Assembly: GCA_016185145.1 (NCBI GenBank)
Contig: JACPOB010000100.1
Span: 1 to 64,000, forward strand
Origin: Rhodospirillales bacterium
GTDB lineage: Bacteria > Pseudomonadota > Alphaproteobacteria > Reyranellales > Reyranellaceae
Direction: 5' to 3'
DNA length: 64,000 bases
Within the stretch, counting starts at the first letter, position 1; every line of letters starts with the position of its first letter. The notes under the pieces were generated by a model. That model had not been told where the DNA came from, made no database searches, and saw only the letters and a list, made by a program, of their open reading frames with translations. This document shows positions 1-64,000 of this stretch, piece after piece. Position numbers and translations under genes: made by a program.

Positions 1-44
1 TGCTTCTCGGTGGACGTGCCGGCGAACTCTGCTTCGGTCCTCAT
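1..44 (-). CDS. Start of an unidentified gene (partial)
   Basis: Reading leftwards, an ATG ends at base 44 and is preceded four bases upstream by a strong ribosome-binding site (GGAGGG). The first residues read MRTEAEFAGTSTEK and then leave the window. Fourteen residues are too few to name a family. The good ribosome-binding site and the lack of any competing plus-strand gene here support a real start. Confidence 0.5.
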   Translation of the reverse strand, partial: MRTEAEFAGTSTEK

Positions 45-112
45 CGATCCCTCCATGGTTCGGTCGTGAGCAACCAAACCTTAGAGGGCTGGCCGTTCAC
101 CGCCCATGGCAT

Positions 113-132
113 CTCTCCCCCAAGGGGGAGAG
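113..132. repeat. Short perfect intergenic palindrome
   Basis: Nine-base perfect arms (CTCTCCCCC and GGGGGAGAG) flank a two-base AA loop. It lies between the divergent starts at 44 and 207. A degraded relative is seen near 52072-52087. It resembles the core of short palindromic elements scattered in high-G+C alphaproteobacteria. It has no terminator-like T tract. Confidence 0.6.
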
Positions 133-206
133 GAACATGAGCCCCGGTAGACCCCGCCTCCGCCGCATGCGATTCTGACACCTCCTGTCACTTCTCCCGC
201 GAGCCC

Positions 207-2705
207 ATGGAGTCTTTGCGCGGCCTCTCATCCTCGCCGGCAAGCGCATATGACGAGCTGGTCACCGGCCAGAAGTCGATCCGCTATCACTGGCAAGGCA
301 TCTTAAGCGTCATCCGCGCGCTGCCCGGCGGGCTCGGCGAGCGCGTCGAGAGCGCACGCCGCCAGCTCGAGGAATCCGGCGCCACGGTCAACCTGCTGGA
401 CGACCGCGGCGCGCCGCGCTGGATGTTCGATCCGCTGCCCTTCGTCATCACGCCCGACGAATGGTCGGAGATCGAAAGCGGCGTCATCCAGCGCGCCCGA
501 CTGCTCGATGCCGCGCTGGCCGATCTCTACGGCCCGCAGACCTTGCTGAAGGACCGTCTGCTGCCGCCGATGCTGGTCCACGCCAACCGGCACTTCCAGC
601 GGCCCTGCCGCGTCACCGACGGCAAGGCGCCGACGCGCTACCTCTCCCACTACGCCGTCGACCTGGTGCGATTGAGCGACGGCCGCTGGCACGTGCTGGC
701 CGATCACACCGAGGTGCCGTCGGGCATCGGCTATGCCATCGAGATGCGGCGCGTGCTGGCGAGAAGCCTGCCCGAGGCGTTCCGCTCCATCCCGGTGCGT
801 CACCTGCGGCCGTTCATCGACCGCTGGCACGATTCGCTGCTCGCCATGGCGCCCGCCGGCCTGGCGCAACCCAACATGGCGGTGCTGACGCCGGGCTCGC
901 TGTCGTCGACCTACTTCGAGCATGTCTATCTCTCGCGCATGCTCGGCGTGCCCCTGGTCGAGGGCGGTGACCTGGTGACGCGCGGCCACGAGGTCTCGAT
1001 CAAGACCCTGGCCGGCCTGCGGCCGGTGCACGTCCTGCTGCGCCGTCTCGACAGCGCGTTCGCCGATCCACTGGAATTGCGCGCCGATTCCGCGCTCGGC
1101 ATCACCGGCCTGGTCGAGACCACGCGCGAGGGCACGATCGCGCTCGCCAACGCGCTGGGCTCGGGCCTGGTCGAGACGCCGGCCATGATGCCGTTCCTCG
1201 AGCGGCTGAGCGAAAAGCTGCTCGGCCAGCCGCTCCAGCTGCCGTCGCTCGACGTGTGGTGGCTGGGTGAACCCGCCGCGCTCACTTTCGCGCTGGCCAA
1301 TCTCGACCTGATGATCATACGGCCCTGCCTGGAGGCCGATCGCGAGCCGATCGTCGTCGGCATGCTGGAGCCGACGCAGCGCAAGGCACTGGAGGAGCGC
1401 ATCCGTGCGCAGCCGGGCCACTTCGTGGCGCAATATCCGGTGACGCCCTCGCTCAGCCCGAAATGGGACGGCAGCAACCTGGCGCCGGCCGCCATGGTGC
1501 TGCGCGTGTTCGTCGGCGCCGAGGGCTCCTCCTATCGCGTGTTGCCGGGTGGCCTGGCGCGCGAGCCGCTGGGCGACACCTGCCTGCGCTCGCTCGGCCG
1601 TCTCAACGGCACGCTGAAGGACGTCTGGGTGCTGGCCGAGGACGCGGCCGACGTGCAGGTTCCCTCGTCGCGGCGTTTCCACCAGCTTTCGGTCGAGCGC
1701 GGCGGGGCGGACCTGCAAAGCCGCGTCGCCGACAATCTCTTCTGGCTCGGCCGCTACATCGAGCGTCTCGACAGCGACGCCCGCCTGCTGCGCACCACGG
1801 CGACCAAGATGGCGACGGGTGCGGTGAGCCCGCGGGATGCCGTCGAATTGCGCCTGCTCGGCCGCCTGCTGAGCGAGGCCAACCTGATGGACCAGGCGGC
1901 CGCCCTGTCGGCTCCGGAGAACGCCGCCTTCCAGCAGGGCCTCGCCGCCGTCGCCGCCGACAATCGCGGCCTGATCACCGTGCTCGATTCGATCCAGCGA
2001 CTGACCAGCTCCATGCGTGAACGCTTTTCGGTCGACATGATCACGGCGGCCGGCCCGGTGATGGCCGAAGTCCGCCAGCGCCTGCTGGCCACGCGCGGCC
2101 AGCTCGATCCGCTGCTCGCCGCGCTCGACGAGATCGTGCAGTTCGTCGCCATCCTGTCGGGCCTCGCCCAGGAGAACATGACGCGCGGCACGGGCTGGCG
2201 TTTCCTCGATCTCGGACGGCGGCTGGAACGCGCTCAATTCGTGGTGACCGGCGCGCTCGGACCGTTCGCCCATTCGCCGATCGACTGGGAAGCGGCGATG
2301 TGGGTGGCGCTGGAACTCTGCGACAGCACCATCACCTATCGCACGCGCTATCTCGGCCAGCTCCAGCCGGCACCGGTGCTCGATCTCGTGATGCTCGACG
2401 ACAGCAACCCGCGCTCGCTCGCCTTCCAGCTGCGCGCCATCGAAGGCCATCTCGATTATCTCGCGCGCGTCTCGGGCGTGCGCGTGGCGGCGCTGCCGCC
2501 GGCGCTCGACCACGATCTCGCCGCCGCCGTGAAGCAGTTCACCGGCGACGAGCAGGTGTGGCGCCACGAAGGCCTGGCCCTTGCCCTGTTGCGCGATCTC
2601 GCCGTCGAAACCGATCGCCGGCTCGACGGCCTCTCCGAGGCGATCACCAGGGCCTATTTCTCCCACGTGCCGGCGGCGCAGGCCGTCGGCTCGTCGACGG
2701 CGTAG
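207..2705 (+). CDS. Circularly permuted ATP-grasp / alpha-E fusion protein
   Basis: An 832-residue protein joining two domains that are often separate genes. Roughly residues 1-490 match the circularly permuted ATP-grasp family (DUF404/DUF407), and roughly 515-815 match the alpha-E helical family (DUF403, starting near NLFWLGRYIERLD). The family is linked with transglutaminase-like proteins and is thought to form peptide or amide bonds, but the substrate is unknown. The transglutaminase gene follows after nine bases, so the two are probably one operon. The start is the ATG at 207; upstream there is only a weak ribosome-binding site. Confidence 0.85.
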   Translation: MESLRGLSSSPASAYDELVTGQKSIRYHWQGILSVIRALPGGLGERVESARRQLEESGATVNLLDDRGAPRWMFDPLPFVITPDEWSEIESGVIQRARLLDAALADLYGPQTLLKDRLLPPMLVHANRHFQRPCRVTDGKAPTRYLSHYAVDLVRLSDGRWHVLADHTEVPSGIGYAIEMRRVLARSLPEAFRSIPVRHLRPFIDRWHDSLLAMAPAGLAQPNMAVLTPGSLSSTYFEHVYLSRMLGVPLVEGGDLVTRGHEVSIKTLAGLRPVHVLLRRLDSAFADPLELRADSALGITGLVETTREGTIALANALGSGLVETPAMMPFLERLSEKLLGQPLQLPSLDVWWLGEPAALTFALANLDLMIIRPCLEADREPIVVGMLEPTQRKALEERIRAQPGHFVAQYPVTPSLSPKWDGSNLAPAAMVLRVFVGAEGSSYRVLPGGLAREPLGDTCLRSLGRLNGTLKDVWVLAEDAADVQVPSSRRFHQLSVERGGADLQSRVADNLFWLGRYIERLDSDARLLRTTATKMATGAVSPRDAVELRLLGRLLSEANLMDQAAALSAPENAAFQQGLAAVAADNRGLITVLDSIQRLTSSMRERFSVDMITAAGPVMAEVRQRLLATRGQLDPLLAALDEIVQFVAILSGLAQENMTRGTGWRFLDLGRRLERAQFVVTGALGPFAHSPIDWEAAMWVALELCDSTITYRTRYLGQLQPAPVLDLVMLDDSNPRSLAFQLRAIEGHLDYLARVSGVRVAALPPALDHDLAAAVKQFTGDEQVWRHEGLALALLRDLAVETDRRLDGLSEAITRAYFSHVPAAQAVGSSTA

Positions 2706-2714
2706 GAGAAGCGC

Positions 2715-3593
2715 ATGAAGTACCAGCTTTCCCATCGCACGTCGTACACGTACGCCAGCACCGTCGATTCGGCGCAGCATATCGCCCATCTGCGCGCCCG
2801 GTCCTTTCCCGGCCAGACGGTCGGCGCGATCAGCATCGAGACCAACCCCATCCCGGCGCTGGCAGTGCAGCACATCGATCATTTCGGCAACAACATCGAC
2901 ATCTATCGCCTCGACAAGCCACACAGCCGCTTCGACATAGAGGTACGCGCGGTCGTCGACGTGCGTTTTCCCGACCCGCCGCCGGCCGCCTCGACGCCAA
3001 CCTGGGAAGACATGCGGGCGGCCCTCGACGGCGACGGCTTTCCGGTCTCGGTCGAAGCGAGCGAGTTCGTCCACGAATCGCCGCTGGTTCCGGCCGTCGA
3101 GGCGCTGAAGGCGTATGGCGCCCAGTCGTTGACGACCGGCCGACCGATCCTCGAAGCAGCGCGCGAGCTCACCTCGCGTATCAAGAAGGACTTCGAATAC
3201 CATCCCGGCGCCACCGACATCAGCACGCCGTTGGCCGAGGTTTTCGCCGGCAAGGCGGGCGTCTGCCAGGACTTCGCCCATGTCGAGATCGCCGCCTTGC
3301 GCGCGCACGGCCTCGCTGCCGCCTATGTCTCGGGCTACATCCGCACCGTCCACTCCAAGGAAGAGATCGCGCTGCGCGGCGCCGACGCCAGCCATGCCTG
3401 GGTCGCAGTGTGGTGCGGCGAGGCGGCGGGTTGGGTCCATCTCGACCCGACCAACGACCTGGTGGCGAAAGAGGACCACGTTGCCGTCGCCTGGGGCCGC
3501 GACTTCGCCGACGTCAGCCCCTTGCGCGGCGTCATCCTGGGCGGCGATTCACACTCCTATGGTGTCGCCGTGACACTGGTTCCGGCCGACTGA
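2715..3593 (+). CDS. Transglutaminase-like cysteine protease family protein
   Basis: A 292-residue protein. The N-terminal 90 residues resemble the bacterial transglutaminase N domain, and a transglutaminase core follows. The catalytic triad is visible: Cys in GVCQDFAHVEI, His in SHAWVAVW and Asp in HLDPTNDL. The gene lies nine bases after the ATP-grasp/alpha-E gene, preceded by AGGAGAAGCGC. This pairing is the standard context of the family, and the two probably act together on a peptide or amide. No signal peptide is seen, so it is probably cytoplasmic. Confidence 0.88.
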   Translation: MKYQLSHRTSYTYASTVDSAQHIAHLRARSFPGQTVGAISIETNPIPALAVQHIDHFGNNIDIYRLDKPHSRFDIEVRAVVDVRFPDPPPAASTPTWEDMRAALDGDGFPVSVEASEFVHESPLVPAVEALKAYGAQSLTTGRPILEAARELTSRIKKDFEYHPGATDISTPLAEVFAGKAGVCQDFAHVEIAALRAHGLAAAYVSGYIRTVHSKEEIALRGADASHAWVAVWCGEAAGWVHLDPTNDLVAKEDHVAVAWGRDFADVSPLRGVILGGDSHSYGVAVTLVPAD

Positions 3594-3647
3594 CGTCCTT
3601 CAGGCGAAACAGGCTGATGGCGCAGGCGATGTCGCCCTGACTAAAGT

Positions 3648-3786
3648 CTTCCTCCCCTTCGCGGACTCCGCGAAGGGGAGGTGTCCGCGAAGCGGACGGA
3701 GGGGTCATGGGCGCCACGACGGACCGCCCATGACCCCTCCGTCGGCGAAGACGCCGACACCTCCCCAGCTTCGCTGGGGAGGAAGG
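3648..3786. repeat. Compound palindromic element, family A, copy 1
   Basis: Three nested hairpins fill the gap before the dioxygenase gene. The outer hairpins have CCTCCCC...GGGGAGG arms (3651-3681 and about 3759-3783). The middle one pairs CATGGGCG with its partner and includes GGAGGGGTCATG against CATGACCCCTCC. The copy at 31500-31628 has the same three-part order. Half copies occur at 12141-12172 and 23005-23035. The long arms would form a cloverleaf-like structure in DNA or RNA. Confidence 0.85.
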
Positions 3787-3852
3787 TGCGAGGAAAGCGA
3801 TACCAGCCAGGCAGTGCAAGACATCGGGATGACAGCGTTTTTGGAGGAGACA

Positions 3853-4650
3853 ATGGATCTCGAAACCAGGAAGCGCGAGCTGCTCGACGAAGGATGCTGC
3901 GTCGTCCCCAACGTGCTCACGGCAGTGGAGACCGCGCGCGCCCGCGAGCGGCTGTGGGCGGCAGCAGAGGAGAGCGACAGTCTCGGCGTGCCGACGCGCC
4001 AGATCGGGCTCGATCCCAACGAGCACAATGTGCGAGTCTTCTATCTCCTGGAGCGCGACGCGGTCTTCCGTGAGCTGATCCAACATCCGACCGCGATCGA
4101 GTTCGTCACCACGCTGCTGACCTCGGACTTTCTGATCTCCAACTTCACGGCCAACATCGCGCTGCCCGGCAGCAAATCGATGGAGCTGCATTCCGACCAG
4201 GGCATCGTCGTGCCCGAGCCGTGGTTCCAGCCCTGGAGCATCAACATCATCTGGTGCCTGAACGACATCGACGAGGAGAATGGCGCCACGCGCTACCTGC
4301 CGGGCAGCCACAAAATCCAACGGGCGTCGGAGCTGCCGCAAGATGCGCGCGCCAAGATGGTGCCCTTCAAGGCGCCGGCCGGATCGTTCGTCGTCATGGA
4401 CGGCCGGCTGTGGCATACGTCGGGCGCCAACGTCTCGAAGGACCGCGAGCGGGCGCTGCTTTTCGGCTACTACTCGCGTTCCTTCATCCGCCAGCAGCAG
4501 AACTGGAACGCCAGCCTGTCGGCCGAGACGATCGACGCGCTGTCGCCGCAGCTACGGGCCTGGCTGGGCATGGAAGCGCGCGCCAACGTCAAGCTGGCGC
4601 AGCGGTTGCGCATCCATCCCGTCGCCACCCACACCAAGCTGACGTCGTGA
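3853..4650 (+). CDS. Phytanoyl-CoA dioxygenase family protein
   Basis: A 265-residue Fe(II)/2-oxoglutarate oxygenase-like protein. The iron-binding facial triad is visible as HSD (in MELHSDQG) and a distal His in GRLWHTSGAN, with a likely 2-oxoglutarate-binding Arg soon after. The frame is open back to 3730, but that stretch is the family A repeat. The ATG at 3853, with GGAGGAG just upstream, is the better start. It is transcribed alone and converges on the amidohydrolase gene, with only four bases between their stops. The substrate is unknown. Confidence 0.85.
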   Translation: MDLETRKRELLDEGCCVVPNVLTAVETARARERLWAAAEESDSLGVPTRQIGLDPNEHNVRVFYLLERDAVFRELIQHPTAIEFVTTLLTSDFLISNFTANIALPGSKSMELHSDQGIVVPEPWFQPWSINIIWCLNDIDEENGATRYLPGSHKIQRASELPQDARAKMVPFKAPAGSFVVMDGRLWHTSGANVSKDRERALLFGYYSRSFIRQQQNWNASLSAETIDALSPQLRAWLGMEARANVKLAQRLRIHPVATHTKLTS

Positions 4651-4654
4651 GAAG

Positions 4655-5647
4655 TCAGCCGTCGAGGAAGCGGCGGGGATTGTCCTGGAAGATCCGCCGG
4701 CGCAGCGCGGCGTCGGTATCGGCGAGCTGCTTGTGCGGATCGGGCAGGCCCATGGAGAACGGCCAGTCCGAGCCGAACAGGATGTGATCCTGCCCGTGCA
4801 TCGCGGCGGCGAGCTTCAGCGCATCGGCATCGTGGGCGATGCAGTCGACGCAGAAGCGCTTGAAGGCGAGGCGGGGCTTCTGGGCGCCGGTGTCGGCGCC
4901 CGGCCGGCCGGTGACCTGACCGCGCTCGAGCCGTCCCGCGACCGCAGCCGAAGCCCCGCCGGCATGGGCGAGGCAGACCGTCATGTCGGGATGCCGCTCG
5001 AGAATGCCCGACATCGCGAGATGGGCGGCGGCCAGCGCCGTCTCGACGGGACTGCCCAAAAGGTTGTGCAGGTAGAACGGCTCATAGCGCGGATCGCAGC
5101 CCTTGCAGGGATGCAGGAACAGGAACGCCCGGGCGGCATTCAGCACCGTCCATAGCGGCGCGAAGGCGGCGTCCGAGAGGATGACCTTGTGGTCCTGCGA
5201 GCCTGCCGGCATGGCGAACCGCGGCCGGCTGGTCTCGGCCCGGCTCGCCACGATCTCCGCGGCCAGGACCGGCTGCGTCACCGGCAGGTGATAGAGCGGC
5301 GACAGGCGGTCGGGGAATTTCGCAGCCAGCGCGTCGAGGCCGTCATTGGCGTAGAGCACCCACGTCCGCATCGCCGGCGCGTCGAGCCCGAGGCGATAGA
5401 GCGGTGGGGGGATCGAGATCCAGGCGCGTTCGACGCGATGCTCGTCCATCCAGGCGACCAGCGCCTCGGGCCGATAGACCGATTTGGCGGCAAGGGTGTA
5501 GCCGTCGATGGTCATCGTGCCGTCGATGTCGTTCCAGCTCACGCCGGCGATGGCGCCGATGCGGTCCTTCAGCACCGGCGCCAGATGGGCGTGGACGTCG
5601 AGCGCGATGCGCTCCTCTCCAGAGGCGTTCAAGGGGGCCGGACTCAC
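4655..5647 (-). CDS. Amidohydrolase family protein (ACMSD-like TIM barrel)
   Basis: A 330-residue metal-dependent hydrolase or decarboxylase of the amidohydrolase_2 type. Visible motifs are the N-terminal DVHAHLAP, the central His in CLAHAGG and the metal Asp in LFGSDWPF. The start is a GTG that overlaps the upstream peptidase stop as GTGA, so translation is probably coupled. It is the last gene of the seven-gene operon running down from 11873. The family includes aminocarboxymuconate semialdehyde decarboxylase and hydratases of aromatic breakdown; the substrate is not apparent. Confidence 0.85.
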   Translation of the reverse strand: MSPAPLNASGEERIALDVHAHLAPVLKDRIGAIAGVSWNDIDGTMTIDGYTLAAKSVYRPEALVAWMDEHRVERAWISIPPPLYRLGLDAPAMRTWVLYANDGLDALAAKFPDRLSPLYHLPVTQPVLAAEIVASRAETSRPRFAMPAGSQDHKVILSDAAFAPLWTVLNAARAFLFLHPCKGCDPRYEPFYLHNLLGSPVETALAAAHLAMSGILERHPDMTVCLAHAGGASAAVAGRLERGQVTGRPGADTGAQKPRLAFKRFCVDCIAHDADALKLAAAMHGQDHILFGSDWPFSMGLPDPHKQLADTDAALRRRIFQDNPRRFLDG

Positions 5648-6693
5648 GACGCGGCGGCCCGCGGCGTGGTCGCGAGCACCGGATCGCTCTGCACGTACTC
5701 GAGCCTGGCCTCCCTGACCTGCTCGGCGGCGCCGAACACCTCGCCGTAGAGGCGCAGCCAGTTGCGGCTGGTGATCTTCTCGACCTCCTCGGCATTGAAG
5801 CCGACTTCCTTCAGCCCGCCCGGCAGCAGGCCGAGGTGATGGACCTCCTGGAACCAGGCCGGCGGCGGCGCCTTGCCGGGTCGGGCCGCCGAGGCCGCGC
5901 CGTAGTCGATGCCGCGCGTCCAGCGGCCCATGCGCATCCAGTCGTAGTCCGGCTTGGTGAAGTTGTGGCTGCGGTCGGTGCCGATGCCGACATGGTCGAT
6001 GCCCATGATGTCGACGCTCTTGGCGACCATCTCGCACCAGTTCCTGAGCGAGCTGCAGTAATGGTCGCCGGTGATGTTGCGATAGGTGGCGCAGCCCAGC
6101 ACGCCGCCCTTCTCGGCCAGCACCTTCAGGACGTCATCGGTCTTGTTGCGCTTGTGCGGGAACAGGCTGTCGGGATTGGCGTGCGTCACCGCGACCGGCT
6201 TCTCGGAATGGATGATCGCGTCCTTGGTGGTGCGATTGCCGACGTGGCTGAGGTCGACCAGGATGCCGGTGCGGTTCATCTCGCGCACGATCTCCTTGCC
6301 GGTGCGCGACAGGCCCGAATCCTCATCCTCGTAGCAGCTGCCGCCCAGCTCATTCTGGTTGTTGTAGGTGAGCTGGATCGAGCGAACGCCGAGCTCGGCG
6401 AAGAACTCGACGAAACGGATGCGGCCCTCCAGCAGGTTGGAGTTCTGGAAGCCCAGGATGATGGCGGTGCGGCCGGAGGCGGCGATCGCCTCGATCTCCT
6501 TCACCGACGTCGCGATCGCCACCAGATCCTTGTTGGCGTTCACCAGGTCGCGCCAGCGGGCGATGGAGTCCAGCGACTCGACCGCGCCCTCCCAGAAGCC
6601 GCAGGTCACCGTCACCGCGCCGACATCGGCCTTGCGCAATTCGCTGAAGGTCTCGCGGGTGAAGTGGCCGCACTGCAGACCGTCGATCAACAT
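5644..6693 (-). CDS. M19 family (membrane dipeptidase-like) hydrolase
   Basis: A 349-residue TIM-barrel protein related to renal dipeptidase. Conserved parts are QLTYNNQNELG, LVDLSHVGNRTT, AVTHANPDSL and the late DHVGIGTDRSHNF. The usual N-terminal metal motif HxD (as in DGHND) is replaced: the start reads MLIDGLQCGHFT. This is therefore a divergent M19 subgroup that may not be a dipeptidase. AAGGAG precedes the ATG, 13 bases after the LacI-gene stop. A broken relative lies at 62131-62808. Confidence 0.85.
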   Translation of the reverse strand: MLIDGLQCGHFTRETFSELRKADVGAVTVTCGFWEGAVESLDSIARWRDLVNANKDLVAIATSVKEIEAIAASGRTAIILGFQNSNLLEGRIRFVEFFAELGVRSIQLTYNNQNELGGSCYEDEDSGLSRTGKEIVREMNRTGILVDLSHVGNRTTKDAIIHSEKPVAVTHANPDSLFPHKRNKTDDVLKVLAEKGGVLGCATYRNITGDHYCSSLRNWCEMVAKSVDIMGIDHVGIGTDRSHNFTKPDYDWMRMGRWTRGIDYGAASAARPGKAPPPAWFQEVHHLGLLPGGLKEVGFNAEEVEKITSRNWLRLYGEVFGAAEQVREARLEYVQSDPVLATTPRAAAS

Positions 6694-6706
6694 GGCGTGC
6701 TCCTTT

Positions 6707-7714
6707 TCAGGCGGATTGTCGCAAAACGAGGTTGGCGGGGATCACCCGGCGCTTGGCAAGCCGGGCGCCGCTTTCGCGGGCCTTGAAGAATTCGCCGACG
6801 GCGCGGGCGATGGCGCCGGCATCGAGCGCCACGGTGGTCATGGCCGGCCGGGCGAAGCCCACCCAGGCCAGGCCGCCGAAGCCCACGACCGCCATGTCGC
6901 CGGGAATGGCGAAACCGCGATCGACGGCGGCCGCCATGCAGCCCAGCGCCAGCTCATCGCTGGCCGCGACGACGGCGCGGAAGCGGAGCCCCCTGGCGAG
7001 CGCCTCGGCCATCGCCTGGTGGCCCGCGTCGGCGCGATAGCCCTGCGAGATGTCCCAGACCAGCGCCGGATCGACCTCCAGCCCGCGCTCCTTCAGCGCC
7101 TGGCAGTAGCCGTCGTAGCGCGCCCGGCCGATCGCCGAGGTGGCGATGCGGCCGACAAAGGCGACCGGCGCGCGATCCGTGTCCAGCAGATGCGTCGTGG
7201 CGGCCGCCGCGCCGCCCGCGTCGTCATGGACGATCGACGGGAAGCCGTAGGCGCTGAGGTCCTGGCTCACCGACAGGACTTCTATGCCGCTCTTGGCCGC
7301 CGACTTCATGACCGGCGCCAGTTCCACCATGTCCATGACGTGCGGCGAGGACAGCAGCACGCCGCGCAGGCCGAGCGACGGCGCGCGCTCGAGGAAGTGG
7401 CGCAGCCGGTCCTGGCGATGGCCGAGGTTGAACAGCACGAGGTCGAGCCCCAGCGTCTCGAGCTCGCCCTGCACGTGCTTGGCGAGCGTGGCGTAGATGC
7501 CCTGCTCGATATCGCCGGTCACCAGCGCCACCGACCGGCCGCGCCCGACCCGGAGGCTGCGCGCCACCTCGTTGGGCCGGTAGCCGAGCTGCTCGATCGC
7601 CTTCAGCACGCGCGCACGGGCCTCGGCCGAGACCGGCACGCGGCCCGCCAGCACGCGCGACACGGTGGACGGCGAGACCTTCGCGCGGGTGGCGACGGCG
7701 ACGACGCTCACCAT
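6707..7714 (-). CDS. LacI family transcriptional regulator
   Basis: A 335-residue repressor. The N-terminal helix-turn-helix includes VSPSTVSRVLAG and a hinge helix near LGYRPNEVARSL; a periplasmic-binding-protein-like effector domain follows. Its ATG shares one base with the stop of the oxidoreductase gene (TGATG), so it is embedded in the operon, not placed beside it. It probably controls the operon through the operator-like site at 11901-11914 and would then be autoregulated. The effector is probably the imported compound or a product of it. Confidence 0.92.
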   Translation of the reverse strand: MVSVVAVATRAKVSPSTVSRVLAGRVPVSAEARARVLKAIEQLGYRPNEVARSLRVGRGRSVALVTGDIEQGIYATLAKHVQGELETLGLDLVLFNLGHRQDRLRHFLERAPSLGLRGVLLSSPHVMDMVELAPVMKSAAKSGIEVLSVSQDLSAYGFPSIVHDDAGGAAAATTHLLDTDRAPVAFVGRIATSAIGRARYDGYCQALKERGLEVDPALVWDISQGYRADAGHQAMAEALARGLRFRAVVAASDELALGCMAAAVDRGFAIPGDMAVVGFGGLAWVGFARPAMTTVALDAGAIARAVGEFFKARESGARLAKRRVIPANLVLRQSA

Positions 7715-9330
7715 CAGCGTACCGCTCTTTCGCCCTGCTGTGCCTCGCGCAGGTCGCGCAGCACCGCCTGCGAGGCGTTGTGGCCCGAGATGCCGGAGAT
7801 GTAGTTGCCGGGCCAGGTGCCGTTGCCGCTGAGATAGAGGCCACGCGTCGGCGTGCGATAGGCATGCAGGCCGGGCATCGGCCGCATCCAGAACATGTGG
7901 AACGGCAGGGTGTCGCCGTGCGTGATGTTGGCCTCGACCAGGCCGAACTCGCTCTCGAACTGCGTCGGGTCGATGATGCGATAATCGCTGATCAGGCCGG
8001 GCAGGTTCGGCATGTACTCGGCGAGCTTGGCGATGGTGCGCTTGGCGAAGACGTCGCGCTGCTCGGCCCACGTGCCCTCGCGCAGGCGATAGGGCGCATT
8101 GCCGACGTTGAGGCTGAGCACGTGCTTGCCCGCCGGCGCCAGCACCGGCGAAGTCATCGACGGGCAGAGGCCCCAGATCACCGGCTGGTGCGACAGCCGC
8201 CCCTGCAGCATGTCGGTGTGCGCGGCCTCGATGTAGTCGAGGCTGGGGGCGATGCGGAACTGCGCCGAGGTCAGCAGGGCCGCTTCCTCGTCGGACTTCG
8301 CGCCCGCGTAGCGCGGCATGCCGTCGAGCGCCAACACGACCTTGAAGGCGCGGCCGCGCATCGGCTTGCGCTTCATCTTGGGCTGGAGATCGCCCCACGA
8401 CGACGTGTCGTCGACCAGCGACGTCACGGTGATGACCGGGCTCAGCGCCGAGACCACGATCGGCGCCTCGTATTCCTCGCCGCTCCTGGTGACGACGCCG
8501 CGCACCGCGCCGCCCGAACTGCGGATGGTGGCCACGGGCTTAGCAACCATCACCTCGCCGCCATGCGCGCGCAGGCTCGCCGACAGGGCGTCGGTGATCG
8601 CGCCCATGCCGCCGACCGGCAGGCCGGTCGAGCCGCGCAACGGGATCAGCCGGGGGTCGCCGGCGCTGCCGCTCTTCAGCGAGGCGAGCGACAGCGGCCG
8701 CATCATCAGGTTGAACGGCGAGCCCGGCGTCGAGGGCGCGACCTGGCCGCCGACGACGGCGAGCGGCGCGATCAGCGCCTGAGTCTCGGGGGCGAGTTCG
8801 AACTCATCCATCAGGTCGCGGATGTTGCCGAACAGGATGCGGCTGAAGGCTTCCTGGTCCTCCAGGCGCGTAAGGTTGCGCACCAGGTATTGCAGCGACG
8901 GCGGCGGGTCGAAGATCGAGATGCCGAGCCGGTCGGCGAAGGCCTGCAGGTAGGCGAAGAAGGCATCGTAGCGCGCCGCCTCGCCCGGCGCGTAGGTCTC
9001 GAGCTGGGCATGGTTGCGCTTGGGATCGCGCCAGCCGACATAGATCCGCTTGCCGTCGAGCGGCTGCACCAGGGTCGGATCGGGCCGCACCCATCGCAGC
9101 CCGTAGCGCTCCAGCTCGAGGTCCTCGACGATCTTGGGCTCGAGCGATCCCGGCGAGTTGGCGATGGTCGTGAAGTAGCCCGGCATGAACTCCAGCGTCG
9201 CCGCCGGGCCGCCGAGCCGCGGGTTGCCCTCGAGCACCAGGGTCGCCAAGCCGGCGCGGCCGAGATAGGCCGCGGCGACCAGGCCGTTGTGACCGCCGCC
9301 GACGACGATGGCGTCGTAGCGGTCGCTCAT
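7714..9330 (-). CDS. FAD-dependent oxidoreductase, phytoene desaturase-like
   Basis: A 538-residue flavoprotein. The N-terminal dinucleotide-binding fold reads IVVGGGHNGLVAAAYL, followed by GNPRLGGPA, as in the CrtI/NAD(P)-binding amine-oxidase-like group. The C-terminus has the second FAD-contact region (LYLSGNGTWPGNYISG). No carotenoid genes are nearby, and the protein sits in an uptake and catabolic operon, so a desaturase of another substrate is more likely. The ATG overlaps the upstream binding-protein stop by four bases (ATGA). Confidence 0.85.
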   Translation of the reverse strand: MSDRYDAIVVGGGHNGLVAAAYLGRAGLATLVLEGNPRLGGPAATLEFMPGYFTTIANSPGSLEPKIVEDLELERYGLRWVRPDPTLVQPLDGKRIYVGWRDPKRNHAQLETYAPGEAARYDAFFAYLQAFADRLGISIFDPPPSLQYLVRNLTRLEDQEAFSRILFGNIRDLMDEFELAPETQALIAPLAVVGGQVAPSTPGSPFNLMMRPLSLASLKSGSAGDPRLIPLRGSTGLPVGGMGAITDALSASLRAHGGEVMVAKPVATIRSSGGAVRGVVTRSGEEYEAPIVVSALSPVITVTSLVDDTSSWGDLQPKMKRKPMRGRAFKVVLALDGMPRYAGAKSDEEAALLTSAQFRIAPSLDYIEAAHTDMLQGRLSHQPVIWGLCPSMTSPVLAPAGKHVLSLNVGNAPYRLREGTWAEQRDVFAKRTIAKLAEYMPNLPGLISDYRIIDPTQFESEFGLVEANITHGDTLPFHMFWMRPMPGLHAYRTPTRGLYLSGNGTWPGNYISGISGHNASQAVLRDLREAQQGERAVR

Positions 9331-10304
9331 TTCGGGACGGAGTCGTTGGTGTAGTAGGTGGCGAGCGGCTTGTCGCCGAACAGCTCGCCCGCGTCCTTCA
9401 GCGTGGCGAGAAGCCTGGTCCACTCCTCGTCCGACTGCCGGCCCCAGTTGGGATCGGTCGGGGGCGTGGAGAGCGCAAGCACGCCCTTGTTGTAGTCGAC
9501 GCAGCGCTCGACCGTGCCGGCGAGATGCACCTTGGCCTGCATCAGCTCGCAGGCCGCCTTGAAGTCGCGCGCCGCTTCGGCGAAGCCGCGCTTGGTGGCG
9601 GCCAGGAACTTGGCGACGGTCGCCGGGTTCTTCGCGAGGTAATTGCCGTTGGCCGCAAAGCCGAAACCGATCAGCGGCACGCCGTAGTTGCTGAGCAGCA
9701 TGGTCTCGGGCTGCTGGTTGGTGGCGCGCACATAGGCGTCGAAGGCCGGGGCGTCGCCGCTCACCGCGTCGATCGTGCCGCCGAACAGGGCGGCGGTCTT
9801 GGCGTTGGCGTCGAGCGCCACGATGTTGAGGTCGGTGAGCTTCATCTTGTTGGCTGCCGTGAAGACCTTCAGGCTGAGCCCGTCCGAGCCGCCGGGCGTG
9901 CTGCCGATCTTGATGCCCTTCAGCGACTGCGGGCCGTCGAGCTTGACCTTGCCCTTGATGCCGACGAAGGCGGCGGCGGTCTTGTGCTGGTAGATGCCGA
10001 CCATCTTGATCGCGCCGCCCTTGCTGATCATCTGCGCGGCGTTGGTGGTGTTGAGATGGGCGATGTCGAAGCCGCTCTGGCTCAGCATCAGCGCCGTGGT
10101 CGCCGAGCCGCGCCCCTGCTCGAGCGTGACCTCAAGGCCGGCCTCCTTGTAGTAGCCCTTGTCCTGCGCGACCAGGAACGACGCGTGATAGGGCAACCAC
10201 GCCCAGTCGAGCAGCACCTTCACCGGCGTCAGCGTCTGCGCCGCGGCGGGAAAGGACGCCAGTCCGATCGCGCAGGAAGTCAAAGCGAGAATGCGTCGGA
10301 TCAC
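9327..10304 (-). CDS. ABC transporter substrate-binding protein, NMT1/THI5-like
   Basis: A 325-residue periplasmic protein with a signal peptide (about residues 1-22, ending FPAAAQ). The mature part begins in the THI5/SsuA style: VKVLLDWAWLPYHASF, then DKGYYKEAGLEV. Members bind pyrimidine precursors of thiamine, alkanesulfonates, nitrate or aromatic acids. The start is a GTG with GAGGAGG upstream, and that ribosome-binding site overlaps the permease stop. The enzymes downstream are unlike thiamine salvage, so the ligand is open. Confidence 0.9.
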   Translation of the reverse strand: MIRRILALTSCAIGLASFPAAAQTLTPVKVLLDWAWLPYHASFLVAQDKGYYKEAGLEVTLEQGRGSATTALMLSQSGFDIAHLNTTNAAQMISKGGAIKMVGIYQHKTAAAFVGIKGKVKLDGPQSLKGIKIGSTPGGSDGLSLKVFTAANKMKLTDLNIVALDANAKTAALFGGTIDAVSGDAPAFDAYVRATNQQPETMLLSNYGVPLIGFGFAANGNYLAKNPATVAKFLAATKRGFAEAARDFKAACELMQAKVHLAGTVERCVDYNKGVLALSTPPTDPNWGRQSDEEWTRLLATLKDAGELFGDKPLATYYTNDSVPK

Positions 10305-10314
10305 GGGTTCCTCC

Positions 10315-11109
10315 TCAGGTCGTTGCGTCGCGCAGCATCAGGGTTTCGCGTTGGCTCGGGTGCCAGGGCAGCACCAGGCGCTCGACCCATTCAGCGGCAC
10401 GCCACAGCAGCACGCCGAAGATCGAGAAGACCGTGACTGCGGCGAAGGCGAGCGAGGTGTCGGTGTCGCCGACGGCACGGATCAACAGATGGCCGAGACC
10501 GGCATTGGAGGCGACGAACTCGCCGATCACCGCGCCGACCGGCGCCAGGGTGACGGCAAGCTTGACGCCGGCGCAGATGCTGGGCAGCGCGTTGGGGAAC
10601 TGGATCTTGTGCAGGACCTGCAGGCGGCTCGCCCCCATGGCGCGCACCATCAGGAGCTGCTCGGGATCGGCCGACTTCAAGCCGGTCACGGTGTTCACGA
10701 TCACCGGGAAGAAGGTGAAGGCCACGACGAAGAACATCTCGCTCTGCAGGCCGAAGCCGAACCACACGAGGAACAGGGGCGCGATCACCACCTTGGGAAT
10801 GGCATGCGCCACCACCAGCCATGGCGTGAGGATGCGATCGACCAGGCGCGAGCCCGCAATGGCCGCGCCGGCCGCCAGCCCGAGCACCACCGACATGATG
10901 AGGCCCAGCCCCGCCGCCATCACCGTGATGGCGAGCTGGCTCAGGAGATACGACCATTTGGCGACGATCGTCTCGGCGACATCGGTCGGCGCCGGCATCA
11001 GGAACACCGGGACCCCGAATCCCTTGACTAGGCCCTCCCACAGGGCGAGGCCCAACGCGCCGCTCAGCAGCGGCCACATCATCCCGGCGACGAAATTCTT
11101 GGCCTTCAT
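10315..11109 (-). CDS. ABC transporter permease (SsuC/TauC type)
   Basis: A 264-residue inner-membrane protein with about six hydrophobic segments and the EAA-like loop (MVRAMGASRLQVLHKIQFPNALPSI in part), which docks the ATPase. The ATG overlaps the stop of the ATPase gene by four bases. With the ATPase upstream and the binding protein downstream it forms a complete importer of the nitrate/sulfonate/taurine family. Confidence 0.92.
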   Translation of the reverse strand: MKAKNFVAGMMWPLLSGALGLALWEGLVKGFGVPVFLMPAPTDVAETIVAKWSYLLSQLAITVMAAGLGLIMSVVLGLAAGAAIAGSRLVDRILTPWLVVAHAIPKVVIAPLFLVWFGFGLQSEMFFVVAFTFFPVIVNTVTGLKSADPEQLLMVRAMGASRLQVLHKIQFPNALPSICAGVKLAVTLAPVGAVIGEFVASNAGLGHLLIRAVGDTDTSLAFAAVTVFSIFGVLLWRAAEWVERLVLPWHPSQRETLMLRDATT

Positions 11110-11873
11110 CCGACCAGCACCCCGGCCTTCTCGAAATGCTCGCGGATGCGCCGGCCGATGGCGGTGAACTCCGGCGTCTCGCGCACCGCGAGCCGCCGCG
11201 GCCGCTCGAACGGCACGCGGATGTCGTCGAGGATCGCGCCCGGCCGGCCCGACATCACCAGCACGCGGTCGGCGCAGAAGATCGCCTCGGCGATGCTGTG
11301 CGTGATCAGGAGCGTCGTGACGTGCTGGGTGGTCTGCAGCCGCTGCAGGAGCACGTTCATCTGATCGCGCGTCAGCGCATCCAGTGCGCTGAACGGCTCA
11401 TCGAGGAACAGCAGCGCGGGCTTCGTCAGCAGGGCGCGGGCGATCGCCACACGCTGGCGCATGCCGCCCGAGAGCTGCCAGGGATAAGCCCCGGCAAAGC
11501 CGGCGACATCGAGTTCCTTCAGGAGTTCGCCGGCCCGCACCTCGAGGCCGGCCTGCCGCTTGATCTCGGCCGGCAGCATCACGTTGCCCATCACGCTGCG
11601 CCATTCGAGGAGAAGGTCGCGCTGGAAGACGATGCCGATGTCGGGCACCGGCCCGTCGACCGGCGTGCTGCCGATGCTGATGATGCCGCGCGTCGGCGCG
11701 TCGAGGCCGGCGATCAGGCGCATCAGCGTGCTCTTCCCGCAGCCGCTCGGGCCCACGATGCTGACCGCCTCGCCGGCGCGCAGCTCGACCGATAGGGGCG
11801 CAATCGCCTGCACCCCTCCGGCGCCGCCATATGTCTTTTCGACCCGTTCGAGACGGATCGCTCCTCCCGCCAT
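11106..11873 (-). CDS. ABC transporter ATP-binding protein (SsuB/TauB type)
   Basis: A 255-residue ATPase. Visible are Walker A GPSGCGKST, the Q-loop in GIVFQRD, the signature LSGGMRQR, Walker B LLFLDEPFSALD and the switch His in LLITHS. It is the first gene of the operon that runs down to 4655. The ribosome-binding site is weak. A LacI-type operator candidate lies 28-41 bases upstream of the start. Confidence 0.93.
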   Translation of the reverse strand: MAGGAIRLERVEKTYGGAGGVQAIAPLSVELRAGEAVSIVGPSGCGKSTLMRLIAGLDAPTRGIISIGSTPVDGPVPDIGIVFQRDLLLEWRSVMGNVMLPAEIKRQAGLEVRAGELLKELDVAGFAGAYPWQLSGGMRQRVAIARALLTKPALLFLDEPFSALDALTRDQMNVLLQRLQTTQHVTTLLITHSIAEAIFCADRVLVMSGRPGAILDDIRVPFERPRRLAVRETPEFTAIGRRIREHFEKAGVLVG

Positions 11874-11900
11874 CAGGCGACACCCCTTCCATACCCCTTA

Positions 11901-11914
11901 TGAAATCGTTGTCA
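11901..11914. promoter_or_regulatory. Candidate LacI-family operator
   Basis: TGAAATCGTTGTCA fits the general LacI-family operator pattern TGNAANCGNTTNCA with one mismatch. It is a partial palindrome centred on CG and lies just upstream of the importer operon that encodes its own LacI regulator. Binding is inferred from pattern and position only. Confidence 0.4.
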
Positions 11915-11944
11915 TGATCGCCATCGAGAGTCAAGACACACCGA

Positions 11945-12196
11945 GTGAAATTTACGCACGGCGCCGTTGTCGCGACCTTCATCGATGAGAGGCGCCGGCG
12001 CAGGCAACTGCGATGCGAAATCGCGCAGCTCGAGGCGATGGGGTCTCTCGATGCCGTTCTGGCAGCCGCCGGCCTCATGCGTCGGTGCCGCGAGTGGCCG
12101 TCAGGCAGCGAGCCAACGGAGTTCCGGGCCCGTGTGACGGCGACACCTCCCCAACGTCGTCGGGGAGGCGACGCTTCATGCCGTCCGGACCTTTAG
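11945..12196 (+). CDS. Doubtful small open frame in the gap
   Basis: An 83-codon frame from a GTG, with a very basic middle (ERRRRRQLRCEIAQLE) and a short helical part (SLDAVLAAAGLMRRC) faintly like DUF1127 peptides. Its last third is the half copy of palindrome family A, and no ribosome-binding site is clear. It may be a decayed small gene or chance. It fills most of the 319-base gap between 11873 and 12193, which otherwise holds only the operator and the repeat. Confidence 0.2.
   Translation: MKFTHGAVVATFIDERRRRRQLRCEIAQLEAMGSLDAVLAAAGLMRRCREWPSGSEPTEFRARVTATPPQRRRGGDASCRPDL
12141..12172. repeat. Half copy of palindrome family A
   Basis: CGACACCTCCCC, a short loop, then GGGGAGGCGACG: the same arm as the right-hand part of the compound elements at 3648-3786 and 31500-31628. 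It lies just beyond the stop of the M24 gene. Confidence 0.65.
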
Positions 12197-13323
12197 CCGC
12201 AATCGAATATGCGGTCGGTGGGGAACTTGTCCGAAATGAGCTGCGGCCCGTTGGCGCGCACCACGAACATGTCCTGGATGTGCCAATGGCCGATATGCGG
12301 CTCCATGGCGATCACCATGCCGTCCTCCAGGACACGCGGATTGCCGCGCGAGATCACCGGTTCCTGCTGGTGCCACCAGGCACCGACGCTGTGGCCCGCG
12401 ATCATGTGGTGGTAGTCCATGCCGACGGAGGCGAACTTCTTGACCACGAAGTCGTAGACCTCGCCGGCCGTGCGGCCGGCCTTCAAGTGATTGCAGGAGG
12501 CGAGATAGACGTCGCGCGCGACCGCATACTCGCTCTTCTGTTTCTCGGTGGCGCGGCCGACCACGGCGCATCGCGACTGGTGGCCGGGATAGCCTCTGAC
12601 ATAGGTGACGTAGTCGGTGCGAATGGCGTCCCCTGCGGCAAAGGCGAAGTCGCTCTCGCCGCCGTAGGCGACGGTGTTGCGGCTCGAGTTCAGGATGCCG
12701 TGCGTGAACTCCGATCCGCCGGCAAGGCAAGCACCGACAAGCGCGCCGTGCAGGTCGCGTTCGCGGCTGGCCGGCTTCGTTCCTGGGAAGCATTTGAGGA
12801 AGGCATCGTCGAGCACGTCGGCGCCGATCTTGAGTCGCGCGATCTCGCCCTCGGTCTTGACTGCCCGCACATGGTCCATGATCGGCGCCAGGTCGACGGT
12901 CCGCAGCCGAGGCAAGCTCGCCTGCAGGGCGGAGAGATCGGCCGCCGTGACATAGTTCAGCTCGAGCGCGATCCTGGATTGCGCCAGCCCCATTTCGGTC
13001 AGCGTCTTGGCGACGCGGCCGATCGGCGCCTCGACATAGCCTTCATAGACATCGAACGTCTCGATCCAGGAATCGCGCGCCGCGAGGTCCCTGGCGATGG
13101 CGTTCAGCACGATGCGCGGCTCGCCCGCGCGCGGCCAGATCACCCATACCGAGCGCGGCGAATCGGCGAGGTCGACGTGGCGTGCGAGTGTGCCCGGATA
13201 GGCGAAGCCCGCAAGATAGGTGAAGTTCAGGCCGGCGCGCGCCACGACGGCGTCCAGCCCATGGGCTTCCATCGCCTCGTCGAGGCGCTTCAGGTTCACG
13301 AGTTCCTTGACGGTGTCCTTCAT
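12193..13323 (-). CDS. M24 family, creatinase-like 'pita-bread' hydrolase
   Basis: A 376-residue protein with the creatinase N domain (about 1-140) and the pita-bread fold after it. The ligands expected for a two-metal aminopeptidase are only partly kept. The first Asp is present (DAIRTDY), the His is in GHSVG and one Glu is in MEPHI. The second Asp position reads GYPGHQSR, and the last Glu position reads HIQDMF. It may therefore be a metal-free creatinase-type hydrolase, not a peptidase. It follows the amino-acid importer, whose substrate it may cleave. Confidence 0.82.
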   Translation of the reverse strand: MKDTVKELVNLKRLDEAMEAHGLDAVVARAGLNFTYLAGFAYPGTLARHVDLADSPRSVWVIWPRAGEPRIVLNAIARDLAARDSWIETFDVYEGYVEAPIGRVAKTLTEMGLAQSRIALELNYVTAADLSALQASLPRLRTVDLAPIMDHVRAVKTEGEIARLKIGADVLDDAFLKCFPGTKPASRERDLHGALVGACLAGGSEFTHGILNSSRNTVAYGGESDFAFAAGDAIRTDYVTYVRGYPGHQSRCAVVGRATEKQKSEYAVARDVYLASCNHLKAGRTAGEVYDFVVKKFASVGMDYHHMIAGHSVGAWWHQQEPVISRGNPRVLEDGMVIAMEPHIGHWHIQDMFVVRANGPQLISDKFPTDRIFDCG

Positions 13324-13336
13324 TTCTCTCCTCCAT

Positions 13337-15040
13337 TCACACTTCGGCCTGCTCGGCAGGCCGTTCGATCAAGCGCAGGAAACGCCGGGTCCGCTCTTGT
13401 TGCGGCCGGTCGAACACGTCCTGCGGGCTGCCTTGCTCGACGATCTGGCCCTCGTCCATCAGGACGATGCGATCGGCGACCTCGCGGGCGAAACGCACCT
13501 CGTGGGTGACGACGATCATGGTCATGCCGGCCTCCGCCATGCGGCGGATCGCGGTCAGCACCTCGCCCACCAGCTCCGGATCCAGGGCGGACGTGGGCTC
13601 GTCGAACAGCATCAGCTTGGGAGACACCGCGAGCGCTCGGGCGATCGCCACCCGCTGCTGCTGGCCGCCCGAGAGGCGAAGCGGCAGGTGGTCGACATGG
13701 TGCGCCAGCCCCACCGCGCCCAGCAGCCGCCGGCCGCGGGCGCGCGCCTCGGCCTCGCTCTCGCCGTAGACCTGGACGGGCGCCTCGGTGACGTTCTGCA
13801 GCGCCGTCAGATGCTCGAAGAGGTTGAAATGCTGGAACACCATGCCGATGCGCGCCTCGGCACGCGCCTTGGCAAGTTCGCGCACCGGCCGCAGGCGGCC
13901 GTCGCGGCGCTCGTAGCCGACGGGGCGACCGTCGACCAGGATCTCACCCTCGTCCATGTGCTCGAGGTGATTGATCAGCCTCAGCAGCGTGCTCTTGCCC
14001 GATCCGCTCGGCCCCATGACGACGACGACCTCGCCGCGCCGCACGTCGAAGTCGACGCCGCGCAGGATCTCGCGGCCGCCGTAGGCCTTGTGCACATTGC
14101 GGCAGGAGACGAAGGCCGCGTCCGGCGCAGCCGTCGCGGCTGCCTCCGTTCCGATCAGGCTGCTCCAATCCATCGCCCCGGAGGGCCCGGCGGGCGATGC
14201 AACTGCGGCTGCCGTCACGCGGGCGCGCACGAGACCCAGGCGCTCCGCCCATCGCCGGAGCGGGCCGGGCGATCCGGCAGATCGCCGCTCGATCTCCGGA
14301 TTGAACCGCCGTTCCAGCTCGTGCTGCAACGCCGCGACGGCGCTGGTCATGACGAGATAGAGAATGCCGGCGGCGCAGAAGACGGTGAAGAACTTGAAGT
14401 TCTGGCCGACGATCTGCTGGCTGCGGAAGGTGAGCTCGTTGACGAAGATCACCGAGGCCACCGACGTTCCCTTGATCACGCTGATCGATTGGTTGGCGAG
14501 CGCCGGCAGAATGGCGCGCATGGCCTGCGGCAGGATGATGCGCCGCAGGGTAAGGAACGGCCCCATGCCGAGCGAGGCGCTGGCAATGGTTTGGCGGCGA
14601 TCGACCGAGAGGATGCCGCCGCGGATGATCTCGGCGCAGAAAGCCGCCTCGTTCAACGCAAAGCCCAGGACCGCTGTCGTGAAGCTGTCGAGCTTGATGC
14701 CGAGCGGCGGCAAGGCGTCGTACAGGAACACGAGCTGCAGCAGGACTGGCGTGCCGCGCATGAACCAGATGTAGAACCAGGCGGCGGCGCTGAACGGCGC
14801 GAAGCTCGAAAGCCGCATCAGGGCGAGAACGAGACCCAGCACGACGCCGGCCGCCACGGCGATCACCGAGATCTGGAATGCCGTCAGCGCGCCGCTCAGC
14901 AGGAAGCCGGAGAAGCTGTAGTCGACCATTTCCAGCAGCGCATCGACAAACTCGGACGCCTGCGCTGCCGCCGGCAGCGACAGCACGACCAGGAAGGCGA
15001 TGCAGGCCGCGCACGATCGCCGGAATGCCATCGTCGTCAT
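13337..15040 (-). CDS. Fused amino-acid ABC permease and ATPase
   Basis: A 567-residue fusion. Residues 1-240 are a HisM/GlnP-type permease after a signal-like start, with an EAA loop around ASASLGMGPFLTLRRIILPQ. Residues about 315-560 are a GlnQ-type ATPase with Walker A GPSGSGKST, signature LSGGQQQR and Walker B LMLFDEPTSALD. A linker of about 70 residues rich in Ala and Arg joins them. Separate subunits are the rule in this family, so the fusion is notable. Its start is one base after the binding-protein stop. Confidence 0.93.
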   Translation of the reverse strand: MTTMAFRRSCAACIAFLVVLSLPAAAQASEFVDALLEMVDYSFSGFLLSGALTAFQISVIAVAAGVVLGLVLALMRLSSFAPFSAAAWFYIWFMRGTPVLLQLVFLYDALPPLGIKLDSFTTAVLGFALNEAAFCAEIIRGGILSVDRRQTIASASLGMGPFLTLRRIILPQAMRAILPALANQSISVIKGTSVASVIFVNELTFRSQQIVGQNFKFFTVFCAAGILYLVMTSAVAALQHELERRFNPEIERRSAGSPGPLRRWAERLGLVRARVTAAAVASPAGPSGAMDWSSLIGTEAAATAAPDAAFVSCRNVHKAYGGREILRGVDFDVRRGEVVVVMGPSGSGKSTLLRLINHLEHMDEGEILVDGRPVGYERRDGRLRPVRELAKARAEARIGMVFQHFNLFEHLTALQNVTEAPVQVYGESEAEARARGRRLLGAVGLAHHVDHLPLRLSGGQQQRVAIARALAVSPKLMLFDEPTSALDPELVGEVLTAIRRMAEAGMTMIVVTHEVRFAREVADRIVLMDEGQIVEQGSPQDVFDRPQQERTRRFLRLIERPAEQAEV

Positions 15041-15041
15041 G

Positions 15042-15905
15042 CTACTTGGTCAGGACCTCTGGCTCCGTCGCCAGGCTGTAGTCGACCTTGTTGGCGTCGA
15101 AGATCTTCTTCAACTCGCCGTTGGCGCGCAGCGCTGCGAGGCCGTCATGGATCGCCTTGACCAGGTCGTTGTTGTTCTTCGCCGTACCGGCGCCGATGCG
15201 CGCGCCGGTGACGACGCCGAAGGCCGTCTCCACCGCCGGATTGGACGCGGCCATCATGTCGCCCACGAATTTGTTGGTGAGCAGCACATCGGCCCGTCCG
15301 TTCTGCACCAAGCGCAGTCCGCTCGGGATATCGGTCGAGGTGATGACGTTGATCGTCTTCTTGCCTGCGGCGACGCATTTCTCGCCGGCCTGCCGCAGCA
15401 TGGCCTCCTGCGTCGTGCCCAGCCCCGCCGTGCCGGTGAGCCCGCACAGGTCGTCGAGCGACTTTATGGTCTTGGGATTGCCCTTGGGCACGATGGCGCC
15501 GGTGGCGGCGTTCATGTAGGCGACGAAATCCATGCGCTTGGCGCGCTCGGGCGTGTAGAGCAGCGTGTCCCACATCACGTCGATCTGCCCGGACATCGTC
15601 GCCGGAATGAGGCCCGTCCACGCACCTGTGGTGAACTCGATCGGCACGCCTACGCAGGCGAACACCGCACGTGCGGTATCGGCATCGAGGCCGAGCAGAT
15701 GATTGAAATCCTTCGGGTCGCGATAGCTGAACGGCGGGCTTTCGCCGTCCTGTCCGATCTTGAGCTTCTTGCCGGCAAGCGACGGATATTTGGTCGCAAG
15801 CTTCGCCGGCTCGCAGGCCGGTTGGGCGATGGCGGCCGAGGAAAGCGGACCGATCGCGACGCTGGCCGCCAATAGGGCAGACACAAATACATTACCAAAA
15901 CGCAT
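15042..15905 (-). CDS. Amino-acid ABC transporter substrate-binding protein
   Basis: A 287-residue periplasmic protein of the bacterial SBP_3 family, with a signal peptide of about 28 residues ending SSAAIAQ. The core shows LKIGQDGESPPFSY, then LGLDADTARAVFA and the mid-protein IDVMWDTLLYTPERA. I chose the ATG at 15905 because GGGAG lies just upstream and it gives a proper signal peptide. It heads the importer and M24 operon and diverges from the LysR gene. Confidence 0.92.
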   Translation of the reverse strand: MRFGNVFVSALLAASVAIGPLSSAAIAQPACEPAKLATKYPSLAGKKLKIGQDGESPPFSYRDPKDFNHLLGLDADTARAVFACVGVPIEFTTGAWTGLIPATMSGQIDVMWDTLLYTPERAKRMDFVAYMNAATGAIVPKGNPKTIKSLDDLCGLTGTAGLGTTQEAMLRQAGEKCVAAGKKTINVITSTDIPSGLRLVQNGRADVLLTNKFVGDMMAASNPAVETAFGVVTGARIGAGTAKNNNDLVKAIHDGLAALRANGELKKIFDANKVDYSLATEPEVLTK

Positions 15906-15998
15906 GATCACTCCCAGATGATTCCTTGACGACAAGGCAATACCCCGCGCCAACGCGACAACAAATGAAATCTTGCTATGCCCTCTAATGCATTTTTG

Positions 15999-16008
15999 TT
16001 ATCGATAA
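15999..16008. promoter_or_regulatory. Palindrome at the LysR gene start (possible operator)
   Basis: TTATCGATAA is a perfect palindrome ending four bases before the LysR ATG. Flanking T and A runs extend the symmetry with one mismatch. It lies in the 106-base divergent promoter region and is the most AT-rich part. It could be an autoregulatory site or part of a -10 region. No ribosome-binding site fits between it and the ATG. Confidence 0.35.
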
Positions 16009-16011
16009 AAA

Positions 16012-16908
16012 ATGAACACGCGCCATCTCGAGACACTGCTTTGGGTCGTTCGCCTGGGCGGCGTCGGCGCGGCGGCCCGCCATCTCAACCTCACTCAGCC
16101 GGCCGTGACCCGGCGTATCCAGGACCTCGAGCGCGAACTGGGCGGGCCCCTTTTCATTCGCGAAGGTCGCAACGTCGCGCCAACGCCGCTCGCCAAGGCA
16201 TGCGTCGCCAATGCCGAACGGATCCTCGCCGAGATATCCCTGATGCGGATCGCGGCCAGCGGCCGGAACACCGTCGAAGGGAAGATTCGCGCCGGTTTGT
16301 CCGAGCTGACTGCGATGGCGTTGCTCGACCGGCTGCTGATCTGGATACGCGAGACCTACCCGAACGTCGTGCTGGACTGCGATGTCGACCTGTCGTCGCG
16401 CCTTCTCGGTAAGCTCGCGAAACGTCAGCTCGATATCGTCTTCGTTCCGGGGCCGGTCTCGATTCCGGACGCGGTGAAGATGCCGATCGGCTCGTGCACG
16501 CTTTTGTGGATGTCGAACCCCAGGCTGTTGCGCACGCATCGAAGATTGACGCCGCTCGACGTCGGCGAAATGCCGATCATCTCCCTGCCGCACGACGCCG
16601 ATGTGCATTGGGCAATGGTGAAGTGGTTCGAGCAGGCAGGCGTCCAGCCTCGCCGCATCAGCTATTGCAACAATTTCAGCGTTACTGCCTCTCTGGTACG
16701 CAATGGGCTGGGTGTCAGCCTGCTGCCCTACGAAATGTTCCGCAGCGAGATCGAAGCCGGGTCACTCGTCGTGCTGCCGGAGAGCCCGCCGGTGACCAAG
16801 CCTGAATACTCCGTGGTCTATTTGCCATCCGCCGACCTCGATATCCTGTCCCGGATGGCCGCCTTCGCGCGCGAGCAGACGCTGTTCGAAAGTGCGCCGC
16901 CTGATTGA
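16012..16908 (+). CDS. LysR family transcriptional regulator
   Basis: A 298-residue regulator. The N-terminal helix-turn-helix is clear (GGVGAAARHLNLTQPAVTRR), and the rest is a LysR substrate-binding domain. It is divergent from the amino-acid ABC importer and M24 operon, its likely target. The ATG follows an AT-rich palindrome directly, with no ribosome-binding site, so the message may be leaderless. Its stop lies eight bases from the convergent decarboxylase gene. Confidence 0.93.
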   Translation: MNTRHLETLLWVVRLGGVGAAARHLNLTQPAVTRRIQDLERELGGPLFIREGRNVAPTPLAKACVANAERILAEISLMRIAASGRNTVEGKIRAGLSELTAMALLDRLLIWIRETYPNVVLDCDVDLSSRLLGKLAKRQLDIVFVPGPVSIPDAVKMPIGSCTLLWMSNPRLLRTHRRLTPLDVGEMPIISLPHDADVHWAMVKWFEQAGVQPRRISYCNNFSVTASLVRNGLGVSLLPYEMFRSEIEAGSLVVLPESPPVTKPEYSVVYLPSADLDILSRMAAFAREQTLFESAPPD

Positions 16909-16916
16909 GTGGCCCG

Positions 16917-17777
16917 TCAGCTTCCCAGGAAATCCCTTGTCCAGCGCGCGTAATCGGCATCGCGCGTGACGCGCTTCATCAGCTCGGCGTCGGCGATGCC
17001 CGTGAGCCTGCCGGGCGGCGTGCCGTCGCGCAGGGCGCGCAGCGTGTCATGGATCGCCTTCACCGCGGCAGCGAAAGGCTGGTGGCCCTGCAGGGCGATG
17101 CGGACGCGGCGGGCGCTGAGATACGACAGGTCGGTGAGATCGCCCGACACGCCGCCCAGGATCAGCGGCAGTTTCGTCGCGGCGGAAATCGCATCGAGCT
17201 CGGCGCGGGTGCGCACGCCGACGAAGAACAGCGCATCGACGCCCGCCTCCTCGTAGGCCTTGCCGCGGGCGATCGCGTCGTCGAGGCCGCTGATCTGCAC
17301 GGCACTGGTGCGGCCGGCGATGCACAGCGCCGGATCCTGGCGGCCGGCAAGGGCCGCCTTCATCTTGCCGACGCCTTCGGCGATCGACGTGAGGCGGGGC
17401 TTGGCCGTGCCGAACGGCGTCGGCAGATCGGTGTCCTCGAGGCTCAATCCGCCGACGCCCGCCGTCTCCAGCTCCTCGACCGTGCGCTTGGCATTGAGCG
17501 CATTGCCGTAGCCGTGGTCGGCATCGACCATCAGCGGCAGGTTGCCGGCGCGGTTGATGCGATAGGCCTGGCCCGCGAATTCACTGAGAGTGAGGACGAT
17601 CAGGTCTGGGGCGCCCAGCACGGTGAGCGAGGCCGTCGAGCCCGCGAACATGCCGACCTCGAAGCCGAGATCCTCGGCGATGCGGGCGGAGATGGGATCG
17701 AACACTGAGCCGGGATGCACGCAACGGTCCCCGGCGAGGATTGCGCGAAAGCGCTTGCGGCGGTCGGTCCAGTTCAT
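16917..17777 (-). CDS. Isocitrate lyase/PEP mutase family protein, oxaloacetate decarboxylase-like
   Basis: A 286-residue (beta/alpha)8 enzyme. VHPGSVFDPISARIAEDLGF, VDADHGYGNALNAKRT and LSLEDTDLPTPFG closely follow the pattern of the Pseudomonas oxaloacetate decarboxylases in this superfamily. Decarboxylation of oxaloacetate to pyruvate is therefore the best guess; methylisocitrate lyase-like cleavage is the alternative. The ATG at 17777 has GGAGAG upstream. It diverges from the MFS carrier gene across 191 bases that should hold both promoters. Confidence 0.85.
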   Translation of the reverse strand: MNWTDRRKRFRAILAGDRCVHPGSVFDPISARIAEDLGFEVGMFAGSTASLTVLGAPDLIVLTLSEFAGQAYRINRAGNLPLMVDADHGYGNALNAKRTVEELETAGVGGLSLEDTDLPTPFGTAKPRLTSIAEGVGKMKAALAGRQDPALCIAGRTSAVQISGLDDAIARGKAYEEAGVDALFFVGVRTRAELDAISAATKLPLILGGVSGDLTDLSYLSARRVRIALQGHQPFAAAVKAIHDTLRALRDGTPPGRLTGIADAELMKRVTRDADYARWTRDFLGS

Positions 17778-17968
17778 GCGGTTCTCTCCTGCTGCGGTGC
17801 CGAACGTAGCAAAGGCATCGCAGCAATGCAGGAATCGTGTTTCGACGGGCAAACGCGGCGGCCCAAAGCCTTGGCGCCGCTGAAACCACGGGCGTAGCGT
17901 TTGCGTCAGGGACGGCGTGCCGGTGCGCAGCATCCAGCCCGAAAAATGAAGCGCACAGGGGAAATGCC

Positions 17969-19339
17969 ATGTTCGATGTTCTCGACCGGCAAACCACTCT
18001 GACCGGCAACCAGAAGAAGATCATCGCCGCCGCCATCATCGGCGATGCGCTCGAGTTCTTCGACTTCTTCCTGATCGCCTTCGTCTTCGCCTTCCTGATC
18101 GGGCCGTGGAAACTCACTTTCGGCCAGACCGCCGTCGTCTTCCTGAGCTCGGGCATTGGCGCCATCCTCGGCGCCTATGTGTGGGGCTGGATTGCCGACC
18201 GCATCGGCCGGCGCAAAGTGTTCATCGGCACGGTGCTCAACTTCTCGATCGCCACCGGCCTGCTCTACTTCACGCCGGACAATGGCTGGGGCTACCTGAC
18301 GATCATGCGCTTCTTCGTCGGCTTCGGCGTCGGCGGGCTCTACTGCGTCGACCTGCCGCTCGTGCAGGAGTTCATGCCGTCGTCCAAGCGCGGCTGGATC
18401 GGCGGCCTGGTGACCTGCGTCATCCCGATCGGCGTCGGCCTCGGCGCGGTGCTCGGCGCTTTCCTGGGCGCAGACCAGTGGCGGCTGCTGTTCGCCATCG
18501 GCGTGCTGCCCGCCCTGGTCGTCCTGCTGGTGCGGCTGTGGGTCCCTGAATCGCCGCACTGGCTCGCCCGCCAGGGACGACTCGAGGAGGCGCGCAAGTC
18601 GCTCGCCTGGGCGCTTCAGGTCGATCCCAGCACCCTGCCGCTGCCGCGGCCGGAGGAAATCAAGGTGGTGCAGACCAATTGGCTCGACCTCTTCAAGTAC
18701 CCACGCAGCCTGCTGGTATCATGGCTCGGCAATGCCGGCGCCCAGACCGGCGCCTACGGCATCGCGCTGTGGGCTCCGTCGCTGTTCGTGCTGCTCCTGA
18801 AAGTGACGCCGCAGGAAGCCTCCAAGATGATGATCCTGCTCACCGCCACCGGCTTCATCGGCCGCATAAGCTTCTCATGGCTCTCGGAAGTCATCGGGCG
18901 GCGCAATTGCGGCGGTCTGCTGGGCCTCGGTGCCGGCGTGCTGATCATCGTCGCCGGCTACAACTACGACGCCACGCTGTTCGGGCTGTCGGCGTTCTGG
19001 CTGATCCTCGCTGCCGCCATGTTCTTCGTCGACGGTGGCTTCGCCATCGTCGGTCCCTACGCGGCTGAAATCTGGCCCTCGCATCTCAAGACGTCGGGCA
19101 TGGGCTCGGCCTATGGCTTCGGCGGGATCGGCAAGATCCTGGGCCCGGTCGGGCTCGCCCTGATCGTCGGCTCGAGCAACTACCTGAAACCGGACGTGCC
19201 GTTGACCGAGATTCCGACGGCTTTCGTCTATCTCGGCTGCTGGTTCCTGATGGCCGGGGTGGTCTATTATTTCTTCGGATTGGAGACCAGGGGCAAGACG
19301 CTCGAGCAGATCGACCGTGAACTGGCCGCCGCCGACTGA
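17969..19339 (+). CDS. MFS transporter, organic-acid/sugar type
   Basis: A 456-residue carrier with about twelve membrane segments. The diagnostic loop between helices 2 and 3 reads GWIADRIGRRKVF. The N-terminus (IIGDALEFFDFFLIAFVF) resembles the aromatic acid:H+ symporter and metabolite:H+ symporter groups. AGGGGA precedes the ATG at 17969. It leads the plus-strand run with the monooxygenase-like and VOC genes and probably imports the compound they degrade. Confidence 0.9.
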   Translation: MFDVLDRQTTLTGNQKKIIAAAIIGDALEFFDFFLIAFVFAFLIGPWKLTFGQTAVVFLSSGIGAILGAYVWGWIADRIGRRKVFIGTVLNFSIATGLLYFTPDNGWGYLTIMRFFVGFGVGGLYCVDLPLVQEFMPSSKRGWIGGLVTCVIPIGVGLGAVLGAFLGADQWRLLFAIGVLPALVVLLVRLWVPESPHWLARQGRLEEARKSLAWALQVDPSTLPLPRPEEIKVVQTNWLDLFKYPRSLLVSWLGNAGAQTGAYGIALWAPSLFVLLLKVTPQEASKMMILLTATGFIGRISFSWLSEVIGRRNCGGLLGLGAGVLIIVAGYNYDATLFGLSAFWLILAAAMFFVDGGFAIVGPYAAEIWPSHLKTSGMGSAYGFGGIGKILGPVGLALIVGSSNYLKPDVPLTEIPTAFVYLGCWFLMAGVVYYFFGLETRGKTLEQIDRELAAAD

Positions 19340-19357
19340 ACGCTGGAGATTGATGTC

Positions 19358-20572
19358 TTGGACACGTTGATCCCCTCTTCCGCCGATCTTACAGGCGATC
19401 CGGCCATCGTCTCGCGCGCCGAGGCGTTGCGCCCGGTCGTCGAGGCGGCGTCGGACGAAATCGAGGAAAAGCGCCGTCTACCGTCGGCGCTTCTCGACAG
19501 ACTGCACGAGGCGCGGCTGTTCCGCCTCCTCATGCCGCGCTCGGCCAACGGTATCGAGACCGATCCCATCACGTTCTTCCATGTCATCGAGGTGATCGCC
19601 AAGGCCGACGCCTCGACCGCCTGGTGCCTGAGCCAGGCCGGCGGCTGCTCGATGTCGGCGGCCTATCTCGCCCTGCCGGTGGCGCGGGAGATCTTCGGCA
19701 ACGACCCGCGCGCCGTGCTGGCCTGGGGGCCGGGCCCCAGGGTGCGGGCCATCGAATGCGAGGGCGGCTATCGCGTCACCGGCGTGTGGGCCTTCGCCTC
19801 GGGCGGCCGGCATGCCACCTGGCTCGGCGCCCACTGCCCGATCTGGCAGGCCGACGGCACGCCCCGGCTCGGCGCCAGCGGCCGGCAGGTCGAGCGCACC
19901 ATGCTGGTGCCGGCGAGCGAGGTCGAGTGGACCGACATCTGGAACGTCGTCGGCCTGCGCGGCACGGCGAGCGACCAGTTCTCGCTGACCGACCATTTCG
20001 TGCGCGGCGACCATTCGATGACGCGCGACGTGATCACGCGGGAATCCGAGAAGGAATGCCGCGAGTCGGGTCCGCTCTACCGCATGTCGGCCATGACCTG
20101 CTACGAGGTCGGCTTCGCTGGCGTGGCGCTGGGCATCGCCCGGGCCAGCCTCGACAACTTCGTCGACGTGGCCAGGAACAAGATCCCGCGCGGCAAGACT
20201 AGCCCGCTGCGCGACAATGCCGTGGTGCAGACCAACCTCGCCCAGGCCGAGGTCGGCATCCGCTCGGCCCGCGCCTTCCTGCTGCAGTCGGTGGCGGCGA
20301 TCTGGAAGGAGATCTCGGCCGGCGACAGGCTCTCGGTCGACCATCGCATCACCATCCGCATGGCCTCGACCAACGCCATCCATCGTTCGCGCGAGGCGGT
20401 CGACTTCGCCTACAACGCAGCCGGCGCCACGGCGATCTTCGAGAACCATCCGCTGGAACGCCGCTTCCGCGACATCCACACCGTGACCCAGCAACTGCAG
20501 GGCCGGCTGTCGCATTTCGAGACCGTCGGCGCCTGGATGCTGGGCGCCGAAGCCGACCTCACCTTCGTTTGA
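19358..20572 (+). CDS. Acyl-CoA dehydrogenase-fold flavin monooxygenase-like protein
   Basis: A 404-residue protein of the acyl-CoA dehydrogenase superfamily with the type 2 C-terminal domain. This form is found in two-component flavin monooxygenases such as HsaA and HpaH-like enzymes. The late motif LERRFRDIHTVTQQ is typical. A TTG start at 19358 with GGAG upstream is the best fit; the nearby ATG is out of frame. The neighbours (VOC protein, hydrolases) suit ring or side-chain oxygenation. A reductase partner is not seen nearby. Confidence 0.82.
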   Translation: MDTLIPSSADLTGDPAIVSRAEALRPVVEAASDEIEEKRRLPSALLDRLHEARLFRLLMPRSANGIETDPITFFHVIEVIAKADASTAWCLSQAGGCSMSAAYLALPVAREIFGNDPRAVLAWGPGPRVRAIECEGGYRVTGVWAFASGGRHATWLGAHCPIWQADGTPRLGASGRQVERTMLVPASEVEWTDIWNVVGLRGTASDQFSLTDHFVRGDHSMTRDVITRESEKECRESGPLYRMSAMTCYEVGFAGVALGIARASLDNFVDVARNKIPRGKTSPLRDNAVVQTNLAQAEVGIRSARAFLLQSVAAIWKEISAGDRLSVDHRITIRMASTNAIHRSREAVDFAYNAAGATAIFENHPLERRFRDIHTVTQQLQGRLSHFETVGAWMLGAEADLTFV

Positions 20573-20591
20573 TCATCACTGGAGACGGACC

Positions 20592-21005
20592 ATGCCGCTT
20601 GGCATCCTGCAGCATTACACGATCGAGCCTTCCAACCTTGAGGCGACCAAGGATTTCTATTGCGACGTGCTGGGGCTGGAGAACGGCGATCGTCCGCCGC
20701 TCGGTTTCCCGGGCTACTGGCTCTATTCCGGCGGCGTCGCCACCGTGCACTTGCTGGGACCGCGCACGCCGCGCGAGGGCATCGTCGTGCGCGGCTCCGA
20801 CAAGAAGTTCGACGACACCGGCCGGTTCGACCACATCGCCTTCGCCGCCAGCGACCTGCCCAGCGTGCGCAAGCGCCTGCAGTCGAAGAACGTCAAGTTC
20901 CGCGAGCAGGTGGTGCCGCGCACCGGCGCCGCCCAGATCTTCCTCTATGATCCCGACGGCGTCGGCGTCGAACTGAACTTCCCGCCGGAAGAGGCCAAGG
21001 CGTGA
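20592..21005 (+). CDS. VOC family (glyoxalase/dioxygenase-fold) protein
   Basis: A 137-residue single-module vicinal-oxygen-chelate protein. A metal-binding His is at QHYTIEPSN, then GRFDHIAFAASDLP, and a Glu follows in VGVELNFPP. It is too short for a two-module ring-cleaving dioxygenase. It follows the monooxygenase-like gene after 19 bases with GGAGACGGACC upstream, so it probably acts in the same pathway. Confidence 0.85.
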   Translation: MPLGILQHYTIEPSNLEATKDFYCDVLGLENGDRPPLGFPGYWLYSGGVATVHLLGPRTPREGIVVRGSDKKFDDTGRFDHIAFAASDLPSVRKRLQSKNVKFREQVVPRTGAAQIFLYDPDGVGVELNFPPEEAKA

Positions 21006-21010
21006 CGGTC

Positions 21011-21086
21011 TCTTGCCGGACCGCGGGCCTCCAGGCCCGCCTCAAGATTCATGAGCGGGCCTGGAGGCCCGCGGTCCAGTAAGAGG
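21011..21086. repeat. Palindromic element, family C, copy 1
   Basis: Two long arms (core GGACCGCGGGCCTCCAGGCC) lie on either side of a small loop around CTCAAGATTCATGA. It fills the gap between the VOC stop at 21005 and the next ATG at 21092. It shares the GGACCGCG...CGCGGTCC ends with copies at 27738, 28786, 38167 and 43635. Confidence 0.85.
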
Positions 21087-21091
21087 TCTGA

Positions 21092-22975
21092 ATGCTCATC
21101 TCGTTCGATATCGAAAAAGTCGAGCCGCTGGCCGATGGCGCGCCGTTCGGCGACGTCGGCGCCTATGAGCGGGTGATCGCCAAGGCCAAGGGCGAAGTCG
21201 ACCCCAAGCACCCGGGCAACGCAGGCATCGCCCTGATCGACAAGGCGCCGACCAACGCCAACGGCAAGGTCGAGTACGCAACCGACGTCTTCATCCTGCG
21301 GCCCAAGGACCCCGCCAAGGGCAATGGCCGCATCCTCTACGAAGTGAACAATCGCGGCCGCAAGATGCTGTTCGGCAACATCGCCGACGGCCCGCAGGGC
21401 GTGAACGATCCCAAGACCCTGGCCGACGTCGGCAACGGCTTTCCCATGCGCCAGGGCTACACCATCGTGTGGTCGGGCTGGGACCCCGATGCGCCGCGCG
21501 CCAACATGGGACTGGGGCTGACCGCGCCGGTCGCGACCGACAAGGGCAAGCCCATCATCGAGATGGTGCGAGAGGAGTTCGTCTCGGGCACGCGCGTGGG
21601 CAACCTGGATGTCTTCAAGCTGTCCTATGAGGCGGCCTCCATTGACCAGGCATGGGCGCGGCTCAGCGTGCGCGAGCGCGCCGGAGATGCGCGCTGCGAG
21701 GTGCCGCGCAGCCAATGGTCCTTCGTCGACGCCCGGTCGATCAAGCTCGCCGACGGCGCCAAGCCCAAGCCGGGCTGGCTCTACGAGTTCCACTACGAGG
21801 CCACCAATCCCAAGGTGCAGGGCCTGGGTTTCGCGGCGACCCGCGATGTCGTGAGCTGGCTGCGTCACGACCCGGCGGCGCTCGCCGCCACCGGCGGCAA
21901 GATCAGCCATGCCCTGGCCATCGGTTTCTCGCAGGCGGGCCGGTATCTGCGCCATCACATATCCTCGGGCTTCAATCGCGACGAGCAGGGCCGCAAGGTG
22001 TTCGACGGCATCCACGCGCACATCGCCGGCATCGGCCGCATCTTCTTCAACACGCCGTTCGGCCAGCCGGCGCGCACCGGCACGCAGCACGAGGATCACG
22101 AGTTCCCGGAGAACGCGTTCCCTTTTTCGACGGCGGAACTTTCCGATCCGTTGACCGAGCAGAAGGGTTCGCTGTTCCGCGGCGACGGCAGCGATCCCAA
22201 GCTGATCGAGACCAACACCTCGACCGAGTACTGGCAGAAGGGCGCGTCGCTGCTGCACACTGATCCCCTCGGCAAGCAGGACGTGACGCTGCCCGAGAAC
22301 AGCCGCGTCTACATGATCGCCGGCACCCAGCATGGCGGTCGCGCCGGCGCTACCACCGACCCCGGACCCAACATCAATCCGCGCAACCCGCACAATCCCA
22401 TGCCGGCGGTGCGGGCCCTGCTGTTGGCGCTCGACGAATGGGTCGTCACGGGCAGGGAGCCGCCGCCCAGCCGGGTGCCGACGCTGGCCGCCGGCACCCT
22501 GGTTGGGCCTGAAAAGACCGGCTTCCCCACCATACCGGGCGCGACCGTGGTGAAGGTCACCAACCAGGTCACGCCGCCGGTCGACTGGGTGAGCCCCGAG
22601 ATGCCCGAGGACGCCTATCGCACGCTGGTCTGCAAGGTCGACAGCGACGGCAACGAGGCGGCCGGCATCCGCCTGCCCGATATCGCCGTGCCGCTCGCGA
22701 CCTACTCCGGCTGGAACGAGTACAAGCCGCCGTATCCGGCCGGCGAGCTGGCCGATCGCGACGGAAGCTGCCTGCCCTTCCCGGCCGACAAGGCGGCGCG
22801 CGAGGCATCGGGTGATCCGCGGCCCTCGATCGCCGAACGCTATGCCAGCGGCGCAGACTACGTCGCCAAGGTGCAGGCGGCGGTCACGGCGCTCGCCAAG
22901 GAGCGCCTGCTGCTGGCCGAGGACGCCGAGCGCTATCTCGAACGGGCCAAGCGCGAGCCACGCGTCGCACCATGA
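21092..22975 (+). CDS. Large alpha/beta-hydrolase domain protein (Abhydrolase_10 type)
   Basis: A 627-residue protein of poorly studied type. The centre contains a nucleophile-elbow-like stretch, AIGFSQAGRYLRHHISSGF, and a later IAGTQHGG that could supply the His. N-terminal VGAYERVIAKAKGEVDP and YEVNNRGRK are conserved in the group as I recall it. There is no signal peptide. It lies in the run of monooxygenase-like, VOC and hydrolase genes, so it is probably catabolic. The reaction is unknown. Confidence 0.75.
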   Translation: MLISFDIEKVEPLADGAPFGDVGAYERVIAKAKGEVDPKHPGNAGIALIDKAPTNANGKVEYATDVFILRPKDPAKGNGRILYEVNNRGRKMLFGNIADGPQGVNDPKTLADVGNGFPMRQGYTIVWSGWDPDAPRANMGLGLTAPVATDKGKPIIEMVREEFVSGTRVGNLDVFKLSYEAASIDQAWARLSVRERAGDARCEVPRSQWSFVDARSIKLADGAKPKPGWLYEFHYEATNPKVQGLGFAATRDVVSWLRHDPAALAATGGKISHALAIGFSQAGRYLRHHISSGFNRDEQGRKVFDGIHAHIAGIGRIFFNTPFGQPARTGTQHEDHEFPENAFPFSTAELSDPLTEQKGSLFRGDGSDPKLIETNTSTEYWQKGASLLHTDPLGKQDVTLPENSRVYMIAGTQHGGRAGATTDPGPNINPRNPHNPMPAVRALLLALDEWVVTGREPPPSRVPTLAAGTLVGPEKTGFPTIPGATVVKVTNQVTPPVDWVSPEMPEDAYRTLVCKVDSDGNEAAGIRLPDIAVPLATYSGWNEYKPPYPAGELADRDGSCLPFPADKAAREASGDPRPSIAERYASGADYVAKVQAAVTALAKERLLLAEDAERYLERAKREPRVAP

Positions 22976-23004
22976 CGAGTGAAGCTCGCCGCCCCGATCA
23001 TTTT

Positions 23005-23035
23005 CCTCCCCTGCGCGGAGCCCGCGCAGGGGAGG
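23005..23035. repeat. Half copy of palindrome family A
   Basis: Perfect 14-base arms (CCTCCCCTGCGCGG and its complement) around a three-base loop, 30 bases after the large hydrolase gene and 20 bases before the next ATG. Such a strong hairpin in a transcribed gap could reduce readthrough or stabilise the upstream message. Confidence 0.75.
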
Positions 23036-23054
23036 AAGGCTTTAGGAGAACGAC

Positions 23055-23819
23055 ATGGCCAAGCTCGACCGCGACGGCGTGAAGATCCATTACGAGGTCC
23101 ATGGCAGCGGACCGACGATCCTGCTGAGCCACGGCTACAGCTCGACGGCCCGGATGTGGGACGGCCAGATCGCCGCCCTGAAGGACCGCTACCAAGTCGT
23201 CGTCTGGGACATGCGCGGCCACGGCGAATCGGACTACCCGACCGACCAAAGCCTCTATTCAGAAGCGCTGACAGTGGGCGACATGAAGGCGCTGCTCGAC
23301 GAGGTCGGGGCCAAGACGGCGATCATCGCCGGCCTGTCATTGGGCGGCTACATGTCGCTCGCCTTCACGGCCAGCCATCCCGAGCGGGTGCGTGCGCTGA
23401 TGCTGTTCGACACCGGCCCGGGCTTCAAGAAGGACGAGGCGCGCGCCAAGTGGAACGAAACGGCCCGTCTGCGCGCCGACAACCTCGAGGCCAAGGGCCT
23501 GGCGGCCCTCAATTCCAGCGACGAGGTCAAGCTGACGCGTCATCGCGACGCCAGCGGGCTGGCCCGCGCCGCGCGCGGCATGCTGGCCCAGGAGAACGAC
23601 CGGGTGATCCAGTCGCTCGACAAGGTCGCCGTGCCGACGCTGGTGCTGGTCGGCGCCAACGACACCAACTTCCTGGCCGCCACCGACTACATGGCGGCCA
23701 AGATCAAGCAGGCGATCAAGATCGTGGTCGCCGACGCGGGCCATGCATCGAACCTGCATCAACCCGCGCTTTTCAATCAGGCCGTCGAGGCATTCCTCGC
23801 CCGGCTGCCGGCAGCTTGA
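23055..23819 (+). CDS. Alpha/beta-hydrolase
   Basis: A 254-residue hydrolase. The oxyanion region reads LLSHGYSSTARMWDGQ, the nucleophile elbow is GLSLGGYMS, the acid is probably in LVLVGANDTNF and the late His is in ADAGHASNLHQP. These fit the meta-cleavage-product hydrolase and lactonase group. AGGAGAACGAC precedes the ATG. Ten bases separate it from the reductase gene. Confidence 0.9.
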   Translation: MAKLDRDGVKIHYEVHGSGPTILLSHGYSSTARMWDGQIAALKDRYQVVVWDMRGHGESDYPTDQSLYSEALTVGDMKALLDEVGAKTAIIAGLSLGGYMSLAFTASHPERVRALMLFDTGPGFKKDEARAKWNETARLRADNLEAKGLAALNSSDEVKLTRHRDASGLARAARGMLAQENDRVIQSLDKVAVPTLVLVGANDTNFLAATDYMAAKIKQAIKIVVADAGHASNLHQPALFNQAVEAFLARLPAA

Positions 23820-23829
23820 GGAGGACATC

Positions 23830-24894
23830 ATGGGCAAGCGAATCGCGGTCGTCGGCGTCGGTGCATTGGGTGGTTATGTCGGCGGCTGGCTCGCCCATAC
23901 GGGCGAGGACGTCACCCTGATCGACTTCTGGCCGGAGAACATCGAGACCATCCGCAGGAACGGACTGGAGCTCGACGGCGTCACGCCGGAAGAGAAGATC
24001 ACGGTCAAGAACGCCAAGACCATGCATCTCACCGAGATGCAGGACCTGTCGCGCCAGAAGCCGATCGACATCGCCTTCGTCTCGATGAAGTCCTACGACA
24101 CCGAATGGGCGACGGCGCTGATCAAGCAGTACCTGGCGCCCGACGGCTACGTCGTGTCGCTGCAGAACTGCCTCAACGAGGAGCGCATTGCGGGCGTGGT
24201 CGGCTGGGGCAAGACGGTGGGCATGGTGGCCTCGCTGATCTCGGTCGACATGTTCGAGCCCGCCCGCATCCGCCGCACCGTCGCCAAGGGCGGCGACAAG
24301 CACACGGTGTTCCGCGTCGGCGAGGTGCATGGCCGCATCACCGACCGCGTCGAGGAACTGCGCGACATGGTGGGCCGCATCGACAGCGCCAAGACCACGA
24401 CCAACCTGTGGGGCGAGCGCTGGTCCAAGCTCTGCCAGAACGGCATGAAGAACGGCGTGTCGGCCGCCACCGGCCTCACCGGCAGCGATTGCGACCGCAA
24501 CGACGCCATCCGCCGCTTCTCGATCAAGCTCGGCGGCGAGGCCGTCCGCGTCGGCCAGGCGCTGGGCTATCACATCGAGAAGATCGGCAAGCTGGAGCCC
24601 GAGACGCTGGCCAAGGCGTCAGAGGGCGACAAGACGGCGCTCGACGCGATCGAGACGATCATGCGGCCGGGCTCGAACACCAACCCCAACCCGCGCGCCG
24701 ACATCCAGCGCCCGTCGATGGCCCAGGACATCCGCAAGGGCCGACGCACCGAGATCGAGTTCATGAACGGCTACATCGCCGAGCGCGGCAACTACATCGG
24801 CGTGCCCGCGCCGACGCATGCCAAGCTGACCGAGATCGTGAAGAAGGTCGAACGCCAGGAAGTGAAGGCTGCGCCGGCGCTGCTCGGCGGTTAG
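23830..24894 (+). CDS. Ketopantoate reductase (PanE/ApbA) family protein
   Basis: A 354-residue NAD(P)-dependent oxidoreductase. The N-terminal Rossmann motif is VGVGALGGYVGG; the C-terminal domain carries the conserved KLCQNGMKNGVSAATGL region. GAGGAGG just before the ATG at 23830 decides the start. It is longer than classic PanE (about 300 residues) and sits in a catabolic run, so reduction of some other 2-oxo acid is plausible. Confidence 0.85.
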   Translation: MGKRIAVVGVGALGGYVGGWLAHTGEDVTLIDFWPENIETIRRNGLELDGVTPEEKITVKNAKTMHLTEMQDLSRQKPIDIAFVSMKSYDTEWATALIKQYLAPDGYVVSLQNCLNEERIAGVVGWGKTVGMVASLISVDMFEPARIRRTVAKGGDKHTVFRVGEVHGRITDRVEELRDMVGRIDSAKTTTNLWGERWSKLCQNGMKNGVSAATGLTGSDCDRNDAIRRFSIKLGGEAVRVGQALGYHIEKIGKLEPETLAKASEGDKTALDAIETIMRPGSNTNPNPRADIQRPSMAQDIRKGRRTEIEFMNGYIAERGNYIGVPAPTHAKLTEIVKKVERQEVKAAPALLGG

Positions 24895-24929
24895 TCCTCG
24901 CTGGGGGCGCGCCACTCCAGGGGCGCGTC

Positions 24930-25319
24930 TCAAGCTGCCTTGAGACCGAGATGTTTCTCCATCGGCTCGAAGTCACGGTCCTCATGCAGCAACGAGTGAC
25001 CGTGCTCGATGCAGAAGGTGCCGATGATGATGTCGGCGGTCTTGCGAACCGTGATGCCGAGGTCCCGAAGATGGCGATAGTTCCGTGCGGCTTGGGCGGC
25101 CAGGCGATCGTCGAGCAATGATACGATCGCGTACTCGCGCAGCGCGCGTTCGATTCGTGCCGCCTGGCCGTTGTCCCTGGCACCTTGAAGGACTTCCAGC
25201 AGAATAAGATCGCCAACCAGCAAAGGCTCCCGTTCAGCGGCGGCTTCAAGCCTTGTCGTCGCCGGCGTCGTCCTTCCGCGCAGGTGGGCGATCCAGACCG
25301 AGCTGTCGACCAGGATCAT
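24930..25319 (-). CDS. vapC: PIN-domain toxin, VapC family
   Basis: A 129-residue ribonuclease toxin. The acidic cluster is visible: Asp in ILVDSSVWIAHL, Glu in DLILLEVLQG and Asp in TADIIIGTFC. It overlaps the antitoxin gene by four bases. The pair lies between a plus-strand catabolic run and the lipoprotein gene. VapC toxins cut tRNA or rRNA; the target here is unknown. Confidence 0.9.
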   Translation of the reverse strand: MILVDSSVWIAHLRGRTTPATTRLEAAAEREPLLVGDLILLEVLQGARDNGQAARIERALREYAIVSLLDDRLAAQAARNYRHLRDLGITVRKTADIIIGTFCIEHGHSLLHEDRDFEPMEKHLGLKAA

Positions 25320-25525
25320 CTCGTGCCTGGCTGACGGCCCCGACGCATCTGATCAAGGTCACCCTGCCAGCCAATTCCCTTGATATCCGCCAACGCCTTG
25401 GCCTGCTTGCTGATACGCACCAGCAAACGCAAGCCCTCCTCTACGGTAGCCCGCTTGGTCGTCAGGCCTGTCGTGGCCATGGCACGCGCCAGCAACTCGT
25501 CGTCGATGTCGATGTTGGTCCTCAT
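25316..25525 (-). CDS. vapB: VapB-type antitoxin
   Basis: A 69-residue protein. The N-terminal strand MRTNIDIDDELLARAM is typical of ribbon-helix-helix antitoxins of the DUF2191/VapB group. The C-terminal part should wrap and neutralise the toxin. It precedes vapC and overlaps it by four bases. A partial palindrome upstream at 25540-25567 is a candidate autoregulatory operator. Confidence 0.88.
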   Translation of the reverse strand: MRTNIDIDDELLARAMATTGLTTKRATVEEGLRLLVRISKQAKALADIKGIGWQGDLDQMRRGRQPGTR

Positions 25526-25539
25526 CGTCGTACCATCGA

Positions 25540-25567
25540 TGTGTATTGTGTCATAAATTTGTACACA
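25540..25567. promoter_or_regulatory. Candidate VapBC operator/promoter
   Basis: Inverted six-base arms TGTGTA and TACACA enclose an AT-rich centre, starting 15 bases upstream of the vapB ATG. Toxin-antitoxin pairs usually repress themselves through such a site. The rest of the 206-base gap to the lipoprotein gene holds a small CAGGTGG/CCACCTG hairpin at 25640-25659 and nothing else I recognise. Confidence 0.4.
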
Positions 25568-25731
25568 TAGAGCGTCGACACCACAAGCCGGAGATCCTGA
25601 CCTTCAGATGCCGGCCATCTGAGGCCACCCCGCAGGTCACAGGTGGCGTAGCCCACCTGCAGCACGCGCCGATGACCCGGCGGCGGCATGAAGCTGCGCG
25701 CCGTCCCGGTCGTATTGCGGGGAATGCTTCC

Positions 25732-26184
25732 TCAGTTCAGATACAGATCGTACGCGTCGGATGCGTCCCAGGCGTCGCCCCAGTCGAGCTGCGCCATCTC
25801 GGCCGTCGGATTGTACGGATCGTCGGCGTCCTGATTGTACATCTGGTTGACGCGGCTATCGATCATCTGCGCCCGGCCCTTCTTGATGAAGGTGTTGTAG
25901 GCCGTCTGGCCGCCGATATAGAGGCAGCCGCAGACATTCTGGTCGGGATAGACCCAGACCTTCTTGCCCTTGAACGTCGTCTGGGAAATGCGATGCGGCG
26001 GCATCTTCTTGAAGGCCGCGACCTTGGCCGGCGTATTGAGCGACAGCTGCTTGAAGCCCGAATCGGCCAGCAGGTTCTCCTTGCTTTCGGGCTGGTAGCC
26101 CATCGGGTTGGTCACGTCCGGCTTGCAGGCCATCAGGGCGGCTGAGAGCCCGAAAATGGCAAGAAACGACATCAACGGCTTCAC
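25732..26184 (-). CDS. Small outer-envelope lipoprotein of unknown function
   Basis: A 150-residue protein with a lipoprotein signal; the lipobox LMAC puts the lipid-bearing Cys at residue 20. The mature part contains VWVYPDQNVCGCLYIGG and an acidic C-terminus (DAWDASDAYDLYLN). The start is a GTG with AAGGGGG upstream; an ATG four codons later is the alternative. It follows the broken GMC gene by 14 bases. I do not recognise a domain. Confidence 0.75.
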   Translation of the reverse strand: MKPLMSFLAIFGLSAALMACKPDVTNPMGYQPESKENLLADSGFKQLSLNTPAKVAAFKKMPPHRISQTTFKGKKVWVYPDQNVCGCLYIGGQTAYNTFIKKGRAQMIDSRVNQMYNQDADDPYNPTAEMAQLDWGDAWDASDAYDLYLN

Positions 26185-26198
26185 CGCAGTCCCCCTTG

Positions 26199-27678
26199 TT
26201 AGGCGGCGGCCTTGAGCCCCGCCTTGGCATCCTCTTTGATCATATCCGCCCCCTTCTCCGCCACCATGATCGTGGGGGCATTGGTGTTGCCCGAGGGTAC
26301 GGTCGGCATGATCGAGGCGTCGATCACCCGCAGCCCGGCGATGCCGTGGACCCGCAGCCGGTCGTCGACCACCGCCATGGGGTCGCTGCCCATCTTGCAG
26401 GTGCCGCAGACATGGTAGGTCGTCTGGCCGGTCGCGCGGGCGAAATCGAGCCATTCGTCGTAGCTGTTCACGTCCTTGCCCGGCTTGTTCTCGAAAGCGA
26501 TGTACTTCTCCATCGACGGGTGCGAGACGATCTTGCGGGCGATCTGCATGCCCGCGACCGTGGCGTCGCGGTCGATCTGGGTCGTCAGGAAGTTCGGCCG
26601 GATCGCCGGCTCCATGCCGGGCGTCGCCGACTTGATGTGGATCGAGCCGCGCGAATCGGGCCGGCACTGGCCGATCACCACGGTCATGCCCGGCTCCTTC
26701 TCGAGCAGCCGCTTCTGGGCGGTGTCGTAGCTGGCATGGGCCATGTGGAACTGCATGTCGGGTGAGTCGAGGCCCGGCCGCGTGCGCACGAAGCCGTAGA
26801 CCACGCCCGCGGTCAGCGCCAGCGCGCCGCGACCGGTCGTGTAGTACTTGATGACTTCCTTCACCAGGCTCAGCCCGCGCGTCTGCTCGTTGAGCGTGAT
26901 CGGCAGCTTCACCCGCCAGTTCATGCGCGGCGCGAAGTGATCGCCGTAGTTCTCGCCGACGCCCTTGAGCTCGTGCTTCACCTCGATGCCGTAGCGGCGC
27001 AGCAGTTCGGGCTGGCCGATCCCGGAATGCTCCAGCACGCCGGGCGACTGCACGGCGCCGCACGACACGATCACCTCGCGCCCGGCCCGCGCCTCGCGCG
27101 CCTGGCCGTGCACGGTGTAGGCGACGCCGACCGCGCGCTTGCCTTCGAGGATGACCTTGCTCACCAGCGCATCGGTCTCGATCGTGAGGTTTTGCCGGCC
27201 GCGGGCGGGATCGAGGAAGGCGCGCGCCGTCGACTGGCGCTTGCCGTTCTTCATCGTCACCTGGTAGTAGCCGAATCCTTCCTGGTCGCCGTTGTTGTAG
27301 TCCTTGTTCTTCGGGAAACCGCTCGCCGCCGCGGCATCGATGAAGGCGTCGCAGAGCTCATGCGTGTCGCACATGTCGGCGACGTTGAGCAGGCCGCCCT
27401 TGCCGCGGCTGTCGTCGCCGCCGCGCTCGAAATTCTCCGACTTCTTGAAGTAGGGCAGGATCTGCGAATAGGACCAGCCGCGATTGCCGAGCTGGCCCCA
27501 GGTGTCGTAGTCGAGCGGCTGGCCGCGCACATAGAGCATGCATGTCGATCCACATCGACTTGTCGGCCGGCCCCGCTTCCAGCAGCAGGACATTGACGCT
27601 CGGATCCTCGCTCAACCGGTTGGCCAGGACGCAACCCGCCGAGCCGCCGCCCACGATCACATAGTCGAAGTCCGCCAT
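26199..27678 (-). pseudogene. GMC oxidoreductase gene with internal deletion and frameshift
   Basis: The start (ATG 27678, GGGAAG upstream) reads [17 protein letters not shown] and continues to SMWIDMH. The remainder is in another frame and resumes at [12 protein letters not shown], running to a normal C-terminus with the His region HVCGTCKMG. Against the intact relative at 36571-38166 about 47 codons are missing at 27541-27548, including the GMC signature LGGSS. The frame also changes. It cannot make a functional choline dehydrogenase-like flavoprotein as written. A chimeric assembly join is the alternative to real decay. Confidence 0.88.
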
Positions 27679-27737
27679 GACGCTTCCCGCCTTCGTTAAT
27701 GGAAGAGTCATATCATCATCGGCGCGCGGGCTCATGC

Positions 27738-27775
27738 TCTTCCGGACCGCGCGCATCCTGCGCGCTCATGAGCGA
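27738..27775. repeat. Half copy of palindrome family C
   Basis: CTTCCGGACCGCGCGCATCC followed by TGCGCGCTCATGAGCG: one arm of the element seen whole at 28786-28841. It lies in the gap between the DppF-like stop and the broken GMC gene. Confidence 0.65.
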
Positions 27776-27795
27776 GCTGGAAGACGATGACAGCC

Positions 27796-28773
<978 letters not shown>

Positions 28774-28785
28774 GTCTTGTCTCCC

Positions 28786-28841
28786 GGACCGCGCGCATGC
28801 TGCGCGCTCATGAACTTGAGCGCGCAGGATGCGCGCGGTCC
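28786..28841. repeat. Palindromic element, family C, copy 3
   Basis: GGACCGCGCGCAT...TGAGCGCGCAGGATGCGCGCGG-type arms, imperfect at two positions, lie between the two ATPase genes. The ribosome-binding site of the downstream gene starts directly beside the left arm, so the hairpin in the message could affect its translation. Confidence 0.8.
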
Positions 28842-28857
28842 AAAAGAGCATGAAAAG

Positions 28858-29643
28858 TCACACATCGGAGTGCCAGCAGGCGGCCCAGTGGCCTGTCCTC
28901 TTCTGCTCGTACGTCGGCCGCTCGCGGCGGCACTGATCGTCGGCCTTGTTGCAGCGCGGAGCGAAGGCACAGCCTTCGGGCAGGTCGAACAGCGGCGGCA
29001 CGATGCCCGGGATCTCCTGCAGGCGGCTGGCCGTGTTGCGCGCCGCAGCCTCGCCGCGCATCAGGTCGAGGCGCGGGATGGAGGCCAGCAAGCCCACCGT
29101 GTAGGGATGCAGGGGCTTGGCGAACAATTCACCGACCTCGGCCTCCTCGACCTTGCGGCCGGCATACATGACGATGACCCGCCGCGCCGTCTCGGCGACG
29201 ACGCCGAGGTCGTGGGTGATCAGGATCACCGCGGCGCCGAACTCGCGCTGCAGCTCGACGATCAGCTCCAGGATCTGCGCCTGGATGGTGACGTCGAGCG
29301 CCGTCGTCGGCTCGTCGGCGATCAGCACCTTGGGATTGCAGGCGAGCGCCATGGCGATCATGGCGCGCTGGCGCATGCCCACGCGGCGCATCTCCTCCTC
29401 GCTAATCTTCAGGAGATCGCGGTCGCCCAGCCGAATCGAGCCCGAGACGATGCGACCCGGCGGATCGGGGATCAGGCGCATCAGCGACAGCGCCGTCATG
29501 CTCTTGCCGCAGCCCGATTCGCCCACGATGGCGAGCGTCTCGCCGGATGCGACCTGGAAGTCGACGCCGTCGACCGCCCTGACGATGCCCTGCCGCGTAT
29601 AGAACCAGGTGCCGAGATTTTCGACCTCGAGAAGTGAACTCAT
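28858..29643 (-). CDS. DppD-type ABC ATPase lacking Q-loop and signature (internal deletion)
   Basis: A 261-residue protein, where about 325 is usual. Walker [10 protein letters not shown], Walker [13 protein letters not shown], the switch His LITHDLGVV and the C-terminal [10 protein letters not shown] region are present. Between EEEMRR and [10 protein letters not shown], about 65 residues are missing in frame. The loss removes the Q-loop and the first part of the LSGGMRQR signature. Such an ATPase should not hydrolyse ATP normally or couple to its permease. Real in-frame deletion and assembly collapse are both possible. Its start overlaps the permease stop (ATGA). Confidence 0.85.
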
Positions 29644-30533
29644 GAACGCTGTCTCGGATCGAGGATGTCGCGCAGGGCGTCGCCTAAAAGGTTGGTGCCG
29701 AACACGGTGAGGCTGATGGCGACGCCGGGGAAGATCACCAGCCAGGGCGCGGTGCGCACGTACTCGGCGGCGGACTCGGAGAGCATGCGGCCCCATGAGG
29801 GATAGGGTTCGGGGATGCCGAGGCCCAGGAAGGAAAGCGAAGCCTCGACGAGGATCGCCGATCCGAGCTGGGCCGTCGCCAGCACGATCAGCGGCGCCAG
29901 CGTGTTGGGCAGCACATGACGCACGGCGATGCGCAGCTCGCCCATGCCTACGGCACGCGCCGCCTCGACGAAAGGCTGCTCGCGCAACGACAGGGTGCTC
30001 GACCGCACGACGCGGGCGACGCTCGGCACCAGCGGGATGGCGATGGCGATGATGGTGTTCTCGAGCGACGGTCCGAGCGCCGCCGCCATGACCAGCGCCA
30101 TCACCAGCAACGGCAGCGACTGCATGATGTCCATCAGGCGCTGCATCACCAGGTCGAAGCCGCCGCCGAGATAGCCGCTCATCAGGCCGATCGACACGCC
30201 GAGAACGCCGCCCAGCAGCATGGCCCCTGCGCCGACCGCGAGCGATATCCGCGCGCCGTGGACGATGCGGCTGAACATGTCGCGGCCCATGAAGTCGGCG
30301 CCCAGCCAGAACTTGCCGCCGGGAGGCGCCAGGGAGGCCTTGGCGTCGGTCGCGGTCGGGTCCATCGGCGCGATGACGCCGGCGAAGACCGCCGTCAGCA
30401 CGAAGACCAGCACGATCACCGCGCCGACCGCGCCCAGCGGATAGCGCCGCGCCAGGAAGGCGAGCTGGCCGCCCAGGCCGGTGATGTTGGCGCCGGCACG
30501 GGCCAGTTCGGCATCATGATCGATGGTTGTCAT
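29640..30533 (-). CDS. Dipeptide ABC permease, DppC type
   Basis: A 297-residue inner-membrane protein with an N-terminal cytoplasmic tail, a first membrane segment ([16 protein letters not shown]) and the OppC-type start [20 protein letters not shown]. The EAA loop is around [21 protein letters not shown]. It lies three bases after the DppB-type gene and overlaps the ATPase start by four. Confidence 0.93.
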
Positions 30534-30536
30534 CGT

Positions 30537-31484
30537 TCAGTCCGCGAATTTGATGCGGGGGTCGAGGACCATGTAGGCCATGTCGACGAGGAAATTGACC
30601 GTGACCACCACGAAGGCGATCAGCATGACGAGGTTCTGGACGATCGGATAGTCGCGCCAGCGGATCGCCTCGACCAGGAAGCGGGCGACGCCCGGGATGT
30701 TGAACACGGTCTCGGTGACGATCAGTCCGCCCACCAGGAAGGCCGCCTCGATGCCGATGATGGTGACCACGGGCAGGAGCGCGTTGCGGAGCGCATGGTT
30801 GTAGTTCACCGACGTATTGGAGGCGCCCTTGGAGCGCGCCGTGCGGATGTAGTCCTGGCGCATGACCTCCAGCATGGACGATCGCGTGAGCCGCATGATC
30901 AGCGCCGAACTTCGGAAGCCGACCACGGCCGCGGGGATGGCCAGCAGGCCGACCTCCTGCAGGAACCCGCGCGGCTCGTTGGTGTAGATGGGAATCGTGC
31001 CGAACCAGTGCACGGCCGCCATCAGCACCAGCAGGCCGAGCCAGAAGGACGGCAACGACAGACCGCTCAAACTGATGACGCGCAGGGAATAGTCGAGCGG
31101 CGTATTCTGCCGCACCGCGCTGATCACGCCGAACGGCACGCCCAGGATCACCGAGAAGAACAGCGCCAGCACCGTCAGCTTGGCGCTGATCGGAATGCGC
31201 GGCGCGATCTCCTCGATGGCTGGCCGCTCCGAGACGTAGGCGAAGCCCAGGTCGCCGCGGCTCAGCCCGCCGATCCATTGGAAGTATTGCTCGATGATCG
31301 GCCTGTCGAGGCCGAGCTCCTTGGCGATCTTGGCCTTTTCCTTGGGGTCGGCGATGCCTGCCGCGTCGACCAGGATGTCGGAGATGTCGCCCGGAACCAG
31401 GCGCAACATCACGAAGATGAGCACCGACATCCCGAACAGGGTGAGCGCCATCAGCAGGAAGCGCCGGACGAGGTAGGAGCCCAT
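30537..31484 (-). CDS. Dipeptide ABC permease, DppB type
   Basis: A 315-residue inner-membrane protein starting YLVRRFLLMALTLFGMSVL, with the DppB/OppB-type ending FLVDMAYMVLDPRIKF. The EAA loop reads DYIRTARSKGASNTSV. It follows the binding-protein gene after a 178-base gap occupied by a family A repeat, and it is coupled to DppC. Confidence 0.93.
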   Translation of the reverse strand: MGSYLVRRFLLMALTLFGMSVLIFVMLRLVPGDISDILVDAAGIADPKEKAKIAKELGLDRPIIEQYFQWIGGLSRGDLGFAYVSERPAIEEIAPRIPISAKLTVLALFFSVILGVPFGVISAVRQNTPLDYSLRVISLSGLSLPSFWLGLLVLMAAVHWFGTIPIYTNEPRGFLQEVGLLAIPAAVVGFRSSALIMRLTRSSMLEVMRQDYIRTARSKGASNTSVNYNHALRNALLPVVTIIGIEAAFLVGGLIVTETVFNIPGVARFLVEAIRWRDYPIVQNLVMLIAFVVVTVNFLVDMAYMVLDPRIKFAD

Positions 31485-31499
31485 TAGTCCTCCACAAGC

Positions 31500-31628
31500 C
31501 TTCCTCCCCGCGCCAAGCGCGGGGAGGTGTCCGCGAAGCGGACGGAGGGGTCATGAGCGGCTGCAATGACACCCATGACCCCTCCGTCGCCGTATGACGG
31601 CGACACCTCCCCACTGCGTGGGGAGGCA
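31500..31628. repeat. Compound palindromic element, family A, copy 2
   Basis: It has the same three-part plan as 3648-3786: a CCTCCCC/GGGGAGG hairpin, then GTCCGCGAAGCGGACGGAGG with GGTCATG, a centre, the complementary CATGACCCCTCCGTC, and a last CCTCCCC hairpin. It lies between the binding-protein gene and its permease, where a hairpin could favour high binding-protein expression over the permeases. Confidence 0.85.
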
Positions 31629-31662
31629 AGAGTGAGTCGTGGGCGGCGGCGCACGATGGTCC

Positions 31663-33264
31663 CTACCGATCCAGCCAGATGTCTTCGAAGCGCCAGCCGT
31701 TGTAGATGCTGTTGACCTGCAGTAGCACGCCCTTGACCTGGGGCGACCAGCAGGTGTTGGAGACGTTGTAGCCGATGATCGGCCGGGCCGAGTCGTCGGC
31801 CAGCTTCTTCTCGATCTCCCACACGATCTTCTTGCGCTTCTCGACGTCGGCTTCGGCCGACTGCTGCTCGATCAGCTTGTCGATCTCGGGGTTCTTGTAG
31901 CCCGTGTAGTTGCGGTCCGAGGTCGAGTAGTAGTTCTCGTAGAAATTGACGTCGGGATCGTCGATGCCGACGCCGGTGAGATTCATGCCGACCTGGTAAT
32001 CCTTGCGCTGGATCTTGTTGTACCAGACGGTGGTGTCGATCGGATCGAGCTCGGCCTCGATGTAGATCTTCTTGAGCTGGTCGATCAGGATCACCGCCGG
32101 GTCGCGGTAGATCGCGATGTTGCGGGTCGCCACCTTGATCTTGAGCGGCTTGTCGGGACCGTAGCCCGCCTTCTCCATGATCTTGCGCGCTTCCGCACGG
32201 CTCTTCTCGACGTCGGACGCATGGCCGAGCAGGCTCGGCAGCATTTCCTTGGGCATGCCCCAGAAGCCGGCCGGCGGCGGCAACATCACGGCGCCGTCGA
32301 GGTCGTTGCCCTGGCTCAGGATGTCGTGAAACGACTTGTTGTCGATCGCCAGCGTCATGGCCCGGCGGATATCGGCGTTGTCGAACGGCGGCTTGTCGCG
32401 ATTGACCAGCAGGTTGGAGCTGACGTTGGTCGGCCGCGACTCGCATACGGCGTCCGGCTTCTGCGCCTTGATGTCCTTCAGGAGCGGGAAGGTGACGTCC
32501 GAATCGAACGTCATGTCGTAGGTGCCCGCCGTGAAGCCCAGCAGGCGCGTGCTGCGGTTGGGCACGATCGTCCAGTCGATGGCGTCGAGATAGGGCCGGC
32601 CCTTCTTCCAGTAGTCGGGGTTCTTGACCAGCTTGATCGATTCGTTGCGCTTGAACTCGACGACCTTGAACGGACCGGTCCCGATCGGCTTGGAGCGCAT
32701 GTCGCGGCCCGGCACGTGGCAGGAATAGACCGGCGAATAGCCGCCCGCGAGCATGGTGAGAAACGAGCTCTGAGGCCGGCCGAGGTTGAAGGTGACCTCG
32801 TTGGGTCCGTTGGTCGTCACCTCCTTGAGGTTGATGTACCAGACCTTGCGCGGGTTCTTGCGGACGATGTCGAGCTTCTCGTCACCCTTGCCGATCAGGG
32901 CATCCCAGGTGCACTTCACGTCGGCGCTGCTGAACGGCTTGCCGTCGTGCCACTTCACGCCCTGACGCAGCTTGAAGGTGAGCTTCGTCTTGTCATCGTT
33001 CCACGACCAGCTTTCGGCCAGATCCGGCACGATCTTGTCCGGGCTGTTCACCTTCTCCTTGGGATCGAACACCACGAGATTGTTGAACACCGCCATGAAC
33101 GGCTGATTCACCGAGATGGTCGATTCTTCGTGGATCGAGGCGCTGGGAGGATTGTCGCGATGGGAGATCTTCAGGGTGCCGCCCTGCTTCTGGGCAAAAG
33201 CCGGTGCTGTCGCCAATACGAACGCAGCAAGAGTCCCGGCCGCTAACGCCACGCGTGAACGCAT
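31663..33264 (-). CDS. Dipeptide-type ABC substrate-binding protein
   Basis: A 533-residue periplasmic protein of the SBP_5 family. A signal peptide of about 24 residues ends APAFAQ. Family regions are PDLAESWSWNDDKTKLTF, LRQGVKWHDGKPFSSADV and IGTGPFKVVEF. The ATG at 33264 follows GGGAGGAA; a TTG five codons earlier would overlap that ribosome-binding site. It heads the operon of DppB, C, D and F types, GMC and lipoprotein. The ligand could be a peptide, opine or sugar. Confidence 0.92.
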   Translation of the reverse strand: MRSRVALAAGTLAAFVLATAPAFAQKQGGTLKISHRDNPPSASIHEESTISVNQPFMAVFNNLVVFDPKEKVNSPDKIVPDLAESWSWNDDKTKLTFKLRQGVKWHDGKPFSSADVKCTWDALIGKGDEKLDIVRKNPRKVWYINLKEVTTNGPNEVTFNLGRPQSSFLTMLAGGYSPVYSCHVPGRDMRSKPIGTGPFKVVEFKRNESIKLVKNPDYWKKGRPYLDAIDWTIVPNRSTRLLGFTAGTYDMTFDSDVTFPLLKDIKAQKPDAVCESRPTNVSSNLLVNRDKPPFDNADIRRAMTLAIDNKSFHDILSQGNDLDGAVMLPPPAGFWGMPKEMLPSLLGHASDVEKSRAEARKIMEKAGYGPDKPLKIKVATRNIAIYRDPAVILIDQLKKIYIEAELDPIDTTVWYNKIQRKDYQVGMNLTGVGIDDPDVNFYENYYSTSDRNYTGYKNPEIDKLIEQQSAEADVEKRKKIVWEIEKKLADDSARPIIGYNVSNTCWSPQVKGVLLQVNSIYNGWRFEDIWLDR

Positions 33265-33355
33265 CAATTTTCCTCCCAAGGACGTGCGCCGTCAGATGAG
33301 CGCTGTTCTTTCCCCGTGGCCGCGAGGCTAGCACAACCTCTGCAACGGCCAAGCT

Positions 33356-33757
33356 TTAATGCGTCGCAGGGCCGGCCGGACCTTTCAGTTCGATCTGATT
33401 GCCTTCCGGATCATGGAAATAGACCGAGGGACCGTTGCCTTCCGCGCCATAGCGCTCGACGGTTTCGCCGACCGATATCCCGAACGGCGCCAGACGCGTG
33501 ACGATGGCGTCACGATCGAACGGCTCGATGCGGAAGCAGAGATGGTCCATGTTGGCCGCGTTGCTTGCAGCGTCCTGGGGCCGCTCGGCGGCGATCAGGT
33601 CGAGCAGCGAGGCGCCGGCGCGCATCTGCACCAGGCTGATGCGGTCGAGCTTGCGCTCGACGTTGAAGCCCAAGGCCTGTTCGTAGAAACGGACCATTCC
33701 GGCCAGGTCGCGGCAGCGCAGCACGACATGGTCGATTCGTTCGACATGGAAGGTCAT
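33356..33757 (-). CDS. VOC family protein (glyoxalase-like)
   Basis: A 133-residue single-module VOC protein. Metal ligands are apparent: His in ERIDHVVLRC, His in ANMDHLCFRI and Glu in GNQIELKGP. It resembles metallothiol-transferase and lactoylglutathione-lyase relatives. It stands alone in a minus-strand position upstream of the dipeptide operon, 91 bases from it. Confidence 0.85.
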   Translation of the reverse strand: MTFHVERIDHVVLRCRDLAGMVRFYEQALGFNVERKLDRISLVQMRAGASLLDLIAAERPQDAASNAANMDHLCFRIEPFDRDAIVTRLAPFGISVGETVERYGAEGNGPSVYFHDPEGNQIELKGPAGPATH

Positions 33758-33795
33758 GGCGACTAGCCTATCGCAAAGGTGTCAGAGGGGGAAAC

Positions 33796-34605
33796 ATGGC
33801 CTTTGCAGTCAACGCCGCCAAGGCGCGGCTCAAGAAGAATCAGCTTGCCGTCGGCATCGGGGTGAGACTGGTTCGCAACGTCGACATCATCAAGGTGATG
33901 AAGGCGGCGGGCTTCGACTGGCTGTTCCTCGATCTCGAACATGGCGCGATGTCGATCGAGAACGCCTGCGAGATCTCGACGGCGGCCCAGGATTCCGGCA
34001 TCGCGCCGATCGTGCGCGTGCCCTACGGCGAGCTCGCCATGGCGACCCGCATCCTCGACGGCGGTGCGCTCGGCATCGTCATCCCCCATGTCGACACGGC
34101 CGAGGAGGCGCGCGAGATCGCCGACAAGCTGCGCTACGCGCCGATCGGCCACCGCTCGGTGGGCGGCGGCCAGGCGCAGTTCGACTACGCGCCCATGAAG
34201 ATGGCCGACATGACCAAGCGCGCCAACGACAACACGCTGATCACGGTCATGATCGAGACGCCCAAGGCGGTGCGCAACGCCGAGGCGATCGCGGCGGTGC
34301 CCGGCATCGACGCCCTGCTGGTGGGCTCGAGCGACCTGTCGGTGGAGATGGGCATTCCCGGCGAGAACGGCCATCCCAAGATCCAGGAGGCGGTCGACAA
34401 TGTCGTCGCCGCCTGCAAGAAGCACCGCAAGTTCCCCGGCATGGGCGGCGCCTACAGCGAGGAGCTGCTGCAGCTCTACATCGGCAAGGGCATGAAGATG
34501 CTGCTGGCCGGAAACGACCTGCCGATGCTGGTCAACGCTGCGCGCACCCACCAGGCCAAGGTGCGGTCGATGGCCGGCGTTCGGGCGAAGCCGAAGAAGA
34601 AGTAA
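33796..34605 (+). CDS. HpcH/HpaI family class II aldolase
   Basis: A 269-residue pyruvate-type aldolase. DWLFLDLEHGAMSIE, the metal Glu in VMIETPKAVRNAEAI and the metal Asp in LLVGSSDLSVEMG are the family hallmarks. These enzymes cleave 2-oxo-4-hydroxy acids to pyruvate and an aldehyde. GAGGGGGAAAC precedes the ATG. The next gene converges from the right after two palindromes. Confidence 0.9.
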   Translation: MAFAVNAAKARLKKNQLAVGIGVRLVRNVDIIKVMKAAGFDWLFLDLEHGAMSIENACEISTAAQDSGIAPIVRVPYGELAMATRILDGGALGIVIPHVDTAEEAREIADKLRYAPIGHRSVGGGQAQFDYAPMKMADMTKRANDNTLITVMIETPKAVRNAEAIAAVPGIDALLVGSSDLSVEMGIPGENGHPKIQEAVDNVVAACKKHRKFPGMGGAYSEELLQLYIGKGMKMLLAGNDLPMLVNAARTHQAKVRSMAGVRAKPKKK

Positions 34606-34643
34606 CGCTGGGCGCGCGTCATGACAGCGACGGCAACCCGATC

Positions 34644-34752
34644 ACCTCACCCTGAGGAGCGCACGCAGTGCGCGTCTCGAAGGGTGGGCAACATCGCGAC
34701 TGGTTCCCACCCTTCGAGACGCATCGCTGCGCGATGCTCCTCAGGGTGAGGT
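34644..34752. repeat. Palindromic element, family B, copy 1
   Basis: Outer arms ACCTCACCCTGAGGAGC and GCTCCTCAGGGTGAGGT enclose inner arms TCTCGAAGGGTGGG and CCCACCCTTCGAGA. Copies lie at 51035-51089 (inner part replaced) and 62809-62909 (left arm cut). It sits between convergent genes. Short open frames through such elements are often annotated as proteins in alphaproteobacteria, wrongly in my view. Confidence 0.88.
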
Positions 34753-34777
34753 GTGTTGGGATCACCGGCCCCTTTGA

Positions 34778-34819
34778 CGCGCCACTTACGGCGGAGTTTA
34801 CTCCGCCTCTAGTGGCGCG
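34778..34819. repeat. Second hairpin between convergent genes
   Basis: Nested arms CGCGCCACT/AGTGGCGCG and GGCGGAGT/ACTCCGCC form a long stem-loop nine bases from the stop of the ThDP-enzyme gene. A fragment with GCGCGCCACTCC is seen at about 24905-24926. It could act as a two-way transcription stop, although it lacks a T run. Confidence 0.7.
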
Positions 34820-34827
34820 CCCCCAGC

Positions 34828-36480
34828 TTACCGCTTCCCTTCGATCTCGATCTCGATCAGGTGGGGCTTGCCGGACTTGAAGGCAGCTGCCACCGCCTTC
34901 TGGATGTCCTCGGCCTTGGTGACGTGCGTGCCGGCGACGCCCATGCCCTTGGCGAGGTCGACGAAGCCCAGCGCCGGGCCGCTCAGGTCCATGTGCATGT
35001 AGGGCTTGTTGGATTTCACGTCGAAGCGCGCGCGGTAGGCGTCGATGTTGTGCTTCAGCACGCGGTACTCGCGGTTGGCCAGGATCACGAACACGATGGG
35101 CAGGTCGTGATGCGCCGCCGTCCACAGCGCCTGGATGGAGTACATCGACGAGCCGTCGCCCGAGATGCAGAGGATCGGCCGGCCGGGCTCGGCAACCGCC
35201 ACGCCGAGCGCACCGGCCACGCCCTGGCCGATACCGCCGCCGCGGCCGCTGTAGTAGTCGCCGGCGCCTGAGAAAGTGAACGTCTTGAAGAGGTCGAGGT
35301 TGGCCGTGATTGTCTCGTCGACCACGACGACATTGGCCGGAGACGCAGCCTTCAGCTCGGCCATGACACGCGCCATGGAAGTCGGCGTACGCGACCAGGC
35401 CTTCTCGACACGCGCCTTCTGGGCCGTGTCCTCGGCCTGCTTCTGGGCGCGGAACGCATCCTGGCGCGCGCGGGCTGCCGCGCCGTCGATGCCGGTCGTC
35501 GTCTGCCACAGCGCCTCGAGCGAGGCATCGACGTCGGCGATCACGCCGGCATCGACCGAGAAGTTGTAGGCCATGCGCGGCGGCGCCGCCTCGATCTGCA
35601 GCACCTTGCAGCCGGCGGGGAACGGCGAACCGGGTCCGTACCAGACCTCCTCGAAGAACGGCCCGCCGACCAGCAGCACCAGGTCGTTCTCGGCGAACTG
35701 CTTGGCCACGCCCGGCGCATCGAAGGCGAGCGTGCCGCGATAGGCAGGATTGTCCGTCGGGAAGCTGTTGCGCCCGCGCAGCCCCTCGAACCAGACCGAC
35801 GCGCCGATGCGCTCGACCAGCTTCTCCAAGGTCTTGCCCGCGCCGGCGCGCGCCACGTCGTCGCCCGCCACGATCGTCGGATTCTTGGCGGCGATGATCA
35901 GCCGCGACATCGCCTCGATGCCCGCAGGATCGGGCCGGCTGGCGGCGAAAACCTTCGCCGGCTTGCCCGCCGGCACCTTGGTCTCCTGCTCCATGACGTT
36001 GATGGGCAGCGCCACGAACACCGGGCCGGCCGGCGCATCGTTGGCGATCTTGAAGGCGCGCTGCAGGATCGGGCCGAGCTCGTCGGCGCTCTCGACCTGC
36101 ACGCTCCACTTGGTGACTGGCGCGGCCATTGCCGCAAGATCGTGGCCCAGCACGGGATCGCGCAGCCGGATGCGGGTGTCCTGCTGGCCCGCCGTCACCA
36201 CCATGGGCGAATTGTTCTTGAGCGCGCTGTAGATCATGCCGATGGCGTTGCCGAGGCCCGGCGCCACGTGCAGGTTCACGAACGCCGTCTTGCCGCTGGC
36301 CTGGGCGTAGAAGTTGGCGGCGCCGACGGCCACGCCCTCGTGCAGATGCACGACGTACTTGAGCTGCGGGTAGTCGTGCAGCGAATCGAGCAGCGGGCTC
36401 TCGGTGGTGCCGGGGTTGCCGAAGATGCGATCGACGCCGTGGGCCAGCAGCGTCTCCATGAACACCTGACGACCGCGCAT
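34828..36480 (-). CDS. ThDP-dependent decarboxylase, benzoylformate decarboxylase/acetolactate synthase-like
   Basis: A 550-residue thiamine diphosphate enzyme. The three ThDP modules are visible: the catalytic Glu in HLHEGVAVGAAN (about residue 47), a middle domain, and the cofactor motif CISGDGSSMYSIQAL near residue 435, ending with a late Asn (LANREYRV). NPGTTESPLLDSL is like benzoylformate decarboxylase. Decarboxylation of a 2-oxo acid is likely; the substrate is unknown. It diverges from the GMC oxidoreductase gene. Confidence 0.88.
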   Translation of the reverse strand: MRGRQVFMETLLAHGVDRIFGNPGTTESPLLDSLHDYPQLKYVVHLHEGVAVGAANFYAQASGKTAFVNLHVAPGLGNAIGMIYSALKNNSPMVVTAGQQDTRIRLRDPVLGHDLAAMAAPVTKWSVQVESADELGPILQRAFKIANDAPAGPVFVALPINVMEQETKVPAGKPAKVFAASRPDPAGIEAMSRLIIAAKNPTIVAGDDVARAGAGKTLEKLVERIGASVWFEGLRGRNSFPTDNPAYRGTLAFDAPGVAKQFAENDLVLLVGGPFFEEVWYGPGSPFPAGCKVLQIEAAPPRMAYNFSVDAGVIADVDASLEALWQTTTGIDGAAARARQDAFRAQKQAEDTAQKARVEKAWSRTPTSMARVMAELKAASPANVVVVDETITANLDLFKTFTFSGAGDYYSGRGGGIGQGVAGALGVAVAEPGRPILCISGDGSSMYSIQALWTAAHHDLPIVFVILANREYRVLKHNIDAYRARFDVKSNKPYMHMDLSGPALGFVDLAKGMGVAGTHVTKAEDIQKAVAAAFKSGKPHLIEIEIEGKR

Positions 36481-36570
36481 TGCTCCATCCTTTCAAGAAG
36501 CTTGCTTGGTATGGGTAAGCGGTGGACGTTGTCGAGAGATATCGGGAGAGAACGCCAGGAGAGCGTCGCG

Positions 36571-38166
36571 ATGCAGGCGGATTACGTGGTTGTCGGTGCC
36601 GGCTCGGCCGGTTGCGTGGTCGCGTCTCGACTGTCGGAAACGGGCGCCTCGGTGATCCTGCTGGAGGCCGGGCCCAGCGACTGGCATCCCATGATCCATA
36701 TCCCGGCCGGCATGCGATCACTGATCAGGAACCCGCTGGTCAACTGGAACTACACGACCGAGCCCGAGAAAGGCACCGGCGAGCGGCGCATGGAATGGCC
36801 GCGCGGACGCACGCTCGGCGGCTCGAGCTCGATCAACGGCATGCTCTATGTGCGCGGCGCGCCGGCCGATTTCGACGGCTGGGCGCAGATGGGGTGCCGC
36901 GGCTGGAGCTACGACGACGTGCTGCCCTACTTCAAGAAGTCCGAGCACTACGTGCAGGGCGGTGATCCCGAGGTGCGCGGCCAGGGAGGACCGCTCAAGG
37001 TCGAGGATTACCGCACCATCCTGCCGCTCACCCATCGCTTCGTTGAGGGCGCCCAGCAGGCAGGCTTCCCGTTCAACCCCGACCTCAACGGCACACAGCG
37101 GCAAGGCGTCGGCTACTCGCAGATGACGCGGCGCGGCCGCTTCCGCGGCTCGACGGCGCAGACTTTTCTGCGCGAAGCCAAAGGGCGCTCCAACCTGCGC
37201 GTCGAGACCGACGCGCAAGGCGGCAAGCTGATGTTCGAGGGCAAGCGCTGCGTCGGCGTCAGCTTCCGGCGCGGCGGCAACCTCACCGAGGTGCGCGCCA
37301 ATCGCGAGGTGATCGTGTCGGGCGGCACCATCAACTCGCCGCACATCCTGCAGATCTCGGGCATCGGCCCCGCCGCACACCTGCAGTCGCTCGGCATCCC
37401 GGTGGTGCACGACCTGCCAGGCGTCGGCGCCAACCTGATAGACCATTACGTGATCCGCGTGGTCCATCGCGTGCACGGCACGCCGACGGTGAACGAGATC
37501 GCGCGCTTTCCGCGCGTGCTGCCCGAGATCCTGCGCTTTGCCTTCACCGGCAAGGGCGCGCTCACTTTCGGCGTCACCACGGCGCAGGTATTCTGCGACA
37601 GCCGCGAGGGGCTCGCCTCGCCCGACCTGCAGCTGCTGTTCACGCCGGGCAGCACGCATCCCCTGAAGTTCGGCCAGCTCGACGAGCAGCCCGGCATGAG
37701 CTGCGTGGTCTGCGTCGTGAAGCCCGACAGCCGCGGCACCATCATGGCCGCCTCGGCCGATCCCTTCGCGCGGCCGGCCATCAAGCCCAACTATCTCACC
37801 GCGCACACCGACGAGCTGGCGCTGCTGGGCGGCACGCGCCATGTGCGCAAGATCTTCGCCGCGCCGGCGCTGGCGCAGCACAGCAGGGGCGAGATCCAGC
37901 CCGGGCCCGACATCGAGAGCGACGCCGACCTGCTGGCCTATGCCCGCCGCGCCGGCAACACGCTCTATCACCCGGTCGGCACCTGCAAGATGGGCGAGGA
38001 TCCCCGGGCGGTGGTCGATTCGCGCCTGCGCGTGCGCGGCGTAGAAGGCCTGCGCGTGATCGACGCCTCGGTGATGCCGACGCTGACGACCGGCAACACC
38101 AATGCGCCGACGATCATGATCGGCGAAAAGGGTGCCGAGATGATCGCGGCCGATGCACGTTCATGA
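36571..38166 (+). CDS. GMC family oxidoreductase (choline dehydrogenase-like)
   Basis: A 531-residue FAD enzyme. The N-terminal FAD motif is VVVGAGSAGCVVASRL, the GMC signatures are GRTLGGSSSINGMLYVRG and SGGTINSPHILQISGIGP, and the catalytic His lies near TLYHPVGTCKMG. Substrates in the family are alcohols such as choline or polyethylene glycol. The ATG at 36571 has GGAGAG upstream. It diverges from the ThDP-enzyme gene, and the two may form a pathway from alcohol to aldehyde or 2-oxo acid. Confidence 0.92.
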   Translation: MQADYVVVGAGSAGCVVASRLSETGASVILLEAGPSDWHPMIHIPAGMRSLIRNPLVNWNYTTEPEKGTGERRMEWPRGRTLGGSSSINGMLYVRGAPADFDGWAQMGCRGWSYDDVLPYFKKSEHYVQGGDPEVRGQGGPLKVEDYRTILPLTHRFVEGAQQAGFPFNPDLNGTQRQGVGYSQMTRRGRFRGSTAQTFLREAKGRSNLRVETDAQGGKLMFEGKRCVGVSFRRGGNLTEVRANREVIVSGGTINSPHILQISGIGPAAHLQSLGIPVVHDLPGVGANLIDHYVIRVVHRVHGTPTVNEIARFPRVLPEILRFAFTGKGALTFGVTTAQVFCDSREGLASPDLQLLFTPGSTHPLKFGQLDEQPGMSCVVCVVKPDSRGTIMAASADPFARPAIKPNYLTAHTDELALLGGTRHVRKIFAAPALAQHSRGEIQPGPDIESDADLLAYARRAGNTLYHPVGTCKMGEDPRAVVDSRLRVRGVEGLRVIDASVMPTLTTGNTNAPTIMIGEKGAEMIAADARS

Positions 38167-38234
38167 TCTTCCGGACCGCGAGCCTCCGGCTCGCTCATGA
38201 TCATGAGCGAGCCGGAGGCTCGCGGTCCGGAAGA
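38167..38234. repeat. Perfect 68-bp palindrome, family C, copy 4
   Basis: Two 34-base arms are exact complements with no spacer; each arm starts TCTTCCGGACCGCGAGCC. It begins on the base after the GMC stop codon and ends on the base before the convergent racemase stop codon, so it is the entire intergenic space. It would extrude as a cruciform, and both transcripts would end in a very stable hairpin. Confidence 0.95.
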
Positions 38235-38954
38235 CTATGAGAACACCTTCGGCCTCAGTCCGGCGTGGAACCAGGTGATCATCGAGTAGATGTCGTAGAC
38301 CGGCAGGCCCACCGCCTCCTGCAAGGCCGCTGCGTAGGGCGGCATGTTGGTGCATTCGAGCACGATGGCGCCGATGTCGGGATGGCGCTCCACAAGTCCC
38401 TTGCCGGCCTCGACGATGTCCTGCCGCGCAAGATCGACATCGAGGTCCTGCTTCTCGCCCTTGATCAGCACGCGGAAGAATTCCCGGCCGTTCTCGGTGC
38501 CGGCGATCGGCGCGTCGAGCGGCACGCCTGCTCCCTCGAGATGCGCCGGCGTCAGGCTCTTGGCGCTGATCGAAACGATACCGACGCGCTTGCCGGGCGG
38601 CAGGGTCGCCTGCACCCAGGGCACCTGCATCAACGACGACGTCGCCACCGGCACGCCGACGGCCGCCGCGATCTCGCGCTGGAAGATCGACAGGAAGCCG
38701 CAGTTGGTGGTGATCGCCTCGGCGCCGAGATCGACCAGGTCGGTCGCCGCGGCGACGAAATTCTGCAACAGGCCGGTCGCGCCGTTCAGCACGACCTTCT
38801 CCGGGCTGGCGCCGCGCACGACGCGGAACAGCACCGGGAACGGCCAGGTCGTGCCGTTGCCCATGTCGCCCGCAATGCGCGGGAAGCGCGCTTCCAGCAT
38901 CAGGATGCCGAGCGGCGCGCCGTAGATCGACTTGCCCCCTTTGGCGATACTCAT
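38235..38954 (-). CDS. Aspartate/glutamate racemase family protein
   Basis: A 239-residue protein. The two catalytic cysteines of the superfamily are visible, in AITTNCGFLS (about residue 87) and VLECTNMPPY (about residue 203). The superfamily includes amino-acid racemases, hydantoin racemases and arylmalonate decarboxylases. It starts one base after the TTT binding-protein stop, so they are one operon, and the imported compound may be its substrate. Confidence 0.85.
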   Translation of the reverse strand: MSIAKGGKSIYGAPLGILMLEARFPRIAGDMGNGTTWPFPVLFRVVRGASPEKVVLNGATGLLQNFVAAATDLVDLGAEAITTNCGFLSIFQREIAAAVGVPVATSSLMQVPWVQATLPPGKRVGIVSISAKSLTPAHLEGAGVPLDAPIAGTENGREFFRVLIKGEKQDLDVDLARQDIVEAGKGLVERHPDIGAIVLECTNMPPYAAALQEAVGLPVYDIYSMITWFHAGLRPKVFS

Positions 38955-38955
38955 G

Positions 38956-39951
38956 TCAATCCACCTTCGCGCCGACGGCCTTCACGACCTCGGCCCACTT
39001 GGCGCGGTCGCGCTTCACCGTCGCGGTGAACTGCTCGACCGTCTCGTAACGCGGCGTGTTGCCGAGTTCGGCGAGCTTCTTCTGGGTCTCGGGATCGTCC
39101 AGCGCCACCTTGATCGCGGCGTTGAACTTCCTGGCGACCTCCGGATCGACGCCCTTGGGTCCGAAGATCGCGAACCACGTGTAGCTCTCGTATCCCGGGA
39201 CGCCCGCCTCATCGATGGTCGGGATGTCGGGAATGGCCGCGACGCGCTTCTTGGTGGTGACGCCCAGCAGCCTCACCTTGCCCGCCTTGTAGTGCTGCAG
39301 GACCGTCTGCACCTGGTTGAAGATGCAGCACACGTCGCCTTTCAGCACCGCCTGGATGGCATCGGGCCCGCCCTTGTAGGGGACATGCACCATGTCGAGG
39401 CCGGCCTTGTGGTTGAACTCGGCGAAGGCGAGATGCGTGCCCGTGCCGTTGCCCGTCGAGGCGTAGTTGTACTTGCCCGGCGCCGCCTTCACCTTGGCGA
39501 TGAAATCCTTGATCGAGGTCGCGTCGATCACGTCCGGATTGACGGTCAGCACGTTGGACACGTCGACCAGGGTCGAGATCGGCGTGAAATCGGCTTCGAC
39601 GTCGAAGCTGAGCCTGGGATAGAGCGCAGGATTGACGCCGTGCGTCGCGGCCGTGCCCAGCAGGAAGGTGTAGCCATCGGGCTGGGCGCGCGCCACGACC
39701 TCCGACGCGACATTGCCGCCGGCACCGGGCTTGTAGTCGATGACCAGGCGCTGGCCGAGCGACTTCTCGAGCGAGGGCTGCAGCATGCGCGCGATCACGT
39801 CGACGCCCGAGCCGGCCGGGAAGCCCATCAGGATGGTGATCGGTTTGCTCGGCCAATCCCCCTGGCTCTGGGCCTGCGCCGATGCGGAAGCCGCAGAGAG
39901 AAAGAGCGCGGCCAAGGACGCGGCAAACGAGCCCACAAGGGCCTTCAGCAT
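38956..39951 (-). CDS. Tripartite tricarboxylate (TTT) substrate-binding protein, Bug family
   Basis: A 331-residue periplasmic protein with a signal peptide (about 1-28, ending ASASAQAQ). It has the Bug-family start WPSKPITILMGFPAGSGVD and the later YNYASTGNGTGTHLA. GGAGACC precedes the ATG. No TctA or TctB membrane genes are nearby; such orphan binding proteins are abundant in soil proteobacteria. The ligand is probably a carboxylate. Confidence 0.92.
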   Translation of the reverse strand: MLKALVGSFAASLAALFLSAASASAQAQSQGDWPSKPITILMGFPAGSGVDVIARMLQPSLEKSLGQRLVIDYKPGAGGNVASEVVARAQPDGYTFLLGTAATHGVNPALYPRLSFDVEADFTPISTLVDVSNVLTVNPDVIDATSIKDFIAKVKAAPGKYNYASTGNGTGTHLAFAEFNHKAGLDMVHVPYKGGPDAIQAVLKGDVCCIFNQVQTVLQHYKAGKVRLLGVTTKKRVAAIPDIPTIDEAGVPGYESYTWFAIFGPKGVDPEVARKFNAAIKVALDDPETQKKLAELGNTPRYETVEQFTATVKRDRAKWAEVVKAVGAKVD

Positions 39952-40013
39952 GGTGGTCTCCTGAAGAGCGGCTGATTTGGCTGCTATGCTGGGGCAACGG
40001 AGGGAGAAAAACC

Positions 40014-41192
40014 ATGGGCTACATGACCGACGAGCGCCGGCTGATCCAGGAAACGGCGCGCGCCTTCGCCATGAAGGAGGTGCTGCCGGTCGCCAACAGG
40101 CTCGATCCCGAGAAGGGCGACATCCCGCCGGAGCTGATCCAGAAGCTGGCCGACATGGGCTATTTCGGCATCGTCATTCCCGAGCAGTACGGTGGGCTGG
40201 GGCTCGGCGTCTTCGAGTATTGCCTGATCACCGAGGAGCTGGCGCGCGCCTGGATGAGCGTGGCTTCCATCATCGCCCGCGGCAATGGGCTCTCCGCCGG
40301 CCGCGGCATGACCGACGCGCAGCGCGCTGTTTTCCTGCCGAGGGCCGCGCGTGGTGAATTTTTGGGCGCCGCTGCCATGTCGGAACCGAACGTCGGCTCC
40401 GACCTCGGCGCCATCTCCTGCAGGGCGCGGCGCGACGGCGATAGCTGGGTGATCAACGGCAACAAGTACTGGTGCACCTTCGCCGACGGCGCCGACTACA
40501 TCATGCTGGTGGCGCGCACCTCCGATCCGCCCGATCCCAAGCGCAAGCATGTCGGCCTGTCGTCGTTCCTGATCGAGAAGCCGCGAGGCACGCTGCCGCA
40601 GGGCGTCAAGGGCGCGCCGATCCCGAAGATCGGCTATTTCGGCTGGAAGACTTGGGAGCTCGCCTTCGACGATTGCCGCCTGCCGGGCTCCGCCCTGATC
40701 GGCGAGGAGGGCCGCGCCTTCTACTATATCTCGGCCGGCCTGGAGCGCGCCCGCGCCCACACCGCCGCGCGCTCGATCGGTCTCGCGCGTGGCGCGCTGG
40801 AGGACGCCACCGCCTACGCCCAGGAACGGCGCCAGTTCGGCCAAGCCATTGGCGACTTCCAGAACACGCGCTTCCGGCTCGCCCGCATGGCGACCGACAT
40901 CGAGGCGGCGCGCCAGCTCATGTACTTCGTGTGCGACGAGATCGACCAGAAGCGCCGCTGCGACAAGGAAGCGGCCATGGTGAAGCTCTTCGCCTCGGAG
41001 ATGGCCGAGCGCGTGACCTCCGAAGCGCTGCAGGTCTTCGGCGGCGCGGGCTACACCACCCTGCACGCCGTCGAGCGCTACTGGCGCGACGCGCGCCTGA
41101 CCAAGATCTTCGAGGGCACGTCGGAGATCCAGCAGCGCATCATCTCCGATCACCTGCTCGGCAAGCCCCAAGAGCGCGGAAAGGCGGCGTGA
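40014..41192 (+). CDS. Acyl-CoA dehydrogenase
   Basis: A 392-residue flavoenzyme. The FAD and substrate signatures are LGAAAMSEPNVGSDLG and QVFGGAGYTTLHAVERYWRD, with the catalytic Glu probably in IFEGTSEIQQRI. GGAGGGAG lies before the ATG at 40014. It oxidises an acyl-CoA thioester and passes electrons to ETF. The channel-like gene starts one base after its stop. Confidence 0.93.
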   Translation: MGYMTDERRLIQETARAFAMKEVLPVANRLDPEKGDIPPELIQKLADMGYFGIVIPEQYGGLGLGVFEYCLITEELARAWMSVASIIARGNGLSAGRGMTDAQRAVFLPRAARGEFLGAAAMSEPNVGSDLGAISCRARRDGDSWVINGNKYWCTFADGADYIMLVARTSDPPDPKRKHVGLSSFLIEKPRGTLPQGVKGAPIPKIGYFGWKTWELAFDDCRLPGSALIGEEGRAFYYISAGLERARAHTAARSIGLARGALEDATAYAQERRQFGQAIGDFQNTRFRLARMATDIEAARQLMYFVCDEIDQKRRCDKEAAMVKLFASEMAERVTSEALQVFGGAGYTTLHAVERYWRDARLTKIFEGTSEIQQRIISDHLLGKPQERGKAA

Positions 41193-41193
41193 C

Positions 41194-41637
41194 ATGGAAT
41201 TCGAAGCACCGGCCGGGCACATCGTCCGGGGCATACTGATGGTCGGCGCCACCGGCGTCATCCAGGTCCTGGCGCAACTGGCGCTCAGCCGGACGATGAT
41301 CATCCTGCCGTCACCCCCGGAGTCGCGGGATCCGACGTTCTACATGCTCATCCACAGCGTCAGCGCCGTCATGATCCTGCTGGTCGGCCACGTGCTGCAG
41401 GTGATCTTGTGGGCGATGCTCTATTTCTACGATTGGGCCGCGTTCAAGAGCTTCGGTACGGCCGTGTACTTCTCCCTGGCGAGCTTCACTACGCTGGGCG
41501 CTTCCGACCTTTCCCTGCCGCCGCATCATCGAATGCTCGGCGCCTTCGAATCCGCCGCCGGCATGATGATGTTCGGCTGGTCGACCGCCCTGCTGGTCGC
41601 CGTCGTCGTCCGCACCGATCGCCGAGTCCGGCCTTGA
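41194..41637 (+). CDS. Ion-channel-like membrane protein with altered selectivity filter
   Basis: A 147-residue protein with about three to four membrane segments. The pore-loop region reads YFSLASFTTLGASDLSLP and is followed by a segment ending FGWSTALLVAVVV. This matches two-transmembrane K+ channels (Ion_trans_2), where TTLGYGD is expected, but Tyr-Gly is replaced by Ala-Ser. K+ selectivity is therefore doubtful. It is tightly linked to the acyl-CoA dehydrogenase gene, probably by position only. Confidence 0.65.
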   Translation: MEFEAPAGHIVRGILMVGATGVIQVLAQLALSRTMIILPSPPESRDPTFYMLIHSVSAVMILLVGHVLQVILWAMLYFYDWAAFKSFGTAVYFSLASFTTLGASDLSLPPHHRMLGAFESAAGMMMFGWSTALLVAVVVRTDRRVRP

Positions 41638-41711
41638 CTTGGGACGCACAGTCAATGCATTGGGGATGCATGATCAAACAGCCGCTCTGATTTTGGCGTA
41701 GCTTGGAACGT

Positions 41712-42665
41712 ATGTTCTTGCGTCTCGCTTGTCTTGCAGCGTCCTTGCTCCTCTGCGGCTGTGCCAGCACGCAGCTCAACTACAACACCGCCGATCTCGC
41801 TTCTTCGCTCAATTCGCTGACCAAGCGGCAGATCTTTTTCAATCTTGCCCAGGCCCTGACGGATCCGGAGTTCGTGCCCTCGCAGGCTACGATCTCCGTC
41901 GGCACGGCGACGACCCTCAACGCCATCACGCCCTCCGTCAGCGTGCCGTTGGGAATGCCGGTCGTGACAATGGCGCGTGACGGCACCGGGCGCTTCGCCG
42001 GCAGCCAGTTCTCCACCCAGGTCACGTCGCCCGTGCCCACCCTCGGCGTTCAGATGACGGACGGCTGGAACCAGACCTGGACGATGGTTCCCATCAACAC
42101 GGCGCCGCAGCTTCGCCGCCTGCGGGCCCTCTACCAGTACGCGACCGGGACAATGCCGCGCCACGACAACAGCCGGGACCTCACCCTCGAGGAGGCCGAG
42201 CGGCAGTTCATGTGCGAGTACCCGGCGCAGGCCTTCAACGTGTCGCCGACCGGCGGAAACGTCGTTTTCAAGATCGACGGCTGTCCGAACAACAACACCA
42301 AGGAAACGCAGTCGCGCGTCGTCCATGTCGACCCGACCTTCACCCAGGGACCGAGCTGCATCATCTGCATCGACGACCTCAACGCCAAGCAGCTGCGGCC
42401 GCATGTCAATCCAAACCTGAAGTACCATTTCATCCGGACGCAAAAGACCGGCGACATGGTGAGCATCGGCTCGCATGGATCGACGAACTTCTACGCTTGC
42501 GGCTCGACTCAGGGCGATTGTCCGCGCGCCGGGCAGCAGGAGCCCTTCGACGGCCGCAAGGCCTTCAGCGATTTCATCCTGTTCATCTACGAGGCGGCGT
42601 CGTCGGCGTCGGCGACCGGGAGCGGCCGCCAGACGGGAGGCTCCTTCGTCTATTCGGTGCGGTGA
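41712..42665 (+). CDS. Lipoprotein of unknown function
   Basis: A 317-residue protein with a lipoprotein signal (lipobox LCGC, Cys 17). The mature part starts with STQLNYNTADLASSLNSLTKRQI and is Thr/Asn-rich. A cysteine cluster PSCIICIDDLN and YACGSTQGDC occur later. I recognise no domain, but the length and composition suggest a real envelope protein. Its end overlaps the convergent acetyltransferase by 16 bases. Confidence 0.78.
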   Translation: MFLRLACLAASLLLCGCASTQLNYNTADLASSLNSLTKRQIFFNLAQALTDPEFVPSQATISVGTATTLNAITPSVSVPLGMPVVTMARDGTGRFAGSQFSTQVTSPVPTLGVQMTDGWNQTWTMVPINTAPQLRRLRALYQYATGTMPRHDNSRDLTLEEAERQFMCEYPAQAFNVSPTGGNVVFKIDGCPNNNTKETQSRVVHVDPTFTQGPSCIICIDDLNAKQLRPHVNPNLKYHFIRTQKTGDMVSIGSHGSTNFYACGSTQGDCPRAGQQEPFDGRKAFSDFILFIYEAASSASATGSGRQTGGSFVYSVR

Positions 42666-43132
42666 CGCCCTTCCGCCGTGAGTCGCTTGCTCATGTGGAC
42701 CACGGTGCCGACCGGAAGGATGTCCTCGCGGTCGACCGCGTAACCGAGCCGGTGATAGAGCGCGACGTTCTCGGCGAACCGCTGGTTGGTGTAGAGCCGG
42801 ATCGTGTCGACTCCGAGCTCGCGCGCCAGCATCTCGGCATGCGCCATCAGCCTGCGCCCAAGGCCGCGGCCCTGGAAGGACGGCGACACCGCGACGTTTT
42901 CGACCAGCAGGTGATCGGGCTCGCGAATCGTCTCGATCAGGCCGGCAAGCGTGCCGTCGATGTACAGCAGATCGACGCGATGCCTGGCGATGGCCGCTTC
43001 ATAGTCGGCCGTCATGGGCTTGGGCTCGCGGCCGATCAGCGGCACCCACTTGGCATAGGCCTGCCGAGTGAGGTCGCGGATCGCGGCGGCATCCGTTGCT
43101 TTGGCTCGTCGTAGCTCTACTCTGTCCGTCAC
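42650..43132 (-). CDS. GNAT family N-acetyltransferase
   Basis: A 160-residue protein. The acetyl-CoA-binding motif A is VAVSPSFQGRGLGRRLMAHAE, and motif B is near LYTNQRFAENVALYHRLGY. The start is a GTG at 43132, upstream of ELRRAKATDAAAIRDL. It diverges from the DUF3237 gene across 15 bases, so their promoters must overlap the coding starts. The substrate is unknown. Confidence 0.88.
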   Translation of the reverse strand: MTDRVELRRAKATDAAAIRDLTRQAYAKWVPLIGREPKPMTADYEAAIARHRVDLLYIDGTLAGLIETIREPDHLLVENVAVSPSFQGRGLGRRLMAHAEMLARELGVDTIRLYTNQRFAENVALYHRLGYAVDREDILPVGTVVHMSKRLTAEGRHRTE

Positions 43133-43147
43133 GAACCGGACCTTACC

Positions 43148-43633
43148 ATGACCGACGACATCGACAGCTTCATCAGCGCCGCGCCTGCCCTGCGTTTCGC
43201 CTTCGCCGTCAAGGCCCGTGTCGCGCCCATCCAGGACCTCGGCCAGACGGCGCGCGGCCATCGCCGCATCATCGACATCCTCGGCGGCGAGGTGCACGGG
43301 CCGCGGCTCGCGGGCGAGATCCTGCCGGGCGGCGCCGATTGGCAGATCGTGCGGCCCGACGGCACCATCGAGGTCGTGGCGCGCTACACCATCAGGAGCG
43401 ACGCGGGTGCGCTGGTCTATGTCCAGAACGAGGGCCTGCGCGTCGCCAGCCCCGAAATCCTGGCGCGCATGTCGAAGGGCGAGCTGGTGCCGTTCGACAG
43501 CTACCATTTCCGCACCGCGCCGCGCTTCGAGACCGCCGAGCCGTCGCTGAAGTGGATGGAGCGTGCCACCTTCGTCGGCGTGGCCGCGCGCACGCCCGAT
43601 CGTGTCGCCATCGGCTTCCACGAGGTGCTTTAG
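43148..43633 (+). CDS. DUF3237 family protein
   Basis: A 161-residue protein of the DUF3237 family (small beta-barrel). Typical parts are GEVHGPRLAGEILPGGADWQ and the late FRTAPRFETAEPSLKWMER. Function is unknown; members occur next to catabolic and aromatic-degradation genes. It is followed directly by a composite palindromic region. Confidence 0.82.
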   Translation: MTDDIDSFISAAPALRFAFAVKARVAPIQDLGQTARGHRRIIDILGGEVHGPRLAGEILPGGADWQIVRPDGTIEVVARYTIRSDAGALVYVQNEGLRVASPEILARMSKGELVPFDSYHFRTAPRFETAEPSLKWMERATFVGVAARTPDRVAIGFHEVL

Positions 43634-43634
43634 G

Positions 43635-43771
43635 CTTGCCGGAGCGCAGACCTCCAGGTCCGCTCATGCTCACCGTCTTCCGGACCGCGCTGGGTCGCGT
43701 CTAACGCGACCTTCTCGCGCGCTCACGACTCATGAGCGAGCCGGAGGCTCGCGGTCCGGAAGATCATGAGC
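43635..43771. repeat. Composite palindromic region, family C, copy 5
   Basis: It contains a left half-element with CCTCCAGGTCCGCTCATG, then an element with TCTTCCGGACCGCG and a right arm CGCGGTCCGGAAGATCATGA, with an inserted small hairpin GGTCGCGT/ACGCGACC in the middle. Its right arm matches the perfect palindrome at 38167-38234. It runs directly into the truncated alpha/beta-hydrolase start on the minus strand. Confidence 0.82.
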
Positions 43772-43833
43772 GGACGGCCCTCACCGTGCTCTTCGTAGTT
43801 GATCTTGGCCTTGTCGAATTCGCACTGCATCAT
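43723..43833 (-). pseudogene. Truncated start of an alpha/beta-hydrolase gene
   Basis: An ATG at 43833 overlaps the upstream stop as ATGA and opens a 36-codon frame. It begins MMQCEFDKAKINYEEHGEG and RPLMI, as an alpha/beta-hydrolase does just before its HG motif. After about 24 codons the sequence becomes the family C repeat (FRTASLRLAHES) and stops. The remaining 200 or more residues of a hydrolase are absent. The gene appears to have been cut off by, or during, repeat-associated rearrangement. Confidence 0.72.
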
Positions 43834-45105
43834 GGCCTCTTGCGGCAGGCTTCAGCGATCTTCGGCGCCACCATGTGCGCAAACTTGAGTGACCCCTCGG
43901 CGGCAAAGTGCTCGCCATCGGCGAAGTCGCTTCTCGTGAACTCCGAGCGGGGGATGTCGATATAGAGGTCGCCCGAGGCTGCCGCCTCCCGGCGCAAGGC
44001 GACATTCAGCTCGGAGAGCAGCGGCCCACAACGCCTCGCGCCGCACGAACGGCGCCCAATCCTCGGCCCCGCCCTCGTCGCCGAGCCTCGGCACATCGAC
44101 GATCTCGCCGATCCAGACGACGGCAATGCCGCGCTGGCGGTTGATCGCCGAGATCGTACGGATGTTGCGCCGATAGATGTCCGTCAGGTCGGCATCCGGC
44201 TGTGGCGCTGCAATGCCGGTTGGCGTGACCGGCGGACGCACTGTATCGAAGGCGAGAACAAGCAGGCGGCTGGCATATTGCAGCAACGGCGACACCGCCG
44301 TGGACGCATCGATGCGGCGCGCCCTCAGGCTGTCGATCAACGACGGCGTGAAATAATCGGCATAGGCCGGATCGAGATTACGAATATGCGAATTCTGGAC
44401 GTCGACGCCGCCGACGTAATAGACCGCGCAATCGGGCTGCACGCCAAAGGCCGACTGGTAGAACGCTGTCTGCAGCACGATCTGGACGGTGCTGTACAGC
44501 TCGGAGGCGTGATTGATGACGGCGTATCGGTCCTCGCCAAGTATCTGCTCGAGGCGCTCGCCCCAGCTCCGTCCCTCGGGAACGGCAATGTCGGCGGTCG
44601 TCGATCCACCGAACAGGGCCACGACGGTCTTGCCGCTCAGCTCCTTCGCAGTGCGCTCCGGGCCGCGCAGGCCGAGTGAATTGTAGCGGATCTCGCCATC
44701 GGTCAATCGCCACGACGTTCCGGGCGGGACGACTGCCTGCAACAAGGGATGCCATGCACGGCGCATCGCCGAATCATCGTCGAGCAGCAGATCGTTGGCC
44801 GTGATGTCTCGACGATAAAGCACCGCCGATCCAAGTCCCAAGCCGAGCTCGAGCGCTGCGATCGAAAGCGTCACGGCAGCCACCCGCGGCCAGCGTGCGC
44901 AGAGCACCGCCAGCGCCAGCAGGCCGGCGACATAGGCGAAATACCAGCCGAGTGGTGTCCCGACAGCGAGCTCGCCCTTCAATCTGTACCAGACCGCGGC
45001 GCTGCCGAGGACGGCCCCCAGCAGCATTGCGAACACGACTGTCAGCGTGCGTTCGAGCCGAAAAGGTCTCGCCAGGCCGAAATGGCTGGCAATCCAACGC
45101 TTCAT
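43830..45105 (-). pseudogene. SGNH/GDSL-type membrane hydrolase, frameshifted near the end
   Basis: The N-terminus has two to three membrane segments (FAMLLGAVLGSAAVWY and following). The SGNH block I Ser is in VALFGGSTTADI. The frame is intact to about 44028, then shifts. Dropping one G of the GGG run (plus-strand CCC at 44025-44027) joins it to LLSELNVALRREAAASG and to the catalytic block DGEHFAAEGSLKFA. As written, the Asp and His of the active site are lost. A sequencing error in the homopolymer is possible. The ending at 43830 assumes the corrected frame. Confidence 0.8.
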
Positions 45106-45151
45106 CCCTCTTTCATAGCGGGCGCCACGAATTCGGCAATGAAGACCGTGG

Positions 45152-46564
45152 CTACAGCGTCCGCAGGAACTGCACCAGATCCTGCTTCTCCTGGTCGCTG
45201 AGCTTGGTGCCCAGCACCAGGTTGAAGAACTCGACCGTGTCGTCGAGCGTCAGCAGCCGGCCGTCGTGCAGGTAGGGCGGCGAGTCCTTGATGCCGCGCA
45301 GGGGGAAGGTCTTGATCGGGCCGTCGGTGGTGGCGAAGCGACCGTTGACCATCTGCGGTTTGAAGAAGCGCTCGACCTGGAGATTGTGCATCAGGTTGTC
45401 GGTGTAGAACGGCGCCACGTGGCAGACCGAGCATTGGCCCTTGCCGAAGAACACTTCCTGGCCGCGCAGCTCCGCCGGCGTGGCCTTCGAAGGATCGAGC
45501 TTGCCCAAAAGGTCGAGCTTGGGCGCCGGCGGGAAGTCGAGCAGTTCCTGGAACTCGGCCATGAAATGCACCTGGCTGCCACGCTCCAGTATGTTCACGC
45601 CCTTCTTGGAAGCGATCACGTGATCGCCGTCGAAATAGGCGCCGCGCTGCTCGAACTCGGTGAAATCCTCGACCGTCTTCAGCGCCCGCTGCGACCCGAA
45701 CAGGCGCTGGATGTTGACGCCGCGCAGCGGCGGCGTGTCGATGCGACGCCGGAGCTCCTGTGGGCGGACATCGCCCGACAGATGCGTGGCGGCGTTGGTG
45801 TGGCCGTTGGCATGGCAGTCGAGACAGGCCACGCCGCGGCTGAACTTTTCGCTGCGCCGGTCCTCGGTCTGGTTGAACTGCTGCTGCGGGAAGGGCGTCA
45901 CCAGCAGGCGCAGGCCTTCGATCTGCTTGGGATTGAGGATGCCGTTGAATAGCTCGTAGAAGTTCGCGATGGTGACCAGCTTGCCCTGCGAGACGTCGCC
46001 GAGGTCGGGCCGCGTCGTCAGGAACATCGGCGGCGGGAATTCCGGCAACAGGTGGTCGGGCAAGTCGAACTCGAGGTCGAACCGCGTCAGATCGCGGTCC
46101 TCCTGCTTCTTGATCTCCTCGATGGCGAACTTGGGGAACAGCATGCCGCCTTCGGGATGGTTGGGATGCGGCAATGGCAAGAATCCCTTGGGGAACAGGC
46201 CTCGCTCGCGGATGTCATTGCTGTTGAGACCGGCGAGCTGCGCCCAGCTGGTGCCGGCCGGCAATTTTACGCGCACTCCGTCCTGGACCGGCTTGCCGCG
46301 CGTCATGGTCACGCCCGCGGCGGCGCGGTTGGCGAGATCGTAGCGCTCGGCCAGAAGGTCGGCCTGCCGTTTCTGGATGGCGGGGTGTGCCGCCTTCATG
46401 CGCTGCATGGTGGTGGCGAACGGCTCCTTGACGTCGACCGGCAGGTAGCTGGTCGCCCCGCGCGGCGGAGGCAGCGGTTGCTGGGCGTGGGCAAGAGCGA
46501 GGCTCACCGAGGCTGCGATTGCTGAAAGCGAGGTCCACGTCCAGACGCGTTTGGACAGGGTCAT
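45152..46564 (-). CDS. Di-heme cytochrome c, cytochrome c peroxidase-like
   Basis: A 470-residue protein with a signal peptide (about 1-28, ending ALAHAQ). Two haem c motifs are present, CLDCH near residue 246 and CSVCH near residue 379. The C-terminal region GIKDSPPYLHDGRLLTLDD is typical of the MauG/cytochrome c peroxidase group. It is probably periplasmic. GGGGAGG precedes the ATG at 46564. The gap upstream to the ABC gene is 70 bases. Confidence 0.85.
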   Translation of the reverse strand: MTLSKRVWTWTSLSAIAASVSLALAHAQQPLPPPRGATSYLPVDVKEPFATTMQRMKAAHPAIQKRQADLLAERYDLANRAAAGVTMTRGKPVQDGVRVKLPAGTSWAQLAGLNSNDIRERGLFPKGFLPLPHPNHPEGGMLFPKFAIEEIKKQEDRDLTRFDLEFDLPDHLLPEFPPPMFLTTRPDLGDVSQGKLVTIANFYELFNGILNPKQIEGLRLLVTPFPQQQFNQTEDRRSEKFSRGVACLDCHANGHTNAATHLSGDVRPQELRRRIDTPPLRGVNIQRLFGSQRALKTVEDFTEFEQRGAYFDGDHVIASKKGVNILERGSQVHFMAEFQELLDFPPAPKLDLLGKLDPSKATPAELRGQEVFFGKGQCSVCHVAPFYTDNLMHNLQVERFFKPQMVNGRFATTDGPIKTFPLRGIKDSPPYLHDGRLLTLDDTVEFFNLVLGTKLSDQEKQDLVQFLRTL

Positions 46565-46634
46565 AGCAACCTCCCCGTGTGAGCCGGTGGTGCAGGAACG
46601 CCTCACGGTGCAAATCCGTTGCCGCATACCAGAC

Positions 46635-48473
46635 TTACCGTCCAGCGAGGGTCCTGCGGAAGTGCGACCAGAACCCCGGTCCGACGGGCTCGGCCCGGCT
46701 GGCGGCCGACATGCGGCGGTAGATGTCGCGCAGGCCATGCTCCGCGCCGCGGGTGCGCAGCTGCGCCCCCTCGTCGCCCGGCTCCAGCACCAGCTCGCGG
46801 GTGTGAAAGGCCTCCAGGCCTGGGCGGTGGCCGATGCTGATCACGGCGGTCCCGGGCAGCTCCTCGGCAAGGAGCGTCATGACATTGGCCTGGCCCGCCT
46901 CGTCAAGCGCCGAGGTCGCCTCGTCCATGAACACCCAATGCGGTTTCTGGATCAGGACGCGAGCAAAGGCTATGCGCTGCTGCTCGCCGCCGGACAGGAT
47001 CTGGTCCCAGCGCTCCTCCTCGCCGAGCCGGCCGCGCAAATGGTCGAGGCCGACCTTGTGCAGGGCATCGCGCAGGGACTCGTCTTCGACCTCGGGGTTT
47101 TCGGGATAGAGCATCACCTCGCGCAGCGTGCCGAGCGGAAAGTACGGCTTCTGGGGCATGAAGGCGATGCGCCCCCTGGGCAGTTCGACCGAGCCGCGCC
47201 CCCAAGGCCAGACGCCGGCGATGGCACGCATGATGGTGCTCTTGCCGCTGCCGGACTGGCCACGGATCAGGACGCGCTCGCCGGGCTGGATCTCGACTTC
47301 GGCCTCGGCCACCAGGGCCTCGCCGTCGGGCCGCGACAGGCCGACCTCGCGCAGCACCAGGCGGTCGGTGTTGCCCGGCATCACCTCGATATGCTCACCG
47401 TGCGGCGTGTCGATCGTGTCCTCGAGATCGTGCAGCGCGTGGTGGAGCTGCACGACGCGATCGACCGATGCGCGCCAATCGGCGACGCGCGGGAAGTTGT
47501 CGATCAGCCACGACAGCGCCCATTGCACGCTGGAGAAGGCCTGTGCCGTCTGCATGAGCCCGCCGAGCTGCAGCTCGCCCCCGAGATAGCGCGGCAGGGC
47601 TACGACCAGCGGCACGACCGGCGCCAGGTAGGCAAGCGAGCTGGTCAGCAGGGCGAGGCTGCCCTGGCCGCGGGTCTGGACGTGCCAGGCATCGCGCAGG
47701 TCGCTCATGGCGCCCTGCAATCGCGCCCGCTCGTCGGCCTCGCCGCGCAGCAGGGCAATACCTTCGGCATTCTCGCGGGCGCGAATCAGCACCGAGCGCA
47801 TGTCGGCCTCACGGCCCTGGCGCACATTGCCCGCCTCGATCAGTCCCCTGCCCAGCGCATAGGTCAAAATCGAGCCGAACAGGGCGTAAAGCACCGCCGC
47901 CCACACCATGTAGCCCGGCAGCGAGAATTCGAGCGAGCCGACCTTGATGGGCAGGTCACCCGACAGCACCCAGAGCACGCTGAGGAAGGTGACGAGCTGC
48001 AGGATGCATTGCAGGATGCTCTGGGCAAAGTCGACGGCGGCCTCGGTCGAAATGCGGATGTCTTCGGCGATGCGGCCGTCGGGGTTGTCGCATTCGTCGG
48101 CCAGCAGGCCGAGCTGGTACTGCCGGCCGGCATGCAGCCAGCGCCGCGTCGTGACCCGGGTCAGCCAGGTGCGCCAGTTGACCTGCAGGCGGCGGCGGAT
48201 GTGCAGGTGGATGGCGACGGCCACGCCGCCCGACACCACGATCGCCGCCAGGATGTAGAGCTGCTCGACCAGCATCGAGGTGTCGCGCTTCTCCAGGGCA
48301 TTGAAGAAGTCGCGATTCCAGATGTTGAGCCAAAGCTGGATGCCGACGTTGATGACGCCGAACACCAGCATGCCGGCAGCCAACGTCCAGGCGATCGACC
48401 TATGGCCGGGCGCCGTCCAGTAACCCGCCGCGATGGCGGCGAAAGCACGTAGCGAGCTGTGCGGCGTTGCCAA
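46635..48473 (-). CDS. ABC transporter ATP-binding/permease protein, SbmA/BacA-like N domain
   Basis: A 612-residue half-transporter with the membrane domain first. Residues about 15-310 resemble the SbmA/BacA or ABC_membrane_2 fold (QLWLNIWNRDFFNALEKRD, RWRTWLT-like NWRTWLTR). The ATPase follows with Walker A GQSGSGKST, signature LSGGEQQR and Walker B WVFMDEATSALDE. Relatives are YddA-like proteins and the peroxisomal ABCD family. The substrate is unknown. It starts directly after the aldolase gene's stop. Confidence 0.9.
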   Translation of the reverse strand: MATPHSSLRAFAAIAAGYWTAPGHRSIAWTLAAGMLVFGVINVGIQLWLNIWNRDFFNALEKRDTSMLVEQLYILAAIVVSGGVAVAIHLHIRRRLQVNWRTWLTRVTTRRWLHAGRQYQLGLLADECDNPDGRIAEDIRISTEAAVDFAQSILQCILQLVTFLSVLWVLSGDLPIKVGSLEFSLPGYMVWAAVLYALFGSILTYALGRGLIEAGNVRQGREADMRSVLIRARENAEGIALLRGEADERARLQGAMSDLRDAWHVQTRGQGSLALLTSSLAYLAPVVPLVVALPRYLGGELQLGGLMQTAQAFSSVQWALSWLIDNFPRVADWRASVDRVVQLHHALHDLEDTIDTPHGEHIEVMPGNTDRLVLREVGLSRPDGEALVAEAEVEIQPGERVLIRGQSGSGKSTIMRAIAGVWPWGRGSVELPRGRIAFMPQKPYFPLGTLREVMLYPENPEVEDESLRDALHKVGLDHLRGRLGEEERWDQILSGGEQQRIAFARVLIQKPHWVFMDEATSALDEAGQANVMTLLAEELPGTAVISIGHRPGLEAFHTRELVLEPGDEGAQLRTRGAEHGLRDIYRRMSAASRAEPVGPGFWSHFRRTLAGR

Positions 48474-49268
48474 TCAGTCGCGGAAGCCCGGATCGATCCG
48501 GTCGAGCTTCCGCAGCAGCGCCGGCCAGTCCATCACCCCGAAGGGGCGACGGACATGCGGCTGGAAATTCATGTAGGTCTCGTGGACGACGTCCGCCGGA
48601 ACCTCGATGAGCTTGGTGTTGCACGACATGGCCGCGATCTGCGTCTTGCAGCTCAGCTCGAGGCGATGCATGGCGTTGAACGCCTCGGGAATGGTGGCGC
48701 CCGTGGTCAGCAGGCCGTGATTGCGCAGGATCAGGGCGTTGTTGTCGCCGAGGTCCTTGGCCAGCGCCTCGCGCGCCGCGGTGTCGAGCACCACGCCGTC
48801 GAAGTCGTGATAGCTGATCTTGGCGAAGCGCATCGAGGTCTGGGTATTGGGCAGCAGGCCGCATTCCATGGTCGACACCGCCATGCCCGCCCAGGTGTGG
48901 GTGTGGATGATGCAATTCACATCGGGCTTGGCCATGTGGATGGCGCTATGGATCACGAAGCCCGCGCGGTTGACGCCGTAGTTGAGGTCGCCGAAGTCGG
49001 GCTTGGCGAGGACGTTGCCCTCGTGGTCGATCTTGATCAGGCTCGACGCGGTGATCTCCTCGTAGAGGAGGCCATAGGCATTGATCAGGAAGGCGTCGGG
49101 CTCGCCCGGCACGCGCATCGAGATGTGGTTGGCGATCAGGTCCGACATGCCATAGAGGTCGATCAGCCGGTAGGCGGCGGCGAGATCCACGCGCGCCTGC
49201 CACTCCTCGGGCGAGACCTTGGCGCGAAGGTTGGCGACGTTCGACTTCTTGAGGGCGTGCACGGTCAT
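48474..49268 (-). CDS. Class II aldolase/adducin family protein
   Basis: A 264-residue protein. The metal-binding His residues appear in IIHTHTWAGMAVS and in the later LRNHGLLTTG, with an acidic residue in between. It resembles L-fuculose-phosphate aldolase and adducin-head proteins. It is adjacent to the ABC half-transporter without a gap, so the two are co-transcribed. Confidence 0.88.
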   Translation of the reverse strand: MTVHALKKSNVANLRAKVSPEEWQARVDLAAAYRLIDLYGMSDLIANHISMRVPGEPDAFLINAYGLLYEEITASSLIKIDHEGNVLAKPDFGDLNYGVNRAGFVIHSAIHMAKPDVNCIIHTHTWAGMAVSTMECGLLPNTQTSMRFAKISYHDFDGVVLDTAAREALAKDLGDNNALILRNHGLLTTGATIPEAFNAMHRLELSCKTQIAAMSCNTKLIEVPADVVHETYMNFQPHVRRPFGVMDWPALLRKLDRIDPGFRD

Positions 49269-49336
49269 GGAAACGCTCCGGAGCGATGGCGGTTGCCGAA
49301 CGGTACTGCCGTCGCCTCCAAGCGTCCATCAGCCGG

Positions 49337-50077
49337 TCAGGTGAGACCACGCAGTGCGAGATAGGCGCCGAGCGCCAGAAGGCCCGCGAAGAAGCACAAC
49401 CGAAAGGCCTGCGGCTGCAGCCGGGCGCGCACCGCCTGGCCGAGCCGCATGCCGGCCAGGGAAACGGCGACGGCCAGCAGCGACGGCAGGAGGAGGTCCG
49501 GCGTGAAGGCGTCGGCGCCGGCCAGCGCCGCGGCCAGCGCCAGGGTCGAGACGGTGAAGGAGAGGCCGAGCGCCTGCACCAGCTCGTCCTTCTGCAGGCC
49601 GATGGCCTGCAGATAGGGTACCGCCGGAATGACGAACACGCCGGTGGCCGCCGTGATGCCGCCCGTCAGCGCGCCCGTGACCGGGCCCAGCACGGACTCG
49701 GCTGCGCGCGGCACCAGGAGGCGCAGTGCAGCCAGGCCAGTGAGGGCATAGGCGATCAGCGACAGGCCAAGGGCGAGACCGCCATGTCGGCCGCCAATGC
49801 CGGCCAACAGGATGGCTCCCAGCCAGGTTCCGAGACAGACGCCGAGGTTCAGCGGCCAAAGGCGTCGCAGCAGGCGGCCGAGATAGGGGCCGTCCAGCAT
49901 CTGCCATACGTTGGTGACCAGGGAGGGCAGGATCAGCAGCGCCGCCGCCTCGGCCGGCGGCAGCATCACCGCCAGCAATCCCATGGCGATGGTGGGCAGG
50001 CCGAGGCCGATGACGCCCTTGGTGAAGCCGGCCAGGACGAACACCAGGCAGATCGGGATCAGGGATGACAACGCCAT
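49337..50077 (-). CDS. TauE/SafE family sulfite exporter-like permease
   Basis: A 246-residue membrane protein with about seven to eight hydrophobic segments. The typical repeats are FTKGVIGLGLPTIAMGLLAV and GGITAATGVFVIPAVPYLQ. Members export sulfite, sulfoacetate or other small anions. The LysR gene diverges across 80 bases and is the likely regulator. Confidence 0.88.
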   Translation of the reverse strand: MALSSLIPICLVFVLAGFTKGVIGLGLPTIAMGLLAVMLPPAEAAALLILPSLVTNVWQMLDGPYLGRLLRRLWPLNLGVCLGTWLGAILLAGIGGRHGGLALGLSLIAYALTGLAALRLLVPRAAESVLGPVTGALTGGITAATGVFVIPAVPYLQAIGLQKDELVQALGLSFTVSTLALAAALAGADAFTPDLLLPSLLAVAVSLAGMRLGQAVRARLQPQAFRLCFFAGLLALGAYLALRGLT

Positions 50078-50157
50078 GGCGCACGATCGGGCCGCAAGGA
50101 CCCGACGACAATGTGGAGAATATGGACTCTGCCTTCGGAGTAGACATAGGCTGGGTC

Positions 50158-51045
50158 ATGCGCTTCGATCTCACCGACCTCCGCCTGTTCCGCCACGTCG
50201 CCGAGACCGGCAGCATCACGCACGGGGCGGAGCGCTCGCATCTCGCGCTGGCCTCGGCGAGCGCGCGCATCCGCGGCATGGAGGAGATGCTCGACGTGCC
50301 GCTGCTGCAGCGCGGCCGGCGCGGCGTGCGGCTGACCGATGCCGGGCGCAACCTGCTCGACCACGCCCGCATCGTGCTGCAGCAGGTCGACACCATGCGT
50401 GGCGAGCTTTCTGCCTATTCGCGCGGGCTGAAGGGCAGTGTGCGCGTGCTGGCCAACACCGCGGCGCTCTCCGAGCACCTGCCCAGGCTGCTGGCGGGTT
50501 TCCTGGCGGCCAATCCCACGATCGACCTCGATCTCGAGGACCGCGAGAGCCCGGCGATCGCCGCCGCCGTCGCGGCGGGCGACGCGGACATCGGCATCGC
50601 CTCGCAGACGGCGCTGGCCGGCGGCCTCGAAAGCCATCCGTTTCGGCCCGACCGGCTGGTGCTGATCGCGCCGGCCGGCCATCGGCTGGCGCGCCGCCGT
50701 CAGGTGGGTTTCGCCGAGCTGCTCGATCTCGATTTCGTCGGCCTGCCGCGCGGTACCGCGCTCGACGGGCACCTGGCGATGCAGGCGGCGCGGCTCGGCC
50801 GCATGCGCAAGCTGCGCGTCAGGGTAAGCAGCCTCGATGCGGTCTGCGCCATGGCAGCGGCGGCCGTAGGCGTCGCCATCGTGCCGGAAGCGGCGGCGCG
50901 CCGGCAGCGCCGCGGCCTGCCGCTCGCCATCGTCCGCATCGCCGAGCCGTGGGCCAACCGCGAGCTCATGCTCTGCGTGCGCGAGTCGCGGCGATTGTCG
51001 CGCCCCGCGAGGAAGCTGTTCGACGCGCTAAGGGCCTCACCCTGA
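50158..51045 (+). CDS. LysR family transcriptional regulator
   Basis: A 295-residue regulator with an N-terminal helix-turn-helix (TGSITHGAERSHLALASASARI) and a LysR effector domain. It is divergent from the TauE/SafE gene. The last codons, reading RASP and stop, are supplied by the family B palindrome (51035-51089), so the natural C-terminus may have been altered. The ATG at 50158 starts the conserved RFDLTDLRLFRHVAE. Confidence 0.9.
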   Translation: MRFDLTDLRLFRHVAETGSITHGAERSHLALASASARIRGMEEMLDVPLLQRGRRGVRLTDAGRNLLDHARIVLQQVDTMRGELSAYSRGLKGSVRVLANTAALSEHLPRLLAGFLAANPTIDLDLEDRESPAIAAAVAAGDADIGIASQTALAGGLESHPFRPDRLVLIAPAGHRLARRRQVGFAELLDLDFVGLPRGTALDGHLAMQAARLGRMRKLRVRVSSLDAVCAMAAAAVGVAIVPEAAARRQRRGLPLAIVRIAEPWANRELMLCVRESRRLSRPARKLFDALRASP

Positions 51046-51089
51046 GGAGCGGCCGTAGGCCGCGCTGCGCGCGGCTCCTCAGGGTGAGG
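51035..51089. repeat. Palindromic element, family B, copy 2
   Basis: Arms CCTCACCCTGAGGAGC and GCTCCTCAGGGTGAGG with an inner GGCCGTAGGCC and GCGCTGCGCGC part. It overlaps the 3' end of the LysR gene and supplies its stop codon. It lies between convergent genes. Confidence 0.88.
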
Positions 51090-51107
51090 TCGCTTTGCAT
51101 CTCACGA

Positions 51108-51587
51108 CTACCGCTTCCTCACCGGCTTGATGTCGGCGGCGATCGGATAGGCCGTCGTCGACTTGATCCGCTCCATCGAGAAGCGCGAGGTCACGTTCTT
51201 GAGCGGCATGGTGTCTATGAGCTTCTTGTAGAAGGCATCGTAGGCCTGCATGTCGGGCACGGCCACACGCAGCATGTAGTCGATGTCGCCGGCCATGCGG
51301 TGGAACTCCATGACCTCGGGCATGGCGGTGACGAGCTGGGCGAACTTGGCGATCCAGGCCGAGGAATGATCGCCGGTCTCGATCGAGACGAACACCGTCA
51401 GCCCCATGCCGATCGCTTCCGGCGAGATCAGCGCCACGCGACGCAGGATGATGCCCGCCTTCTCCAGGCGCTGGATGCGCTTCCAGCACGGGCTTTGCGA
51501 CAGGCCGACGCGGTGCGCGATCTGCGCCAATGAGAGGCTGGCATCCTCCTGCAGGAGGGCCACGATCTTCCTGTCGATCGCATCCAT
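51108..51587 (-). CDS. Lrp/AsnC family transcriptional regulator
   Basis: A 159-residue protein. The N-terminal helix-turn-helix reads LSLAQIAHRVGLSQSPCWKRI, and the C-terminal part is the RAM ligand-binding domain (TAMPEVMEFHRMAGDIDYML). These regulators sense amino acids. No obvious target lies beside it. Confidence 0.92.
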   Translation of the reverse strand: MDAIDRKIVALLQEDASLSLAQIAHRVGLSQSPCWKRIQRLEKAGIILRRVALISPEAIGMGLTVFVSIETGDHSSAWIAKFAQLVTAMPEVMEFHRMAGDIDYMLRVAVPDMQAYDAFYKKLIDTMPLKNVTSRFSMERIKSTTAYPIAADIKPVRKR

Positions 51588-51680
51588 GGATCAGTCACCC
51601 GTGAGGACAGCCGTCGTGCGCCAAGACGGCGCTAGCGCAGCACTGTCGGTCGTTGTCTGGGAAATCTCAACTGTACGGTT

Positions 51681-51953
51681 CTAGACCGGCTGCGATTCCA
51701 GGTGTACCGGGGCGCCCAGCCGGGCGCTCAGGCTCTCCGCCAGGCCCTCGACGTCGCCGCCAAGCGGGCCGGCATAGCTGATGAGCCGGGGATCGGCGCC
51801 GTTGAACCAGGACAGCCGCCAGGTGCCGTTTTGACAGACCAGCGAGCCGACGACGCGACCATGAGCCGAGACGGTCCACAGCGCAGGCTCGCCGGCAGCG
51901 GCGAAGAACAGGCGCGTGGCGCGGGCAACGAACTGGTTGGCGAAGCTCAACAT
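51681..51953 (-). CDS. Small conserved-looking protein of unknown function
   Basis: A 90-residue frame starting LSFANQFVARATRLFF, followed by a beta-rich part (WTVSAHGRVVGSLVCQNGTWRLSW) and a helical end. No domain is recognised. The even codon use and the lack of a better frame on the other strand support a real gene. Confidence 0.5.
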   Translation of the reverse strand: MLSFANQFVARATRLFFAAAGEPALWTVSAHGRVVGSLVCQNGTWRLSWFNGADPRLISYAGPLGGDVEGLAESLSARLGAPVHLESQPV

Positions 51954-52176
51954 GCCTCGACTGTAGGTGCTGGCCGATCACGAGGGCAATGAAACCGGCG
52001 GTCGAATAGCGGCGGCCGGGCAGCAGTTCTGTCTTCAGCACACGCGATGGGAAGAAAATTCATGCTCCTCTCCCCTTGGGGAAGCCTGGTAGCCCGTAAC
52101 ATGGATTTCGACGAGCTGGGGTGAGGCCGACAGGACTGCCAGCACTGCCGGCACCGATGCTCGCTCCCGGGCAGGT

Positions 52177-52206
52177 TTTTTTGGCGCTCTGCGGTCCGCC
52201 AAAAAA
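52177..52206. repeat. Hairpin with T-run and A-run arms in a gene-poor gap
   Basis: TTTTTTGGCG and CGCCAAAAAA form ten paired bases around a ten-base loop. It lies in the 691-base stretch (51954-52644) without a clear gene. The T run is 5' of the stem on either strand, so it is not a standard intrinsic terminator. Confidence 0.6.
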
Positions 52207-52284
52207 GAACCGGAATAGATTCGTTCAAAGGCCCCCTACGACACGAAAAAACCTGCGAAACCGAAAGGGACCGAGACCATAGTT

Positions 52285-52313
52285 ATTGACCGCATTTGAT
52301 ACTTGGGTTATAT
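52285..52313 (+). promoter_or_regulatory. Strong sigma-70-like promoter
   Basis: TTGACC, a 17-base spacer, then TATATA: close to the housekeeping consensus and the clearest such promoter I saw. It points into a stretch with no convincing protein gene, which suggests a small RNA or leader beginning near 52320. Confidence 0.5.
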
Positions 52314-52319
52314 AGACCT

Positions 52320-52615
52320 TGCCGCTGCGCTTCGGGCGGCATCGCTCTATGCATCGTTCATCCGACTATCATGGCGCGCGGCAGAGACCGCGCGAGCCCA
52401 TCCGGCTGCCCCGGTCGGATGGGCGCGCCCAGACCCTGAGGAAGGGAGCCGCCGTCCCGTCCTGAAAACCAGTAGCGATAATAGCGGGAACAGCGGGAAT
52501 TCGACGATGGCTCAATCGATGGGGGGTCGGTCTCTCAAGACCCACAAGACGGTCGGGCGGAGAAGACGGAATGCCGGATCCATGTATCGCTGACGGCGGT
52601 GCAGGCACCGCCGCT
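52320..52615 (+). ncRNA. Possible structured transcript (unidentified)
   Basis: Downstream of the promoter lie a long hairpin (GCCCATCCG/CGGATGGGC at 52396-52424, extended by GCGC pairs past a bulge) and a final hairpin (CGGCGGTGC/GCACCGCCG at 52594-52613). I compared it with RNase P, tmRNA, SRP RNA and tRNA-Sec by eye and found no match. A 28-codon basic frame (MAQSMGGRSLKTHKTVGRR and onwards) at 52507 is the alternative content. Confidence 0.3.
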
Positions 52616-52644
52616 TGCGGCCGGTCACCCCCTATGCAGAGCTA

Positions 52645-53448
52645 CTAGGGTCTTACCCCCGGAGACTCGAGTGACATGCCCTTGGCTCGGTCCATGAGAT
52701 AGATCTCGAGGGCGACGTACTCGACGGAATCATAGGGGTAAGCTTCGGCCCGGATTCCGATCAGGCAGTTGCGCAGGCGACGCCTCAGCGACCCCAGGGT
52801 CTGCCACTCCAGGCGGTAGAGGGGATAGCCAGTGGGATGGGCTTCCGGAATGGTGACGCCGGCGAGCTTCTTGCCGGCATTGTCGTCATGACAGATGGCG
52901 CAGGAGAGGTTGAGTTGGCCCTGGCGGCGCTGATAGATCGCCTCCCCCTGTTCCCGGAACGGCGTCAATCGGGGATCCTGTGGCGGGGCGATCGGCATCC
53001 CGCGTGATTGATTGGCGACGAAAGCCATCAGCGCCAGCAGGTCCTGGCTTTCCCGCGCCAGCGGCTCGGCCTGCTGGTTGGCGGTACGGCAAAGCCTGAT
53101 ACGGCCTTCGAGGTCGATCGGCTTGTCGCCGTCCTTGGGCATCGCGGGATAGCTCACCGCGACGCCTTTCATGTCGGCCAGCGCATGACAGTCGACGCAC
53201 GACTTGTTGGCGGCGCCGACGGGCCTGGACCAGAGCTGCCGGCCGAGCTGGACGAACAGCATGCCGGGATTGGCGGTGTCGTCGTCCTGCATCTTCTGCA
53301 GGGCCTGGCCCATGTCCTGGTAGCCGGAGCGACGCTTGTCGGCACCGGCCTTGTTCGCGCCGACTTGGGCCATCGCGAAAGAAGCCGCAAAAACGACCGG
53401 CAGCAACACCAGCGCTGCGCGCCGGCGCAGAACGTCAGGCAACGTCAA
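52645..53448 (-). CDS. soxA: Sulfur-oxidising c-type cytochrome SoxA
   Basis: A 267-residue periplasmic cytochrome with a signal peptide (about 1-28, ending SFAMAQ). Two haem motifs are seen, CVDCH and CAICH, so it is the di-haem type. The late RLRNCLIGIRAEAY contains the Cys that binds haem and takes the thiosulfate. The C-terminus LESPGVRP is family-typical. SoxA pairs with SoxX to load thiosulfate on SoxY. It overlaps soxZ by 14 bases and is the last gene of the cluster; no soxB follows. Confidence 0.95.
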   Translation of the reverse strand: MTLPDVLRRRAALVLLPVVFAASFAMAQVGANKAGADKRRSGYQDMGQALQKMQDDDTANPGMLFVQLGRQLWSRPVGAANKSCVDCHALADMKGVAVSYPAMPKDGDKPIDLEGRIRLCRTANQQAEPLARESQDLLALMAFVANQSRGMPIAPPQDPRLTPFREQGEAIYQRRQGQLNLSCAICHDDNAGKKLAGVTIPEAHPTGYPLYRLEWQTLGSLRRRLRNCLIGIRAEAYPYDSVEYVALEIYLMDRAKGMSLESPGVRP

Positions 53449-53755
53449 TGGCGACGGACTCTTCGGCGGCGAAGCCTTCGTCGCCGGTCCAGCGGAACGT
53501 GATCTTGCCGCTCTCGCTCGCCACGGCGAAGAACGAGACGAACGGGTTGGCCGCGATCGCCGGCGACAAATCCATGCGGAAGATCTCGCTGCCGTTCCAG
53601 CTCGCGGTGAAGCGCTCGATGATGTTGCGCGGGATGATGCGGCCGTTGGTGCCGGGCCGGAAGCCGGTCTCCATGGGATGCATGATCAGCGCCTTGAGCT
53701 CGATCACTTCGCCTTTTTTGGCGGTCTTGGGTGCGTTGATGAGGACGTTGGTCAT
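53435..53755 (-). CDS. soxZ: Thiosulfate oxidation carrier complex protein SoxZ
   Basis: A 106-residue protein with the SoxZ pattern: INAPKTAKKGEVIELKALI, HPMETGFR and an immunoglobulin-like beta end (ITFRWTGDEGF). No signal peptide is present; it is normally carried out with SoxY. It overlaps soxY by four bases and soxA by 14. Confidence 0.95.
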   Translation of the reverse strand: MTNVLINAPKTAKKGEVIELKALIMHPMETGFRPGTNGRIIPRNIIERFTASWNGSEIFRMDLSPAIAANPFVSFFAVASESGKITFRWTGDEGFAAEESVAIDVA

Positions 53756-54216
53756 GTCAGGTCCTCCAGGCAGGCGGCGAGCGTGACGATCACATCGGCG
53801 CTGGCGCTGAAGAACTCGCCCTTGCTGGTCTCGGCGATGGCCACGATCTTCTGCGAATCGCCGAGCTTGATGCGCGTGGCGATCATAGCCTTGCCGTTCT
53901 TCGGTCCGAGCCGGGCGTCGAAGACGTGCGGCTGCGGGTTCTTCTCATTGAAGACGTGGATCGCCTTGACGTGGTCGGCCTCGCTCATCGGGCTTTCGAC
54001 CGACACGGTGAGCGGCACGGCATTGCCGTTCTCGATCAGGGGCGGCATGTCGAGCGTCACGCGGCCCTCGCGGATCGCGTTGTCGCCAACGACTTCCTTG
54101 ATGGCGGCCGCCATCGCTTCCGGCGTGGCGCGCGCCGATGCGAACGGCAGCACGCTGACCACGGCAGCGCCGGCGATGAAGGTCCGTCTCGTCGTCCCCT
54201 TTTTCGTCCCTGGCAT
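53752..54216 (-). CDS. soxY: Thiosulfate oxidation carrier protein SoxY
   Basis: A 154-residue protein with a Tat signal (TRRTFIAGAAVV). The body matches SoxY (PLTVSVESPMSEADHVKAI, HVFNEKNPQPHV). SoxY carries the sulfur substrate on a C-terminal Cys, usually in GGCGG. Here the tail is TLAACLEDLT, which keeps the Cys near the end but not the glycines. The swinging arm is thus altered in sequence and five residues longer past the Cys. Start ATG 54216, three bases after soxX. Confidence 0.92.
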   Translation of the reverse strand: MPGTKKGTTRRTFIAGAAVVSVLPFASARATPEAMAAAIKEVVGDNAIREGRVTLDMPPLIENGNAVPLTVSVESPMSEADHVKAIHVFNEKNPQPHVFDARLGPKNGKAMIATRIKLGDSQKIVAIAETSKGEFFSASADVIVTLAACLEDLT

Positions 54217-54218
54217 GG

Positions 54219-54659
54219 CTACTCCTTCAGGGTCGCGAGATAGGCCACGACATCCTCGATCTGCTCGGCCGTCAAGACGGTCTTGCCCTCGAAGGGCTTG
54301 GCGACACGTTGCACGCCTGTCGTCCGGAAATAGGGCGGCATGATCGTGTCGGGATTGAGATGCGAGCCGTCGACGATGCGCAGCCGCAACTGGCCCACCG
54401 ACCAGCGCCCGCCCGCCCCCGCGAGGCTGGGCGCCAGGTTGCCCTGGAAGCGCTCCTCGGGGATCGGGCCGCTGTGGCAGAGCAGGCAGAGGCCGATGCT
54501 GCGGTTGGCGACGATGGCGCGACCGCGCGCGGCATCGCCCGGCTTGTCCGCGAGCGGTTCGGGAATGGCGTCGCCCACGACGGTGTAACGCGGCTCCTGC
54601 GCCCAGGCTGCGGGAAGCAGGGCCACGACCGTCGCGGCGAGCAAGCCCGCACGCCACAT
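54219..54659 (-). CDS. soxX: Sulfur-oxidising cytochrome SoxX
   Basis: A 146-residue monohaem cytochrome c with a signal peptide (about 1-20, ending PAAWAQ). The haem motif is CLLCH, and the axial Met is probably in NPDTIMPPYF. It pairs with SoxA. It lies three bases downstream of the flavoprotein gene and two bases upstream of soxY. Confidence 0.92.
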   Translation of the reverse strand: MWRAGLLAATVVALLPAAWAQEPRYTVVGDAIPEPLADKPGDAARGRAIVANRSIGLCLLCHSGPIPEERFQGNLAPSLAGAGGRWSVGQLRLRIVDGSHLNPDTIMPPYFRTTGVQRVAKPFEGKTVLTAEQIEDVVAYLATLKE

Positions 54660-54661
54660 GG

Positions 54662-55921
54662 TCAGCCGAAGACCTCGGTCGTGATGGTCTTGAACCAGCT
54701 CGAGGCATAGAGCGCTTCCTGGCCGCGGAAGCCGCCGACCACCTGCAGCGGGCTGTTGCCGCCGGCGCCGGGAACGTCGGCCAGCACGCCCTTGTCGGGG
54801 CGATAGACGCCCGCGACCGAGATGCCGTAATCGGGCGCCACCAGGCTGTAGCAGGTGTTGATCAGGATCGGATCGACCGGCTTGCGCCCGGCCAGCAGCT
54901 CGACGATGGCCGCCGCACAGACCTTGGCCTGGGCGTTGGCGGCGAAGGCCGACTTGGGCATGCCGCCCATGATGGCCGAATCGCCGACGACATGGATGCC
55001 GGGCTGCAGGGTCGATTCGAAAGCGACCGGCTCGACCGGGCACCAGCCGGTGCGGTCGGCGACGCCCGCCTGCTGGGCGATCTTCCCGGCCCTCTGCGGC
55101 GGGATGACATTGCCGACGGCGGCCTTGTGGCGCGCGAAGTCGGTGACGAAGGTGAGCGTCGAGGGATCGACCGATGTCACCTTGCCGCCCTGGCTGAGCG
55201 GCACCCATTCGACCAGCCCCTGATAGAGCTCGGCCCAGCCATTCTGGAACAGGCGCTGCTTGGAGAACGCGTCCTTGGAATCGAGGATCAGGAGCTTGGA
55301 CTTGGGCTTCCAGATCTTCAGCCAATAGGCGATCAGGCTGGCCCTCTCGTAGGGGCCGGGCGGGCAACGGAACGGATTGGCCGGCGAGGAGATGACGACC
55401 AGGCCGCCATCGTCCATCGCCTGCAGCTGCTGGCGCAACAGAACGGTCTGGGCACCGGCCTTCCAGGCATGCGGCATCTTCTCGGCGGCCGCCTCGTCGT
55501 AGCCCGGCAAGGCGCCCCAGTTGATGTCGATGCCGGGCGACAGCACGAGGCGGTCGTAGGCAAGCTTGCTGCCGTCGCCGAGCATCACCGTCTTGCCCGA
55601 GGCATCGACCGCCGTCGCCGCAGTCTGGGCCAGCACGACGCCGGCCTTCTTGACGCCGTCGTAGCCGAACTGCTGCTGGGAGATTTCCCGGATTGCCGCC
55701 AGCACGTTGTTCGAGAACGGGCAGGCCGTGAAGGTGGCATTGGGCTCGACCAGCGTGACCGTGAGCTTGGGCTCGAGCGCCTTCAGCGTGCGCGCCGCCG
55801 TGGCGCCGCCAAAGCCGCCGCCCACGACGACGACGCGGCCGCTCGCCTGCGCCGAGACGATCGACGGTGCAGCGAGGCTGGCCGCTCCGGTGAGCTTCAG
55901 GAACGTGCGCCGTGTCGCCAT
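54662..55921 (-). CDS. Flavocytochrome c sulfide dehydrogenase flavoprotein (FccB/SoxF type)
   Basis: A 419-residue flavoprotein with a Tat signal (TRRTFLKLTGAASLAAP). The FAD motif is VVVVGGGFGGATAARTL. The cysteine in FTACPFSNNVL and the late NTCYSLVAPDYGISVAG match the redox-active disulfide and FCSD C-terminal domain. It oxidises sulfide and passes electrons to a cytochrome c, probably the product at 55926-56240. In sox clusters this gene is called soxF. Confidence 0.9.
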   Translation of the reverse strand: MATRRTFLKLTGAASLAAPSIVSAQASGRVVVVGGGFGGATAARTLKALEPKLTVTLVEPNATFTACPFSNNVLAAIREISQQQFGYDGVKKAGVVLAQTAATAVDASGKTVMLGDGSKLAYDRLVLSPGIDINWGALPGYDEAAAEKMPHAWKAGAQTVLLRQQLQAMDDGGLVVISSPANPFRCPPGPYERASLIAYWLKIWKPKSKLLILDSKDAFSKQRLFQNGWAELYQGLVEWVPLSQGGKVTSVDPSTLTFVTDFARHKAAVGNVIPPQRAGKIAQQAGVADRTGWCPVEPVAFESTLQPGIHVVGDSAIMGGMPKSAFAANAQAKVCAAAIVELLAGRKPVDPILINTCYSLVAPDYGISVAGVYRPDKGVLADVPGAGGNSPLQVVGGFRGQEALYASSWFKTITTEVFG

Positions 55922-55925
55922 GGCC

Positions 55926-56240
55926 TCACTCCGGCTGGGCGGCGAACCAGGCCGCGATGGCGTCGATCTGCTGGTCGTCGAAGCCCTTGGCGATGCGGCC
56001 CATGACGCTCGAAGGCCAGGCGCCGCTGCGATACTCGCGCATGAACTGGACGATGTCGGAGGCCTTGCGGCCGGCGATGCGCGGGATCACCGAATCGGCA
56101 ATGCGCTGGGTCGCGTGGCAGCCCGTGCAGGAGCTGGCGCCGGGCGGAGCCATATCCGCCGCCCGGACCGGTCCTCCTGCCCAGGAACCGGCCAGCAACA
56201 AAGTGCTGGCCAGCGCCGGCAGCAGCAGGCGACGCCTCAT
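55926..56240 (-). CDS. Small c-type cytochrome
   Basis: A 104-residue protein with a signal peptide (about 1-27, ending GPVRA), one haem motif (CTGCH) and a likely Met ligand in SSVMGRIAKGF. It resembles the cytochrome subunit of flavocytochrome c and the cytochrome partner of IorAB-type dehydrogenases. It lies between those two genes, overlapping the molybdenum subunit by four bases (ATGA). Which enzyme it serves is unresolved. Confidence 0.85.
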   Translation of the reverse strand: MRRRLLLPALASTLLLAGSWAGGPVRAADMAPPGASSCTGCHATQRIADSVIPRIAGRKASDIVQFMREYRSGAWPSSVMGRIAKGFDDQQIDAIAAWFAAQPE

Positions 56241-58417
56241 GAAGCCTTCTTCAGCTCGTGATGCATCAGCGGCAGGGTGCGCACGCGGTTGCCGGTCGCC
56301 TTGGCGATGGCGTTCAGCACCGCGGGCGCGGCGACGGCGATGGTGGGCTCGCCAACGCCGCCCCAGAAGTCGCCGGTCGGGACCAGCACGGCCTCGACCT
56401 TGGGCATCTCGTCCATGCGCATGACGTTGTAGCTGTCGAAGTTGGTCTGCTCGACGGCGCCGTCCTTGACCGTGATCTCGCCGTAGAGCGCCGCCGACAG
56501 GCCGTAGGCGAACGAGCCCGCGACCTGGCGTTCGATCTGCGCCGGGTTCACCACGTGGCCGGGATTGGTCGCCGCGGTGATCTTGTGGATCTTGAGCGCG
56601 CCATCGGGGCTCACCGAGACCTCGGCGACGCCCGCGACATAGCTGCCATAGCCCATGACCTGGCAGATGCCGTGATAGTGGCCGTCCGGCAGCTTCTGGC
56701 CATAGCCTGCCTTGTCGGCCGCCGCCTTCAGCACCGCCGCCCACTTGGGCTTCAGCAGCTTCATGCGGAAGGCCAGCGGATCCTGTCCGGCGGCCTCCGC
56801 CAGCTCGTCCATGAAGCATTCCATGTAGACGGCGTTCTGATTGACGTTCACGCCGCGCCAGAAGCCCGCCGTGATGTGCGGATTGCGCATGGCGTGATCG
56901 ATCAGCAGATTCGGCACGTTGTAGCCGTAGGTCGCCTCGGCGCCCTGGGCCATCACGCCCTGGAACGTCGCGGGATCCATGCCGTTCACGAGGTTCTGCG
57001 GCAGCAGCGAGGCCAGGATCGACTGGCCCGAGATGCGCATGTGCAGGCCGACGAGGTTGCCCTGCGCATCGAGGCCACCGGTGAGCTTGCACATCGTGGT
57101 GGGATGATACTGGCAGTGCGTCATGTCCTCTTCGCGCGACCAGATCAGCTTGACCGGCGTGCCGGGCATCTCCTTGGCGACCAGCACGGCCTGGCGGACG
57201 TAGTCGGCGCGGCCGCGTCGGCCGAACCCGCCGCCCAGCATCAGCTTGTAGACCTCGCACTGGGCGACCGGCAGGCCGCAGGCCTCCGACGCCGCGGCAA
57301 GTGCGGCCTCGCCGTTCTGCGTGCCGCACCACACTTCGCACTTGTCGGCCGTGACCCGCGCGGTGGCGTTCATCGGCTCCATGGTGACATGGTGCTGATA
57401 GGGGAAGCTGTAGGTCGCCGTGACCTTCTTGGCGGCGCCGTCGATCGCCGCCTTGGCATCGCCGACCTTGTTGCCGACGAAGGCTTCGCTGGCGTCGAGG
57501 CCTTCCTTCAGCATGGCCGCGATGGTCTCGGTCTGGACCTCACCCAGCTTGCCGATGTCCCAGTCGGCCGGGAGCGCCGCAAGCGCGGTGCGCGCGTTCC
57601 AGTAGGTGTCGGCGACGACCACGACGGCGTTGCCGTCGATCGCCACCACCTTCTTCACGCCCGGCATCTTCTCGACCTTGGCGGCGTCGAAGCTCTTGAG
57701 CTTGCCGCCGATCACCGGGCAGGCGCGTACGGTGGCGACCAGCATGCCCGGCATGGTGAAGTCGATGCCGTAGATCTGCTTGCCGGTGACCTTCTCGACC
57801 GTGTCGAGCCGCTTCAGCGGCTTGCCTGCGATCTTCCAGTCCTTGGGATCCTTGAGCTTGACCTCCTTCGGCGGCTCGAGCTTGGCGGCCGCTGCGGCGA
57901 CGGCGCCGTAGGTCGTCTTCTTGCCCGAGCTGTGGGTGATGACGCCCTTGTCGACCTTGAGCTCGCCGGCCGGGACCTTCCATTCGGCAGCGGCGGCGGC
58001 GAGCAGCATCTCGCGCGCCATGGCGCCGCCTTCGCGGACATACTGGTTACTCTCGCGGATGCCGCGGCTGCCGCCGGTCGAGAAGTTCTTCCAGACGCGG
58101 TTGCGCTTCAGGTTCTCACCCGGCGTCGGATATTCCCAGGTGACCTTGGCCCAGTCGCATTCCAGCTCCTCGGCGACCAGCTGGCAGAGGCCGGTCAGCG
58201 TGCCCTGCCCCATCTCGGAGCGGGCGACGCGGACCACGACCTTGTCGTCGGGATGGATGACCACCCAGGCGTTGAGCTCCTTGACCTCCTGGGCGTTGGC
58301 CGAGGCGAAGGGAAACGAGAAGCCCAGCGAGAAGCCGCCGGCGACGACGGAGCTGCTCACCAGGAAGCGGCGCCTGTTCAGAGAATTGCGGCCGAGAGAG
58401 GTTTGATGAATCGTCAT
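56237..58417 (-). CDS. Molybdenum hydroxylase large subunit, IorB/isoquinoline 1-oxidoreductase type
   Basis: A 726-residue molybdopterin protein of the xanthine dehydrogenase family with a Tat signal (NRRRFLVSSSVV). Cofactor-contact regions are SEMGQGTLTGL near residue 68, LMLGGGFGRRGR near 395 and the end GVGEPTIAVAAPAVLNA. Substrates in the group are N-heterocycles or aldehydes, with a periplasmic cytochrome as acceptor. The small subunit gene precedes it by 15 bases. Confidence 0.9.
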   Translation of the reverse strand: MTIHQTSLGRNSLNRRRFLVSSSVVAGGFSLGFSFPFASANAQEVKELNAWVVIHPDDKVVVRVARSEMGQGTLTGLCQLVAEELECDWAKVTWEYPTPGENLKRNRVWKNFSTGGSRGIRESNQYVREGGAMAREMLLAAAAAEWKVPAGELKVDKGVITHSSGKKTTYGAVAAAAAKLEPPKEVKLKDPKDWKIAGKPLKRLDTVEKVTGKQIYGIDFTMPGMLVATVRACPVIGGKLKSFDAAKVEKMPGVKKVVAIDGNAVVVVADTYWNARTALAALPADWDIGKLGEVQTETIAAMLKEGLDASEAFVGNKVGDAKAAIDGAAKKVTATYSFPYQHHVTMEPMNATARVTADKCEVWCGTQNGEAALAAASEACGLPVAQCEVYKLMLGGGFGRRGRADYVRQAVLVAKEMPGTPVKLIWSREEDMTHCQYHPTTMCKLTGGLDAQGNLVGLHMRISGQSILASLLPQNLVNGMDPATFQGVMAQGAEATYGYNVPNLLIDHAMRNPHITAGFWRGVNVNQNAVYMECFMDELAEAAGQDPLAFRMKLLKPKWAAVLKAAADKAGYGQKLPDGHYHGICQVMGYGSYVAGVAEVSVSPDGALKIHKITAATNPGHVVNPAQIERQVAGSFAYGLSAALYGEITVKDGAVEQTNFDSYNVMRMDEMPKVEAVLVPTGDFWGGVGEPTIAVAAPAVLNAIAKATGNRVRTLPLMHHELKKAS

Positions 58418-58432
58418 GATCGCATCCTCCCC

Positions 58433-58882
58433 TTAGGCCTTGGCCGCGGCATGAATCGCCTCGCGCACCTGCACATAAGTGCCGCAGCGGCAGATGTTGG
58501 TCATGGCCGCATCGATGTCGGCGTCGGTCGGGTTGGGCTTGGCGGCGAGCAAGGCGGTGGCCGCCATCACCATGCCGCTCTGGCAGTAGCCGCACTGGGG
58601 CACGTCGGCCGCCACCCAGGCCGCCTGGATCTTGTTCAGCGTGCCGTTGGCCGCGAGGCCCTCGACGGTGACGACCTTCTTGTTGCCGACGGAGTTCACC
58701 GGCACCTGACAGGAGCGCGTGGCGACGCCGTCGATATGGACGGTGCAGGCGCCGCATTGCGCGATGCCGCAGCCGTACTTGGTCCCGGTGAGGCCGAGCT
58801 GCTCGCGCAAGACCCAGAGAAGCGGCGTGCGCGGATCGGCATTGTGATTGAGGGCCTTGCCATTGACGTTGATGACAGCCAT
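58433..58882 (-). CDS. (2Fe-2S) small subunit of molybdenum hydroxylase, IorA type
   Basis: A 149-residue iron-sulfur protein. The plant-type cluster ligands are in [16 protein letters not shown] and RSCQ, and the C-terminal four-helix cluster in CGYCQSGMV and ICRCGTY. It heads the IorAB, cytochrome, FCSD and sox run. No signal is present; it is normally exported together with the large subunit. The 242 bases upstream to the cyclase gene hold no feature I recognise. Confidence 0.92.
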
Positions 58883-59124
58883 CCCGGTCTCCCGTCGTTT
58901 GGAGTTGTGTCGCGAGCCTAGCCGAGCGCTCCGCGAGCGGCCAGTGATCGCACGGATTTCACAGATGTGTGATGCCGAAAACCATCGGCAGGTCAGGTTT
59001 GCTCGGACGTTGCAGGGCCGGACGTTCGCACGGCCCTGTCGCAGAACTGTGCCTGCAAATCGCGGTTTTCGTCGTCAGTTGTCGCGCGCCGGCACAGTCG
59101 CACACTTTGATACATCTGCCGTCC

Positions 59125-59805
59125 TCAGCCGACGGACAGCGCGGGGCGAAGCCTGATCGGACGTCCCCGTCCCGGCAGGCGCGTGGTCAACACGTGCGGA
59201 AACGAGCAAAGCCGTTCGTCGGCTGGTACTTCCGTGGCCAGCATCCGAAAAAGATCGTCGGAAACGACGAGGTCGGCACCGAGGGTGCGGGTCATCCGCT
59301 CGATTCGATTGGCGACATTCACCGTGTCGCCGAAGGCGCCGAGCTTGCTGCGCCCCGGCAGCCCGGTGGCGCCGACGACCAGCGGACCGGCATGGATTCC
59401 GATGCCGATGCGGGCGGCGGGCAGCGCCGCGGGGCGATCGTGGTTCCAGCTTTCCATCGCCCCGCGCATGGCGAAGCCGCAAGAGATCGCGTCCTGCAGC
59501 ATCGACACCTCCAGACGAGGGGCGAGCCACATCGCCACCGCGCCGTCGCCGACATAATCGTCGAGCGTCGCGCCATGACCGGCGATCTGCCCGGCCATTT
59601 CACGATGAAATCCGGACAGGAGGGCAAAGACCTCGATCGGGTCGATCTCTTCAGACAGGGTGGTAAATCCCACGATGTCCGCGAACAGGACGACACCAAA
59701 CGCCTGCTCCATCTGCGGCCTGTCGCAGATCATGTTCGATCCGTCGAACACCCACGGCATCGCGAAGGGAATTCGATGGCTCGAGGCGGCTTGTCCGTGC
59801 ATCAT
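59125..59805 (-). CDS. Class III adenylate/guanylate cyclase
   Basis: A 226-residue soluble cyclase. The catalytic domain is complete: the metal Asp in VVLFADIVGFTTLS, the second Asp in DDYVGDGAVAMW and the transition-state Asn/Arg in FGDTVNVANRIE. A short N-terminal part precedes it. The start at 59805 has AGGGG upstream; an ATG one codon later is equally possible. It diverges from the response-regulator gene across about 184 bases that should hold both promoters. Confidence 0.88.
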   Translation of the reverse strand: MMHGQAASSHRIPFAMPWVFDGSNMICDRPQMEQAFGVVLFADIVGFTTLSEEIDPIEVFALLSGFHREMAGQIAGHGATLDDYVGDGAVAMWLAPRLEVSMLQDAISCGFAMRGAMESWNHDRPAALPAARIGIGIHAGPLVVGATGLPGRSKLGAFGDTVNVANRIERMTRTLGADLVVSDDLFRMLATEVPADERLCSFPHVLTTRLPGRGRPIRLRPALSVG

Positions 59806-59989
59806 GTTCGACCCCTGGTTTTCGATCTGGTCGCCCCAATATGGGAGGCGTCTGTCGCAGGGCTCTGTCGGCGAACGGTGTTTTGAGTCACTGAGTGTCC
59901 CAGAACCGCCCGTCGACACATTCTGATAAACTTTTTTCAGGGCGGCTTTCTGCACATTGCAGTAACTCACTGGTCGGTTGGACGACGCC

Positions 59990-60708
59990 ATGGATCCCGC
60001 ACCCCACATTGCCCTGGTCGATGACCATCGCGACATTCGCGATCTCGTCAGCAAGTACCTGGGCCAACACGGCTATCGCGTCAGCGTCGCCGAGAGCGGC
60101 GCCGCCTTGCGTCGGCTGCTGGAACGCAGCGCCCCGGATCTCGTCGTTCTCGACATCATGATGCCGGGGGAGGACGGGCTTTCCGTCTGCCGCCATCTGC
60201 GCAGCACGACGAACCTGCCATCATCTTCCTGACGGCGATGGCCGAGGAGACCGAGCGTATCATCGGCCTCGAAATCGGCGCCGACGACTACCTGACGAAG
60301 CCGTTCAATCCCCGTGAGCTGCTGGCGCGCATCAAGGCGGTGCTGCGGCGCGTGAACAGCCTGCCGCCGCAGCGCGACAAGCTGAAGGCCAAGGCGATCC
60401 GCTTCGACCGCTGGCTTCTCAATGTGGGACGGCGCGAGCTGGTCAATGCCGAAGGTGTCGGTGTGCCGCTGAGCACGGCCGAGTTCCGCCTGCTCAAGGC
60501 CTTCCTCGATCACGCCGGCATGGTGCTGACCCGCGACCAGCTCCTCGACCTCACCGCAGGTCGCGCGGCGGAAGCCTTCGATCGAAGCATCGACAATCAG
60601 GTCAGTCGGCTGCGCAAGAAGATCGAGCTCGATCCCAAGATGCCCATACTGATCAAGACCCACTGGGGCGGCGGTTACAGCTTCACCGCCGAAGTGGAGG
60701 AGGCATGA
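59990..60708 (+). pseudogene. OmpR-family response regulator, frameshifted in the receiver domain
   Basis: The first part reads HIALVDDHRDIRDL and VVLDIMMPGEDGLSVCRHL (phospho-acceptor Asp), then RSTTNLP, and stops. The second part, in another frame, continues with TAMAEETERIIGLEIGADDY, the receiver Lys (LTKPF) and an intact winged-helix DNA-binding domain. Adding one C to the CC at about 60219 restores IIFLTAMAEE. It is either a real null mutation or a base missed in sequencing. The linked kinase gene is intact. Confidence 0.85.
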
Positions 60709-62138
60709 AACGCCTTTGGGCACGCAGCCTTGCTGCGCAGATCATCGTCGCGATGCTGCTGGCCCTCGGGCTCTCACAGGTCATCGGGTTCATGATCTCG
60801 TGGGACGAGCGCGGCCGGGCTCTCTTCATGGCCGCCAAGAGCGAGTTCCTCATTCGGACCGCTTCTCTCGCCCAACTGCTCGAGACGACGCCGTCGACGC
60901 TCGAGAACGACATCCTCAATGCCAGCAACACGGCATATACGCGGTTCTGGGTCACGCGCGACGAACCCGTCGACAGCACTGCCTGGCGGCACGAGGCGTG
61001 GATCGTTCTCGCCCAGCCGCTGCCGACGCTGTCGCAGTCAGTCCACGGCCAGCGCCGGCTGGAGCGGCAAGCGCCGCAAGCCGCCTATCCTTCGGGCAGC
61101 ATCGTCGCCGCCGCCGCCGCGATGGCGCACCTGACCTGGGCGACGCTTCCGGCGCACGCATGGCCGCTCTCGCGGCCGGCGAAATTCCTCTACCTCGACG
61201 AATCCAAAGGCATGGGGATCGCGGTCCGCCTCGAGACGGGCGCCTGGCTCAACGCGGCCTATTCCAAGGCGATTCCGAACTCCATGTGGACGTCGCAGTC
61301 GGCAGTCTCGCTCGGCATAACGGCGATGATCCTGTCCCTGATCGCCGTCTTCGTCGCACGGAGCATCGCAAGGCCAATGCGCCGTCTCGCGGTCGCGGCG
61401 GAAGCCCTCGGCCGCGGCGAATCCGTCAAGCCGCTGCCCGAATCGGGACCGGACGACATCCGGCAGACGGCCGAAGCCTTCAATCGCATGCAGGAGCGCC
61501 TGGACCGCTTCGTCAAGGATCGGACGCGCATGCTGGCAGCCATCAGCCACGACCTGCGAACGCCGCTCACCTCCTTGAGATTGCGCGCCGAGTTCGTGAC
61601 CGACCCCGATGTCCAGGAGAAGATGCTGAAGACCATCGGCGAGATCCAGACGATGACGGAGGCCTCCCTCGCCTTCGTTCAGGAAGAGGCCACGGCCGAA
61701 GCGACCCGCGCCGTCGATCTGTCCGCCCTGGTGGAAAGCCTGTGCGACGACCTGGCGGAGCTCGGCCACAACGTCTCCTTCATCGAAGGCGCCGCGATCA
61801 ACTACCGGTGCAGGCCGGATGCACTGCGCCGCGCGATCCGCAACTTGATCGAGAATGCCGTTCGCTATGGCGAACGCGCCCGCGTCAGCGTCTCGCGCTC
61901 CGTGAAGAGCATCGACATCGTCGTTGAAGACGACGGACCGGGCATTCCGGATGAGGTCATGGAGCAGGTCTTCGCGCCCTTCTATCGCCTGGAGGATTCA
62001 CGCAATCGCGAGACCGGCGGGGTCGGGCTCGGCCTGTCCATCGCCCGCGCCATCGCGCGCCACCACGGCGGCGACGTCATCCTCGTCAACCGCGCGAAGG
62101 GCCTGCAGGCGACGATCAGCTTGCCGCTGCTCAGCTAG
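60705..62138 (+). CDS. Sensor histidine kinase
   Basis: A 477-residue membrane kinase. A membrane segment at about 10-30, a periplasmic sensor of about 170 residues, a second membrane segment at about 203-222, a HAMP domain, the phospho-His in AAISHDLRTPLTSLRL (near residue 281), and the ATPase boxes NLIENAVRYG, EDDGPGIPDE and GVGLGLSIAR are visible. It overlaps the response-regulator stop as ATGA. The architecture is EnvZ-like; the signal is unknown. Confidence 0.92.
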   Translation: MKRLWARSLAAQIIVAMLLALGLSQVIGFMISWDERGRALFMAAKSEFLIRTASLAQLLETTPSTLENDILNASNTAYTRFWVTRDEPVDSTAWRHEAWIVLAQPLPTLSQSVHGQRRLERQAPQAAYPSGSIVAAAAAMAHLTWATLPAHAWPLSRPAKFLYLDESKGMGIAVRLETGAWLNAAYSKAIPNSMWTSQSAVSLGITAMILSLIAVFVARSIARPMRRLAVAAEALGRGESVKPLPESGPDDIRQTAEAFNRMQERLDRFVKDRTRMLAAISHDLRTPLTSLRLRAEFVTDPDVQEKMLKTIGEIQTMTEASLAFVQEEATAEATRAVDLSALVESLCDDLAELGHNVSFIEGAAINYRCRPDALRRAIRNLIENAVRYGERARVSVSRSVKSIDIVVEDDGPGIPDEVMEQVFAPFYRLEDSRNRETGGVGLGLSIARAIARHHGGDVILVNRAKGLQATISLPLLS

Positions 62139-62808
62139 GCAGGCTGGCGGCAAATACCCGCCGATAATTGCCGCCCAGCAGCTTGGCCGTTTCCTCGGGC
62201 GAGAATTTGCCGCGCAAAGCGGCAGCCAGTTGCGGCAGGTCGGCATAGCTCGGCATCGTGCTGCCGCCGGGCAGGCCGAGCTGGTCGGTGCCCAGGCCGA
62301 CATGGTTGATGCCGACGACATCGACCATATGCGCAAAGCCGTCGGCATAGGCCACGATGTTGGGGAAGTAGGCCAGGACCGGCCAGATGCCGATGACGCC
62401 GCCGGTCGCGGCGATGGCGCGCGCATGATCGGGCAGGATGCGCCGCGTCCACGCCGCCGGCCGCTCGGTCAGCGAGGTGTGCGACAGCACCAGCGGCTTG
62501 GTGGTCGCCGACGCCGCCTTCTTCACCAGCTCGTAGGTGCCGTGCGCCACGTCGACCACGATGCCCAGTTGGTTGCAGCGGCGGATCACCTCGACGCCGA
62601 ACGCTGTCAGGCCGCCATGCACGCTGGGCTCGGTCTGGATGTCGCCCAGCTCGTTGGGCCGGTAGTGCGTGAGCTGCAGATGGCGCAGCGCCCAGCGCTG
62701 ATAGGCCTCGTCGAGACGCTCGATCCGGCCCTCGAGGAAATCGGCGCCTTCCGACGAGACGATGATCGACGGCCGGCTCGCGCGCGCGCCGCTGAGCTCC
62801 GCCGCCGT
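62131..62808 (-). pseudogene. M19 dipeptidase-like gene missing its 5' third
   Basis: From RASRPSIIVSSEGADFLEG onward the frame is good M19 (LRHLQLTHYRPNELGDIQ, VVDVAHGTYELVKK, INHVGLGTDQLGLPGG) down to a stop at 62131. Upstream of about 62808 the frame enters the family B palindrome and meets a stop codon with no ATG. About 95-110 N-terminal residues, including the usual metal-binding HxD, are absent. The first GTG, at 62622, would give only 163 residues. Its end overlaps the histidine-kinase gene. Confidence 0.82.
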
Positions 62809-62909
62809 CCTGAGGAGCGGTCCGAAGGACCGCGTCTCGAAGGGTGGCCCCAGTCTTGGTGTTGCCCACCCTTCGAGACGGGCGCTTGCGCGCCCTCCTC
62901 AGGGTGAGG
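62809..62909. repeat. Palindromic element, family B, copy 3, one arm cut
   Basis: The right arm CCTCCTCAGGGTGAGG and the inner pair TCTCGAAGGGTGG/CCACCCTTCGAGA are present as in copy 1. The left outer arm is shortened to CCTGAGGAGC, joined to M19 coding sequence. The right end lies two bases before the selenoprotein stop codon. Confidence 0.85.
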
Positions 62910-62911
62910 CA

Positions 62912-63970
62912 TTAAAGCTTGGGTGGCGGATAGTACGGCCGCTCGCCCAGCGCTTGCACGCGTTTCCAGAAGTCGGGGCCCGACGCCTTGCCGACCTCGC
63001 CGAGATCGGCCGCCTGCCGCCACATACTCCATGAATCGGGATGAAGTGCACTCGCTGTGTTCATCTGCCGGTCGCCCTCGACGGGATTGCCGTGGGTGCG
63101 CAACCATACGCCCAGACGGAAGCGTGCATGCGCTTCGGCGATCTCGCGCGTCATCTTGGGCAGGCCGGCGCGAGCGGCGTCGGCCGGCAAGGCGTGCTTG
63201 CCGGTCGTCACCCAGGCGCGCACCGCATCGAGATAGGTCTGGCGGGCGGCCAGCCGCTCCGCCTGGTCCTCGGGCGACATGGTGCGGGTCTTGAGATCCA
63301 TGCGGCGGAAATGGTCGGTCGAGCCCGCGGTCTCGGGTGGCCGCGCGATGCGGCCGCGCTCATCGATCCACACGGCCTGCGGCACGTTGACGAGGTTGTA
63401 GAGATCGCTCAGCCGATGATTGACGTCGATGAGCTGCCAGTAGCTCGATTTGGCCTGCTCGATCCACGGCCGGGCATGCTCGGCGCCGCGGCTCTCCTCG
63501 GCCACGGCGACCACCATGAACCCCTTGTCCTTCAGCTCATCGTAGAGGGTCTGCCACACGGGCAAGTCGAAACGGCAACCTCACCAACTGGCCCAGGTGG
63601 CGAGGAAGACCTTCCTGCCGCGAAGCTGCGACAGGCTATGCGGCTTGCCGTCGACATCCGGCAGGGTGAAGTCCGGCGCGACGAGGCCTTCCAGGGCGGC
63701 GTTGCGCTCTTCGGCGGGTGCGCCAAGCGCCCAGACCTCGCCGTCTTCGGCGGCGACCACCGGGCCGCCGAGCTTGGTCCAGAAGGCCGCAACGTCGACG
63801 TCCTTGCCCTTCACCGCCGCGGCCGGCAGCGGCACGCAGAGCTCGGCGCGGCACATGCCCTCCGGCTTCAGCGTCCAGCCGGTGACCTTCTCGGCGTCTT
63901 TCGCGCTCATCCAAAGTCCGTCACGTGCGGCGACGGAGTACTCGTCGGTTGGCGTCAGGATGGTTGTCAT
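62912..63970 (-). CDS. Selenoprotein: ResA/TlpA-like redoxin with in-frame TGA (Sec)
   Basis: Read through one TGA at 63581-63583, the gene encodes 352 residues in one frame. Residues 1-90 are an N-terminal region, and about 93-215 a thioredoxin-fold redoxin (VAPDFTLPDVDGKPHSLSQ, KVFLATWASW). Sec is at 130, then GCRFDLPVWQTLYDELK and VPQAVWIDERGRI. A helical C-terminal part of about 130 residues follows. The TGA occupies the first redox-Cys position and Cys 132 is the partner. I recall a RefSeq family described by the motif WAxxUGC that fits exactly, unverified here. Translation as two proteins is unlikely because the second half lacks an ATG start. Confidence 0.85.
63548..63580 (-). promoter_or_regulatory. 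Candidate bacterial SECIS hairpin
   Basis: Directly after the TGA, GGTTGCC pairs with GGCAGACC (seven pairs, one bulged G) around an 18-base loop containing GACTTGCCCGT. Bacterial SECIS elements lie in the coding region just downstream of the UGA and bind SelB. Position and stem fit; I could not fold it by program. Confidence 0.5.
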
Positions 63971-64000
63971 GGCTCATCTCCCGTCGACGACGGTCGACTA

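Follow-up and report, generated by a model that had tools for sequence, protein, structure and literature searches.

The 68-bp palindrome lying at positions 38167-38234 of the window (the whole stretch of 64,000 nucleotides that was analysed) is very probably a REPIN-like, non-coding and non-autonomous mobile element, composed of two inverted REP-type hairpins and mobilised by the RAYT P0001. What seemed an unstable one-off palindrome belongs, on this reading, to a large family of elements linked to RAYTs, of which a literature search returned no report in the genus Reyranella. The observations concern the anatomy of the element, its copy number, the occurrence of the same arms on both flanks of a RAYT gene, the covariation of the stems, the genomic context, the filled and empty sites found in relatives, and the co-occurrence with RAYT genes.

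Anatomy of the palindrome and of its family

The initial annotation described the palindrome as perfect, spacer-less and filling the whole gap between two convergent genes, and both descriptions hold: the symmetry is exact over 34+34 bases with zero spacer (TCTTCCGGACCGCGAGCCTCCGGCTCGCTCATGA / TCATGAGCGAGCCGGAGGCTCGCGGTCCGGAAGA), and the stop codons of the two genes (TGA, 38164-38166; CTA as read for the minus-strand gene, 38235-38237) directly adjoin it. Complementarity extends to 38161-38240 once two mismatches are allowed. The features of the region are the following:

36571-38166, plus strand: GMC-family oxidoreductase gene (PF00732, PF05199; start inferred at MQADYVV)
38161-38200, plus strand: doublet, left arm (supported by the consensus of 116 arm flanks, by stem covariation and by the DNA fold)
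from 38161, plus strand: left-arm outer TCATGA, holding the stop TGA 38164-38166
38167-38177, plus strand: left-arm TCTTCCGGACC
38178-38194, plus strand: left-arm hairpin GCGAGCC-TCC-GGCTCGC
38195-38200, plus strand: left-arm inner tag TCATGA
38201-38240, minus strand: right arm, inverted (arm-flank consensus, DNA fold)
38201-38206, minus strand: right-arm inner tag TCATGA
38207-38223, minus strand: right-arm hairpin
38224-38234, minus strand: right-arm GGTCCGGAAGA
38235-38240, minus strand: right-arm outer CTATGA, holding the racemase stop as CTA
38235-38954, minus strand: convergent Asp/Glu-racemase-like gene, PRK07475 subfamily (PF01177, NF005679)

Folded as DNA, the element reaches -48.7 kcal/mol, against a mean of -14.5 for shuffled sequences (z -13.8); each 34-base arm is also a hairpin of its own with a 7-bp stem (GGACC-GCGAGCC-TCC-GGCTCGC-TCATGA; -8.2 and -8.6 kcal/mol for the single-arm DNA hairpins), so that two folds are available to the element, a single stem of 34 bp or a pair of 7-bp hairpins. 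The inverted arm pair is, in other words, a doublet of the REPIN type, made of two REP-type sequences in opposite orientation, each capable of forming a hairpin. The spacer between the two hairpins, TCATGATCATGA, is by chance self-complementary; together with a stem type common to both arms, this accounts for the perfect symmetry over 68 bp. A known structured RNA was rejected: the Rfam scan of the element returned only microRNA-type hairpin matches, none above the gathering score, of the kind to be expected from any long hairpin.

The genome is a draft (201 contigs, 7.77 Mb, 92% complete, 7.6% contaminated). The 80-bp query yielded 428 candidates at first look and 40 scored places at 91-100% identity, and the pattern GGACCGCG-N20-50-CGCGGTCC occurs 290 times in the 7.77 Mb, compared to three occurrences of the reversed control pattern. 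The lack of other copies, named in the initial annotation as an argument against its own proposal, is therefore contradicted by about 290 doublets, and a unique one-off element was rejected. The census of doublets and of their gene context covers 1.245 Mb of the 7.77 Mb and 58 doublets, in 45 of which the spacer is 12 or 13 nt long; other spacers break the perfection, and the three perfect 68-mers all carry the spacer TCATGATCATGA. With three exact cases among 58, perfection is an occasional outcome and defines no separate class of object; the argument that so unstable a palindrome must be exceptional is weak where, as here, the perfect copy is a chance product within a family whose spacers measure 12-13 nt.

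The commonest stems (GCGAGCC, GCGAGCT, GCGCGCA, GCGGGCG and GCGCGCT) each occur with the matching complement. Over 27 distinct arms (24 from the census of the genome itself, plus three added stem types), 96.3% of the cells are paired, against 80.2% in shuffles, and the stem covariation score is 0.397, against 0.087 in shuffles (none of 500 reaches it), collapsing when slid. The same stem is present in both arms of 29 of the 58 doublets, where 8.4 are expected and the maximum in 10,000 permutations is 17; the unit is therefore the doublet as a whole rather than the single arm. Here again the family resembles REPINs, whose high-copy, extragenic unit is the doublet: there are 290 copies, 56 of the 58 examined are intergenic, and their arms are concordant. 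Nested palindromes are found in 11 of the 58 elements, compared to 8 of 2,000 random places, and several of them are arranged around a TCATG centre. Further members of the family in the window, none with an assigned strand, are:

21010-21085: same-family doublet in a tandem gap
28778-28849: same-family doublet, likewise in a tandem gap
43679-43763: decayed doublet, right arm intact and left arm broken, beside a GGAGC-type arm

In the region 43640-43770, the decayed GGACC doublet and the GGAGC-type arm (CGGAGCGCAGACCTCCAGGTCCGCTCATG) are the remains of a palindrome within a palindrome.

The gap in relatives and the placement at gene ends

The site comparison among relatives that had been proposed at the outset revealed both filled and empty orthologous sites. 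The gap between the GMC oxidoreductase and racemase genes holds a palindrome in five of the six genomes compared, with differing sequences and families: in G020 the same convergent pair encloses a perfect palindrome in which four stem positions are changed, mirrored in both arms, while the outer motifs (TTCATGATCTTCC and GGAAGACTATGAGAAC) are identical; in G012 the gap contains a single 48-bp hairpin, in G054 a mosaic of two families, in G014 a hairpin of the CGCGCCACT type, and in G004 the same convergent genes are present with no element between them. The site of the 21010-21085 doublet is empty in G054, and that of 28778-28849 in both G054 and G014. Together with the roughly 290 doublets and the RAYT gene flanked by the same arms (see below), these sites favour active copying, one of the possibilities considered initially. 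Different palindromes in the same gap of neighbouring species also provide material on tolerance versus selection at gene ends.

It is possible, if rather less than probable, that the element did not insert in its symmetrical state and that local repair made it perfect afterwards, either through template switching at a palindrome with mismatches or through conversion by other copies in the genome. The G020 palindrome, still perfect in the same gap with identical outer motifs and four mirrored stem changes, would be explained in this way, as would the sharing of stems between arms far above chance; doublets moving as units, however, yield an equal concordance, and the arms are unlike in half of the doublets. 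An attempt to prove stem replacement within one insertion (G000 versus G020) failed, because the outer right flank CTATGAGAAC is also present in G014, where it adjoins a palindrome of another family, and two independent insertions at the gap are therefore possible.

As regards the ends of the elements, the outer TCATG is exact at 52 of the 116 arm ends; in relatives, the sequences of the empty sites have diverged too far for a distinction between a CATG target-site duplication and ends carried by the element. In G004, locus L216 (contig C123) carries GTCTTGCCGGGAAGAG in a gap where L219-L220 and L222 carry elements; it looks like the fused ends of an element after loss of the core.

Both stop codons at the gap fall within the conserved outer motif of the element, TCATGN-TCTTCC. 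The oxidoreductase gene ends with TCA TGA at 38161-38166 and, since the oxidoreductase genes of G012, G054 and G014 end without this last Ser codon, its final TCA TGA is plausibly the terminal motif of the element itself.

The placement of the doublets was analysed relative to 1,087 genes called with a custom-built hexamer model. Among the 58 doublets, 31 lie between convergent and 24 between tandem genes, one lies between divergent genes, one within a called gene and one at a contig edge; for the 56 doublets in intergenic gaps, the expectation based on intergenic length is 10.1 convergent, 30.2 tandem and 15.7 divergent, and the enrichment of convergent gaps, based on gap counts, corresponds to an odds ratio of 6.0 (p 4e-10). 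Known REPs are placed likewise (PMC3733652). This placement is compatible with avoidance of promoters combined with tolerance at 3' ends, and also with a function at 3' ends. A textbook intrinsic two-way terminator was rejected, given the absence of a T-run after the hairpin on both strands and a negative terminator scan at the element. In a broader form, it is unlikely, although worth considering, that selection keeps the palindrome as a two-way terminator or as a protector of the mRNA 3' ends of both convergent genes, whatever its origin: the RNA hairpin is very strong on both strands (about -100 kcal/mol for 141 nt, z near -11), convergent gaps are strongly favoured, and the same gap holds a palindrome in most of the genomes compared, albeit of differing sequence and family; on the other hand, the T-tract is absent on both sides, G004 maintains the same convergent genes without the element, and promoter avoidance plus insertion tolerance give the same placement.

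RAYT genes associated with the family

The RAYT search recommended in the initial annotation led to a RAYT gene bounded by arms of the same family. The genome contains two Y1_Tnp genes, P0001 (contig C179, locus L024) and P0002 (contig C58, locus L023). P0001 is flanked on one side by GGACC-GCGGGCC...GGCCCGC-TCATGAG and on the other, inverted, by GGACC-GCGGGCG...CGCCCGC-TCATGAG, both arms lying a few bases from the gene; P0002 lies between arms of a second family, CGCGCCACT...AGTGGCGCG, a member of which occurs in the window:

34778-34819, no assigned strand: second-family palindrome CGCGCCACT...AGTGGCGCG, of the P0002-flank type

Inverted arms pair at no fewer than 35 of 44 RAYT loci, a set that includes duplicates (some records are present in both collections) and an automatic search that missed some real arms, such as those seen by inspection at L131 and L023. 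The layout recurs in named Reyranella and related records, and the stem type tracks the relatedness of the RAYTs, those 62-100% identical to P0001 having mostly GGACC/GGAGC arms and those 54-60% identical mostly arms of the CGCGCCACT type.

P0001 matches the Pfam model PF01797 (Y1_Tnp) with 36.2 bits (cut-off 23), as P0002 also matches Y1_Tnp, and retains the HUH motif (NHVH) and the Tyr of YVESNP, NHVH and Y158 being invariant; the HUH and Tyr residues are also kept in P0002. Both proteins match the core of the E. coli TnpAREP 4ER8 (E 1e-4 for P0001 and 8e-11 for P0002). At the position aligned with Q95 of the E. coli protein, a GTAG contact following a conserved Trp, P0001 and its closest relatives have His, and P0002 has Gln; the residue may be linked to the changed tag (see below).

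Doublets and close RAYTs also occur together across the genus. Among 61 genus genomes, 18 encode a RAYT with an identity of 64% or more to P0001, and each of these has between 15 and 290 doublets; the remaining 43 hold mostly 0-5, some 8-59 (Mann-Whitney p ~8e-8 for doublet number by close RAYT, with phylogeny ignored, no tree used and the 64% threshold picked after inspection of the data); REPIN number is likewise linked to RAYT presence in E. coli (PMC8049555). The sharpest individual contrast comes from the close relative G004, whose racemase is 95% identical: it has two doublets versus four for the control, that is, background, and no Y1_Tnp match at all. The genus thus offers a natural contrast between 290 copies with a close RAYT and background in a relative without a Y1 transposase. 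Outside the genus, within the order, doublet counts are not clearly above the control.

The following points weigh against mobilisation by a RAYT: the canonical GTAG/GTGG tag of REPs is absent; P0001 scores 76.1 bits with the NCBIfam RAYT model NF047646, just below its cut-off of 80 (P0002 passes with 96.8); and some genomes without a P0001-like match still have 11-41 doublets, which calls for a contribution of other RAYTs or of relic copies. A classical MITE of the IS200/IS605 or DDE type, unrelated to RAYTs, would equally be a short inverted-repeat element devoid of coding capacity, and is nevertheless highly improbable, considering that the arms match the flanks of the RAYT genes and covary with RAYT relatives, that they are themselves hairpins, and that both P0001 and P0002 score far under the NCBIfam IS200 cut-off. 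Identical arms made by the assembler, for which the draft state of the genome and the repetitive nature of the element might speak, are scarcely credible for an element inside a 76.9-kb contig, whose gene pair encloses comparable elements in independent genomes and whose other copies keep unlike arms and odd spacers, which indicates that arms are not being collapsed.

Mobilisation by P0001 would proceed as follows. When the site is single-stranded, for example on the lagging-strand template, each arm would fold as a short hairpin; P0001, a Y1/HUH endonuclease, would recognise the hairpin and its tag, cleave beside them and join the doublet into another single-stranded site. Most of the surviving insertions would be those close behind the 3' ends of genes, particularly in convergent gaps, and in the present case the outer TCATGA and CTATGA of the element would supply or overlap both stop codons.

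The tag and the closest known systems

In REPs proper, the foot of the hairpin is marked by GTAG or GTGG (PMC8266576, PMC6006769). In the arms of this genome, as in those flanking RAYT genes, the feet are GGACC and TCATG and the canonical GTAG/GTGG tag is absent; TCATG is common to the GGACC, GGAGC and CGCGCCACT families, and the consensus outside the arms (116 arm flanks) is again TCATGN-TCTTCC. Strict membership of the REPs therefore fails on the tag, while every structural REPIN feature tested is present. Assignment to the GTAG REPs was rejected for lack of that tag; CGTC REPs, defined by CGTC at one end and by the absence of a dedicated transposase (PMC3733652), were also rejected, there being no CGTC foot and the arms flanking RAYT genes. 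Repeats without GTRG beside RAYT-like genes are already known, namely TIRtrons (PMC3733652), subclass 2.6 and class 3 (PMC6006769).

The closest likeness is to the REPIN, a REP doublet that forms one long hairpin or two short ones (Bertels and Rainey 2011, PMC3116915): both consist of REP-type hairpins in inverted orientation around a short spacer, are intergenic and present in hundreds of copies, go with a RAYT gene that the same repeats enclose, can fold in two alternative ways, and have conserved, covarying arms. The differences are the absence of GTRG and a spacer of 6 or 12-13 nt only, owing to which a doublet here can become a perfect 68-bp palindrome; the GI REPIN of P. fluorescens spans about 71 bp between 16-mers (PMC3116915). 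GTAG/CGTC REPs and TIRtrons (Di Nocera et al. 2013, PMC3733652) are likewise short palindromes found mostly between convergent or tandem genes, many of them 20 bp or less from gene 3' ends, and RAYT-like genes bounded by inverted repeats in which GTAG may be missing are a further shared trait; the present family differs from the REPs of that study in the TCATG tag with GGACC at the other foot, and from its "moderately abundant" TIR families in a copy number (about 290) that is far higher. With TnpAREP and the REPtron of E. coli, S. maltophilia and Marinomonas (PMC8266576), it has in common a single Y1/HUH protein whose hairpin substrates, predicted ones in the case of P0001, flank the gene, perfectly palindromic stems like those of group 3, and the sequence match of P0001 and P0002 to 4ER8; the guide tetranucleotide differs, and Q95 is replaced by His in P0001 (FWHADYFDR) and not in P0002. 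With the TnpAY1 of HuH subclass 2.6 and class 3 (PMC6006769), the common ground is a RAYT-like gene whose flanking multi-copy hairpins lack GT[AG]G; subclass 2.6, however, is mainly found in Bacteroidetes, and class 3 is marked by a CnGA foot and by the motif Y----Q, where P0001 has YVESNP.

A speculative and on balance doubtful extension is that of a lineage of RAYTs in which the guide has been recoded from GTRG to TCATG and whose hairpin families would settle beside CATG(A)-type sites. In such a case, overlapping convergent stop codons and the TCATGA centres of other REPINs would be among the targets, and concentrically nested palindromes, like the 11 of the census, as well as genes with element-supplied stop codons, would follow. 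The presence of several hairpin families with a TCATG foot and no GTRG guide makes the cleavage and the target choice of RAYTs directly testable.

Other palindromes are present in the window. The segments 34646-34750 and 51035-51089 belong to another family, combining CCTCACCCTGAGGAGC with CGTCTCGAAGGGTGG, whose core motif occurs 51 times, on both strands, in the 1.245 Mb; one copy fills a gap where G014 and G047 have GGACC doublets. Inverted repeats based on CCTCCCCTTCGCGGA and GACGGAGGGGTCATG, found at 3648-3746, 23003-23037 and 31541-31588, apparently constitute a further intergenic palindrome family.
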